From contig NC_061061.1 of the NCBI RefSeq assembly GCF_021917145.1, forward strand, positions 9,970,494 through 10,034,493: a stretch of DNA of 64,000 nucleotides, in the 5' to 3' direction. This document shows, one piece after another, positions 1-64,000 of this stretch (within the stretch, counting starts at the first letter, position 1; each line of letters starts with the position of its first letter). The position numbers and the translations under genes are program-made. This DNA comes from Hypomesus transpacificus (taxonomy: Eukaryota > Chordata > Actinopteri > Osmeriformes > Osmeridae). The notes under the pieces are model-generated. The model was not told where the DNA came from. It was given only the letters and a program-made list of their open reading frames with translations, and searched no databases.

Positions 1-1883
<1,883 letters not shown>

Positions 1884-4800
1884 AGGAGGGAAGGAGAAGA
1901 GGGAAGGAGGGTTGGAAAGGAACGGGAGACACGGACTCAGGACCCTCGTTTGGAGGGGTGCGAGGGGTTGAAATGGAGGAGAGCAAAGTGTGTTGTAGGA
2001 GAGAATAAATGGAGCCAAAGGCTCCAGTCATGGAACATGAAGATGAAGCAGGATGAACATGGCTTGGAAAAGTAGAATATTGTACATCCCAGCATCAAAG
2101 AACTGTGCTCTCACACCCATTGGGGAATCTTGAGTGTGTCAAATGTTCAGTGCGTATCTTTTCTGTATTAAAGATTTTTTTAATTGTAATGTTCATTTGA
2201 TACAGCACCCGTAGTACAGTTTTATTTTTTTACCCTGTGACCCACAAAACTGTAGAGTGATTGTGGATGTTGCAAACTGTTACTCACGTTATGTAACTTG
2301 AATATGTATCGACAGTATGTCCATTCTAGCCATGTAAAGGACTTTCACTTGATTCCTGTGGTAAAGTTACAGTAGTATTGTTTTGCCCTGTCTCAGACTC
2401 TAACCACTTTAAATGAGCCCGGAGATTGGATTTGTTTATTTGAGTGGGTGTGAGAAATCTAGTAGGAGGAGGAAAAGGAAAGGGAGCAAGAAAGAAAAAG
2501 TGTGCGTTCATTCCATGGATGTGTGTTTGCAATGTGAGTGCCTATAATTGTGTCATACGAGAACACATTATTTCATTTATTCGTCGATTATTTTCCCATG
2601 GCTTCATGGGCAAAAGAGACTGCACCTACATTGCTACACTTTGGTTAAATAAGAAAATATTACTCCACCTCAACAACACTATACAGTACTTAATATCGTT
2701 ACTCTCACAACAAATGTTTTTAATAATTGCCTTTGAAATTGGTAACGCTTGTTTTCAACATAGGTTGCACACAAATATATTCTACACTCTGCAAATGCAA
2801 CTTGGTACTGGCAGCAGTTATGAACAAATGCTGATTTGTGACTGTACAAGACGGTAGTCAACATGGAAAAAAGTTATGATCATGGTTTACAATGCATTAC
2901 AACTGCAGTGCTAGCTTTGTATTACATCAGGTAAAATTTGGGCAGAAGAAGTTTGGTATTTGACTCTCTCCAAGTCTAACACCCCATTTTCTCCAGTGGA
3001 CTGCCACTCTGAAAGCACACCGGAATTTTCTATTTTTGTGTCATGTTACAATAAACTTTCTAAAATCTTGTGAAGTATCGGCATAGAAGATGTCTGAATA
3101 AACTGAAGAATTCTTGCGTAGGATGCATTGAAGTGCCACATCTTGTTTTGGTTGTCACAGTAATGATACTCAGTGACTGGTCTTAGTGGTACCAGGTTTT
3201 AAGCCAGCAGTGTTCACTTGTACTGAAGCATCAAACTGATTAAGTATGTATATTTCAGATTGTACATGTCAGTCCTAAATGTGTTTCCCTATGGTAAGTT
3301 TTTTCTCCTTAAATCAATAAAAATGATATACATGTTTGAGTTTCTTCCTTTGTGTTTCCCTCATAATGTGTTTTTGGTCTCACAGACTGAATGATATTGA
3401 TATTTGTGTAGCGTTACACAGTAAAACATTTAACTCTATTCTGTTCATATCAATTGAGCAAAAAACAAGATTACCTTAACACACATTAACTTGCTCTGCC
3501 AATTATATATGAAAGGACTGATGACTACGCTGTAAAAAAAGAATTGTTGGACCAACTTAATTGAATTACTTCAATTGGTAACACATAAATGAAGTAGTTG
3601 AAAAGTTGATGTTTTTTATACCTTATTACATAAATGTAAAAAAGCTTGACGTCTATGTCACCAACACAGCTTTTGATCCAACACATTACACAGGTTTTTG
3701 GCATTTAAATGTAAAATCTTTATAATATAAAACAAATGTCCATAAGTTTCAAAACTGGGAAAAGTTCCAACAGTTGGGCGATGAGATTTATACAAAAAAA
3801 AAGTTTTGAACTATCAGCTGTAATATGTACACACTTGTAGTCGACAGTAGAGGAAATTGGGATTTCCTGTGTACTTAAATTATTCACAAATCAATATAAC
3901 TTTCACTAATCAATCATTGGCTTGGATAGTCATTGGATACTAGTTAGTATGTTCTCATGCCAGTTTGCTATTGATAAAACTAGATTGTGTATATTGTGTA
4001 GTGTAGGGGGTTAAATATTGGCCAAACAACCAAAACGGATTCCCCTATGGAATATGGGAAACTGAACAGTGTATTAGCATGAATCAAATAATGCCAATAC
4101 AAATAGAATGGCAGTTATTTGACTCTATGGGTTTAATCAAAGTTTAACGGTCAAAGTAAGGTTAAAATTACATATGCATTTTATAACATTGCAAATGAAT
4201 GAAATCAATTACAAGGCAAACATGTTACAAAATGAAGGCTTTAAATCTTACCCACTCTAACATGATCATTGTAAATCAGAGATAAAGCAAGAGGTGAGCA
4301 AGGAGTAGGACAGTAGGACAAGGGAGAACTGACGAGAAGGTCTCAGGAGATGAAGAATCCACAGAACAATGCAGTACTATTCCCTTTATACACAAGAACA
4401 ACCAGCAACCATCAGACCACATCTTGAACGGGGTGTGAGAGCCATCAAGTTGAGACCGTTCACAAACTCCAGACTTTAGCATATGAGAGGTGAGGGCAGG
4501 TTTGACACCCAGCCTTACATACGTGTCAGGTTGAATAGATGTTCTGGGTCAGAAGAAAGTACAGGGCGAACGTCCCTTGTGATGACTATGAGGGGAGCCC
4601 CACGTATGATCTCTCTGATGACTCTCACTGACTTGAGAGTGGTCATGGGAGCTGTATATTGAATATGCATGAAGTTGCTCAAGTAGACTAATTCACAGCT
4701 ATCAGGGACGTTCACCCTGTACTTCCTTCATACCCAGAACATCTATTTAACCTTACACATAGACACAAGATTGAACACTTCTACAGATTGAAGAAGTCAT

Positions 4801-5036
4801 TGGTCCATGTATTGCAGTCTGATGCTGCCTTTCAACCCAAAGTTAGTCTTTATCTTGCTGAGCAGGTCTTCTACTCACTCTGGTATGGCATTTGGAAGAG
4901 TCAGTTTTTCAATGTTCCTCTCCCCCAAACTCACCTTCAGTTTAGCAGGCGTCAACCCAGCCATGGCTGTCTGAGAAGAGATAACAAGCAGTCGGTAAGG
5001 TTCAACAAATTAGGTAAATCCCATAGGAGTATGATA

Positions 5037-5230
5037 AGGGAGTCAGATGGCTGAGCAGTTAGGGAATCGGGCTAGTAATAAAAGTCACCGGTTTGATTCC
5101 CGACCGTGTTAAATTATGTTGTGTCCTTGGGCAAGGCACTTCACCCTACTTGCCTCGGGGGGGAATGTCCCTGTACTTACTGTAAGTCGCTCTGGATAAG
5201 AGCGTCTGCTAAAATGACTAAATGTAAATG
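5037..5230 (+). mobile_element. V-SINE-like tRNA-derived SINE, plus orientation
   Basis: The tRNA-like head has an A-box-like GGCTGAGCAGTTAGGGAATC and a B-box-like GGTTTGATTCCCGACC. A conserved core follows (GTCCTTGGGCAAGGCACTTC), then the LINE-derived tail GTCGCTCTGGATAAGAGCGT CTGCTAAA with TAAATGTAAATG. This head-core-tail order is that of teleost V-SINEs. Confidence 0.85.
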
Positions 5231-6407
5231 ATAAAGAAAGTCATTTGTCCGTCTCCATAAACTGAATGATTAAGTTCAGTTGAGTTCTGGATTTTAATAA
5301 ATTTTTATAAATCTGCAGATTGGGAGAGAAAACCAGACCTCTGACAGTAAATGACAACACAACACCAGGCTTGGGTCTCAATACCGTCTCTCACCGCTCC
5401 GAAGGCCGGAGGACCATCTTTTAACCCTCTGAGTAAAATCATGAAGAGCACCTGTGATTGAAACACCATTCTGGTTTATCATATAAAATACATGTTTTGT
5501 AACAATAGTAATGTCTGCATCTGGCTTTCGTTTTCACATTTAACAAAATACATTCACAGGCCTCACCCTGTAAACAAGGACATATTTTCAATGTGACAAA
5601 ATGCATCTGTTCAATTTTGTCAGCCAGTGGGTATGTATCATGTAGTTGTTCTTGCTCAACAAGTTCCACTTCCTTGCCTGTTGATGTTTTGAGATCATAA
5701 GCTCTACAGTGTTCAACTTACCATCCATTGAGCTTCTTCACTATGAAGATTAACTTGTCCTGCAGTATCGCCATTACACCACATACAGCCAAATTACAGC
5801 CTTTCCATTGCACTGTAGCACTCTATTCTAGGGGTATAACTTACCTTAGGTAGTCCAATGAGTCCAGGCTTGAAGTAACCACCATCAGTCAGAAAGAAAA
5901 CGATAACACAATATTAACATTAAGAGGAGATTACATTTCTATTCAGTGTTAAGCTTGAAATCTATACATGTCGCTGTCGCATTATATAAATATATATTGC
6001 TTTGAATTTTTTAAGTATTTTTGACTATATGGAACTTACAATGTGCATGTTACTAGTTCCAACGGGATTAAATGAAGGGGAGCTGGTGGTTTGAAAGACA
6101 AACGATGCTTTTCTAGTCAAACAAGTTCTATGTAAAATTCCACTCTACATTGTTCTCCTGGTGAGGCATTTGAAAAAATTCAGGCCACGCCTCTCTGTTG
6201 TCCAGGAGTAAGTGAGAATATTCCCATATCTTGTGCTCTTAACGCCTTACTAATGTGTGACACCCTCATTTTCAATTCTCCACCTCCTGGTAAGGTGAGT
6301 TGATGACTTGGTAGAATTATTTGATTTGAAATGCTGTATATTTTAAGTAGGTCATGAACTTGGGATGTCGGGCTTTTTTGATTAAATGTTTTTATGTCAA
6401 ACATGAT

Positions 6408-6591
6408 TACATTTACATTTAGTAATTTAGCAGACGCCAGAGTGACTTACAGTAAGTACAGGGACATGCCCCCTGAGGCAAGTAGGGTGAAGTGCCTTGC
6501 CCAAGGACACAACGTCAGTTGGCATGACCGGGAATTGAACTGGCAACCTTCGGATTACTTGCCCGATTCCCTCACCGCTCAGCCACCTAAC
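6408..6591 (-). mobile_element. V-SINE-like tRNA-derived SINE, minus orientation
   Basis: Reverse-complement relative of the copy at 5,037-5,230. It reads tail (TACATTTAGTAATTTAGCAG), core (GAAGTGCCTTGCCCAAGGAC), then the inverted B-box region and GCTCAGCCACC. The tail is diverged (GACGCCAGAGTG instead of GACGCTCTTATCCAGAG), so it is an older or damaged copy. Confidence 0.85.
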
Positions 6592-6942
6592 TATTATTGT
6601 ATTAATTCAGTGATCTAAATAACTTAACGCCTGGGAAACTGTAACCAAGGTTCATGTTTTCAATGTCAACATCAACTTCCTTTGTCTTCTTCATAATGGG
6701 TCCGACTTTGACAGGAGCGATAGGAGTCAGACTTTTTGAATCGTTTGTGTTCACCATGCATTTTAAATGACTGAATGACCAGTTTTGTGTGGTTAGTTAT
6801 TTTATTTGGCCATTTCAAGATAGCTTGATCATCACATGGATCCATTATGTGATAGTACCATCCATAACTTTGAAAAGTACATGGTGGGTACAAAGAACAT
6901 CATTACCATCATAGCAACTGAATTAGAACTCAGCAAGGAACT

Positions 6943-7012
6943 TCTATTCAAATCAAATGTATTTGCATAGCCCTTTTTACATGGAAGCATGTCACAGAGG
7001 GCTTCACATAAA
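6943..7012. repeat. Dispersed repeat fragment sharing ATAGCCCTTTTT
   Basis: Contains AATGTATTTGCATAGCCCTT TTTACA followed by a GTCACAGAGGGCTTCACA-like stretch. Similar sequence occurs at 25,158-25,225 and 37,717-37,768, so this is a dispersed element, probably a SINE or LINE tail. Family not identified. Confidence 0.5.
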
Positions 7013-7649
7013 ACCATAGATATATATTCAGCTGAGATAATAGTGGACTATACAAAAGGATCGATTGAAATTATTTGATTACAGAGTAATAAAAAACTAC
7101 AAGGTTTAGTTTTGTTGATGCAAAATGAACTTATGCATGAATGAACTTTATGTCATGAGGTAGGTTGGGATGTGCTGTACTTCCATTTACTATAGAAACT
7201 ATTGTGTCTCTGTCCAAGACACAATAGAACAAAAATCTACAGTTAAAGTCCAAAACTATAAACCTGACTTCTACTAAGTATAGCATGTCAGAGAAATGTC
7301 TATGTGAGTCCAGATAAAGTAGAAAGCCTTTAATTTCAAACCATAGACTAACAATCAAAATAAATGTTTGTACCACACCATGTTTTCTATGCTAGCATAT
7401 ATCTGTTGATGATCAAAAGTAGTATAATATCAGGCCACAATGAACCTTAGTGGTAAACAGTGTAGTTCCTAATGTCAAAAACCCAAGGATACTGATCCTT
7501 AGGCCTACTTAATTATAGACTCCAAATACATTGCATCAGTCTTAATTTCTCCATATCACTCATCATCTGAACAAATATTAACCAATATTGTGATGTATTG
7601 TTTAAAGTAATTGATGTATTATAATGGCTGTATTTTCTGACACACAGAC

Positions 7650-8816
7650 ATGATCAAGTCAACATGCCAAGGGACAGTACCACGGCCTGCATTGATTTGC
7701 AGCTTTGTGGTGGTGTGCTCCTTAGTTTTATTTTTTACGTACTACAAACCCAACATCAACTCACTGTGCACCGACAGAGAGTCAAATGAGAAAGCTATAA
7801 GTGTCTGCCAAGATGGGCTAAATCGAGAGGGTAATCAGACTGAGGTCCCAGACCAAACCACATCACAACCCCAGAAGACAGGCAAGCAGAACTCCCAAGT
7901 AATCCTCAGACCTGACAATCCAGAACCGAACACTATTCTCTTGATCTGGATGTGGCCATTTGGACAATCTTTTGACCTTCATTCATGTGCTGATTTCAAT
8001 GTTCAAGGTTGTCGCTTGACAGACAACAAGAGCCTTTATAAGAATGCACATGGAGTCCTCTTTCATCACCGGGATATCCATGAAGATCTGGGAAACATGC
8101 CACAAAATCCACGTCCCTGGTTTCAGAAATGGGTGTGGTTCAATGCTGAATCACCTGCCAACTCCAAAAGATGGCCCAAATTAGATAATCTGTTTAATTT
8201 GACTTCAAATTATCGACAGGATTCTTCTGTACCTGTTCCTTATGGATCCTTAGTCGAGGTAACAGCTGTGGACAAACACTTTGAGCTGCCAACAAAGAAT
8301 AAATTAGTGTGCTGGTTTGTGAGCAACTGGCACCCATCATTCAGAAGAGTTCAGGTCTACAATGAGCTGAGTAAGCATGTCAAAGTAGAGACCTATGGAC
8401 GACACTTTGGTACATACGTAAACAACGAAACAAAAACCATTTCTGGATGCAAATTTTACTTGTCCTTTGAAAATTCAGTCTTCAAAGACTACATCACTGA
8501 GAAGTTGTACAATGCCATGAGTTTAGGAGCTGTCCCAGTAGTTTTGGTTCCATCCAGGCAAAATTATGAGGAATTCATTCCAGCAGACTCTTTTCTTCAT
8601 GTGGATGACTTCCCCAATCAAAAGGAACTGGCAGATCGGCTGCTTTTCCTTAACAAGAATGATGAAGAGTACATGAAGTACCACAGCTGGAGGAAAAACT
8701 ATAAAGTTAAGGGATGGTATTTTGGACTAGAACATGCATGTCGATCATGTGACTACATTAGACGGGAGAAAAGATACAAAGCTATTAACAATCTAAATCA
8801 ATGGTATTGGGGCTGA
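7650..8816 (+). CDS. fut9: Alpha-1,3-fucosyltransferase (GT10, FUT9-like), intronless coding region
   Basis: 388 residues, close to the usual 360-400 for this family. A type II Golgi enzyme: short cytosolic tail, one membrane segment at about residues 14-31, a low-complexity stem with N-glycosylation sequons, then the GT10 catalytic region. It transfers fucose from GDP-fucose to GlcNAc of N-acetyllactosamine (Lewis x type products). Visible family motifs are ILLIWMWPFGQSFDL (about 95), FNVQGC, HHRDI, VPYGSL and the donor-binding signature CKFYLSFENS...DYITEKLYNA (about 266-290), plus paired C-terminal cysteines (HACRSCDYI). FUT9 is closest among the mammalian enzymes I know; a fish-specific paralogue is possible. 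The ATG lies two bases after a good acceptor (TTTTCTGACACACAG), so an upstream non-coding 5' exon is likely, as in FUT9. A hAT insertion begins 152 bp after the stop. Confidence 0.92.
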   Translation: MIKSTCQGTVPRPALICSFVVVCSLVLFFTYYKPNINSLCTDRESNEKAISVCQDGLNREGNQTEVPDQTTSQPQKTGKQNSQVILRPDNPEPNTILLIWMWPFGQSFDLHSCADFNVQGCRLTDNKSLYKNAHGVLFHHRDIHEDLGNMPQNPRPWFQKWVWFNAESPANSKRWPKLDNLFNLTSNYRQDSSVPVPYGSLVEVTAVDKHFELPTKNKLVCWFVSNWHPSFRRVQVYNELSKHVKVETYGRHFGTYVNNETKTISGCKFYLSFENSVFKDYITEKLYNAMSLGAVPVVLVPSRQNYEEFIPADSFLHVDDFPNQKELADRLLFLNKNDEEYMKYHSWRKNYKVKGWYFGLEHACRSCDYIRREKRYKAINNLNQWYWG

Positions 8817-8968
8817 CCAGGCTGTTTGTAGTAATCAAAATGTTTAATACATGTGCTGTATTGCCAATTATCAGCACTTATTCAGTACATTTCGTGAAAT
8901 CAGTGCATAAAAAAGGGGGGGGGAAATCTAAATTAACTCAAATCATCACTTTATGCATTGCTTTAGAC

Positions 8969-11407
8969 CAGAGGTCGCCAACCTGTCGATCGCGATCGAC
9001 GTGTCGATCTCGGAGACTTTCCCTGTCGATCTCCAAAATAATTTCAGAAATACTGATCTCCGACTAATTCATGAACGCGGAGGATTCTTAAACTGAACGC
9101 GCGTTCTCTTGTACCTGGATTTGCATATTGGCCTGTGCGTGTTGCAAAGCAATTCACCGACAGAATAAATGGGCGTTTTTTCCCGAAGACGACCTTTGAG
9201 AGACCTGCTATCCCAGGATACCTGTGGGCGTGGTTGCCGTTGGTTTGTTTATTTACCCGGCCGTGTTGTCCACATAGTGTTAGCAAGCATGGCAGAGGCA
9301 CCACGAAAGAGGGCGAAAAACTACAGTTTCCATCATGAATGGGAGGAGGAATTCATCTTTACCTTGGTAAAAGACAAGAGTGTGTGTATGTTGTGCCACC
9401 AGCCACAGGCACTGTCTAAGCGAGGGAATTTGGAGCGGCACCACAACACTAACCATCCGAAATTCAAAGACTGCTATCCACCAAAGAGCGCAATCCGCGC
9501 CAAAAAAGTTCAGGAGCTGAAAGTGGAGTTGAAGGCTCAACAGTCGCTTTTCTCACAACCTACGTCTCAAAGTAAGGCTGCAACTGAGGCGTCATTTCGT
9601 ATTAGCCACATTTTGGCTAAACACAAGAGACCTTTTACAGATGGGGATTTGTTTAAGGAACTATTGACCGTCACCGCAGAGACTGTTTGCAGCACCTTCA
9701 AAAACAAAGAGGACATAAAAGCTGCATTCCGTGCTGTGCCTCTTGGTCCTACAACAGTGACACGAAGGATCGAGTTACTGTCGGATAACGTTGGTCAACA
9801 GGTGTTGGAGGACTTGTCACTCTGTGAATATTTTTCACTGCAGTTTGATGAATCGCTGGATGTAATGGACACGGCTCAGCTTGTTGTATTTGTCAGAATG
9901 GCTTTCCAGGACTTTACAACAAAGGAGGACTTCCTCACTCTTCTCCAATTAAAAGAGAGAACGAGAGGTGAGGATATTTACAACGTTTTTAAAAGCTATG
10001 TCCGTGAAAAGAACATCCCCATTCAGAAACTGGTGGCAATCACTACCGATGGGGCACCGGCAATGTGCGGTGTGCACGCTGGTTTTATAGCACTGTGCCG
10101 TAATGATCCGGATTTCCCCGACTTCATGAAGTATCACTGTGTGATTCATCAGCAAGCCTTGGCTGGGAAAGTTGTGGACTTTTCTCATGTCATGTCACTG
10201 GTGGTCAAAGTGGTAAACTCGATTCGAGCAAAAGCGCTTCAGCATCGCTTATTCAAGGCGTTATTGGATGAGCTCGATTCGGCGTATGGAGACCTGCTTC
10301 TGCATGCTGATGTCAGGTGGTTGAGTCGCGGAAAAGTGCTGCAGCGATTTGTTGACTTGCTGCCTGAGATTAAGACGTTTCTGTCGAAAAGGAACGAGGA
10401 GCACGAGGAACTTTCAACGGATGCGTGGCTACTGGACCTGGGGTTTCTGACGGACCTAACCGGAAAACTGAACTCGCTCAACCACGAACTCCAGGGAAAA
10501 GACCGGCACCTCCTCCACATGATCAGCGCAGTGAATGCGTTCAAGGCCAAACTCTGTGTCTGGACCACGAATCTGAGGAAAGGGACGCTGACACACTTTA
10601 CAAACCTGGAAAAAATGTCACAGTCCATCAAAGACTCTTCTGACTTTCACCCTGAGCAGTACTGTGTGCACCTGGACAAACTGGCAGCGGAGTTCAGTCG
10701 ACGTTTTGGTGAGTTAGAAATCATGAAGGATATTGCTGCATTTCTTTCAAACCCATTCCTGCCTATTAATACAGAGGAGGTTGCAGACCAATTCGAGAAA
10801 GCATTTGCTTTGCCAAGTGGAGTGGACATGGAGATGCTTGATTTGCAAAATGACATTGAGCTGAAAGCCAGGTCAAGGGACAGTGACTTTTGGGGACTTG
10901 TCAGCCGAGAGAAGTTTCCTCTCCTCAGTGCATGTGCACTAAAAGTGAGTGCCTACTTTGGATCGACCTACCTCTGTGAAATGGCATTTTCACAGATGAA
11001 AATCACCAAATCCAAGTACAGGAGCCGGCTTACTGACAGACACCTCACAGACTGCCTCAGACTGGCTGTCTCTGCTTATGAGCCAAACTACAAGGCACTC
11101 ACAGACAGTGTTCAGTCACAGCCATCACACTGACTTGTCACATGAGAAATTTGTCAGTGTTGTGTTGTAACTTCAGTTTATAAATAAAACCGTTCATATC
11201 CAGCCTGCTCATTGCAAAAGTGTTTTTTCTTGTTCATATTGTTCACAAAGTGTTTGATTTCATTCAATTACAATAAGGCCAAATATAAAGTTAAGTTGTA
11301 AGTTCAGTCTGGAGTCTGTTCTGTCTCTCAACGCCTCAATAGGTAGATCTTCGGGTCACCAAGGCAAAGGTCGGTGATCTTTGGCCTAAAAAGGTTGGTG
11401 ACCACTG
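8969..11407 (+). mobile_element. hAT DNA transposon, apparently complete and autonomous (2,439 bp)
   Basis: The left end CAGAGGTCGCCAACCT and the inverted right end (…AGGTTGGTGACCACTG) match at 14 of 16 positions. The element is flanked by a perfect 8-bp direct repeat CTTTAGAC (8,961-8,968 and 11,408-11,415), the expected hAT target duplication. Subterminal GTCGAT and AGATC motifs repeat inside each end. A single uninterrupted transposase ORF fills the middle and is followed by AATAAA at 11,181. It landed just downstream of the fucosyltransferase gene. Confidence 0.95.
9289..11133 (+). CDS. hAT transposase (BED-finger, Charlie/ZBED5-like type)
   Basis: 614 residues from the ATG at 9,289 (MAEAPRKRAKNYSF). 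The frame is open further upstream to 9,169, but this start fits the family better because it directly precedes the zinc finger. Residues about 12-56 form a BED-like finger (CMLC at 33-36, then NLERHHNTNH). The catalytic core shows FDESLDVMD, the second acidic motif ITTDGAPAMCG, the CVIHQQALAGK motif typical of this clade, and a C-terminal dimerisation region with the final glutamate (FGSTYLCEMAFSQMKITKSK YRSRL). It would bind the element ends and cut and paste it in the nucleus. No stop or frameshift interrupts the frame, which suggests recent activity. A domesticated gene is less likely because the TIRs and target duplication are intact. Confidence 0.93.
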   Translation: MAEAPRKRAKNYSFHHEWEEEFIFTLVKDKSVCMLCHQPQALSKRGNLERHHNTNHPKFKDCYPPKSAIRAKKVQELKVELKAQQSLFSQPTSQSKAATEASFRISHILAKHKRPFTDGDLFKELLTVTAETVCSTFKNKEDIKAAFRAVPLGPTTVTRRIELLSDNVGQQVLEDLSLCEYFSLQFDESLDVMDTAQLVVFVRMAFQDFTTKEDFLTLLQLKERTRGEDIYNVFKSYVREKNIPIQKLVAITTDGAPAMCGVHAGFIALCRNDPDFPDFMKYHCVIHQQALAGKVVDFSHVMSLVVKVVNSIRAKALQHRLFKALLDELDSAYGDLLLHADVRWLSRGKVLQRFVDLLPEIKTFLSKRNEEHEELSTDAWLLDLGFLTDLTGKLNSLNHELQGKDRHLLHMISAVNAFKAKLCVWTTNLRKGTLTHFTNLEKMSQSIKDSSDFHPEQYCVHLDKLAAEFSRRFGELEIMKDIAAFLSNPFLPINTEEVADQFEKAFALPSGVDMEMLDLQNDIELKARSRDSDFWGLVSREKFPLLSACALKVSAYFGSTYLCEMAFSQMKITKSKYRSRLTDRHLTDCLRLAVSAYEPNYKALTDSVQSQPSH

Positions 11408-12375
11408 CTTTAGACTAAAGACAGCTGAAAGTGACAATAAACTGAATCGTGCCATCTGAGGCTGTGTAAATCTATCATTTATGATGTATTTTTTTCTTCT
11501 AAATGTTTTGGTTGTTGGGTCAACCCTGTTACAGACAAATGCATTCATATAGGATATATTTGTAATTACAAATATGTGGTAGATTACATATATGAAAATA
11601 TAGCACTTCGGTCCCTCTTTTCACATACATTATTTTCACCTGTGCCATTTTTCTTATTTTTCTTTAATATTTTTCATACAGATTATGCCAGAACACTCAA
11701 CTTTTAGATAGAATGCCCTTCTATGTGCTGTTCAACTTGATCAGTATGTGCCGATTGTTTTTCAATTAATTATTCTCATAATTTCAGTGTACATTTACAC
11801 TGTAAATAAAAATAGGCCTACATGAGGAAAGAACTACCAGTAGCTACCATACATGTAGGCCTCTCTGCATCCCCTCTCTGCGGCAGCAGTCAATGTCTCT
11901 TTATCATCATAATCATTATCATCCTGTGATGAAAATCATTCTGTTCGGGGCTACTGCTATAACAAGTTGAAAAGGCACTAACTAACTGATATTTATTTTG
12001 TATCATGTCAAATATAATAAAAACCAAGGTGACATAGGCTACAATCACAAGCTCATAGGCCTAAGCAAAATATGCCTTTAAAATAGACGTGCGTAGTATG
12101 TTTTTATATTTCCTTGGCTGCTGCTAAGTGCGCTTTGCGCCTGTTGGAAAGTACCAACATGAACATGCTATTTTATTCAATTACATTCCACCACTTTTTC
12201 ACCTGTAATAATAAGCGACAGTGTGGTTTAATGTTCAATGTATGGACTGGCTACTGCAGTCAAGGAATTGACTCGGCCAGCAATTGTTTCTCACGCCAAT
12301 TGTCATTTTTTTCTGGAATATGTGCTCCGATTCACCATTAACACGTATAAAAGGTCCCATTTCACTTAAGGAGGT

Positions 12376-12680
12376 TATTTAACATTACATTAGTTGCCCT
12401 AGCTTGCCTTTTGTCCCCCAGTGGCTAAAAATGTTGATAGGTGTAAATGAAGCCCTGGGTATTCTTCTTCGCCTTTGAGAAAATTAATGCTCAAACGCTC
12501 CGATTTGAAAATGTTCCTCTTATGTCATCATAAGAGGAAAGGTTACCTCCCCTTTCTCTGCTTTACCCTCCCAGAGAATTTGGAATGAGAAAATGAGTTA
12601 TGACCTGCGAACAAGATATTGTTTTTTCCTCGAGTGGGGTGAAGTAGGAGGATATTTTTTGTCGCCAGGTGCCATGGTGG
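12376..12680 (+). repeat. Old dispersed repeat, copy 1
   Basis: Shares with 12,955-13,013 and 13,531-13,720 the strings GATAGGTGTAAA, GCCCTGGGTAT and AAAGGTTACCTCCCCTTTCT. I recognise this text as a widespread teleost repeat, probably the leader of a THAP-encoding DNA transposon. It ends before any coding remnant. Confidence 0.6.
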
Positions 12681-12954
12681 ATCCTATTATTGGAATTCCA
12701 TTGATGTTGGCTTTTTATAGTCCTCATGCTCGCGCTTAACTCGAGTGGACATACTCCAAGTTGATTTAACAGTTAAAATAAGATGTTCTGGGACCGAAAA
12801 GCCAGTGTTTCCCATTTTAGGGTGAATCAACTCAGAGTTCATGGTTAGGCTTACAGTTTGTTAAACCCTCTTTCTGGAATAAGCTGTGTTCTAAACAACA
12901 ATCAATAATTATTTAAAAGTCCCATGGCATGAAAATATCACTTAATGACATTTT

Positions 12955-13720
12955 TTTACTTTAACATATGTTCCCCTAGCCCCCAATGGCCAGAAATTGC
13001 GATAGGTGTAAACCATTGATGGGAAACCTTTTTTTGCCAAGGGCCATTTGGATATTTACAAAATAATTTTGGGGTCGTACAGAATTATCAACTTAAAAAT
13101 GTGCCTGCTATGTTTGGTCAAACCTTTCATTTACTCACCCCTAATTTGATGGCTGGAACTGCTTCTCTTTGGTGAGGTCTGTGATGTTAGCTGGCTGGGC
13201 CGGATAAAGCCTGCTTTGACTGGGGGCGCAGTGACCATTTCGGGGGGGTTATCATGATTACGGAAAGGGATCGTATAATTTTTTATATTGCTACCATTTT
13301 TGAGAGAGCTTATCGATCCGAGTGTTAATCAGGCACGGAGCCAGACGTTGTAAACTTTCGGGGCTTAGCCCAAACCAACGACGTATTCTGGGTTTGATTT
13401 TCTAGAAAGGAATTACCCACTTAATACAAGCGCAAGCTAAATATTTTGGTACATTGGTACCAATGTATGGAATCATTATCGCTCATATGTCGGCCCACGG
13501 GCCGTATGCGTGGCACATTCCCCACCCCTGGTGTAAACCAAGCCCTGGGTATCCTGCTCTGCCTTTGAAGAAATGAAAGCTCAGATGGGCCGATCTGGAA
13601 TTTTACCCTTTTGTTGTCACAAGGGAAAAGGTTACCTCCCCTTTCTCTGCTTTGGCCGCCCATGAGAAAGTTAGCTATGACCGTGCGAGCTATATTTTGT
13701 TTTCCTTGAGACACATCATG
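12955..13720 (+). repeat. Old dispersed repeat, copy 2, split by a hAT insertion
   Basis: Homologous to 12,376-12,680, but interrupted at GTGTAAAC by the element at 13,014-13,530 and resuming at 13,531. The repeat runs directly into the THAP-like remnant at 13,718. Confidence 0.6.
13014..13530. mobile_element. Degenerate non-autonomous hAT insertion (517 bp)
   Basis: Flanked by the perfect 8-bp duplication GTGTAAAC (13,006-13,013 and 13,531-13,538). The ends resemble imperfect inverted repeats: CATTGATGGGAAA on the left against the inverse of TTCCCCACCCCTG on the right. It interrupts an older repeat whose halves match a second copy at 12.4 kb, which confirms the insertion. No transposase frame remains. 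Confidence 0.75.
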
Positions 13721-13965
13721 GCTTGCAAACGACCGAAGCATGGCAGTTGCACAGTGTTTGGATGTACAAATGAAGACCAAAGTATTTTTTTTGTTCCTTC
13801 ATCCTAGCCTCTGGAGAAACAGTGTGTTAATTTGATTTTGTCTGGAAATGCGCCGACACAACTTCTAAAGTTTTGAATGTCTGCGCCAAACATTTCACGG
13901 ACGACTGTTTCCTCAACATCTGAAACTAAAGTCTGGATCAGTACCAACTCTCCTTTGCCCAGCTA
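13718..13965 (+). pseudogene. THAP-domain remnant, probably from a transposase
   Basis: Begins ATG with MACKRPKHGSCTVFGCTNED, the zinc-binding CxxxxC start of a THAP finger, then stops after VPSS. About 90 bp later the same strand reads VCAKHFTDDCF, the second half of the THAP signature, followed by LKSGSVPTL. The frame is broken by stops and indels. It sits at the end of the old repeat copy, so it is most likely a dead element and not a host THAP gene. Confidence 0.7.
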
Positions 13966-14513
13966 CAGACCTCGGACACATATGTCAACTATATAATTTT
14001 GTTGCTTTACTGTATATGGTTGGTAGTTGACCCCTCGGATTGTCATTGTATAGTTTGCACTCTGTGGATGACCATCGTCTCCTATGTATGGATTACATTA
14101 GGCCTATATTAGATAGTCATGTGGCAATTATTAAACAGTAGGGCTGGCTAGGACTCAACAGTAGGGCTGGCTAATCGACTAATCTAACGATTAGAACGAT
14201 TGTTAGATTAGATTAGAACAACTAATCGACTACAGTGTCATTCCATATTTACTTAACTGTATTAACAAGTAGCCTAATTTATTAACTGATGCAGCTTTCT
14301 GCCTAATATATCCTTTAATATGTCACATGAATATGGAATAAAGGGGAGTGATGTTTTTGGGATAAACTATACATTTAGTAAGTCACAAGTTCACAACATT
14401 TCCTCTCTCATCCCTTTTAATGTTATGATAATCAAAACTGTCCCGACTCCTTATGCTAGATTGCTTTCATTTATGCAAACAAAACTATCACTTAACTGCA
14501 ATAAGGTTTTTTA

Positions 14514-15325
14514 TAGAGCTGTCAAACGATAAAAATATTTAATCGCGATTAATCGCATTAATGTCATAGTTAACTCGCGATTAATCTCAATTAATCTCAA
14601 TTAATCGCACATTTGTATCTATTTTAAATGTCCCTTAATTTCTTTTTCATCCATTATTTTTTCAAATTGTAATGCTCTTATCGACATGGAAAAGTGGTTC
14701 GGATTGCTTCGTGCAAATGTTTTTTTTTAAATTGAAAACAACATTGCAATCGCCTGGCTTTGACGAGCAGGCGGAGAATTCGCATCAGCTGTGTGCTTGG
14801 CTGTGTGCCATCAACATTCTATTTTCGACTCCACGACGTGCTGCGATGACAGCTCATTCCCTCCGGCTCAGTTCACAACGACAGAACACACTGATCACTT
14901 TGGTCTTGTCAATGGAACCATTTGGCAACCTAAAAAACCTACCAACCTACCAAAGTAAACTTTCCATTCAGAATCTTATTGGCATCCATTTCGGCGTCTG
15001 GCGCTGACAATCAACTCAAAACATAACGTTAGCCTCCTACCAGAGAATGTCTAATATCCGTAAACGGGCTCTGCTACGACTGTTTAGCTGGCTCACAAGC
15101 CCAAACAAGTGGGTGAGGCGTGCCTGTTATTTTGTTTCCGGTCTAGCTAGATCCGGTGTGGTATTGTAGTTTTTCTAACGTCAGTGGTTGTTGCAACAGA
15201 ATGTGAAAAAAAACTACAAAGTTTGCTAGGTCGAAAAAGAGCGTTAATCGCGCGATAAAAAAATTGACACCGTTAATTTGGGTTTGCGTTAACGCCGTTA
15301 ATAACGCGTTAAACTGACAGCACTA
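14514..15325. mobile_element. Non-autonomous hAT element (812 bp)
   Basis: Terminal TAGAGCTGTCA and the inverse TGACAGCACTA form an 11-bp inverted repeat with one mismatch. The flanking 8-bp duplication GTTTTTTA is perfect (14,506-14,513 and 15,326-15,333). The subterminal regions are rich in TTAATCGC and GCGTTAA motifs. The only internal ORF (14,672-15,007) shows no transposase motif. Confidence 0.9.
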
Positions 15326-15698
15326 GTTTTTTAGTTTATTTTTTCTCTTATTTCCATTCACTAATGAAAATATTTAACACTAAGTGCGTTCCAGTTGTAG
15401 CTACTCGAAAGTCTGTTGGTCGAAAATGGTTGCACACACAGTAGCTACACACAAAATCGATTATTAAAAGCATTGGCAACTAAATTTTTTTTTTTTTCAG
15501 TTTCGTTGAGCGCGGAGCAGAACCGAGGTAGAGGAAAGACCATCGGAGAGACGTTGTTGAGTAACATTGTTCTGAAACAGATGGCGGAAGCAGAGAAATC
15601 AGTACGACCTAAGTCGTCTGTTATGTACATAATAAGAATCACATGAGACACGGTCAACATGCAAGCCAGCGGCTACGTTTACTGAACATTAATTCAAA

Positions 15699-15795
15699 CA
15701 ACAACAGGCATGCGCAATCACATAACTAGGCCTTACTAATCCTAAATCCCAACAGAACTCCAATGCGCCATCATGTGGCTACTCCAAATACTACA
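15699..15795. repeat. LTR-like terminal repeat, copy 1
   Basis: Runs from CAACAACAGGCATGCGCAAT to GGCTACTCCAAATACTACA and is about 90% identical by eye to 16,733-16,832. The two copies bracket a Gypsy pol fragment, so they are probably LTR pieces of one rearranged element. Confidence 0.6.
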
Positions 15796-15929
15796 ATTCC
15801 TCCCGCCTAGATTTCTGAATGACTGAATGTCAACAACACTTTTTTGTTGTTTTGTTTTAAATACAAGTAACTGTAATAAACATTGTTCCATGTTGAAGAC
15901 TAGAAATTAGCTTGGTAGCTGTAAAGTCA

Positions 15930-16620
15930 TTCCTCTATCAGTGTTTGCGGAGGCCTACGGTCACAGGTGGGGCAACATTCCTTTTCACCAGACGTGTCCA
16001 CCTGGTTACCCCCTTGGGCACTGGTGTCAGTGGCCGATGCAGGAATAGCAGACAGTCCATTGCAGAAGACTCAGGTGCCGCTGTCTGCCCTCTTTTTTCA
16101 GCACTGGTGGACACCACGGACAAGTCGTCCTCGAAGGTCAGTCCAGAGGTTCTCAACTGATAAACATGGCGCCACCAAACAGCGCCTGATGCAACTTTGA
16201 CAGTGTAAGACAGAGGGCTGTGTCATTCTTTCACTGTGGCCGGGACCCATTTACGATGTCCTCTGTAACTTCTAGCTAATACAGTCTGTCCAACGGCAAA
16301 GTGACAAAGTTTCCTGTCACAGGCCCTTTTAGCCTGTTGCATTTGCCTGTCTTGGACAGTGCGTTTGCTGTTTGGCTGAAGAAGATCTAATCGCGAACGA
16401 AGCCGTCGTCCCAGGAACAGCATAGCCGGTGTCTGGTTGGTGGTGGCATGTGTGGCATTTCGGTAAACAAACAAGAGGTTACACAGCTTTTGGTGTAGGT
16501 TGATATGGTCATCATCCATGGCTTTGAGGCCTTGTTTTAAACCTTTCTGCCTGGCCATTGGTAGCTGGCAGGGAGCTGAAGTAATGTGCCGGATCCCATT
16601 GTTCCTCAAAATTGTTCATT
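15930..16620 (-). pseudogene. Ty3/Gypsy retrotransposon pol fragment (integrase C-terminal half)
   Basis: On the minus strand, 16,609-16,223 reads NGIRHITSAP, then after a junction LKQGLKAM, NLHQKLCNLLFVYRNATHAT TNQTPAMLFLGRRLRSRLDL and VLARSYRGHRKWVPATV: the end of the catalytic core and the C-terminal GPY/F-like region of a Gypsy integrase. The part normally between SAP and KQGLKAM is garbled, so it is frameshifted or deleted. Sequence to about 15,930 (RTSGLTFEDDLSVV) looks like the pol tail. No gag, protease or reverse transcriptase was seen, so this is a dead fragment. Confidence 0.82.
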
Positions 16621-16732
16621 TTGTACCTGCTGGCAGCTAAAACATTTCATGGCTACGCTTTCCACATCCTGGTCAATTCCGGGCCACCACTCAAAGCTCT
16701 TGGCTAGTTCATTTTTACCACCCCCAGATGGC

Positions 16733-16832
16733 CAACAACAACAGGCATGCCCAATCACATAGCTAGGCCTTACTAATCCTAAATCCTAACAGAACTCTAA
16801 TGCAACATCATGTGGCTACTCCAAAATACTAC
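16733..16832. repeat. LTR-like terminal repeat, copy 2
   Basis: Second copy of the sequence at 15,699-15,795, in the same orientation and about 1 kb away on the other side of the pol fragment. Confidence 0.6.
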
Positions 16833-17750
16833 ATCATCCAAGGTGTGGGAGCATTTTACGCTAAATAGTGTGAAGGTCTGGAGGAAACAGTTCCAAGTTA
16901 ATGAGTGTTCAGCCTTCACCAAAAAAAAATAATATTTCGTTTGTGACACTGTCCACTCTGCATAGGTAAAGTTGATCATTTGGTGAGGAGTGTGTTTCTC
17001 AGGTGTATTTTCTCAGGAGAAAGACACAATACTGTGATGTCCAAGTTGTGATGACAACTATATCTCCAGCAAACTACTCCTTCTTAGAGTAATTTGGTTT
17101 TCTTTGACAAATTATCATTTATAGTATAATAATACAAACTATATCACAACACAATAAGCCTTACATTGAACTAAAGAATACAAATTACTTTGTTGCAAAT
17201 TAATTGCAAAGTTTGAGTATTACAACAAGATCGAATTACAACGATATTCTACGGAATGTAGTCAGTGTCTGTGTAGTACAGTACTTCACATATTGGCTGC
17301 ACTGCTGGCGCGACAGAACGCAGCACCGTAGCGCACTACCGTGTCTTATAGTCCAGGCAAAGTAACTAATTTTGGAGCCAAAAATAGAAGTAATTGTAAA
17401 AAGATTTTTTTTTAGCATAGATCATTTCTATGAGGTGTCCAGAACAACATACTAAAAGTCTTAAGAAATCCTAGTTGTGGAAATATGTTTAATTCTCATC
17501 AATCCGAGATATGTGCCAATAAGGCCAGGCAACATTACACCCCAATGGGGCTATTTTTTTCCTTTACTCTTATCAAAATGGAACTTAACACAATGAAACT
17601 ACCCATGAAAAGTAACATTTTTTTGTATTACAATTTTCTTTGACAATGAATTGTAATATGCAAATGAGCTATACACTAGTCGAATATGCCCAAAATACAC
17701 CCAAATAGGCTTAATTTTTTCCTTACTCCTACCACAATACAACTTTACAT

Positions 17751-18137
17751 GGTAAAAGTATACATGAAAAGTAACTTTTTTGGTATTACAAGTTTCTTTT
17801 GAAATGTATTTGAATATGCACATATTCAAATACATACACATTCAATATGCTTATTGAATATGTCCTAATTTGCATAGGCAGAAACACCATTCATATGTAG
17901 GACCAATACATTGGCCCAAACTCCAACCAATCATCCTACTGCCAATGGGTGATGGCTATGCTGCTTTTAGACTCGCCTCTAACCTGAAAACTGTCTGGCT
18001 TGGTAGTAACTGTCTGGCTTGGTAGTACCTGCCTGGGGTATAACCCCCGCCAGTATAGTCTTCAGGGTCACGGAGTCACACAAGCCTCCCCACCACGACA
18101 CCACGAAAAAAAGTTACTTTTCATGTATACTTTTACC
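17751..18137. repeat. Perfect 31-bp inverted repeat with 325-bp spacer
   Basis: Arms at 17,751-17,781 and 18,107-18,137 are exact reverse complements (core GTATACATGAAAAGTAACTT). The left arm is also the end of a tandemly duplicated AT-rich block between about 17,530 and 17,830. It could be the remnant of a small inverted-repeat element. No ORF or target duplication was identified. Confidence 0.55.
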
Positions 18138-18489
18138 AAACTATCAGATGGAAACAAAGCACACAGCTGCAGCAGTGTTAGCACTGTAGCAGCAGCAGCG
18201 TTCGCTCCTGTAACAAATGGCAGACAACACTCGCAAAAGAAGCGAGCAGCTGACTGGGTTAAAAAAAATACAAACGGTCTTGTTCAATATTAAGGTCAAT
18301 CTGTGGTTGCTTAAATATCTGAAGTATGTTGGAGTGAGATTTGAATATTATGGAGCAGGATATCGTAGTGGGCTATGAGACAAACACTAGTAGCCCATCT
18401 CCACTACAGCAAGCCCACATGAAGCAATGCAGTAATAATCATCAAGTAACCATCAAAAACCAACACCAAATGAAACACAAAATGATAAC

Positions 18490-18495
18490 TTTATT
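18490..18495 (-). terminator. Candidate polyadenylation signal of the 19.0-22.7 kb gene
   Basis: TTTATT on the plus strand is AATAAA on the minus strand, about 520 bases beyond the predicted stop at 19,019. No other minus-strand AATAAA was noted in between. Confidence 0.45.
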
Positions 18496-18594
18496 GAGAA
18501 CAATATGTAAAGCATCTGTGAAATGAAGAAAAGGTCTGGTGTGAAACTGATGATGTCATAAGTGTGTATGTCTACATGATCTCTGTGTAGTGAA

Positions 18595-18698
18595 AGAGAG
18601 ACAAAAAGAGAGAGAGTGTATGTGTGCGTGTGTGCGTGTGTGTGTGAGAGAGAGAGATAGATAGATAAAGAGAGAGAGAGAAAAAGAAAGAGAGTGAA

Positions 18699-18736
<38 letters not shown>

Positions 18737-18780
18737 TGAGAGAGAGAATGTGTGTGTATGTCTACATGATCTCTGTGTAG
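18595..18780. repeat. GA/GT compound microsatellite with duplicated flank
   Basis: Long AGAG and GTGT tracts. The flanking text TGTCTACATGATCTCTGTGT AGTG occurs both at about 18,570 and about 18,760, so the microsatellite expanded inside a duplicated segment. It lies in the predicted 3' UTR of the minus-strand gene ending at 19,019. Confidence 0.85.
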
Positions 18781-19018
18781 TGTAAGACAGAGACAGAGAA
18801 AGAGCATGGGTACACATGCATGATGTTTGTTAAACATCTGAACAACAGCCGCACATGAGTTTCCTCAACAGCCACTGGAGAAACCTGTCAATCATAAGAA
18901 AAAACGTAAAATGTAATCTGCCATACAAGTACGCATTCTCACATCCTTACAATGAAGGTCTTGCTGTCTTTACCCACATTCTACCACCCCCTCCATGTAG
19001 CCTCTCTGCCATCTGGCC

Positions 19019-22000
19019 TCACCTCTTTGCCACATTCTTCTTTTTCTTTTTCTCCTCCTTCACCTTGTTTTCAGCGTATACCTCTGTCTGTTTGTTACTG
19101 ACTTCCAACACAGTCAGTGGTTTAACATGTGACTGGGTTTTGGTCGTCTTGTTGCCTTTGCCAGACTTCTTCCTCTCCCCTTTGCAAGTCTTCTTCTCTT
19201 CCGTCACATCCTGAAAGCAGAACACAAGCTTACATGGACTGAGCAGAGAAAAAATGGAACCAATGAAATCATGGTTCTTTTCCAGTCTCATTGGTGCGCA
19301 ATTTATAGTCAATTATTGTGCAAATTGGGATTTATGCTTAACTGTGAATATCATCATGTATTTGCATATGATGATAATGACTCACTTGCTGGAGCTCTTC
19401 CAATCCTCCTTGGAGCAGCTTCTTTGCATCGGCACTCAAGTTTTGGATTGGTGCCAGACAAGGGGGGGGTAGATACCCCACAGCAGGCAGAGTGTCAGGC
19501 CGCGCAGGACTCACAACTATAACAGTGACACGGTTGAGGGGAGTCACGGTGACACGGTTGAGGGGAGTCAAAGCCCGGGGAAGCTGCTGTTTCAAGAGGA
19601 GGGCCTCAGGAGTAGGAGGAGTCGGAGGGGGGGAATCCACGGCCTCCTCAATAGTGAAGGGGACCACAGGAGGGGTCTCGGTCTCAGATAGATCCTGAGG
19701 AGACAAGAGAAGACATCACCTTTTGGCATGTGGGACCTGGGATCTTTCCATGGCTCTTTAGGATGATAATCAACAAACAGTGCCATGCCATACCTTGAAT
19801 CAAACAATAGCTGAATAAATGAATATGTACAGTCTCTGTATTAATTACTTACAAAGGGTTGGATGGATGACTTCTGTTCCTGGGAGGGTTGGACCTGTAG
19901 TGGGGAACTACATACCTCGGGTGGTTGGACCCTCTCAGTGCATGCCCTGCAGGCCATGCGCAGCTTCTCAACCTCTCTCTGCCAGTCCTTCAGGCCCGAC
20001 AGATTGATTTCAACTCTGCAGTCGTTCTGGATCACTTGGATCAGCGCATCGAAATCTTGGCTGACCCGTATATACTTTTGCGCCTGAATCCTCTGGAGCC
20101 TTCTCCCTCTGACGCTATAAACAAGTCTTCTCAGAGACGCACCCATCAGGCCTTGTCCCTGGCTCTTCACACGAGACATCTCTTTGAAGTACTCGTTGGT
20201 GTTCAGGATCTCCGCCTTGGTTTTTGAAAGGTCCTCTTCTAGGGCAACCAGGGTTTTTTGGAACCTTTTCATGACTCTTGCGACACGGAACTGCCTGTCG
20301 CGCCCCTTCTGATCATGTAGCATGGTGGGGTGCACGTCATTAGTGACGCAAGGCTTGGTCACGGCTTTCACGGAGGAAGAAAGATGGGCCTGGCCTTCGT
20401 CATCCATAACATGATTCTAGGGAGACCAAAAGTAAAGTACAATGTGCAGGAACAGGGCAGAGAGAAACATTTTAAGGTGTGAAGATCCATATGGTGAGGG
20501 CAAAAGCTGATTCAACACTAACAGAAAAACAGGCCAATTAATTGACCTTCTGTCACACACATACATATACCAGGCGTTTATCCTGAAGTGGATTCTCCTG
20601 GTGGTCACGGTCCTCATCAGACTGTGAGTCAGATGGGAACATATTGTTCACAAAGTCTATGTTCAAAATGTAACGTACCCTAATGCTTTTGATGCACAAA
20701 CTGACCAGAAAAGTTGTCTCGCTGACTGAGCGTAGAGAGAGGTCATCATAATCTACGGTCTGTCGGTGAGTGTTTCCACCCCGTTCCACATCCTATATTA
20801 GAGACACAGTCACTCGGAGGTATTTGACCATGTCTTCTGTTTAACCATTTAAGTTTAAGTTCATACAAACTCATATCATATGTTACATCCATTTCACTTA
20901 TTACTATGCAAAAACTTACCAGATAATCTTCGTCATTAAATGACTGGATAGAAAGATGGTCCCCATTTTGCCAATCCCTTTCATTGGACTGCATAGTGGT
21001 CCCATCAAGTTCACCTCCCTACATTAGAGACACAGATAGATCGTTAGTTTTTAGGAATCAAATCTCTGAAAACCACTGCATTAGGCTATGGCCAATAACA
21101 ATGATTATGGGAAAGTGTTATTAGAGAGGAGCTGACTTCACTAGAAGAGTTTAGTTTCGGCATGTCACAATCATTGGCTTTGAAGCAATTGAGAGAGAGA
21201 AAACATTAAACTTTTGTCACTGCAATGCTTTTGAGGTTTGATTTACAGGCCATTTGTGGACTGAGCCTTGAGTCTCTTTTTACTGATGTGGTCAGTTATA
21301 ACAATACACAAAAAGAAAACGATATATCAAAACTTGCTTTAAATGTATTTGATGGTATTGACGGTAACTGCATAACGAAAGTGTGGATTACATTTAGAAT
21401 TAAACTTTGTTTTACGCGTAAGACTACAATAAGTAGGGGAAACATTAATGTGTATAAAAGAATTACTCACCAAAAAGCACAACAATGTCTGAATAGCCTG
21501 ATCTTCTGAGAAAGCTTACAATACGAGTCTTCAAGTGTTACTATTCACCTATACCTGTGTTCAGAAGAATGTGATGTAGGTCTCTAATGTCTCATTTAAG
21601 TATGAATATACACCATTATGACGTTTTTGTACGTCATCATGTGTAGCATTCGGACATACTTTTATACAGAACGTATGTCCGTAAAATAAATATACGTCAA
21701 TATTGTTACTTAGAAATGTGTAATACACACAAGCATAGCTCAGATGACTCCAATAAATAATACGCAAACAAATGCCCACTATACTACAACAGTATGCGAT
21801 CATCGGCCCATCTGCACTACACGTTCCGTCATGTAGGACAGATTTGATTTTGAAATCCATACAGCCCAGCAGTCCTTTAAACTGGCAACATCTTTGTTGC
21901 CTGAATAGGTACCGACCAGAGCCATTAAATTATTATTAAGCTTTATTGATTGATTTATTATCAAAACTTGCTTTAAATGTATTTGAATTTTGAATCTGAA

Positions 22001-22683
22001 GGACATTTTCTTAGTTGTACAGCCATGATATTTACGGTAACTGAATAACGAAAGTGTGGATTAAATTTAGCATAAAATTATGTTTTACTGTAGGCTATTA
22101 CAATAAATAGGGGAAACATTAATGTGTAAATAAGAATTACTCACCAAAAACCACAAAATTGTCTGGATAGCCTGAGAAAATCTTCTGTGAAAGCTTAGAA
22201 TGGTCTTCAAGTTATTTACCTGTTCAGAAGAAATGTGATGTTGCTCTGTAATGTTTCATTTAAGTATGAATATATACCATTATGACGTTTTTGTACGTCA
22301 CATCAAGTGTATCATTCGGACATACTTTTATAAAGATAGAACGCATGAAATAAATATGTCAATATTTCTCATTCGAAATGTGTATTACACACATGTAGCA
22401 GAACACCAATAAATAATACGCAAACAAATGCCCACTACATATCACAATGGTATGCTATAATTGTTACTTGGCCCATCTGCACCACACGTTCCGTGATGTA
22501 GCCTAGAACAGATTTTCTTTTGAAATCTAAACACAGCCAGCAGTCCTTAAATTGGCAAGATCCTTCCTGTCTGTATAGGCCCAGATCCATTTAAATATTA
22601 TTAGTAGGCTTTTTTAAGAAAAGTAGTAGGTAGCTCACGTTTCCCTCGAAAACTTTAGGATTATTGCCCTCCTCTGAAGTCAT
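19019..22683 (-). CDS. Unrecognised seven-exon gene, 448-residue protein
   Basis: Exons on the minus strand: 22,683-22,639 (ATG), 21,018-20,920, 20,792-20,706, 20,621-20,571, 20,416-19,853, 19,694-19,386 and 19,210-19,019 (TGA). All introns are GT-AG and all are phase 0, and every exon is open. No family was recognised. Residues 1-94 are acidic and polar. Exon 5 (95-282) is mostly predicted helix with coiled-coil character (RVMKRFQKTLVALEEDLSKT, KAEILNTNEYFKEM) and basic stretches (LRRLVYSVRGRRLQRI). Exon 6 (283-385) is proline-rich, with a doubled TPLNRVTV. Exon 7 is strongly lysine-rich and ends KVKEEKKKKKNVAKR, a plausible nuclear-localisation signal. No signal peptide or membrane segment is seen. 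Exon 4 (51 bp) is the least certain: an alternative acceptor there would break the frame. A nuclear structural or meiotic protein is a guess only. Confidence 0.72.
21325..22608. repeat. Diverged tandem duplication of about 630 bp in intron 1 of the unrecognised gene
   Basis: Copy A is about 21,325-21,942 and copy B about 21,959-22,608. Both start TATCAAAACTTGCTTTAAAT and share GGGGAAACATTAATGTGTA, AATTACTCACCAAAAA, ATTATGACGTTTTTGTACGT and CAAACAAATGCCCACTA, with many substitutions and small indels. Each copy retains a minus-strand donor-like TTTTTG^GTGAGTAATTC. Confidence 0.85.
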
Positions 22684-23104
22684 CTTCAAAATGAGCGATA
22701 CCGATGAGTCAGCTGAGTTTTACGTTCAAGCCCAGTTACATATTTCCCGGCATGACCTCATTCTCGGTTTGTAAGTAGTTAGTAAATGTTTCTATCCAAA
22801 CTATCATATTCGTACTCAACACAACGATGATAACACAGGCAAACTGACAACTTCGATTGGGGACTGGGCTGTGCGGAAAGGCAAAAACCAAAGCTCGCCT
22901 GCCTATAGCCAGCCAGTTGCACAGTTTGCTGAAGGCTTTAATTTATAGTTACAAAGTAAAAACGAATGACCGTAGGTGAAACTTCTTGATTATTTACAAC
23001 TTTTAATTGACAACATTGTCAACAGATATTAAGAAACCTGACTTTAATCGAAGGATCACTTCACTTTTCACTTTTTTAAAGCAGTAAATCCGACACTAGG
23101 GGTA

Positions 23105-23233
23105 AGCTTCAGCCCAGCTTCAGCCCAGCTTCAGCCCAGCTTCAGCCCAGCTTCAGCCCAGCTTCAGCCCAGCTTCAGCCCAGCTTCAGCCCAGCTTCAG
23201 CCCAGCTTCAGCCCAGCTTCAGCCCAGCTTCAG
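23105..23233. repeat. 11-bp tandem repeat, about 11.7 nearly perfect copies
   Basis: Unit AGCTTCAGCCC repeated head to tail with no visible mismatch over 129 bp, preceded by GGTA and ending AGCTTCAG before TATGCCC. The homogeneity suggests recent expansion. Confidence 0.97.
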
Positions 23234-24065
23234 TATGCCCAATTCACAACCCCTGCCGAAATCTACCCCCCCAGCTCGTGGACGCGTTGCTGCATAGTTG
23301 CAACTGGCTACTTGTAGACTTTGCTATTCACTTTGTAATCAATTTAGCCTATGTTTCGCTGTTCTTACAGAATGAATTGTTTTTTATTGGAGTCCTGCAA
23401 GACAACATTCACCCTGCGTATCCACTACAGCGGAGCGGGCTTCAACGCCCGGTTTAATTGAAAATGAATTGAAAGCCGACGCGCCGCCCGCTCTGCTGTA
23501 GTGGACACGCAGCCTTATTGTTGTTTTGTTATAAATGAATTGTGGTTTGTTCACGTGGGCGACACCTATAATGTGCAGTTTTCTCGAGTGTAAATTTGTC
23601 TATATAGGCTATCCGTTAATACAGAGGAGCCTATACGCCCTTATCACCCCACGTAGGCCTATATTTGAAAGTGCATTAATAGCCTGACTCTGCCCTCCTA
23701 CTTAGGCCTACTTCCGCTCAATTTTGATTCAGCTTCTGTACTGCTTCTGGGCATGAGGTACATAAATCAGATGTCTCCGGTTAACTTTCTACCTGAGAAA
23801 GATGCGAGCAAAGCCACATTCGGTCCATTGTGGCAACGCTGCCGAATATCCATAAGCTAAAGCCGGAGCAAGAACAAGCTTTGCTGAGTTTGGTTGGTTG
23901 GTAGCCATGATATTGTGGCACTCCTCCCCACGGGGTTCGGGAACAGTTTGATTTTCCAGCTACGGCAGCTAGCTCTGTTACAGTAGTGGTGAACGAATTG
24001 GTTAAAGGGGAACGCTAGCGATTGGTTATGGCAGATCAGAGTGGCTCTAGGCCTATGCTCTAGGC

Positions 24066-24277
24066 CAGTGGTTCTCAACCCTGTCCTCAGGGGCCCCCTG
24101 TCCTGCTGGTTTTAGATGTTTCCTTGCTCCAACACACCTGATTCAAATGTATGTTCGTTACCAGGCTTCTACAGAGCTAGATAACAACCATTTTATTTGA
24201 ATCAGGTGTGTTGGAGCAGGGAAACATCTAAAACATGCAGGACAGGGGGTCCCTGAGGACAGGGTTGAGAACCACTG
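24066..24277. mobile_element. Palindromic MITE of hAT type (CAGTGGTTCTCAA termini), 212 bp
   Basis: Left half CAGTGGTTCTCAACCCTGTC CTCAGGG and right half CCCTGAGGACAGGGTTGAGA ACCACTG are near-perfect inverses. Complementarity continues inward through AGATGTTTCC and AACACACCTGATTCAAAT. The CAGTGGTTCTCAA ends are those of hAT MITEs. I could not find a matching 8-bp target duplication, so the precise ends are uncertain. Confidence 0.85.
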
Positions 24278-25157
24278 CAGCAGATCCAAGGTGCTAAAGC
24301 TCCGCCCCCTCAAATGTAGCCTATATTGAATGTAGCAACAACAGCAACACTAGCTAAATCAATTGCAGATATCAGAACAGACCTACCTGCAGTCTCTGAG
24401 TGTTTTAAGTGTAAATTATTTTGTCTTTGCATCGTACTAGCTGAGTAACATACGCAACTGTCTGTGATCTGACAGATTGGTGTTTGTGACGTAGAAGGTT
24501 GGGTTTTGCCCCACCAAAACCTGAGCTGAAAACGGATGAGAAACTGTTCAACGGTCCAACTCCACATTTCAGTGCGGCAAAGTTTTAGAGCTTTGCACAT
24601 GCTTTCAGCAACACATTTCACACGTAGCTATATAGGCTACTGTACTGAGAAGCAAATCATGGAATTTGCTTTACGGCATCTTTAAGCATCTAGCCAAACG
24701 AGCAGGGGGGTTAGATTTAGGCAGGGGGTGTGAATTTAGCATAACAGTTTTGACTTTGAACGACCAGCCACTCTCTACCAGCAGAGTGGTTGACCAAGAC
24801 AATTGGAATATCTCCCCCTCGCGTCCCTTTTTGTCCATTGGAAATCTCCAGATTTACACTTTAACAAAATTCTCTGGTTAATACATTTTGAACAAATGAT
24901 AATTCAACCATTAAAAGTTACTTAGGCTATTTCATGTTGTTACCACTCCAGCAAAGTGGTCATTAGGTTAAAATCAGTGAGGATGTACTATGATTAATGA
25001 GGTCTCCTGGACAAAAGTTCACTGTTCTGTAAAAAAGTGACTGACAAGATAAATGATACTGCAGTTTCAGCATGTCTGATAACAAATGTCACAACAACAA
25101 TGTGGACATACAAAATGGGCAATGTGTTGAAATTGTGACAAAGGGGCAGAGAGCATC

Positions 25158-25225
25158 AAATCAAAAATCAAATAAAAATGTATTTGAATAGCCCTTTTTA
25201 ACATTTGAGAGCATGCCGCATCACA
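25158..25225. repeat. Dispersed repeat fragment sharing ATAGCCCTTTTT
   Basis: AATGTATTTGAATAGCCCTT TTTAACA matches the fragments at 6,943 and 37,717. It lies about 80 bp beyond the stop of the C2CD4-like gene and might mark where a 3' part was lost. Confidence 0.5.
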
Positions 25226-25303
25226 AAATGATTAACACTTTTATTTGAAAATTGGAATCTAACATTTGATTCATAAACTGGTGCATCTGTCATCACCATT
25301 TCA

Positions 25304-26026
25304 TCACTTGTGCGACCGTTTTCCAGATGTAAGAGCCCTTACTGTTGCCAGGCGTTTTTTCAGTAGTCGCTGTAGTCGTCCGTTAACAGGCATCACTGAA
25401 GGCACAGGTGTGGAGCGATCAGAGTCAAAACAAGAATGTGACGGACAGTTCTCCATTTGACGAGATGCGCAACGGTTCGATGTTGCAGTATCATACGAAT
25501 AAGAACGCGCCAACCTCTTTACGCCAGGAATGTTTCCAAAATCTGAGAGAGGCAAATTAGTGTTTGGTAAAAACCTCGAGTCTATGGGCATACTTGCAGC
25601 AAGATGCGTGTTTGACCATGACAAATTATCCTCGAAAAATAACGACTCTCTCCTACAGACGCAAGGGCTTTCGCCCAGTGTGAGAAAACCATACGGAGTG
25701 GTGATTTTGGGAAGATGTGGGAGAGACATTGCTGCCCGTGTCGTTGGGTCAACAAATCGATCCTCGGGTAGATGGCCGTGAAAGTTTAGGGTCCGAGGAT
25801 GACAAACTGAGAAACGTTGCAACAGTGGCATGGTGTGCCGACGTGGACACCCGAAAGCGCAAGCTTCTCTGTCGCGCGGAGTTTCCAGGCGCCCTGCGTG
25901 GCCAGACTGCATGCACGGAATTGTGAATGTTGGAATACGGTCTGGTGTCATGACCATTTGCAGTAAAGACACATTTTTACTCTTCTCCGTCCTCTGGCTT
26001 TTTTTGAATTGCCAATACGCCAACAT
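25304..26026 (-). CDS. C2CD4-family-like protein lacking the C2 domain
   Basis: Single open exon, 240 residues. The N-terminal half carries motifs I recognise from C2CD4/NLF proteins: MTPDRIPTFTIP at 26-37 (family form NVLTPD-IP-F-IP) and AAMSLPHLPK...YGFLTL-ESP...RRESLFFED at about 98-133. A serine-rich stretch and a basic segment (LQRLLKKRLATVRAL) follow. Members I know run about 300-480 residues and end in a C2 domain; here two adjacent TGA codons end the frame first, and I found no C2-like sequence on the minus strand between 24.0 and 25.3 kb. It could be a genuine short paralogue, or a gene truncated by the repeat DNA just beyond. C2CD4D sits at human 1q21, which fits the neighbourhood. 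Start chosen: the first ATG, matching the short leader before TPD in relatives. Confidence 0.72.
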   Translation of the reverse strand: MLAYWQFKKSQRTEKSKNVSLLQMVMTPDRIPTFTIPCMQSGHAGRLETPRDREACAFGCPRRHTMPLLQRFSVCHPRTLNFHGHLPEDRFVDPTTRAAMSLPHLPKITTPYGFLTLGESPCVCRRESLFFEDNLSWSNTHLAASMPIDSRFLPNTNLPLSDFGNIPGVKRLARSYSYDTATSNRCASRQMENCPSHSCFDSDRSTPVPSVMPVNGRLQRLLKKRLATVRALTSGKRSHK

Positions 26027-27516
26027 TATAGTGATAGCCTACAGAACGACAGCCTAATAATAACTTTTACGCTCAGTAGAACTAGGCCCTACATTAACAG
26101 AGCAAGACGTAATCCACGGTGATTTGCTGTTGCTTGACTTCTGTCATATTTTCATACTGGCCCGTCTTTATTGATTTCCTTTGGACCTGGACATCCCAGC
26201 ATGTCGTGGAGAGAATGGATGATAGAAGTCCCCCGTCCAATTGTCTCATATGATTTTTAAAAGCGACAGATAGCCTACGCAGGTGGTCATATATTTAAGT
26301 GGGCAGGACATATGCGCCCATGAACCTCGGAAACGATCCCCTACGCACTGACGTAGTGGATTTACTTGGTTTGTTATAGATTGCTGAATGTCCACCAAGT
26401 CATTTCAAATCTGAACATGTTCCTTTACATACATGATCATGCTGTGTTCTCTCTGAAGACACTTAATTGGCTCATAGAGTTTTAATATCAGCAATACTTT
26501 CAAACTGTTTTGAAAATAAGCCTATGAATTGAAGTATAGGGCAAATAGCAAATTAATTTAGCCAAGGAATTTGGGTCAATTGTGCCCTCAACCCATATTA
26601 TTAATTGCAATTATCTGTATGGCTATCAGTGCCTATCTGTGTCATGACAAGACCCATGTGAAAAACTGAAAAATATAAAAATGTGATCACATTTGACATG
26701 TATAGCTCTTACATAAAATACTTGTCCAGAGATAATATATATATATATATATTAATCTATAGGTGAATTGTTTAAAGTCAAATGTGAGTATGTTTCCTTC
26801 TTGTATTGTTCAAGAGCCTACATGTATGGCTCGGAACTGTTGTGTAAAATGTTCGAATCCGGAGCAGCTTTACGTGTCGCACACACTGTAAGGCGCTGAG
26901 GTTTTGATGGAAACAAATGTCCGTGCTGGTAAGCGATAAATACCAATATTATGATTACGAAACTATTTGTGTTCCTGCACCTTATGTACTGGCATTTAAT
27001 AACAACTGATAGTCACTATTAGCCTGCTTACTTGGTTTGCTTGGAAGTGCTGTTGGTTAGCGTTAGCTGACTTGCAGGGTCCTGATTCTTAGTAGCACCT
27101 GGCAGCAAAGAGAATGTTACCACTGCTAGGCTAATACAACAACAACCATCGCAGTCAGTTGGTGATGCTTCGACAGACTCAATTTCAACATAATGATAGT
27201 GATTTCACTAATCAAAATGCAACATTTGGTGCCTTCATTAGTGGTTCAGTAGCCGATGACAGCCGCGAGTTTTTGTAGATATCTTGGGATTGTTTTCCTT
27301 TAGCAAGCTAGGATGATGGAGACTGTAACTCGCTAACGACACACTGACTCGCTAGCGACCTGTATCACATAGCCAAAGCTCTGTTGACTATCTTGCTGTA
27401 CAGTGTGTTTAAGAGCAGCCCTGCGTTGGAAAGTCGATGTTGTTAGCCTAAAATATTGAATCCTAATTGTCTACTGTGCTCCTCATCCATCCTGTTTGCT
27501 AACTTTATTTCCTCAG
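26027..27516. other. Intergenic region and probable gon4l 5' non-coding exon
   Basis: No coding exon supported. A stretch near 26,850-26,931 ends in GTCCGTGCTG^GTAAGCGA, a strong donor, and the first coding exon at 27,517 begins with an acceptor and 19 untranslated bases. A non-coding first gon4l exon therefore probably ends at 26,930 or nearby. An (AT)n run lies at about 26,735-26,752. Confidence 0.45.
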
Positions 27517-30500
27517 GCCAGCAACCATAATAAGCATGGTCCGGAAGCGCAAGTACAGCTCTCCGGAACCGTTGACCCCACACTCCAAAGTTCAAAAGAA
27601 GAATGAGACTGTATGTGAGCTTCAGGTTTCTAACGGTGTACCACCCACCCCGAAGAACATGACGGTCTCTGCTTTCTCTACAACAAAGGAATCTGGGATA
27701 GGAGTTCCCGCTGTGCGAATACCACAATCCAGTAGGTTCAAATTATGTATAGAGGAATTGATGGTAGAAATAATTTGATGAAGCCAAAGTAAACGTCAAA
27801 AGAGAGTGACAGGTTGGAAGTACCACTATATATAGCTATATATAAGTAGCCCATAATGAGAAATGTTTTGCTCCCTGGTTAAGATAATACATATCATTTT
27901 AAAGTAGTATAAAGTTTAGCAAACCCCCTTTCAGATACTCAGTGTAGGGTTATGGTCAATTGTCATTGTCATTATTTCCTCCATTTTGTAGCTACAAGTC
28001 CAGCGGATGTAGAAGAGTGTCTGCAGTCCTCCAGCCCCTCACACACAGAGTCAGAGACTGAAGAGGATGATGCAGAAACGGGCCTGGTCATCACTCTGGG
28101 TGAGTTATCACATTCTGCTGCTTGTTGTTCAGCTGAATGGGCTTGCTGCGAAGGGATTACAAAAGCCGATCCTGAAATGTTCTTCCATTTTCAAAAGGAA
28201 GCCTGACTTGAAAGTTTGAGAGGCACCAAGTCCCAGTCGACCAACATGGTCGGCTGGTGTCAACAAGCTTTCCCCTCCCCCACTCCCCCTCACAGATGGA
28301 GAGGGCTGCGGCAGCCGGAAGACGAGAAGGAAGACCAAGCGAGTGTCGGACAGCAGTCAGGGGGAGGGTCAGCCCGGCGCTGGGTTTGGCCCGCAGACAT
28401 TGTCCTCCCAAGACAGCGAGAGCCAGAGCGACGACGAGTTTGGCCAGCTGGACATCGACCTGGAGAGGAAGTCGAAGCAGCACAACCTGACGTCCGTCCA
28501 CATTCGGACCATCCTGCACGTGGGTGGAGCACAACTCTTCCGAACCACCCGTTGCTCAACAGAGAGCCTGCTCATTGTGGAAACATGCTAAGGGACCGTG
28601 GGGATGTTAAGAGTTGCAGTTATTCACTAGTTATGAGCCAAATTGTTTCGTTGAATGGTTTATGCTTTTCAATTTGGTTGTTTTATGGGTCAGATTTGAA
28701 TGTGGATGGAAATATCAGCGATTTAGACATTTCAGCACTGTAACGTTTGAAGTTAAATGAACCGAAGCCATTTGTGACCATGGACCTGTGTGCTGTACCC
28801 CGCAGGAGGTGATTACCAACAAACATGTAGTGGCCATGATGAAGGAAGCCATCAAGGAGACCCAGGACATGCCCATGTTTGTGAGTGCTAATGTTTCAAG
28901 TTTTCATGAATTTTACTTTGGCACTTTCAAAAGTTGTTTTTAGCAATGGTTTGGCCATTTGTTGCACTTAAAAATCAGAAGAATAAGTATAATAATTGTA
29001 CCTTTTTTACCACAGGAAGCTAAAATGACACGTTCTAGACTGAAGCAAGTGGTAGGAGAGGGGGTGAGTATTTTCAGCGATATGGTTGGATAATAAAAGA
29101 TTCTGGAATCCCGAGAACATTCAATTCATGTTTTTCTTTTCTGCTACCGGTTTGTAGGCCATTCCCAAATGGAATATCTCACCCATCAAAAGGGTCAATG
29201 AGGTGAAACCTTTATCTTTTCCCTTCACAAACATACAAATAAAAAGTATTTCAAGTGATAGATGAATTGCACGATATATGTTTTCATTCTACTCTCAAGA
29301 AAGAGTTGAATCCCCCTGGAGCACTGTGCTAATATGACACCCCCCCCCCTCTACTTCCTGGTTCCAGCCCCCACAGTTTGTGGACATCCCTCTGGAAGAG
29401 GAAGAGGACTCCTCAGATGAAGAGTACTGCCCTGACGAGGATGACGAAGACGAGACGGCTGAAGAGGTATGGAACACTTCCCTCCCCAGAATGCACCTGA
29501 CCATTTGTATTTTTAGAAACTGAGGAATTCCCTTTTCTGGAATTGTATCCATCTTCCACACGTGTTATATTAGGTTTGCAGAAACTGTTACACAGGAAAA
29601 GAGTGTATATACATGAAGGGATCAGGTGTTTATCTCTTTCTTGAATCTCTTTATTTGGACTTGGTTCCCCACAGACGTTTCTGAGCGATGTGGACAGCAC
29701 ATCTTCGTCCCCGCGGTGTGCCCACCGCCCTCAGCCCAGCACCCCAGTCCAATCTTCACCCACAACCAGCAGTCCAAGACAGGTAACACTGCCAACACAT
29801 GAACCTGTCCCTGTGTTTGGGGAGGGCTTACACCTCACATACAGTCTAAAATGTTGCATTTAGTTGACTCATTTTAGGACTCTTAACAGTAAGAAACAAA
29901 CAAACAAACAAAAACAAGCGAGCAAAAAAAAAACTCTAGCAGGAGTTGATATGTATTATTCGTGTAAATGATCTCAACGTATACAAGCAAAAAACGAAAT
30001 ACTTAAATGAGTTCATCATCATACTCATTGTCTTCGTCGACAGAAGCCCAGGTGTTCCCGGCACCTCAGGGTGGCGGCTGTCCCCATGGGGCCCCCTCCG
30101 CCCCCTCCCTCCTCCAGTGGGCCCCCCGGGGCCCTGGACACCACCTTCATGGAGAAGCTCCATGCTGTGGAGGAGGAGCTGGCCCTCAGCTCCGTCCACC
30201 CCGAGACCTACCAGGTGGGCAGGAAGTTCCCCGCGACCAAGGATGCTTGGAGGCATGATCAACTGTAGTCCATCCATGTACTCCGCAATGACGCACCTGT
30301 ACTGTAGTTCCACAGCACAATGTCACAGACGAAGCAGGAGACAATGGGTCCTATCTATATTTCCGAGCTGAATACATCGTGTGCGATCCTGTTTTTGGAC
30401 CCTTTCCCCTCATTGTGTCACCGTCTCCCATCCCAGGCGCTAGGCGGCGGCGGCGTGGCGGGCGGTCTCGTGGCTTGCCGGACGCGCTCCAAGCGCCCGC

Positions 30501-33500
30501 TGCGGGACGTCCCCCTGGGCCAGCTGGAGGCGGAGCTTCGCGCCCCGGACATCACGCCGGACATGTACGACTGCGACGCTGTGATGAAGGACCGCCACTG
30601 GAGCGAGTGGCTGCAGGGCCTCATGACCTCCGACATGGAGAACGACGGTCAGGAAGGGGTGGAGGGGGGGAAGGGGGGGGGATTGTTTCCTAAAGGCGTG
30701 TTCGCCGAGACGTCACATGCAGACAGATGTAGTTTGTCCGTGCTGGCGTACTTCGAGTGTTTTTAATGGCCCTGTCTGTTTGCTCGCTCATGTTTTTCGC
30801 ACATTCTGACCTTTCCCCCGCGTCACCCCTGCTGTTTGCTGTCTTGGGGAGGGGAGGGGGGGGGGGGGGGGCGATGACAGTGGAGACCACGGAACCCCCC
30901 CCACCTGTTTTTTTCTGTGGTGAACATAATGTACTGAGGGCTCTCATCCTCTTAACAATCCTCCGTCTCTTCTCCAGCATGCCCTAACATGCTATACTTA
31001 TGTGATGTTTTTTGGGGGGTTGCATCCATAGTTTTTAACCTTATATTATATACCCAGTTGGAATGACAAAGTTCTAAATGATCCAAGTGAAACGGGGGGA
31101 AAAAATATGCTTCTTCTCTCTCTTAGAAGACGGCGATGACGACGACGACCCAGAGTACAACTTCCTGGAGGACCTGGACGAGCCCGACCGGGAGGACTAC
31201 AGGACGGACCGCGCCGTCCGCATCACCAGTGAGTGTGTGTGTATGTGTGTGTGTGTGTGTGTGTGTGGGGGGCACGATCTACACAAAACACCGTTGCACG
31301 TAACAATTCATATACGTTCGGTCCCTACACCGACCGATACAGTCATCCTCCAGACAGGTTGACCGGCGTAGAGCCACAGCAACACTATACAGGCCTGGAA
31401 AACGCTCTGATGAACCAACTGGCGGAAGAAGGACACAAGCTCATGTGGCGTCTCTCGTCTTTCTCTTTCAGAAAAGGAAGTGAACGAGCTGCTGGAGGAG
31501 CTTTTTGAGACGGTACGTCTGTCTTTCTCTCTCGCTTTCTCCTTTTTCTAGCTTTGTCACCTTCTTTCACTCTCTCTGTCTCTCTCTGTATGTCCCACAC
31601 ACGGACACACGTTTCTCTTTCACTGTGTCTTCGTTCATCTGAATCGGTCGAGGTATTCGCCCCATCTCTCCTGAATGTGTCTCGTTTGTCACACTCAGTT
31701 CCAGGATGAGCTGGGAGGGAACGAGGGCGAGGGGGAGGGCCACGAGGAGGACGAGGAGAGGGAGGAAGAGGCTCCGTCTCAGAGCATGCCCAAATTCAAC
31801 GTCCCCCAAGCTATACGGTAAAGCCACCTTGTCCCATCTGACTTCTCCACAGTTTGTCCCTAAAAACACATGGGCCCCCATCACTTGTTAATGCGCCTTT
31901 GGTAACCAAAGTTCTCTTGACCAAAACACTAACCGTAAGTGTTTGCCCATAAACCCTTGACAGCGCTTTAGACCTTAGGTTTAATGGACGTTGATGTGCC
32001 GATAAGCTCAATTCTGCTTCTCGTTTCTTCCCTTAAACACCCACACACTCTTACGCACGCACACACACACGCTCACATTACCTTGTTGACTTGTGCTCGA
32101 TGAGCCGTGATGGCCATCTGTCCCCTGTGTGTGTGTGTGCCGCGTGGGTCCCTTGACGCCTGCACCTTCATCTCTGCTTGCAGGTGGCCACACAACTGGC
32201 CACATTTGCTATGTGGAAATCAAGGAGTTATGTCACCTTAGTGTCATATTAGCTTCCTTTAAAAAGCCAAATACAAATTATAGATCTATATAAATATGGC
32301 AGTGTCTTAAGGAAATGTTTTTGAATACCCCCAATACACACACACACACTCTTAAACACATATAATACACCTCCCTTCGGGACAGGGCAGCAGAGAAGTG
32401 CTGTACCTGCTTGGGTAGGGAGGTACAGAAAGGCTTCGGCAATGCTTTTCCACCTACTAAGGATCAAGAGGTGGATTCATTTGCTTCTGAGCTACACTTC
32501 CAATAAATATAGGAACACAATTCCACTGATTTGTCATCCATTTCACGTTGTGCTTGGCATACTTAGCAACAGTAAAATATCGAATACAAGTCTAATAAAT
32601 GAAAGCTTTTTTTTTTTTTACTGACAATCTGTCTCCCGTCTGTAAACGCTCGCCGTCACACGTCCGGTGCTGACGCGTTCCCTCCCAGGCCGCCAGGTGC
32701 TCATGTCCCTCCGTACACCTGAGGGACTCACACGGCTTTCTGGCACGCCGCTCGGCCATCGCCGGGGAACACGGCCACGTCACCGCCCACGAACGCACGT
32801 TGAAGCCCGCGCACACGCTCTGTGCCCTATGCACACGCTCTGTGCCCTATGCACACGCTCTGTGCCCTATGCACACGCTCTGTGCCCTATGCACACGCAC
32901 TGTGCCCTATGCACACGCTCTGTGCCCTATGCACACGCTCTGTGCCCTATGCACACGCTCTGTGCCCTATGCACACGCTCTGTGCCCTATGCACACGCTC
33001 TGTGCCCTATGCACACGCTCTGTGCCCTATGCACACGCTCTGTGCCCTATGCACACGCTCTGTGCCCTATGCACACGCTCTGTACCTTACGCACACGCTC
33101 TGTGCCCTACGCACACGCTCTGTGCCCCACGCACACGCTCTGTGCCCCACGCACACGCTCTGTGCCCTACGCACACGCTCTGTGCCCCACGCACACGCTC
33201 TGTGCCCTATGCACACGCTCTGTGCCCCACGCACACGCTCTGTGCCCCACGCACACGCTTTGTGCCCTATGCACACGCTCTGTGCCCTATGCACACGCTC
33301 TGTGCCCTATGCACACGCTCTGTGCCCTATGCACACGCTCTGTACCTTATGCACACGCTCTGTGCCCTACGCACACGCTCTGTGCCCCACGCACACGCTC
33401 TGTGCCTTACGCACACGCTCTGTGCCCCACGCACACGCTCTGTACCTTATGCACACGCTCTGTGCCCCACGCACACGCTCTGTGCCCCACGCACACGCTC

Positions 33501-36500
33501 TGTGCCCTACGCACACGCTCTGTGCCCCACGCACACGCTCTGTGCCCTATGCACACGCTCTGTGCCCTATGCACACGCTCTGTGCCCTATGCACACGCTC
33601 TGTGCCCTATGCACACGCTCTGTACCTTATGCACACGCTCTGTGCCCTACGCACACGCTCTGTGCCCCACGCACACGCTCTGTGCCTTACGCACACGCTC
33701 TGTGCCCCACGCACACGCTCTGTACCTTATGCACACGCTCTGTGCCCCACGCACACGCTCTGTGCCCCACGCACACGCTCTGTGCCCCACGCACACGCTC
33801 TGTGCCCTATGCACACGCTCTGTGCCCCACGCACACGCTCTGTGCCCCACGCACACGCTCTGTGCCCTATGCACACGCTCTGTGCCCTATGCACACGCTC
33901 TGTACCTTATGCACACGCTCTGTGCCCTACGCACACGCTCTGTGCACCACGCACACGCTCTGTGCCTTACGCACACGCTCTGTGCCCCACGCACACGCTC
34001 TGTACCTTATGCACACGCTCTGTGCCCCACGCACACGCTCTGTGCCCCACGCACACGCTCTGTGCCCTACGAACACGCTCTGTGCCCCACGCACACGCTC
34101 TGTGCCCTACGCACACACTCTGTGCCCTATGCACACGCTCTGTGCCCTATGCACACGCTCTGTACCTTATGCACACGCTCTGTGCCCTACGCACACGCTC
34201 TGTTCCCCACGCACACGCTCTGTGCCTTACGCACACGCTCTGTGCCCCACGCACACGCTCTGTACCTAATGCACGCGCTCTGTGCCCCACGCACACACTC
34301 TGTGCCCTACGCACACGCTCTGTGCCCCACGCACACGCTCTGTGCCCCACGCACACGCTCTGTGCCCTATGCACACGCTCTGTGCCCCACGCACACGCTC
34401 TGTGCCCCACGCACACGCTCTGTGCCCCACGCACACGCTCTGTGCCCCACGCACACGCTCTGTGCCCCACGCACACGCTCTGTGCCCTATGCACACGCTC
34501 TGTGCCCCACGCACACGCTCTGTGCCTTACGCACACGCTCTGTGCCCCACGCACCGCCCGCCTCGTTAACACAGATGGACGCACGGATGGCCACTCACGC
34601 CCACACACTCATGCTATTCCGTTATCGTCCCTCCATAAACCCCCCTCGAGGAAGCGCTCGTGTGCCTGTTGGCGTCACAGTCCCTGCCCTGGGCTCTGAC
34701 GTCTGGTTTTAAATGTTAACGACAGACGTCTGTCGTGGAGAACGTTGATTTTTTTCTTCTTTCCTACCTGCTGTCTGAGAAACGGTGCTGCCAGCACGAC
34801 TGTCAAGTACAGGAAAGCTGGAGAAGTGGGAGGGGGAGAGGGGGATGGAGGGCCGTGTTATGTTGCATAATGGGCACCCAATCATTCCTTTTAACCGAGA
34901 CATTATTTTACGTTGGGACAACCTTGTAAGAAACACTTGAAAGGTTTTGTGTTCCTCCATTAAATAAAGGACATGAAAAAAAATTCTAACGTTTTTCAAA
35001 CAATTGCTTGCGCCTGTTGAACTATTGTAGCGGTAAGACAAAATCAATACGATTAAATTGTCCTTTGACACCAATCTCAATGATTCGGCCCTTCTTCTTT
35101 ATCTTGTCAGGTTCGAGGCTCCGCTAGCTAGCATGCTCTCCGAGCGCCGCCGTGCGGTCAGGGAGCAGTACGAGGCCCTGCAGCAGCGGCGAGCGCTCCA
35201 GGACACGCCCACACACACGCCCAGCCTCCCCAGCCACGTCTTCGACACCACCTCCAGCCCCACCCCCCTGGTGGTGTTCTGCCCCCAGGCCCGCCCCCAG
35301 GCCCGCCCCGCCCTCACCCTGGACTCCGCCCAGAAAGCCCAGCTGCAGCTGCAGGTCCAACAGGTAGGCCCGGTGACTCGAGCACCTTCCCGTATTTGAA
35401 ATTTGAATGCACGTCATTTTCGATCCAGGGCGGGGGGGAGTTATGGCGGGCCAATGAAACGAACGAGCCACGCCCGCCCTCCAGAGTTGCTCACATCGGA
35501 CTTTTGTTGACGTTTCGAACTTCCCTCCCCGATGAAGCACGTCCAGCTGCTGACTCAGCTCTTCCTGCTCTGCAGTCCAGTAGAGGCCCTGCACCACCAG
35601 GCCTGCACCACCCAACAGTACCTGGTCAGTACACAAAACCGTCTCCAATCCCACCCCGACTCAGCATACAAACTCCTTCATCCCTCGTTCCCCCCCCCCC
35701 ACCCCCGCGCTGTGTCCAGGAGGAGCTCCAGACGTTCGCCAGGCGGCAGGAGGGGAAGGGGGGGCCCAGTGTCTTCAGGGTGTGTAACCTGAAGGGGGCG
35801 CTCTCCCTCATCGCTGAGCAGGAGATACCGTGTCCCAAGCCCCAAGCTCCTCCCAACGCCACCGCGCCTCCTCAAGCGCACCCCAGTTCCTTCAGTAAAT
35901 GTGAGTGTGTTTGTTTCTTTGCCACAACGACTAACAGGAAGTCAAAATCCTATGTTCATATTGTATAGATGAACGGAGGCCAAGTTTCTCTCTTTTTGGT
36001 TTACCTACAGAGCTCTGCCTTCATCTTCTATCCTTCGCGTCTAAAAATATGGCAAGGAGGCAGAATTAGCATCCACGTGCTAGCTTTGACCAGAGGATGT
36101 AGGTGGACTGTGTTATTAAAAGTCACTGAGAGCTCCCATGTGTGTCGTTGGCCCCACAGCGCGCACCTATGCCCAGTTGCCTGCTACGACTGCCTGGCTG
36201 CTGGCCACCAGGCCTGTGTTCCTGTACCCTGAACTCCTGCCCCTCTGCAGCCTGGACCCAGCCCTGCACCGCCCTCGCACTAAGAACCACTACACACGGG
36301 GGGAGGAGAGGTGACCACAAACAAACTCACCTCAGGAAGGATAAGCCTTGTTATATGACCACTTTGGTCATATCACACCAACCTTCACATCGAGGGTTTT
36401 TGTGTTTGGATACACGTTTAGGTTCATACAGATGACACAAAAGACTGAATGAGAGAGAGAATGTGTGTCACACACACACACCATAAAACGCAGCAAAAAC

Positions 36501-39500
36501 AGAAGCAAGCAGAAGCTCTTATCATTTACATGGGGTCTTTTATATAGCAGAAATAGTGCGAAACATTTCCCTCTCCCCCAATTCAATTCAACAGCTGATC
36601 TTAATCTTCCTATCATTTTTCCTATTCTGATGCACAAATCTATTCCGGGACTAGGTCTCCTCAAGTGACCTTTCCATGCTTAGATTCTATGGGTCTCTAG
36701 TTGCTTAATTGGAGGTATTATTCTGTCTTTCTTCCTCCTCCCTTACAGAGAGAGCGAAAGAGAGAACCTGCCTATTCATGGGAAAATATATCCTAATAAT
36801 ACAACAAGACTGTTGTTTAAAGGAAACAGTTTTACACATGGCGATTGACCAAATTATGGGATTAATTAGAACTAATCAATAAATTTTCGCCAACACAATG
36901 TTAAAGGTAAATCAGGTGCCATCATCTCGACCTGTGTAAGAAGGTTATGTGAACACTTACGAGAAGATAATCAATCTCATCAATTCGTCATCAGTACCGC
37001 AATATGGGCCTTCTGTTTCAAGAAACGAATGCACTCTAAATGTATGTTTCTCATTTTAAAATCACTCACCTCTGAGCTGAAACGCCCCCTCCCCTAGTAC
37101 ACCACAGGCTAATCGTTTGACGACTCATACAACCCGGTATCATCGTCAAAGTGTGCCACGTCGGCGTTTAAATGTCGGATGAATTTCGGATGAAACATGA
37201 ATGAACTCAAGGACCAAACCGGTTGTCTCCCCAGTCTCATAGTCCTGGGCCTGGAGCACTTCAAAGACACGCAGATGCCCCACTATCTGATGTGCCAGTA
37301 CCTGATCCGCAAACACAGCCACAGCCACCTTCGAACCCACATCAAGGAGATGCTCAGCCCCAAAGCTCCTCACAACGTCTTCAAGGTGGGGCCCCTCATC
37401 AACACCGTCACCAGGCGTCACCTGAGGAACGTTCAGTGATAATAACAGCCATACCATTTGTGTATCCCTCTCTCGCTGTCTGTGTAGCTGTACTATGAGA
37501 ACCACATGCTCCCTGCCATGCCCCTGGCATGTGGCAGGGTCATGCCTGGGGAGGAGCGCCCCCCTGTGGAGAGAGAAGAGGCCATCATGCCAAACTGGCT
37601 GAAGGTATGAACCTCACCATCACTCAGGACAATGATTACACAGAAAAGTGAAAAGACAACAAAAACAAGACTGATATTCATGTATTAGTACTTAACTAGT
37701 AGGCAACTGGTTAATGAAATCCTATTTGTATAGCCCTTTTTCAAGAAATGTCACGGAGGGCATACACCCATACTTTAGTAGATAACTTAAACTCCAAAAG
37801 CTGAGGTAAACTGACAACTGACACATGTTTGTATAAATCCCCTGCAGAAAAGTCTACCTGTCATACACAAGGCAGTAATGGCGTATAACAAAGCAAACAG
37901 GCAAGACTCGGATGAAGAACCACCTTCCTATACCTTTCCCAGAGGAACGCAGTACCCCACTTCTCTGCCCCGAAACGTCCGGCTACGTCTACACCCCCAT
38001 ATGAACGACCGAGTCTGCCGCCCGCCCATCGCCCCCAAACCTCGCCCCTTTCACGGTTTCACCCCCACAGGCTCTCTAGCACCGTTAGCCAAAGCACCGC
38101 TAGCCAAAGCACCGCTAGCCAAAACACCGCTAGCCAAAGCACCCACAGAGGCACCCAGCTTTTTGTCCCACATCCCAGGACCTATTCCCTCACACGGTGT
38201 CATCCTATTGGCTAATGCCCCGAGCTCTCCATTCCAAGGGGTCTTGCCATTGGTTACTCCTGCTCATGGGGAAGTGGCCTCGGGTGTCATGCAGATCAAG
38301 CCAGCCACCCCCACGGGATCCCACCTAATAGGCCAGTGTGTGATGTCCACTCACACAGAAACAGCCTACCAACAGATGCAGCAACGCAAACTGTTACCCA
38401 TTCACCCTGCCCCTCGAAAGAAGAACCCCACCATGGCCTTTTCCACGGGCCCTCAGACGGGCCCTTGGCTCCCTTGGCGTATTCGACGCCCCCCCACTTC
38501 CAACCACAGAGCCAAAGCCAGGGAAGCAGCTCTGGCCCGCCAGCGAACCCCCGCCAGGCCCATCCTACCAGCCCCCCCCAGCCCAGACCTCGAGCTAAAC
38601 TCCGCATCCACCCTGACAGATTATGGACTGCAGTCGGCTCCTGTGTTCCTCTCCTGCGCGCCCTCGCCGCCCCTCCTCCCCTCCCCGTTGGGCGCGAGTC
38701 CCATCAACCCTGGCCCGAGCAATCAGAACTGCGGCTGGAGGCAGCCAGTAGACAGGTCAGAGGTCAGAGACGTGGTCGAGCCTTCGTCCGCAAGCTCCCA
38801 ACCGCACGGCAGCCAAACAAGCGGCCTCTCGCTCCACCGCGGTAACACCGCCGTCCCAGACTCCTCAGCGCAGGGGGCCTCTTCGGACAGGAACTCCGAC
38901 TATGTCCTGCTCCAGATGACCTCTAACGGCTCCACCCAGACGTTCTGGGTGCCTCAATACTGCCTCACCCTCAACACCACTCACAATGACTTCCAGCAGT
39001 TAGGCAGCGGGCCCGGCGGCCTTTCGGCTGCCCCGCAACAGCAGCTAGCCCCCCCGACGCCAGAATTACCCTCCGGCCTCTCGTCGCCGACCGCGTCGCC
39101 AGCTAGTGCCGCGACCCAGCAGGAGGCCCCCCTGGACTGTGACCTGCCCAACGCCACGGCTGGACAGAGCCTGGAGGAACAGCTGTACCGGCTGGTGGAG
39201 GGGTTAAAAGACGGGGCGAAAGAGGGAGAGGAGGAGGAGGACGAGGAGGAGGATGAGAGGGGCGGTTGGGGGAATCTGGAGGGTCCCCTCCTCACCCTGT
39301 CGGCATCGTCCGGGAGCCCCTGCTCCAGCCTGGACAGCCAAGCCGACGCCCTGGAGAGGATGATGGCAGACGGGATGGAGGGAGGGCGGGATGAGACGGA
39401 GGAGGAGGAGGAGGAGGAAAGGACGGAGCTGGGATTGGAGAGGTGCTCAGGAATGTCCAAGGTCCCCCCGCACGCCCCACCAGAGGAGGATCTGAACGGA

Positions 39501-42500
39501 GAAGAGCAGGACAAGAGAGATGGAAAAGGGCGACACCGCACCACGCCAGACATGACCAGGGCGGGTAGAGAGACACCGGGAGGAAGTGAAGGCGAAGGGG
39601 CGAGGAACGAAGGAGAGGAGGAGGGGGAGGGCGGCGAAGGGGAAGGTAGCGGGGGAGGAGGGGATGACGGGAACGGAGGGAGGGGGGAGGGAGACGGAGA
39701 GCAGAGCGGGGAGGGGGAGGGCGGAGGCCGGGGAGAGGGGGAGGAGGAGGGGGAGGGTGTGGCGAGCGGAGGGGAGAAGGACGGGGACGGGGACCCGGAG
39801 AGGCAAGGCGACGAGGAGGAGGAAGAGGACTTTGATGACCTCACACAGGACGAGGATGAAGAGGAAGTGATGTCATCTGCCTCCGAGGAATCTGTGCTCT
39901 CCGTTCCAGAGTTGCAGGTACATGTGTCCTATCAATATCACCCCCCCCCCCCCCCCCCAAAAAAAAACAATACATCATAAGCATGTGCTTAGTAAATTGC
40001 ATTTATACCATTACAGTAGACAGTGGTGGTGGAAAATGTTCCCTTGAGCTCTGTTAACTACTTAGTTACCGTCCCCGATCTCTGGAATCCCACAGGAGAC
40101 CATGAAGAAGCTGACGTGGCTCGCGTCAGAAGGCCGGCTGTGTGGAGAAGGCGACTCTGAGGAGGACGCCTCGCCAAACTCCCCCGTTTCCCAGAACTCC
40201 CAGGAGGAGAACTCGGACGAGGAAGAGGAGGGTCCGGGGGCCAAGGGGGAGGGCCTGGAGCCCGGGGAGGGCGGGGTTAGTAAGGCGGCGGGCGACGAAG
40301 ACGCCCCCCAAGGCGAAGACGCCCCCAGGGCCGGCGGCAAGGCTGCCGGACGAGGCCGAGGTCAGTCTGGAGACACTGGACCAAGCTCACACAGATCATT
40401 CATGTGACGAAATAGTGGACATTTTATTTTGACGAATAAAGTTAAAAGTTCATAAAATTCAACATGAAGGGGGAAGTCTGAACAGTCTTAAGAATCGTGG
40501 TACTCGACAGCTTCATGTCCTATTGAATCGTCCATTCCCACCCGAAATGCGGGCGTCTCCATCTGTCTCAGTTTGGACGATGTGTTCCACAGGAAGGGGC
40601 CGTCCTCCGCCCCGCGGCCTGAGGCGTGCCAGGCGGCAGGAGCGCGACAGCAAGGACGCGTCCAAGCTGCTGCTGCTGTACGACGACCACATCCTGGACA
40701 ACGACCCCCTGAGGGAGAGCAAGGACAACGCCTTCGCCCAGGCCTACCTCAACAGGGTGAGCAGGAGCTAACGGGCTCGCTTTGGCAGGCTGTCTTGTCT
40801 GTGGGGGCCACTGTAAAGCCCTTTATATCAGATATTACTCTGTGATGTATTTGCGTTCTAATATTAGCTATCATTTTACATGATGGGATATGGTATATTA
40901 GCGTTCGTGGCTAATATGAGCTCAAGTATCATCTTACATGATAGGATTTGATATATTAGCTTCATGGCTAATATTAGCTATCATATCACCTTGCATGATA
41001 GGAGATGACGTTTTAGCTTTTCTGGACTTCAGTTCTCCCCCCTATCCATCCTCCCGTCCCTGTCTTCAGGTGAGGGAGACTCTCCAGGACGTCCCGGGGA
41101 AGGTGGAGGAGTTTCTGGGGCTGCTGTACGAGTTTGAGCAGGGCGGCGAGGGGCGCAGTGTGGTCGAGCTGTTTACGCAGCTGCGTGGCGTCCTGGCCGA
41201 CCAGACGGAACTGCTGCGGGACTTTGCAGCCTTCCTCCTCCCCGACCAGGCGCTGGAGTGTGGCCTGGTAGGGTCCATGTCCTCCTGGTTGTCCGTCTCA
41301 AGCAGCCCAGTGGCTTTCATGGCTCCAGTCTGTAGCATATTCAGGCAAAGCCTGCTTGGTTTCCTTTTATAGGCTCTTCTTGTTGCTTTGAGGCCTGACG
41401 TTGTGCCCCTCCTCTATAAATTGGTCAACATGTCCACTTTCCGTTTGATCCCTTTCGTTTATTCTGGTCCTTCCTTTCCTCACGGAACCTCGTATCCCCC
41501 CCCCCCCCCAACCAAATGTAGTTCGAGGAGCAGCAGGCGTTTGAGCGAAGCCGGCGGTTCCTGCGCCAGCTGGAGATCAGTTTTGGGGAGAACCCGTCTC
41601 ACTACCAGAAGATAGTGAAGGCTCTGCAGGGAGGCCCTAACCTCAGCCCCGCCAGCATAGAGGAGGTACGCTCCTCACAGCCTCCCCAGGGGCCGAGCCC
41701 AGAAAGATGCTTTTGTTGGGTGATTCATTTCAAATTTGCTGCAGTGGATTTGGATCTCATAAAGAGTTTAATGCTCGCTGTAAACATTTAATGCGAACCT
41801 CCGGATTGAGGTGTAAATAAGTGTGCGAGACATCGTTTTCGTCTTTCATGTCGATGTTCTCTGTTTACTGTCATACATTTCCTTATTTCTTAACAACGGC
41901 ATCACTGGAATCACTGTGTTTCACTGAGGCCTCTCTTTGTGGCCCCTGTCTTTCCAACAGCTGAAAGCACTGATGTCGTCGCTATTGAAGGGTCACACCC
42001 ATCTCCAGGGGGAGTTCGGGGTGTTCTTTGATGAGCTCCGCCCTCCCCCAGCCCGCCCCGGGCAGTTTGAGGAGGCCTGTTGGCCGGAGGAGGGTGGGGT
42101 GGGAGTGGAAGGCAGCGAGGGGGCCGGCTTGGCGTCCGGGGGAGGGGCCAGCAGCGGGTTTGAGGAAGTTACCCTTCCTGATCTGGAGGAAGAGGAAGAG
42201 GGGCAGAAGATTCCCCCCATATCAGCACGAAGCCGGAGAAGGAAGATGGGCTCCATTGGCAACTATAAGGTTCGGATGAAAATACTTACTTACTATACTA
42301 TACTCCTTTCTAATTGACACCAAATGATTTTACTTTATAATTCAGATTGGTCGGTTGTTGCCTACACAGGAGTGTGATTGGCCAGAAAAGGATTGCTCCT
42401 GCCTCTGTCACGATGCAAAGCTTCGTCGACACAAAAGGAAAGTGTGTTCTCGTTGCCACATCAACAAGGTAATCTAACAGCCTTTTGTGGCTGTTGTTAC

Positions 42501-44408
42501 ACTGTCAAAGGGAATTAGGAATTCCTAGGAAAAGCTATTAAAAATATTTTAAAGGTGGTTTGCAATAGTAATATGGTATATTGTGACAATGAAACATGTA
42601 TATTATAAAAAAGTGAGAGTGAGGGATATTCTAATTTAGCATTCGGTATATTACATATAATAAGAAATTGACAATGTGTAATTAAAGAATGACACACTGC
42701 TGACCTTCCTAGGCCCCAGATGGTGTTTCCAGGGCGATAAAGAGTCTTGACCCCTTGTACCCCGCGTCAACCAGCCCCATGGCTGAATTACCTACTGATG
42801 GAGGTGGAGAAGAGAGGGAGGAGGAGAAGGAGGAGGAGAAGGAGGAAGAGCCAGAAGAGGAGAAGGAAGTGGATTCTGAAGTCAAAGATGAAATTGACAG
42901 CGGGGCAAACAGTCCACTGCCTGGTATGTGCAAATGACAGTTAGAGCTATAAATATTTGGACACTGACACAAGATTTGTTATTTGGGCTTTACCCAAACA
43001 TATTCCAAGTTACAGTTAAATAATTAATATTGATTTAAAGTGCAGTCTTTCAGCTTTAACGCGAGGGTATTTGCATCTCAATTGTAGCGAGGGTTTAGAA
43101 ATTACAGCTCTATAATATGCAGCCCCATTCTTTTCAATGAACCAAAAGTAATCGGACAATTGGCTCAAAAGCAATTTCATTGACAGGTGTGAGCTATTCT
43201 TTGTTATGTCTTCATCAATTAAGCAGGTAAAAGGTCAGGAGTTGATTCCAGGTGTGGCATTTGCATTTGGAAGCTGTTGCTGTGAACCCACAGCATGCGG
43301 TCAAAGGAGCTCTTAGTGCAAAGGAAACAGGCCATCATTAGGCTGTAATAAATAGAGAGAGAGATAGCAGGAACATGAGGAGTGGCCAAATCTACAGTTT
43401 GGTACATTCTGAGAGAAAAAGAATGCACCAAATGCCTCTGCCAACTCGGTTCTTTCATTTCAAATACATTGTGGTGGCGTACAGAGCCAAAATTGTGAAA
43501 ATTGGGATAACCAACCTGCTTTCAAATAAGTTGCTCTCTCTCTCTCCCAGCACAAGGACTGGACTGCTGGGAAGGCAGACTCCCTCTCACGGAAGAGAGG
43601 GGGGAGGAAGAGGACGAGGAAATGGAGGAGGAGGAGGTGGAAGAGGTGGAGGAGGAGTGGAAAGACGGTAAGGGAGAACCCAGTCCTTCACCGAAGAAGA
43701 GCAGGGTGGAAAGAGAAGGGTCGGGCTCATCTCATAGCCCCTCAGTCCCCCTCTCTGGAGTGATGGAGACCCCCCCTCAGCCTCGCCCCAGCCCCCCCTC
43801 TGACCCCCCCGTGTGTGCCAAAAACATCTCCCTCACTGCAAGTGGAGAAAAGGTTATCCTTTGGACAAGGTGAGCGAGATCATTCTTTACTTCCAATGCT
43901 TCTTGTGTTCTTATTTGTAGTTTTTAGAACAAATATATAATGTTGCAATGATGCATCTCGGTCTGGGCCCACAGAGAGGCGGACCGTGTCATTCTAACAA
44001 CCTGCCAGCTGCAAGGAGCCAACCAGAGTACCTTTCAAGCAATCTCCACACAGCTGGGCAACAAGACCCCTAATGAAGTAAGTGGCTGCTTTCAATTGAT
44101 GTTGCACAACGCCATAAACAAAAGTCTAAAAGTCGGTCAGCATTTGTGTTTCAGAGGTTTATGCCTCAACTTGTGCAAGTTATTAGACCTTAAGTCTATT
44201 TAGAATATCATATCAAATGTATTCAGACTAGTTTAGGTTTCTGATGCGTACTGGTCCTTGTTTGTTCCTTTCCTACCGTGTTGTGCAGGTGTCGAGGCGT
44301 TTCAGGGACCTCATGCACCTGTTCCATACTGCCGCTCGCCAGGTCAACTCCAAGGATGAGGCTGTTGCTACGGAACAACAGGCTGCCACTGATAAGGAGC
44401 TGGAGTGA
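27517..44408 (+). CDS. gon4l: gon4l (GON-4-like; zebrafish ugly duckling), complete, 30 coding exons
   Basis: ATG 27,536, stop 44,406. Exons: 27517-27731, 27992-28099, 28296-28519, 28806-28880, 29016-29063, 29158-29202, 29368-29466, 29675-29782, 30044-30214, 30437-30647, 31127-31228, 31472-31512, 31699-31817, 35111-35363, 35538-35624, 35720-35900, 36160-36310, 37235-37385, 37488-37604, 37848-39917, 40096-40360, 40593-40756, 41070-41267, 41522-41665, 41961-42269, 42370-42468, 42713-42923, 43551-43869, 43975-44077, 44289-44408. All phases agree; total about 2,162 residues (human about 2,240). Nuclear corepressor acting with YY1, Sin3a and HDAC1; needed for cell-cycle control and blood formation in fish. 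Landmarks: [55 protein letters not shown]; exons 22-25 hold the PAH-like repeats ([36 protein letters not shown]); exon 26 is cysteine-rich; exons 28-30 hold a SANT/Myb domain ([17 protein letters not shown]...[17 protein letters not shown]). AATAAA at 44,642 and 44,940. Confidence 0.96.
31818..35110. other. gon4l intron 13, expanded by a minisatellite
   Basis: At 3.3 kb this is the longest gon4l intron here, and over half of it is the 20-bp array at 32,811-34,554. The remainder is unique AT-rich DNA with short CA tracts (32,057 and 32,337). No exon was supported inside it. Confidence 0.8.
32811..34554. repeat. 20-bp minisatellite, about 87 copies, with higher-order repeat structure
   Basis: The unit is GCACACGCTCTGTGCCCTAT. 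The first half is almost invariant; the last six bases vary (CCCTAT, CCCCAC, CCCTAC, CCTTAC), and TGTACCTTAT marks some copies. From about 33,300 a larger block recurs, with paired TGTACCTTAT copies at 33,341/33,441, 33,621/33,721, 33,901/34,001 and 34,161/34,261 (the last as TGTACCTAAT). The first copies (32,811-33,070) are nearly uniform. The unit has no stop in any plus frame and 20 is not a multiple of 3, so all three plus frames read through for 490-680 codons. These are repeat artefacts inside an intron, not genes. Confidence 0.98.
37717..37768. repeat. Dispersed repeat fragment sharing ATAGCCCTTTTT, in gon4l intron 19
   Basis: AATCCTATTTGTATAGCCCT TTTTCA followed by GTCACGGAGGG, related to the pieces at 6,943 and 25,158. 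Confidence 0.5.
42938..43520. mobile_element. Degenerate Tc1-like transposon fragment in gon4l intron 27
   Basis: Starts with the TIR-like AGAGCTATAAATATTTGGAC ACTGACACAA. Further on it carries text known from the 5' part of fish Tc1-like transposases: GGTCAAAGGAGCTCTTAGTG CAAAGGAAACAGGCC and AGTTTGGTACATTCTGAGAG, i.e. [11 protein letters not shown]...[13 protein letters not shown] with stops between. It ends near GGCGTACAGAGCCAAAATTG TGAAAATTG without the expected right TIR, so it is an internally deleted, truncated copy. Confidence 0.7.
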
Positions 44409-45024
44409 ACTGGAATGGACCAGTTCTGAACTGCACAGACACGTCTGATTTGAACACACCTGAAACGGATGACTACATGCCTCTCAAGAACAGCTTTGTT
44501 AAGGAGGGATGCAGAATTTGTATTTCAGGTTTTTCACGTCAAGATTCTTGTGATGTCTGGACATTCACAATATTTGGACCGTATGGTCATTTCTGGCATA
44601 TATTATATATATGTTGATGTGTATATATATATGTATGTTAGAATAAAAACCAGCGATGCAATGGGCAGCTTCTATGTTTGACAGTGGTCAGGCATAAAGG
44701 AACTCTTAAGTTATGATGACGTTGAATTGCACCAGCAAAATACTATGTGTTTCAATGAGTTGTTGTAAAATGTTTATTTAAAAAATGCAGTGGTCCCCTT
44801 TTTTTTAGAGCCGTGGTTGTACAGTTGTGTGGCACAGTTCTGAGATGCAGTTTTATTTTATACAATATTGATGTGTGCCTCATCATTTGGCTTGCAAATA
44901 TTCAATCATCTGTGATGGATGAATGGTGGTAGTTTTATCAATAAAAAGTTGTACATGCACAAATATATTAATATGATACATCTTTCGTGTTACCAAATGC
45001 ATGGTTGGTGTAAGTTGTATGCAT

Positions 45025-45700
45025 TAGTGATGTGTCGTTTGTGAACGATTCGTTCATTTTGAACGAATCCTTATAAGGACTCGGGAGTAACGAGTCCTCT
45101 CAACGAGTGATTCGTTCATTTCCCGACTCGGTCTTTCTACGAGTCTTTGGATCATTTTCACGTGACCTGCATAGGCTCTGTTGCTAGAGGAAACGAACGA
45201 TTCGTTCCTTTCCCGACTCGGTCTTTCTACGAGTCTTTGGATCATTTTTCACGTGACCTGTATAGGCTGTAGCAAGAGGAAACGAACGATTCGTTCCTTT
45301 CCCGACTCGGTTTTTCTACGAGTCTTTGGATCATTTTTCACGTGACCTGCATAGGCTCTGTAGCTAGAGGAAACGAATGATTAGTTCCTTCCCCGACTCG
45401 GTCTTTCTACGAGTCTTTGGATCCTTTTTTCACGTGACCCGCATTGTATTTTTTAGTAGAGGAAACAGTTTCCTTATTCCCTTTCACGTGGCCGCTGTTT
45501 TAGTAAGACGTGAATGAATGATATTCGCTCAAGTCATCATACTGACTGGTTTTGTTATTTTATAACAAATTTGTTATTTGTTATTTTATACCCCCCCCCC
45601 CCCCTGAAATGAACAAATGACTCGAAAAAAGATTTGTTCATTTTACTGAACGAGATTCAAAGAACCGAATCAGTAAAAAGAACCGAACTTCCCATCACTA
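45025..45700. mobile_element. Non-autonomous hAT element with internal tandem repeats (676 bp)
   Basis: Ends TAGTGATG and CATCACTA, flanked by the perfect 8-bp duplication GTATGCAT (45,017-45,024 and 45,701-45,708). The subterminal regions repeat GAACGATTCGTTC palindromes. Most of the interior is a roughly 90-bp direct repeat. It sits between the gon4l 3' end and the pdia3 promoter. No transposase frame is present. Confidence 0.92.
45100..45445. repeat. 90-bp tandem repeat, about four copies, inside the hAT element
   Basis: Copies begin with CCCGACTCGGTCTTTCTACG AG at about 45,121, 45,211, 45,300 and 45,391 (spacings 90, 89 and 91). Each holds CACGTGACC and, in copies 1-3, AACGAACGATTCGTTCCTT at the junction. 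Confidence 0.92.
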
Positions 45701-45754
45701 GTATGCATCTCGGAGTAGGAGACGGAACTGGGACAACCCACCCGCGCGATAAAT

Positions 45755-45762
45755 TTACGTCA
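45755..45762 (-). promoter_or_regulatory. Candidate ATF6/XBP1-type element upstream of pdia3
   Basis: TTACGTCA on the plus strand is TGACGTAA on the minus strand, about 150 bp upstream of the pdia3 ATG and next to a second ACGT core (AACGTGC). TGACGT-type motifs are typical of genes induced by the unfolded-protein response, which fits pdia3. Motif match only. Confidence 0.35.
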
Positions 45763-45907
45763 TAACGTGCACCCAAACCAGAAACCAAAGCAGAACCTTT
45801 ACTCATTCAATTTGTTGCCGCAAGCAGGGCCGCACGATTGCAATCTACAGCAACCAGTAATATAACACCGATCCAACTTTTGGGGTGTTCAGCTAATAAT
45901 TGTACAG

Positions 45908-48900
45908 ATGGATACGTTTTCGCGTTGGTTTCACCTGTTTTTGGTGTTTGTATTGGCTGGGCGCAGCGACCTTTTTGCGGCTGCTAGCGATGTGCTAGAT
46001 CTTGGTGACTCCGATTTCGAATACACGGCAGCCGAGCAAGAGACAATGCTGGTGGAGTTTTTTGCCCCCTGGTAAGCAACGTTATAGACATTTAACTTGA
46101 TATGCACATCAGGCCTACGATGCTTAATTGCAAGTACTGTACATTCAAAGCGAGTAGATGAATTTACCCAGCTAGCTCAACTCGATGTGTGCAGGCTGGC
46201 TAATCAGAGAAAGTTGAGAAATGTCGACTCGTTCTTTTCTTGGCCACACTTACACCAGTTACCTCAACTGTCACACATTATTATCACACCTCAATGTACA
46301 TGATGATTAGCTAGATATGTTACTTCCTCTAGTCTTAACGACAATCCATGCCGACATAACGAGCTGCTTATTCACCATCTCCTAACGTCCTCCAGGTGTG
46401 GTCACTGTCAGAAACTTGCACCAGAATATGAAACTGCAGCAACCAAACTGAAAGGGACTGTCTCTTTGGCTAAAGTGAGTATTGTGTGCCGTCACTTAAA
46501 GTGTACTAGGGTATGTCCTCACACAAAGATATTTTGCGTGTAATCTTTAGTGTTGATATTTGTGTCTAATATCCTGCCAGGATATTAATCATGTTCCTGT
46601 TTAGGAGTTGCCTTTCAACTATTGTGGTTTTGTTCATTTGTGGACTTGGAACAGTTCCCACAGTAGGCCCTATATCTATGTTACTGCATCTGTAAGTCTG
46701 ATAAATTGGCTTTTTTACCCATGATTTCTATATCCCAGGTGGACTGCACGGTGAACTCAGAAACATGTGGACGCTATGGGGTCAATGGGTACCCCACTCT
46801 GAAAATCTTCCGCAACGGAGAGGACTCTGCTGCCTATGATGGCCCCCGGAGTGCAGGTGGACTACTACAAATTGTGATTCTGCGAATGTGTGTTTCTAAG
46901 TATAAATATGCCATGTCAAACAGTATTGTCAACGTGTCTTCATAGATGGTATTGTGAGCTTCATGAAGAAACAGGCAGGTCCCAGTTCGGTCCCGTTGCA
47001 CACTGAGGAAGCTCTGAACAACTTTGTGAACAACTTTGAGGCCAGCGTGGTGGGTGAGTACAAATCCTGTAACAGTTATGATGACCAAAGTATAAGTAGC
47101 ACAAATGACAGGAAGACTAATAAAATATAAAATAAAATAGACCAAGTCATCCATCTTTCCCTATGTTCCATCTTCCTATGTCCAATTGAAGTCCCATCCT
47201 GTACTCTCTCCCTTGAACCTTTTCCTTTTGACGTTTCGTGCCCCATTTGTTACTTTCTCCAGTATGTTTTTATGTCAGTCCTTCTCAATTCTCCCTACCT
47301 GTGGTCAGGCTTCTTCTCCAGCGGTGACAGCCCTCAGCTGGCCGAGTTCCTGAAGGCGTCGAGCAGCATGAGAGACAGCTACCGCTTCGGCCACACCACA
47401 GACCTCGGCTTGGGCCTCAGCCACGGCGTGGAGTCAGAGTACGTTCCGAAACTTCTAGACAAGTACCGGGAATTTATCCTGTTGTAGAGGGGATGTTCAA
47501 TACCCAATTATCAGGATTCATTACTTTAAAGTCAGTCTTATCAGTTTGGAACAAATCCAAACAGCAGTTGAGTGCACTACATGTCACAAAAGGTTTACAG
47601 GTTTTTGATGCCGTGTGTGCGTGCGCCCGTCTGTGCTTGTGAACCAGGAGTGTGCTGCTTTTCCGACCCCCGCGACTGAACAGCAAGTTTGAGGAGAGCG
47701 TGGCTAAGTTTGGCGAGGATTTGTCCACCGCTGCCCTTCGACAGTTCATCAAAGACAATGTGTAAGCTTCGTGTGTGTGGGAAGATGAACTGCTGGGTAG
47801 GGGGATAGAGCTGAGTGAGGATGTGCTTTCTTGCTCAGTGTGATGACGTTTTGCTCTCTGGACTTTGTTTGTCTTCCTGCATTATATCAATCCGGTATGT
47901 TTGTCCCCCTATCAGGTTTGGGCTGTGCCCTCACCTGACTCCTGAAAACAGAGAGAACTTGAGGGGGCAGGACTTGCTCACAGCCTACTTTAACGTGGAC
48001 TACCACCGCAACATCAAGGGAACCAACTACTGGAGAAACAGGTTAGTTGTCGGTTATCAGTCAGTCATAACGGAATGGGCTAACTCTTTGAACAGTCTAC
48101 TCTGAATTGAAACTGTATTGCAGAACTATACTACTCACTTGACATTCAATGCTTTTTTACATCACTGAATGCTCCCCCCTCCCCACCCCTTTGTCTGTCC
48201 CTCCCCTCAGGATGATGAAGGTGGCCTCTCAGTTCCAGTCCCGGGGGCTGAGCTATGCTGTGGCTAACAGGGCAGAGTTTCAGGATGAGCTGGAAGAAGA
48301 GTTCAGCGTGGGGCCGGATGGAGGAGAGCTGCCCATCATCTTCATCAGGACCACAAACGGCCACAAGTATATCATGCAGGAGGAGTTCACGTAAGTCACT
48401 TTTTTGCCAAAACATCTCTCCAACTTCTTGTGCCAGAGACTTGGAGCCACGGGTGCTCTTAGCCTTTGACTTGGCTCCCACTAATTTCACGCTTATATTG
48501 TATACTCCCCAAGTCATGTATGCAAATTAGAGCTTGCGCATCCGTCCTACACACTCAAACCTTGTTAGACATTTATGTTGGCCTGATGTGGTCTGGCCAA
48601 ACAGCATCTGTGTGTGTGTGTCTGTCCTGCAGGAGGGATGGTAAGTCCCTGGAGAAATTCCTGGAGGACTACTTTGCTGGCAAACTGAAGAGACACGTCA
48701 AGTCGGAAGCAGTCCCAGCAAGCAACAGCGGCCCAGTAAAGGTGTGTCATAAGCTGTAGGGTTGCAAGTTGTTGTCTATGCTGGCCCTCGTCACTTGACA
48801 GGAAACCAATAGGAGGGACATATCGTCGAGGGGCACTTGTAAGCTGTGCCCGTGTTCGATTGCTTGGTCCTTGCTCTGATCACTAGAGGGTGCTCACTGG

Positions 48901-49711
48901 CATTGTTCAACAAGATTACTTCCAGACTAATGCATTTCCCTGCGTATTCAGGTGGTGGTGGCAGATAACTTTGAGGAAATAGTGAATGATGTGACCAAAG
49001 ATGTGCTGGTGGAGTTTTACGCCCCCTGGTGTGGCCACTGCAAAAGCCTGGAACCCAAATACATTGAGCTGGGGGAGAAGGTATAGTATTCCTGTTCCCT
49101 CATGTCTTTGTTCCCGTTATTTGTTCCCACTGTATTGATGGCGTATAGAATGATGTGTATGCAGTTGTTTCTGCTCAGCATGTAGCCTTTTCTTAAAAGT
49201 ATTGACGCAGAAGTCTATATATTGTCATGCACATGCTTTAAACCCACGTTTTTGTATTGCCTTCATGTTAGCTCTCAGCAGATCCAAATATTGTCTTAGC
49301 CAAGATGGATGCCACCGCTAACGATGTTCCACTGCCCTATGACGTCCAGGGGTAAGCATCATCCACCTACCGTACCTTACTTGCTCATGGGTTGATTTTG
49401 TTGCTCTACGGCTGTTTGTTGTGTTGTTGATCTGATGGTATCTCTACCTTTTTGTCTTCAGGTTCCCGACTATTTACTTTGCCCCAGCAGGGCTAAAGGA
49501 CCAACCAAGAAGATATGAGGTGAGACCAACACTACAACACTGTGAGGAAGTCTCGCTAACTTGGTCACACAGTTCTTAATCACGTCCTTGAATATACATT
49601 TTTGCTTCAATGTGTCTTTAGGGTGGTCGCGAGGTGAATGATTTCATCAACTTCCTGAAGAAAGAGGCCACAAATCCTCTTGTCCTGGGTGCTGCCAAAG
49701 AAGACTTGTGA
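45908..49711 (+). CDS. pdia3: pdia3 (ERp57/GRP58, protein disulfide isomerase A3), complete, 13 exons
   Basis: Exons 45908-46071, 46396-46474, 46739-46856, 46946-47053, 47309-47438, 47648-47761, 47916-48041, 48211-48390, 48633-48741, 48952-49080, 49272-49351, 49462-49519 and 49622-49711; all GT-AG, phases agree, 494 residues (human 505). ER-lumenal thiol oxidoreductase that works with calnexin and calreticulin on glycoproteins. Residues 1-26 are a signal peptide (LFLVFVLAG core). Domain order is a-b-b'-a': active site WCGHC at 55-59, with its tryptophan codon split by intron 1, and a second WCGHC at about 402-406. The C terminus AKEDL is an ER-retrieval signal (mammals use QEDL); the lysine-rich stretch before it in mammals is absent. 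Candidate AATAAA signals are at 50,525 and 50,597. The gene lies between gon4l and cct3 on the same strand. Confidence 0.97.
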
Positions 49712-50774
49712 GAAAAGACGACAGAATTCAATCGGAGTTGAAGAAGTGGGTGTGCCGGGAAGGAGGCAAATGAGACAAATGAACTACTTTAGATGAGCCA
49801 CCCATTGAACACAAACTGTTACAGACCAGGAGATCGGCTCTGATTTTCTGTGCCTTACCAGCAATATTGAATGCTCAATTTGGCACATGGCAAACTTTGA
49901 AAGTTACACAATCAATGTTTTGTCTCAAAACTGCAAAAATATAAAATGGAGTATGCCAATGTTAGGTAGCCATTGCTTAGCAGTAGAATGTGAAATCTCA
50001 AATAAAAGTATTACAGGGCTCTTTTGTCAGTACATGGCAACATATAGAATAAATATGCAAACTTCCGCAAGGTGATTTTAAAGATTGAAATGGCTATTTA
50101 GGACTAATAAAGTAAGGTCCACATATAGTTTCCTACATTTTGGAAGTTTGTTGAAATGGGTGATAACCACTGATACAAGGCATAGTTTTTAAAGCTGTCA
50201 TATCTTGCAGTATATGGTTTAGTATGTAGTTGTAATGCATTTCTCCATGGTTAGGAGTCTCAAAAGCCACATTAGAGTGCAATAATATGTTTAAGACCTG
50301 GTAAATAAGGCACCCATTTTTGCTCATCATGAAAACCACACTGTTGAAAGTGATAATGTAACCATGGAGTATGTTCTGTCCAGATAGTTTAGAGATTAAT
50401 GTTTTAGATATTGAAGATATCTTTTAACTTGCATCACGTTTATTTGCATTTATTTGCAACTGATTTACTACTGAAAGCGTGTTTTGCAGGTGGTAAGAGA
50501 AGACGTTTGCAATGTACGGATGTTAATAAATGCCTACGACATTTATATTTGTATTTTGACTGAATTTTGAATGAGTCATGTCCCGACTACCATTCCAATA
50601 AAGGTACAGATTTGCTAGTGCCGTAGAAGTTTGATTGGTTGTTTCAATCGCAAATCAAAATACCCTTGTCTGTAATTGGTTGACGAATTCTCCATCCCGC
50701 CTAGCCTCGTATATTTACCATCGTATTTTAGTGCGTAGGAAGAACTGCCGGCTGAAGTTACGCACGCTGCCAAG
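49712..50774. other. pdia3 3' UTR and cct3 promoter region
   Basis: AT-rich 3' UTR with AATAAA at 50,525-50,530 and 50,597-50,602, so pdia3 ends less than 200 bp from the cct3 start. No other gene is seen. Confidence 0.7.
50634..50679 (-). promoter_or_regulatory. Two inverted CCAAT boxes upstream of cct3
   Basis: ATTGG at 50,634-50,638 and 50,675-50,679 (CCAAT on the minus strand), 41 bp apart and about 95-140 bp before the ATG. NF-Y sites at this distance are common in housekeeping promoters. The cct3 5' end probably lies between 50,700 and 50,770. Confidence 0.45.
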
Positions 50775-53700
50775 ATGATGGGAGCACCAGTACTTGTGTT
50801 GAGTGAGTGACCGTTTGTATTGCTTTTTTATCTCAACATCATAACATGTATCTTTATTTCAAAGTATTTTTTTTTTTAAGAAGAAAAAAAAAATACATAG
50901 TTTGGGCCTAGCATGTGCAGTGAAACTAAGCTGCGCGGTGCTGGCTTGCATATTAGCACACAGGATAGTGACGCATCAAGTTGCTGCACCAAGCTAAAGT
51001 AATCATTTTAATTGTGTGCTTTTAATAATTTGGCTACCTTTTTGTATTTTCACATTACACCGTCTAATGCCACGGGTCACTTCAATCCACGGAGTAAGCT
51101 AGCTAAGCTAACTGTCTTGCGACTTTTCAAAGGAAAGCTAAGTGCGTAGTTCATTCATTATAGTGATCCAAGAAAGCTAAGTGCGCTGTTCATCCATAGT
51201 GATCCACTACGCAGTATGTTTACGTGACCTTTTTTTTTTTTTCATGGTGTGGATGGTTCTAGCAAAGTTGCCTACTGTTTGTCCATGATTTTTATGGAGC
51301 ATAGACATCGTGATGGTGCTGATGTTATTTATTGTGTAGCTTGTAGGCTATGTAATCTGTCCTACAATTGTTGGTGCAATGCTGCGTTCCATTTGACACT
51401 CCCCAAAATCGGGATCTTCGCACTAGAAGTTCACAATTGTTCATTTTGAACGACTCTTATGACTGGGAAACAGTAGCGGTCTCGGAGTTTTTCGTTTATT
51501 TTCTCGTGGCCGTGCATCGGGACCAACGACTGTAAAAAGAATGACATAGTAACAGCCCCTCAAGAGCAATGACTGTACAAACTCAAGTGAAGGCAAAACT
51601 CCATCGCCCCCTGGTGGCTGGCTGCAGTACAGGTCCCGACCCCTCCATGTTGGCGGATGGGACATGAGCCAAACGAACAAGTCAAAGTGCACCTCTAATT
51701 ACAAAAGTCTACGATTATTGCTGTAATTTTGGGCCATTATTGACAGAACTTTTGTTCTCCCTCATATATATTTATTCTTTAATATTGGGTGTGCTCAAGC
51801 CATAGGCGAGCACAACCATTGTTCTCTCTCATAAATTCATAATTATTTACAATTTTCCCATCCCCCAAAAAACGTGAATATTTGCACTACATAAACAATG
51901 TTGGTGTCAAAATGTTCGTCTTGGTATTGCTTGTAATCGCTTAATTATAGTAGCTATTAGGCCTCAAAGATGGGTATACTTGGGGGCGTGGATGGCTTTA
52001 TTGCCCCTGGCTAGTAGACCTGTCAAAGAGGAGAAAGGCCGTTAGCGAGGTGGGCGTGCATCGTGTCCTCGGCTTCTCCCGCCCGTTGCCCCTTCGCAAC
52101 ACCGCCCCCTCGTCCAAATTTGGTCACTTCTAGCTCCAAAAACCAAAGATGGCCAGGAAGTGCAAAACTCAAGGCTTCATAACGGGCTTTCACAAACCAA
52201 TGGGTGACGTCGCGATGACAACCCATTTGCATGCATGCTCACGCTATGGTTCTGCTGAGTCAGGATTTCCGAAGTCAAGTGGGATGCAGCATTATTCTAC
52301 TGGAAGATGACTTTGTCCAGTGTTGATTCGGTTGTAAACCAGGATGGGTCTTACCTCGTCCTCCTCGTTGTTATGATCAGTGACCTATGCTCTTTTGTAA
52401 AGCTCTCTCTTGGAAGTTGCTTTGGATAAAAGCGTCTGCTAAATGCATTAATGTAATGGTGAGCCACAAATTAAACATTTCTACCAATTTTAGGCCAGAA
52501 TATGAAGAGGGAGTCGGGCCGTAAGGTCCAGATGGGAAACATAACTGCAGCAAAGGTAAAAAAAAAAAAAAAGTGATCCATGCACCCTTCTTATTTCCTT
52601 TTTTAATCAGTGATTGTATAATGCCTGGCTCTTATTCAACAGACAATAGCGGATGTCATCAGAACATGTCTGGGACCAAGAGCCATGATGAAGGTGTGCA
52701 AAATGCCTTATGATACTTGATGCAATGTTTGACCTTAAAGCTGCACTAGGTAAATGAAATGCATAAAAATATGAGAAACGGTATATAAGCTCGAGTTTTA
52801 TTAACATGATTTCAAAATAGGAGCGCGAGGTGTCCTAATTAGCATACACAACATGTTAAAAGTGGACAAAACGTATTTTTATTCCAAAACAATTTGTCTT
52901 ATTTATAATTTTTTTACCTACAGATGCTTCTCGACCCTATGGGAGGTATTGTCATGACCAACGATGGCAATGCCATCCTGAGAGAGGTGAGAACTACATC
53001 TCCCATGAGCATCTTTACTTTGCTGCTGGAAAAGAGCGGGCTGAGCTGTAGGCTCAAAATGTCTCCATGTCTGTGTACGCAGATCCAAGTGCAGCACCCG
53101 GCAGCCAAGACCATGATAGAGATCAGCCGCACCCAGGATGAGGAGGTGGGCGATGGAACTACCTCTGTCATCATCCTTGGTGAGTGGACTTTAACCTGAC
53201 TACACCTGAAGTCATCCCATCTAGATTGCATGCCTTAGCTGTCTGAAGACGTAATGTGTGTGTGTCTGTGTTTTTAGCTGGTGAAATGCTGTCAGTGGCA
53301 GAGCAGTTCCTGACTCAGCAGATTCACCCCACAGTCATCATCAGTGCCTACAGACTGGCCCTGGAGGACATGCTCGCCATGCTCAAAGACATCAGGTACG
53401 CCAGTGTCCTGGACACGCTCTGGAGCATGCCTGAGACGAGTCTTCCGCGCATGACATCACAGCTAGCTATGCTTTGAATCAGGGTGCATGAACACTCCCA
53501 CACTCAGGCTGGAGTGCTGGCTGATGTGGACCGAAACCCTCGTGCCTTATGATGATATTCATCCTTGCTCAGGAACCTGTGACTGACCAACTGGTCACTC
53601 CAAGCTTTGCCGGTACCGGCAGGCTTGGAGCTGAGGGCACATACTGTAGTTTATACTGTAGTTTTTAGCGTTTTGGATACAGATGCATTATCCAGTATGA

Positions 53701-56488
53701 CTACCTTTTATTTTGAAGCCGGCTCACGGCTGCACATTTGCACCCAACAAAATGTCAGTTCCTGCCATTCTCCCTGTTTATCCCCAGTACGCCCGTGGAC
53801 CCTGACGACCGGGACGTCATGCTGAAGATCATCAAGTCTGCCATCAACACCAAGGCTCTGAACCAGTGGTCTGAGTTGGCGTGCAACATCGCCCTGGACG
53901 CTGTGAGGACCGTGGAGATGGAGGAGGCTGGACGCAAAGAGATCGACATCAAGAATTACGCCAAAGTGGAGAAGGTACTGTATCTTGTGGGGTGTGTGTG
54001 TCCAGATGACTCTTCCAAGTTGTGTGTGTGTATCACTACTTGCCAATTGTGTAACCACCATTGGGTGTGTTCACGGTTTTTAAGGTTCCTGGTGGCATCA
54101 TGGAGGAGTCCTGTGTGCTCAGAGGAGTGATGGTCAACAAGGATGTGACACACCCCCGCATGCGGCGCCTCATCAAGAACCCACGCATCGTGCTGCTGGA
54201 CTGCTCCCTGGAGTACAAGAAGGGAGAGAGCCAGGTACACTCTCTTTCGTTCCTTTCTCTTTCCATTCGTCATACTTTTCTTTTTTTCCCCTCTGGTATG
54301 CTTGCTCAATTAGAAAAGCGCTCGCGCGTTATTTGCACACATCTCTCTTTTTTGTACAGACACACAGAGCCTCCCTATGAGGGCCTCCCTTGCTGATGTG
54401 TGTATCGTGTCTCAGACTGACATAGAGATCACACGGGAGGAAGACTTCTCCAGACTCCTGCAGATGGAGGAGGAGTACATCAAGCAGATCTGTGATGACA
54501 TCATTCGCATCAAGCCAGACCTCCTCTTCACAGAGAAGGGCGTCTCAGGTAACTGGCGCACGCGCACACACACACACGCACACAAAGAAGCCGACTTGTA
54601 GAAATGGCTCCCTATCGTGTTCAAGCACCCCATTTCCCATCTCCCCCTTTCTCCTCTCAGACCTCGCCCAGCACTATCTGATGAAGGCCAACATCACAGC
54701 CATCAGGCGTGTCAAAAAGACAGACAACAACCGCATTGCCAGGTAACGGCCAGATTGTCATTTCACCTTGTCGGACCCGTCGACTGTGTGTGGCCCCTCT
54801 CTCTTAACCGACCTCTCCTCCCCGCCTCCATGGCGCCTCTCCCAGGGCCTGTGGCGCTCGCATCGTCAACCGCACGGACGAGCTGCTCGAGGAAAACCTG
54901 GGCACGGGCGCCGGCCTGTTCGAGGTCAAGAAGATCGGAGACGAGTATTTCACCTTCATCACCGAGTGCAAGGACCCCAAGGCCTGCACCATCCTCCTGA
55001 GGGGAGCCAGCAAGGAGATCCTGGCCGTACGTCCCTTCCCCTCCTGGGGTTCATCACATTTTGACGCTGCTTAGTGGCATTAGACTGTGGAAGAAAGTAC
55101 TGGGGAGCTGTTTGATGAACTGACGGGACACTGACATTTGAGTCTTGACCCGGAATTGTATGTTTTCAATGCCGGAGTGGGGGGATAGAAGGTGCTTTTT
55201 CAGTTGTCTGATATGTCAAGGCTAGCTCTCGTATGTCTCACTAACGAATGTGATTTTGCCTTCCGTTTCCTCTCCACCCTTCGTCCCTCTCCAGGAGGTG
55301 GAGCGTAACCTGCAGGATGCCATGCAGGTGTGTCGCAACGTGCTGCTGGACCCCAGCCTCCTGCCGGGCGGCGGGGCGGTGGAGATGGCCGTGTCCAAGC
55401 GGATGATGGAGCGCTCCCGCAGCCTGACGGGCGTGGAGCAGTGGCCGTACCGCGCCGTGGCCCAGGCCCTGGAGGTCGTCCCCCGGACGCTCATCCAGAA
55501 CTGCGGCGCCTCCACCATCAGAGTGCTCACCTCCCTCAGGGTACGCTGAACGTTTCACAGGCGTCGAGTTCAAATGACCTCGTGGCCACGTTCCTAAATG
55601 TAGCCCTCAGCTTGTGCTGTAACTGTGGACCTCCATCCCCTCTGTAGGCGAAGCACACCCAGGAGGGCAGCACCAACTGGGGGGTGAACGGGGAGACTGG
55701 CACCCTGGCGGACGTGATGGAGCTGGGCATCTGTGAGCCTCTAGCTGTGAAGGCTCAGACCTACAAGACGGCTATGGAGGTGAGACGGCCTCACAGGCAC
55801 ATTTGGTCTCGTTTGTTAGTACCGAGTCTGGTTGTGATCGGTAAGGAATACTGTTAATCAAGTTCAGTCATGGCCAAACGTATTGGCATTGGCAGAGACC
55901 TTTATGTGTTTTGCAAAGTTGACTGCTTCAGTTGCTGTGGTGTTGTTTCATATCGTTTCTAGATTATTGTGCATGGTGATCAGAATTTTTTTTAATAAAA
56001 GCTATAGGCCAAAAAACATGAACTTTCACACAAACTTCCAATTTCAGTTTTTGGGCCCTGGCACAAAATGACCAGTTAACAATTGCCCTAATCATATCAT
56101 CAGCACATGGAGAAAGTGTAAATGAGGTGAAATCCCTGACTTGACTGGATTATGAGAGCAGACTGATTATATATTTATAAAAAGTGGGACTTTAAATATT
56201 GAATGTTTTAGCCAAAAATAGCCTTTTTAAAACGTATAAAATGCTTGTTTCCAGTATATCATAGAAACATACAAATACTGAAGCAGCTAACTCTGCAAAA
56301 CAACTCGTCACTGCCAATGCTTTCGTCCATGACCGTACTACTTGTATGCAGCAGGCACTGACACCAACCCATCCTAACTTGGCTGGTTTCCCTTTCCCCA
56401 TCAGACCGCTGTCTTGTTGCTGCGCATCGACGACATCGTCTCAGGACACAAGAGGAAGGGAGAAGAGAAGAGTGGGGTAGTGGAGTAG
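50775..56488 (+). CDS. cct3: cct3 (chaperonin TRiC/CCT subunit gamma), complete, 14 exons
   Basis: Exons 50775-50802, 52494-52555, 52643-52693, 52924-52986, 53083-53179, 53278-53395, 53788-53974, 54085-54234, 54416-54548, 54661-54742, 54846-55026, 55295-55540, 55648-55779 and 56405-56488; phases agree, 537 residues (human 545). One of eight paralogous subunits of the double-ring cytosolic chaperonin that folds actin, tubulin and many WD40 proteins using ATP. Group II chaperonin motifs: DPMGGIVMTNDGNAILRE (about 50-67), the ATPase motif GDGTTSV (91-97), LLPGGGAVEMAV and TYKTAMETAVLLLRIDDIVS near the C terminus. The C-terminal tail is shorter than the human one. Starting MMGAPVLVL matches the family, and the first of the two ATGs is taken. 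AATAAA at about 56,668. Confidence 0.97.
51450..52460. repeat. Probable dispersed repeats in cct3 intron 1
   Basis: Intron 1 (1.69 kb) holds stretches I associate with widespread fish repeats: CATCGCCCCCTGGTGGCTGG CTGCAGTA near 51,602, a block with AACGGGCTTTCACAAACCAA TGGGTGACGTCGCG near 52,180, and a SINE-tail piece (GCTTTGGATAAAAGCGTCTG CTAAATGCA) at 52,421-52,450. The boundaries are not resolved. Confidence 0.5.
52396..52456 (+). mobile_element. SINE 3'-tail fragment in cct3 intron 1
   Basis: GCTTTGGATAAAAGCGTCTG CTAAATGCATTAATGTAATG corresponds to the tail of the V-SINE copy at 5,037-5,230 (GCTCTGGATAAGAGCGTCTG). Only the tail is recognisable. Confidence 0.7.
55865..56335. mobile_element. 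Probable Tc1-like non-autonomous element in cct3 intron 13
   Basis: The ends CAGTCATGGCCAAACGTATT GGCA and the inverse of TGCCAATGCTTTCGTCCATG ACCG are related inverted repeats of the kind carried by Tc1-like MITEs (CAGTCATGGCCAAA). About 470 bp, AT-rich, no ORF of note. A clear TA duplication was not seen. Confidence 0.6.
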
Positions 56489-58114
56489 AGGAAGGCCTGG
56501 CTGTGGACTGGTGCAGGGCGTGTTCCACTGCGCCCTGTTGGAGAACTGTTCACCGCTGGCATGGTTCTGTCTCTGCAACCTTGTGTGTCCAGAACAAATG
56601 CTTCATTCCACATTGTAGCCAGTTACTGCTGTTACTTTTAGTGTTCTGCTAGAAATGAGCAATTGAAATAAAATGTTCTAAGGCTCATTCTTGTGTATTT
56701 TGTGGAAACGTTACTACAATTAACTTTTTAATTCTGAACTTTTATTCAAGTAAGTTTCAAAGTTACAAAAAACAGGGTAAAACAAAGAATCCAATTATAC
56801 AACCACGCTAACAGAATGTGGAGACATGATTACAGATGGTTAAGTACATATCAAGAGGCTTAGGTGGGGCTGACAACCTCCCATGACATTCCTCAAGAGG
56901 TTCAGGTTAAGAAATGGTCTAGTCCAAATAAACCTATCATACACACAGTATTGAATTCATATTCCTGAGTACAGGATACCCTTTTTGACCTTTAAATTAG
57001 AACAACAAGCAGAGGCCCCACTGTAGTAAGAATAATGGTTTAAGTTTCCCATAAAGCGAGAGTATGCCAGATGAATGTGACATTGAAATAAGAGGCCCCT
57101 ACACTCCAAATATCCAAACACATTTAAAGAACTTGCATTCAGTGATTTTCTACCCAGTCCTGTTTGATATGGCATTTTGTACATAAACTAATCCACTTGA
57201 TCTAAGTTGCACTCACGATTACATCCTGCAATTTCAATCAAAGTGCCTGCAGCTTCATCTGACCATAGCCGCGGGAACATATTTTATCGAAGGGGGGGGG
57301 CTTAATGTTGCTGGACGGTGCCACGGTGGTGGATTTTCAAGTCGAATCATTTTAAATTCTCGTGCTATCAGCAGGGGGTGCTGAAGCACCCTCAGCAGCC
57401 CTAGTTCCTGCGGCCATGCATCTGACCCATCTTCAAGGGGTGTGACTGTGTCGTAGATGACAACAAAACACAACAGAAATGGCTGCCACAACCGAAGGAG
57501 AATGAACAACCTGCTTTGTGCATTCCATATCTATTTTTAGCACGGTACAATCTAGCAAGAGTGAAACAAACGAAGACAGAAGACAGATGAGGTTCATTTA
57601 TGGGCTCTTTCTCCTGTCTCTGGGTCCACACCACTGTCCAGCTCTGTTGACGAAGTGTGAAATACATTTTGGTCATATGTACAATGAATGTGTTTTCAAA
57701 GAAGTTTACATTTGCTTAAGAAGCTTGATACAATGAATGTTGATTCAACTCCATATGGTACAGATGCCATTTGCAGTTTTATGACACCTAACTAGGAGAC
57801 GTGAAGTCTAGAGATGGGAAGTCTGGGTGACCTGGAACAGTTCTTGTCACCTGGGTGGAAGAGACAGTTGGTCTGAAGACAATGTGGATTCAACTGTATT
57901 GTTCTAAGGATTTAACCAATAACAGAAGAGTTTTGGTATAGCTGCATGTCTGTAGGGTGGACCAATGACTTTTGAGAACTGTCATATCTATAAAATGGTC
58001 TGTTGAAGAATGTTCGGGGGGGGGGGGGGGGGGGGGGGAGTCAACATTTGTCAATCGACATTGTTTGACAATAAAGTGTAACTTGAGACTTGGCTTACAC
58101 GTATATTTTATTCT
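56489..58114. other. Convergent intergenic region between cct3 and the 58-60 kb gene
   Basis: Holds the cct3 3' UTR (AATAAA at about 56,668), then unique AT-rich sequence, a poly-G run at about 58,015-58,040, and the minus-strand AATAAA at about 58,107 that ends the next gene. Minus-strand ORFs at 57,255-57,676 overlap each other in different frames and show no family features, so I do not call them. Confidence 0.6.
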
Positions 58115-59721
58115 TTACTCTGTGCAGGTGTTTAGCGAACTTGTGACGTGTGTGAGGGAGAGAACACTGAAATATATCTTACCCATACTAGACTCACTGT
58201 TGGGAGGCGTGAGGATGGGTAGCAGGGACCTCGGGGTGAGGCCAGAGGAGGGATTGGGCCTCATGGCCCCTATTTTAGGGGAAGGGCCTTGGACGATGTC
58301 CTCCATATCCATAGCTACACTCAAAGGACACAAACAGAAAAAGGGAGTTTTTATAGTCAAATGAGAAGTACACATTACACAGTTGATTTTAAACTTCCTA
58401 GTAGCAAACTCTGCTTCACTTCCTTAAAAATAAGTGAAACCATGCGGCCGTTGTCGCCCAATCATGTGTCTGAACTGAGTTGATCCAGGATGTCAGTTAC
58501 ATTTCTTTCAGCCAGTGCACATCCCAATCACCTGTTCTGTTTTCCTTCATCTGGTCTTCATTTCCCTGTCCTTGTAAATTGGTGCCAGGCTAAAGCTGTG
58601 AACTCACCAACAGGACCTTGCAAATGTTGATGACGGTAATGTGCTTGATAGGTTGGAAGGGGGGGGAGGGGCTCCCCACTGATGGCGATGATGGGTTGGT
58701 CACTAGATGCAGAAATGGGGTGCTCACTGTAGTCAGTCCAGAGCACCCCACCATTAACAGAAGATGTTGCTGTCACATCTGTTTAAAGACATAGGTCAAG
58801 TTAATTGGCGTTAGAATGCCTTCCTGTGTCTCAGTAACCTAAAGAGCCTTACTGTACCCTGTCCATCATTTGCACAGATTAGGATGAACTTGATTGAACT
58901 GAAAAAAAATGACCTGGTTAGCTGAAACTGTTCCTGTTATGGTGTTAAGTTTCAGATGGATGCTGATAAAGATGGCGGTCTAACTACATTTTTTATACGA
59001 ACGGAGCTGCAAGTGATGATTGTAAATCTGTCAAATGTGGAAGAGGGTTTGTTATTTTTTACTCAAACACAACGAGAAGTGTCAAACAAAGCATGGTAAA
59101 AAGAGCCCATCTCCCTTGTGGTGCAGATAGACATAATTTGTCTGACTAGCAGTCCTGAAAGACCAGTAGGCCTGTTATGCCACCACCTGAAATAATTACT
59201 TTGAGATGGCAATGCTGGCCTGCCCTAAAACCTCTAATAACCTCTAATAACTAACACAAAATAATGCATAGACAATCAACAATAGGCTACACCAACACAA
59301 TTTCTACTTCTCGATATTTATTTTTGATCAGGTCAAATTCCGATTAGCCTACTTCTCATTTGAACTTTGATAATAGCTTAGGTGAAGACAATGAGGTAAT
59401 GTCGACATTATAGGCTGCGATATGAAAAAACTACCGAGACAATTCCCTCGACATTTCACGCACCAGCCGAGTGTGCAATTATTTCTTTATCCAGCGTATG
59501 GATAAAGAACTTACCAAGAACTTTATGTTTGGTCAACCTCAAAATGTGTTAAAAAGTATATATATAAATAAATATTTAACTACGCGAATTCACCCTATAT
59601 AAAATTGCTATTAGCCAGTCTTACCATAACACCTGTTTTTTCTCAATTTTCGGAAAGGACAATTCTCTTTGATCCGTAGTAAGCACGCGCCGTGCTTCCT
59701 TCTTGCAGGGATGGTTGTCAT
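58115..59721 (-). CDS. Unrecognised three-exon gene, 155-residue protein
   Basis: Minus-strand exons 59,721-59,625, 58,778-58,608 and 58,314-58,115 (TAA). Donors TATG^GTAAGA and GTTG^GTGAGT; acceptors TTAAACAG and GAGTGTAG. Both introns are phase 1 and the 468-base sum is a whole number of codons. AATAAA lies a few bases past the stop. The protein starts with a basic region (ARRKHGACLLRIKENC, then FRKLRKNRCYD), continues with PIIAISGEPLPPLPTYQAHY and VAMDMEDIVQGPSPKIGAMR, and has SGLTPRSLLPILTPPN near the end. No signal peptide, membrane segment or family was recognised. The frame remains open upstream of the chosen ATG, so a longer N terminus is possible. It lies tail-to-tail with cct3, where human has GLMP, but it does not resemble GLMP. 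Function unknown. Confidence 0.6.
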
Positions 59722-59769
59722 TTTACTATTTGTTTTCTTCAGTAATAACCTCAGTTTGGTTAGAGGGTA

Positions 59770-59879
59770 TATGTTGAATTCCTGGTTGAGTCATTCGAAT
59801 ACGTAGTTGTTATCGTGAGTAGTCTATGTTGAATTCCTGGTTGAGTCATTCGAATACGTAGTTGTTATCGTGAGTAGTC
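59770..59879. repeat. Exact 55-bp tandem duplication
   Basis: Two identical head-to-tail copies starting TATGTTGAATTCCTGGTTGA and ending GTTATCGTGAGTAGTC (59,770-59,824 and 59,825-59,879). They lie directly upstream of the minus-strand ATG at 59,721. No mismatch is visible, so the duplication is recent. Confidence 0.95.
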
Positions 59880-60019
59880 TACCTCCGAACCCTACACTTC
59901 TCCGTGGGGTTTCGCTCTTGCGCACTGGGCACCGAAGCGCAACTCAGGTGGATGTTTTTTCTTCCCTCCGACCGATGAAATCTCCCTGCGACAGACATTA
60001 CCAGTCACTCAAGTTTGCG

Positions 60020-60027
60020 TGACGTCA
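60020..60027. promoter_or_regulatory. Consensus cAMP-response element (TGACGTCA)
   Basis: Perfect palindromic CRE within GCGTGACGTCACTTT, about 300 bp upstream of the minus-strand ATG at 59,721, in a locally GC-rich patch (59,880-60,030) that looks like a promoter. CREB/ATF binding is inferred from the motif only. Confidence 0.5.
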
Positions 60028-61375
60028 CTTTACCAGTTCACCTAAAGTAGTAGGGTGTTCTGTCAATTTTTTACTAAGCCAATATTGCAATGAAACAATT
60101 AAGTGTCATGTTCATAGCATACATTAAATTATGAGGTTTATAGAAAAAAATCCTGGCTATTAATCCATCCATGCTACGAGGGGATAACCTATAAAAAGTT
60201 GTACGCAGAAAAAGCCGAAAACTACAAGACGGAAGAAGGAATAATTTTATTGGGCTTTATCAAAAATCCAAAAGACAGGGCGAACAGGACACTGACAGCA
60301 AGGAACTAAACAACTATACAAACTTTCAGACTGTTGTAGATAATTTATGGTCACTGAAGCGTTTGGGATTACAAAAATATAAAATGTATAGCGAAGATCA
60401 AGAAATAACACAGATATTTCATATACACTAAAATCTGCTTAATACATTTGCATTCATAAATGTGGAATTTCATGGTGAAGCAATAGTTCCCACAGATATT
60501 AATATAAACATAGCTATAACCTTAAAACACTAGACAGCTATAACTTTAAAACACTAGACTAGTAGTTATTGTTGAGAGATGTTTACTTTTGAAGTAAGAG
60601 AAAAATAAGCAATATTATTTATTTTAATGTATTTTAGTTACTAAAAGAAAAAGCATTATTCTCATTCTTTAATGTCTCAAAAGACTGAGTACTTGCATTG
60701 TGCAATGTCTTATGTCAAGTCTTTTGTTACTGTAGATAAAAAGGCTTAATTAATGTCACAACTTGACCACTTTTGCATACAATACAGGGGTTGACTTGTA
60801 AACTATTCATGATTGACAGATTATTCCAACCAATTATCTGTAATATTGCAACACAAGTTTCAGTTCCATTATAACATCTGATACTGTATTATACAGACCA
60901 ACTTACTAACATGATCCAAGACACCTACGCTATCTGTAGAATCTTTCAGGAACCTTAGTTTCAGAAACAGTTTTTTGGATCCTGTCAAAACTTCCCCAAG
61001 TGGCACAATTTTGAGTGAAACCACAAACTGTTGTCTTGCATTGACATTACAACATTAACCCAAGCTACTTGGTTCCACATGAGCCAACATCTCTTTTGTG
61101 AAAATTTGCCTAATCCAACTGATGCCAACAGGTTAACTATTAACGTATTGATCTCTTGGAAAGCCCTCTATAGGTCACAATCTATTTGTCACAGTGGAAG
61201 TCTATGATCAAAATGAAACCTCCAAACCCAGGTTTGTATCATCCTATCCTTTTTCCATGCCAGATTTTACAGCCATGTTTCTTCTCCTCAATCTATTTCA
61301 TTCACACCCTACTTCCTCTCCTGGTCATGGGAAGACACTCTCCCTGTTCCTACCATTCTTTACCTTCCTCACACA

Positions 61376-61447
61376 TCTCTTCTCTCTCCCTCCCTCTCTC
61401 CCTCCCTCTCTCCCTCCCTCTCTCCCTCTCTCTCTCCCCCCCCCCCC
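61376..61447. repeat. Pyrimidine microsatellite (CTCTCTCCCTCC)n and poly-C
   Basis: About five 12-bp units followed by a run of C, immediately beyond the tmem79 stop codon in its 3' UTR (purine-rich in the transcript). Confidence 0.9.
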
Positions 61448-61453
61448 ATCCTC

Positions 61454-63483
61454 CTATCCCCAGAATCTCTGGCGAGGGGATGAAGGTGACTCGTCGGGTA
61501 CATGGGCCTCCTGGGCAAAGATGGTGCCTTTTGCATCCATGGCAAAGATGAAGTACAAGTTGGCAACCAGCATGGCCACGGTGGGCAAAAAGGACAGTCC
61601 GAAACCAAAGCCCCGTATGCTGCTGCCAAGGGCAGCTGCCGCCCAGTACACCAGCCTGCAGGGGCACAGAGATGTGGTTACATGTCTGCAGCTTACTCAA
61701 TACGATTCACCTGCTGTGGATCCAGGGAAGCGCCATTCAGTCAGACATGCATATCAAAGCCACGCGAGAGAGTTCAGTGGACAACTATCGAACAATGACT
61801 TGTTATTGGTCCCTTTAAAATTGATTTGACGTTTCTTTACCTTCCGAAAGCGAAAATGATGGTAAGCAGGGGCACCAGTTTGAGCAGATCCTGGCTAAGG
61901 TAGGGCGCCATGACAGCCAGCTGCAGGAAGTAGAGCAGGAAGAGGGAGATGGAGTCGTCCACGAAGCGGCGGTGCACGCCCACCTCCCTGGCCTCCAACT
62001 CGCCGTCACACAGAGGCTTTACCGCGCCCAGGCGCAGCCGACTCACGCCCAGCACCAGCCAACCTGGGGGGAGAAACAGTAGGGTTGGTATATGCTGGGC
62101 AGTCTCTAAAACTAGTTTTTTCACCACTGTTCTTGAACAGACCTTCTGTTGTACTTTTTGTTTACAGTTGGAATTTCATGGGGAAAAAACGAAATATAAG
62201 AAACTCATTTGCAGGTACTGAAAGAGGAAGAATTCCCCAGAGATATGGAAAAAAAGGAGCCACTAGTACTTCCTATATACCCAGTACGATGGGAACCACA
62301 GCGAAAACGGAACAGCGCAGGGTGTACACAAGTCTGAGGGGGGAGCCGTTGAGCAGCGGGGCGTCGAAGGGGAGGAAGACGTACCCCCCCCACACCAGCA
62401 GGGGGAAGATCAGGGCAGCCGTGGACACAGACACACCCATCTTCAGAGAGTCTCTGTTGCAACAACCACTCCCCCCTTGAGAGAGAGAGGAGGAAAGAGA
62501 GAGGTTGGCGCAATCCAAAGGCCTTTTTTATTAACTGTGAAACTAATACAACAGGTCTAACAGGTTAAGGGTATACATTGCACAAAACAATGTTAGAAGG
62601 ATGGAAAGACACATTTGTCTTTAGCGTGGGTTACAGTACAACACAGAAATGAAGGAAAGTTACTGAGTGAGTGTACGAGGTGTGCCTTCTAAAAAAACGA
62701 CAACAAAACCACTGATAAAGTGCTAGAACAATGCACTTCTGCTCCTTGATTATCTGCTGTACTGCATTATTTGTCAATTTGAATCAACACATCTGATTTA
62801 TGAATAAATGAAGTATGAAAGGTGTTTTTGCGGTGCCTACATTTCGGGGAGGCTCCCTCTATGGCCCAGTCCTGGTAGTATACATCCGGTGGGGTTCCAT
62901 GGGGACCGAGGAACGGCGTTTTGGGCGTCTCACCATTCCAGAACGTCTCACTTTCTCTGGGAGAGACCGGGTCGCTGGAGGAGTGCAAGATGGTGATGGC
63001 CGGATTGAAGACCTGCGCAGCCTTTGCGGGCAAAGAGTTTATTCCTCCTTCCCCCTCCTCGTCTTCCACGTCAATCTCTAGCTGTCCCTTCTCCCCCCTC
63101 TGTCTCGGCGTCTCCGTCTCAAGCCAGGCCTCCGGCGCTCGGGCCCTGTCTGGGCCCCCTCCCAGCTCGCTCTCCGTCCTGCTCTCGCCGCCGTGGAGGG
63201 AGAGACACTCCGACCGCACGCTCCTGCACTCTCCCTTGCCGCCCGCGTTCTCTTTCTCGGTCACCTCGCTTCCGTCGTCCCTCCCCTTTTCAGAGTCTCG
63301 GTCCTCCCGCCACTGGAGTGTGGCTGGCTCAAATTTGGCAGAGCTGACCATCTCCTCCTCCTCGCTCTCCATCTTTTTCTCAGGATCCATCTCTTTCGGC
63401 CAGGGTACCTCTGCGCTCCATGCAAGGCCTTTGAATGAGGCCTCGTTAAGTAGTTCCAGGTTTGAAGGTAAGAACTCAGACAT
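61454..63483 (-). CDS. tmem79: tmem79 (mattrin-like transmembrane protein 79), complete, four coding exons
   Basis: Minus-strand exons 63,483-62,841, 62,475-62,281, 62,063-61,841 and 61,655-61,454 (TAG); phases agree, 420 residues (human about 394). The N-terminal 215 residues are acidic and low in conservation, with NSLPAKAAQVFNPA matching the family NLLPEKAARAFVP. A cysteine motif (SGCCNRD) follows, then five or six hydrophobic segments with strong family text: LIFPLLVWGGYVFLPFDAPL, LRLVYTLRCSVFAVVPIVLG, FVDDSISLFLLYFLQLAVMA PYL, LVYWAAAALGSSIRGFGFGL SFLP. The mammalian protein is a Golgi/lamellar-granule membrane protein of the MAPEG-like fold needed for skin barrier; the fish role is inferred. 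ATG 63,483 (MSEFLP) was chosen as the first in frame. It is convergent with cct3, as in human. Confidence 0.94.
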
Positions 63484-63828
63484 TGGTTTAGCACCCAACG
63501 TTCACACAGGTTGTTCGTCTAGTGGCTTTGGTAGTCTACGCAGTCTTGGTTGAGTTTCAATATCTATGGTCACATTATATTCCTTTGTTCTTCCTGCCAG
63601 TAGAAATCTTTAGTAGTTTTGCCTTGACCAGTGAAAGTTTCAGTTCAGGTTTGCATGACTAATGGATTCCTCTGTGTCATCCCCTGTAGGACCCAATAAA
63701 GGAAAGCCAGTTAACAAATCATACCTCCCTTTAGATAATAATCATATCTTGAGAGGGCTAGCAACTTAGTATTGCCTGATTGGAGTACTGATGTCGCTGC
63801 CATGCTCTAACAATAAGTAAGTACAATA

Positions 63829-63876
<48 letters not shown>

Positions 63877-64000
63877 AAAGAATGAATGAATGAACACGTT
63901 CACTTAATCAAGACATTTACTCTTTGCAAGTCGCTCTGAACAAAAGCGTTTGCTATTCAATAAAAATTTAAATATACCAGCACGCTGCCCCCCCCCCCCC
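63484..64000. other. tmem79 upstream region with simple repeats
   Basis: No coding exon seen. Contains an (AT)n microsatellite at 63,831-63,870, a damaged SINE-tail piece at about 63,915-63,955 (AAGTCGCTCTGAACAAAAGC GTTTGCT), and a terminal poly-C run where the window ends. Confidence 0.7.
63831..63870. repeat. (AT)n microsatellite
   Basis: About 20 perfect AT units upstream of tmem79. Confidence 0.95.

Follow-up and report, generated by a model that had tools for sequence, protein, structure and literature searches.

The window, by which we mean the whole 64,000-nt stretch analyzed here, corresponds to C2:9970494-10034493 of its own genome (437,198,280 bases, 376 contigs). Besides the gene unit under study, it contains a fucosyltransferase (GT10) in a single frame, with Pfam N- and C-terminal domains well above the cut-off, an uninterrupted 654-codon frame for a hAT-like transposase (Dimer_Tnp_hAT, E 2.7e-4, with 21.1 bits where the cut-off is 21.4), and a UnaL2 LINE 3' element (Rfam RF00436). 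A 20-bp minisatellite of ~87 copies keeps three plus-strand frames open for 531-688 codons; these frames are made by the repeat and are not genes. Upstream of the gene unit there is an inverted repeat with 83-nt arms that are 95% complementary, and the window also holds an 11-bp tandem repeat of 11.7 copies with 100% matches.

A preliminary description had proposed a seven-exon minus-strand gene at 19019-22683. The seven pieces were confirmed at their places, all in phase 0, with AG acceptors at exons 2-7 and GT donors at exons 1-6, and their product was 448 aa followed by a stop. The composition agreed with the outline of an acidic N-terminal part, a helical center, a proline-rich section, and a lysine-rich end. 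Exons 2-7 were retained, as the same exons were present in other copies. Exon 1 was discarded: in the copies read, homology stops at or before ~22656, inside this exon, and the family has another first coding exon. Exon 5 with its 188 codons had been regarded as hard to explain by chance. The longest stop-free run in the unit was 191 codons, 188 of them in exon 5; such a run was uncommon, yet it was reached in 14 of 3000 dinucleotide shuffles of 18382-22656. Alone, the run is suggestive but not decisive. The locus is also not one single gene, as exon 5 is multicopy and belongs to a family of at least 26 loci. Membership of exon 5 in a multicopy repeat family had been expected to speak against a gene; exon 5 is literally multicopy, but the copies keep splice sites and frame, and multicopy here therefore means a gene family rather than a junk repeat.

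Table 1 Positions of the gene unit and of other features in the window
Feature	Position	Strand	Remarks
Dispersed gene unit common to other copies	18382..22656	-	Match begins at 18377-18382 in most of 20 loci read
Exon 1 of the preliminary description, unsupported	22639..22683	-	ATG outside the shared unit; matches to other copies cover only its end
Upstream module, distal copy of a ~665-bp tandem duplication	21959..22606	-	Direct repeats D3, D5-D7, D9-D11
Upstream module, proximal copy	21325..21877	-	Same direct repeats
TATAAAAGTATGTCCGAATG block, distal	22313..22332	-	Candidate promoter element
TATAAAAGTATGTCCGAATG block, proximal	21647..21666	-	Candidate promoter element
CRE-like palindromic block, distal twin	22277-22300	-	Putative role
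CRE-like palindromic block, proximal	21613..21636	-	Putative role
Probable UTR-exon donor TTTTTG/GTGAGTAATTCT, distal twin	22133-22150	-	
Probable UTR-exon donor TTTTTG/GTGAGTAATTCT, proximal	21459..21476	-	
Place of the missing first coding exon (MDDAEM/gtaaga and variants)	21030..21048	-	Alignment of 15 copies upstream of exon 2
Exon 2, acidic module	20920..21018	-	In-frame ATG at 20992-20994; isoleucine codon there in most other copies
Exon 3, acidic module	20706..20792	-	Its start resembles the exon 2 start
Exon 4	20571..20621	-	Present in other copies
Exon 5, 188 codons	19853..20416	-	Predicted three-helix bundle
Exon 6, proline-rich (18% Pro)	19386..19694	-	In-frame tandem repeat of 24 bp
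Exon 7, lysine-rich tail and stop	19019..19210	-	Found in other copies
Inverted repeat	24066-24277		
11-bp tandem repeat	23105-23233		
20-bp minisatellite	32810-34554		
hAT-like transposase frame	9169-11133		
Fucosyltransferase (GT10)	7641-8816		
UnaL2 LINE 3' element	5169-5223		

Copies of exons 2-7 in the genome

A search of the same genome with exon 5 as the protein query matched 28 places, and no internal stop was present in 27 of the 28 matched exon-5 rows. One very long open frame among the matches was rejected as a run of N read as open. Removal of a chance row on C23 (E 1.77) and of a C17 row covering the second half of a copy split by a frameshift left 26 loci, which are spread over 12 contigs with 11 on C5; the number is a lower bound, as the genome searches score the best candidates only. 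The exon 6 query added one further decayed piece with two stops (C2:9481740). Approximately 10 kb was read around 20 loci and shorter stretches at five more. In the 20 loci, introns were kept, and the match to the unit ended at 22656, or at 22561-22606 in many copies.

The copies were grouped by sequence into A (L010, L013, L014, L015, and L019), B (L011, L012, L016-L018, and L020-L024), C (the window copy and L009 on C50), and D (L026-L028 and L034-L036 on C5), with the fragment L025 and a distant member, E (L029, C5:5.927 Mb; 32% aa identity in exon 5), standing apart. Open frames of L029 followed the order of the family (short acidic, helical, proline-rich, and lysine-rich), and its helical exon, the one whose borders were worked out, had the same TTT/GTAAGT donor.

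Splice sites and frame were compared in 17 of the 18 near copies, the fragment L025 being left out. Acceptors were AG in 99 of 100 cases, donors were GT in 85 of 85, and exon lengths were multiples of three in 99 of 102; since L013 and L014 overlap, their exons 2-4 are one stretch of DNA that entered this tally twice. Only two exons contained internal stops, exon 7 in L022 and exon 5 in L024. Among intact copies, the lengths of exons 2, 5, 6, and 7 differed by multiples of three. Without constraint, substitution along trees of 16 in-frame sequences would have produced 18.6 stops in exon 5 and 30.4 over exons 2-7; none was observed. This zero is partly by choice, since L014, L016, and L024 had been dropped and the frameshifted exon 7 of L021 and L022 and the unalignable exons 3-4 of L026 and L027 were left out. 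Four of the 18 near copies (L021, L022, L024, and L025) were broken. These comparisons indicate that exons 2-7 are real coding exons. We consider it highly probable, judging from sequence, that the exon-bearing copies constitute an intron-bearing protein-coding gene family without a recognized domain, which was amplified in tandem as 5.8-kb units on contig C5 and dispersed to other contigs.

Start of the gene and make-up of the window copy

In 17 of 20 loci, exon 2 was preceded by a short first coding exon with a GTAAGA (or GTAACA) donor, in phase 0 with exon 2. Its distance to exon 2 was 103-109 bp in 16 loci and 333 bp in L028, where a further acidic exon lies between the two. The encoded peptide was MDDAEM or variants in groups B and D and MPNDAEM in A, and in L012 the first of two ATGs was lost. 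Farther upstream, a tandem duplication of the upstream module (~665 bp apart) was also present inside other copies. The TATAAAAGTATGTCCGAATG block was found with ≤4 mismatches in 13 of the 20 loci searched, and the CRE-like palindrome with ≤5 mismatches in 16 of 20. The donor TTTTTG/GTGAGTAATTCT had an exact match in one or both modules in 14 of the 15 A and B loci, the fifteenth being unreadable there; in this tally, L013 and L014 show the same DNA. The two TATA/CRE-type modules may act as alternative promoters, from which non-coding first exons would be spliced to the short coding exon.

The first coding exon was not found in the window copy or in L009, and a third locus of the 20 was unreadable there. 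In the window copy and L009, sequence like the upstream part of L026 reaches the exon 2 acceptor directly, and in both, exon 2 carries an in-frame ATG (Met-9) at a codon that specifies isoleucine in most copies; the product from there would be 425 aa. The window copy may be 5'-defective, or may start at Met-9 of exon 2.

We next consider its composition. Over exons 2-3 and the intron between them, identity was 83-90% with the six D copies, of which three reached 90%. Four A copies gave 81-83%, with 87% over one partial row of 189 bases, and B gave 76-78%. In exon 5, the aa identity was 78% to A, 72-75% to B, and 40-41% to the two aligned D copies. Since exons 2-3 are closest to D but exon 5 is closest to A, the window copy is, on these identities, most likely a recombinant. 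The 24-bp tandem repeat of exon 6 was seen only in the window copy and L009 among the copies read. It is likely that the subfamilies exchange sequence and that the window locus is one mosaic, 5'-altered member.

We see even chances that the family is real but its window copy a mosaic pseudogene truncated at the 5' end, which without a start exon would give no full protein. The loss of the first coding exon in both members of group C points in this direction, as do the extent of the window unit, which spans only positions 52-4199 of the 5806-base unit, and an out-of-frame ATG ahead of the in-frame ATG of exon 2. Against these stand the intact exons 2-7 with good splice sites and the exon 2 ATG common to both copies, from which a protein could still be made.

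Tandem units and inverted-repeat carriers

The A-type copies form head-to-tail 5.8-kb units, 5846 bp apart on C5, and the junction of the tandem units was also present in L011, L013, L015, L016, L017, L019, L023, and L024. L010 (C8) is one whole unit with GCACGG at either side, a possible 6-bp duplication seen in this one copy only. Readings of the tandem units as LTR elements or Helitrons were rejected, as the single unit L010 lacked long direct repeats at its ends and inspection of the unit junctions by eye showed no Helitron ends. Teleost gene families reportedly grow by recent tandem duplication; growth on one chromosome is likewise seen here, but the present family also extends over 12 contigs and has no Pfam match.

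The units at C5:5.42 Mb and C3:14.23 Mb were 99.7% identical over 5 kb, which reflects either an assembly effect or sequence that moved very recently from one chromosome to another. In addition to this pair, L011 (C196) and L016 (C49) were 96% alike over 8.7 kb, flanks included, as would be expected if duplicated haplotypes in the assembly made up part of the copy number. However, most loci read share little past the unit, many copies are on different large contigs, and the window and C50 copies are alike in the unit only. We therefore regard a contribution of duplicated haplotypes as rather unlikely.

Four group B copies (L012, L017, L022, and L024) had a common left junction with a ~360-bp repeat. 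At the other side, the repeat was inverted in L022, with GAAACG at both ends, and in L017, with TGAATG at both ends and one more G outside on one side; the next such repeat at L024 was 18.8 kb off, and the flanks did not match. A 6-bp target duplication was thus present in two of the three elements examined. The carrier elements have TA..TA termini, TATGGAGC...GCTCCATA. The 34-base repeat end occurred 173 + 155 times in the genome with ≤2 mismatches, against 0 for the control. The carrier repeat had no match anywhere in the window, and the inverted repeat was not found in L026-L028. Copies outside the inverted-repeat element were tandem units on C5/C3 and the single unit on C8, with no such repeats in the flanks read. 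At C367:1019875-1022833, the right end of the L022 element occurred three times at ~1.29-kb steps, two of these copies being 99.8% alike over 1.2 kb; this triplet is a recent tandem duplication of a transposon end.

Comparison with a gene-less element (L025:576-1957) revealed short shared words at the gene joins, as would be expected for capture by template switching. The suspicion that the gene unit had entered the inverted-repeat element with a 6-bp duplication was given up in view of these words. As read from their sequences, the junctions show that the gene was captured by the inverted-repeat element and then inserted at two sites. Of the repeat-joined copies, two (L022 and L024) are broken and two (L012 and L017) keep exons 2-7.

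PMC10045372 gives TA..TA termini and usually 6-bp target duplications as the signature of IS3EU/GingerRoot. The carrier is alike in both, and its name is based on the ends and the duplication length only; no transposase was recognized in the one 3.75-kb relative that was read (L032; longest frame 137 codons). PMC8277862 gives replication fork switching as the model for multicopy Pack-TIRs, and the short shared words are in line with this. The Drosophila Pack-TIR family Ssk-FB4, described in the same paper, resembles the present case in that an intron-bearing gene was captured by a TIR element, which then spread it by transposition; a further likeness is that its proteins form a young family under positive selection, to which the present one can be compared. 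Unlike Ssk-FB4, the source here is an orphan family in tandem arrays, and most copies read are not joined to TIRs. The carrier also differs from the Pack-TIRs of PMC8277862 in its IS3EU/GingerRoot signature, 'IS3EU' appearing 0 times in the main text of that paper. The partial mobility of the family is a variant of a known process.

Two copies between inverted repeats with 6-bp duplications, together with L010 between its two GCACGG, might instead mean that the protein is an accessory gene of a transposon, either the IS3EU-like inverted-repeat element or the 5.8-kb unit. The gene was, however, joined to the inverted repeat in only 4 of the 17 near copies whose flanks were read and in none of L026-L028, the 328 repeat ends compare with at most 26 gene loci, and the capture joins carry short shared words. 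We find a transposon accessory gene very doubtful.

Protein change, homology and possible function

As a gene family, the copies were compared for the speed of protein change using 11 members (A, L010, L014, and L019; B, L011, L012, L017, L018, L020, and L023; C, the window copy and L009). The dN/dS ratio was 0.46 within A (bootstrap 0.25-0.86) and 0.59 within B (0.44-0.85). Between groups, it was 0.91 for A-B (0.67-1.24), 0.62 for A-C (0.45-0.91), and 0.82 for B-C (0.61-1.15). Relative to the introns of the same copies, dN/K was 1.01 (A-B), 1.18 (A-C), 1.01 (B-C), 0.88 (A-A), and 1.39 (B-B; 1.03-2.00). By exon, the A-B dN/dS was 0.36 in exons 2 and 3, 1.14 in exon 5, 0.98 in exon 6, and 1.42 in exon 7; for exon 2, A-D gave 0.20 against 0.36 for A-B. 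As dN is close to intron divergence, constraint on single residues is weak. The frame thus appears to be guarded while residues change at approximately the speed of introns, which bears out the earlier suggestion of a very fast-evolving protein. The rates are consistent with diversifying selection, short of proof; the copies seem to exchange sequence, which disturbs selection tests. A dead interspersed repeat with accidental open frames, as the multicopy state, the repeat-rich surroundings, the amino-acid divergence about as high as that of introns, and the 14 of 3000 shuffles might suggest, is extremely unlikely in the face of kept frames and splice sites, in-frame indels, and stops far below expectation.

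The whole protein matched 0 Pfam families up to E 5, and 17 exon-5 sequences gave only scattered weak Pfam matches (best E 0.007, in 3 of 17). Searches of Pfam, PDB (single sequence and profile), Foldseek on PDB and BFVD, VIA-align, IMG/VR, and GTDB yielded no convincing relative, and the searches made gave no sign of a viral origin. Weak leads that were not taken up came from the PDB profile search, in which a designed bundle scored E 0.017 and THO complex subunit 7 scored E 0.058, and from Pfam (Peptidase_M49 and Pil1). Structure prediction modeled exon 5 as a three-helix bundle; the mean pLDDT of the fold rose from 49.0 to 68.9 when the family alignment was added, and BAR and F-BAR folds were among the weak leads from VIA-align. 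The preliminary description had been unable to assign a family, and the libraries searched, Pfam and PDB included, likewise gave no placement. For eukaryotes, the sequence comparisons covered this genome, Pfam, and PDB. No description of the family was found in the open-access literature searched. Within the collections searched, it is new as an orphan family.

The protein could be a nuclear adaptor, in which the acidic hydrophobic motifs of exons 2-3 would bind a partner, the three-helix bundle would serve self-association, and the lysine-rich tail would cause nuclear retention. The fast turnover of residues in a family evolving by birth and death suggests an arms race, either germline conflict or innate defense. 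We offer this functional step, both adaptor and arms race, as a tentative guess that is more probably wrong than right. On the minus strand at C5 ~5.43 Mb, at L014 near the tandem A units, there is a frame with a PARP domain (PF00644, 29.9 bits where the cut-off is 26.7), which resembles the fish interferon-induced Gig2 family; such a neighbor is a hint of an immune neighborhood, not evidence.

It is quite improbable that this orphan gene family copies itself intact with its introns by mobile routes, as a 5.8-kb unit that makes a 6-bp duplication on insertion, of which L010 is the one case, and as an IS3EU-like Pack-TIR passenger, under diversifying selection; if true, a host gene would behave in effect as a transposable unit. 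Gene duplication by inverted-repeat transposons in animals was almost unexplored as of 2021, according to PMC8277862. In the present family, at least 26 copies of one multi-exon gene, with captured forms and probable source arrays, are readable in one genome, and they allow a test of whether transposon-borne gene copies stay functional. The family is an orphan in the libraries searched, and its protein changes as rapidly as conflict in the germline or the immune system would lead one to expect.
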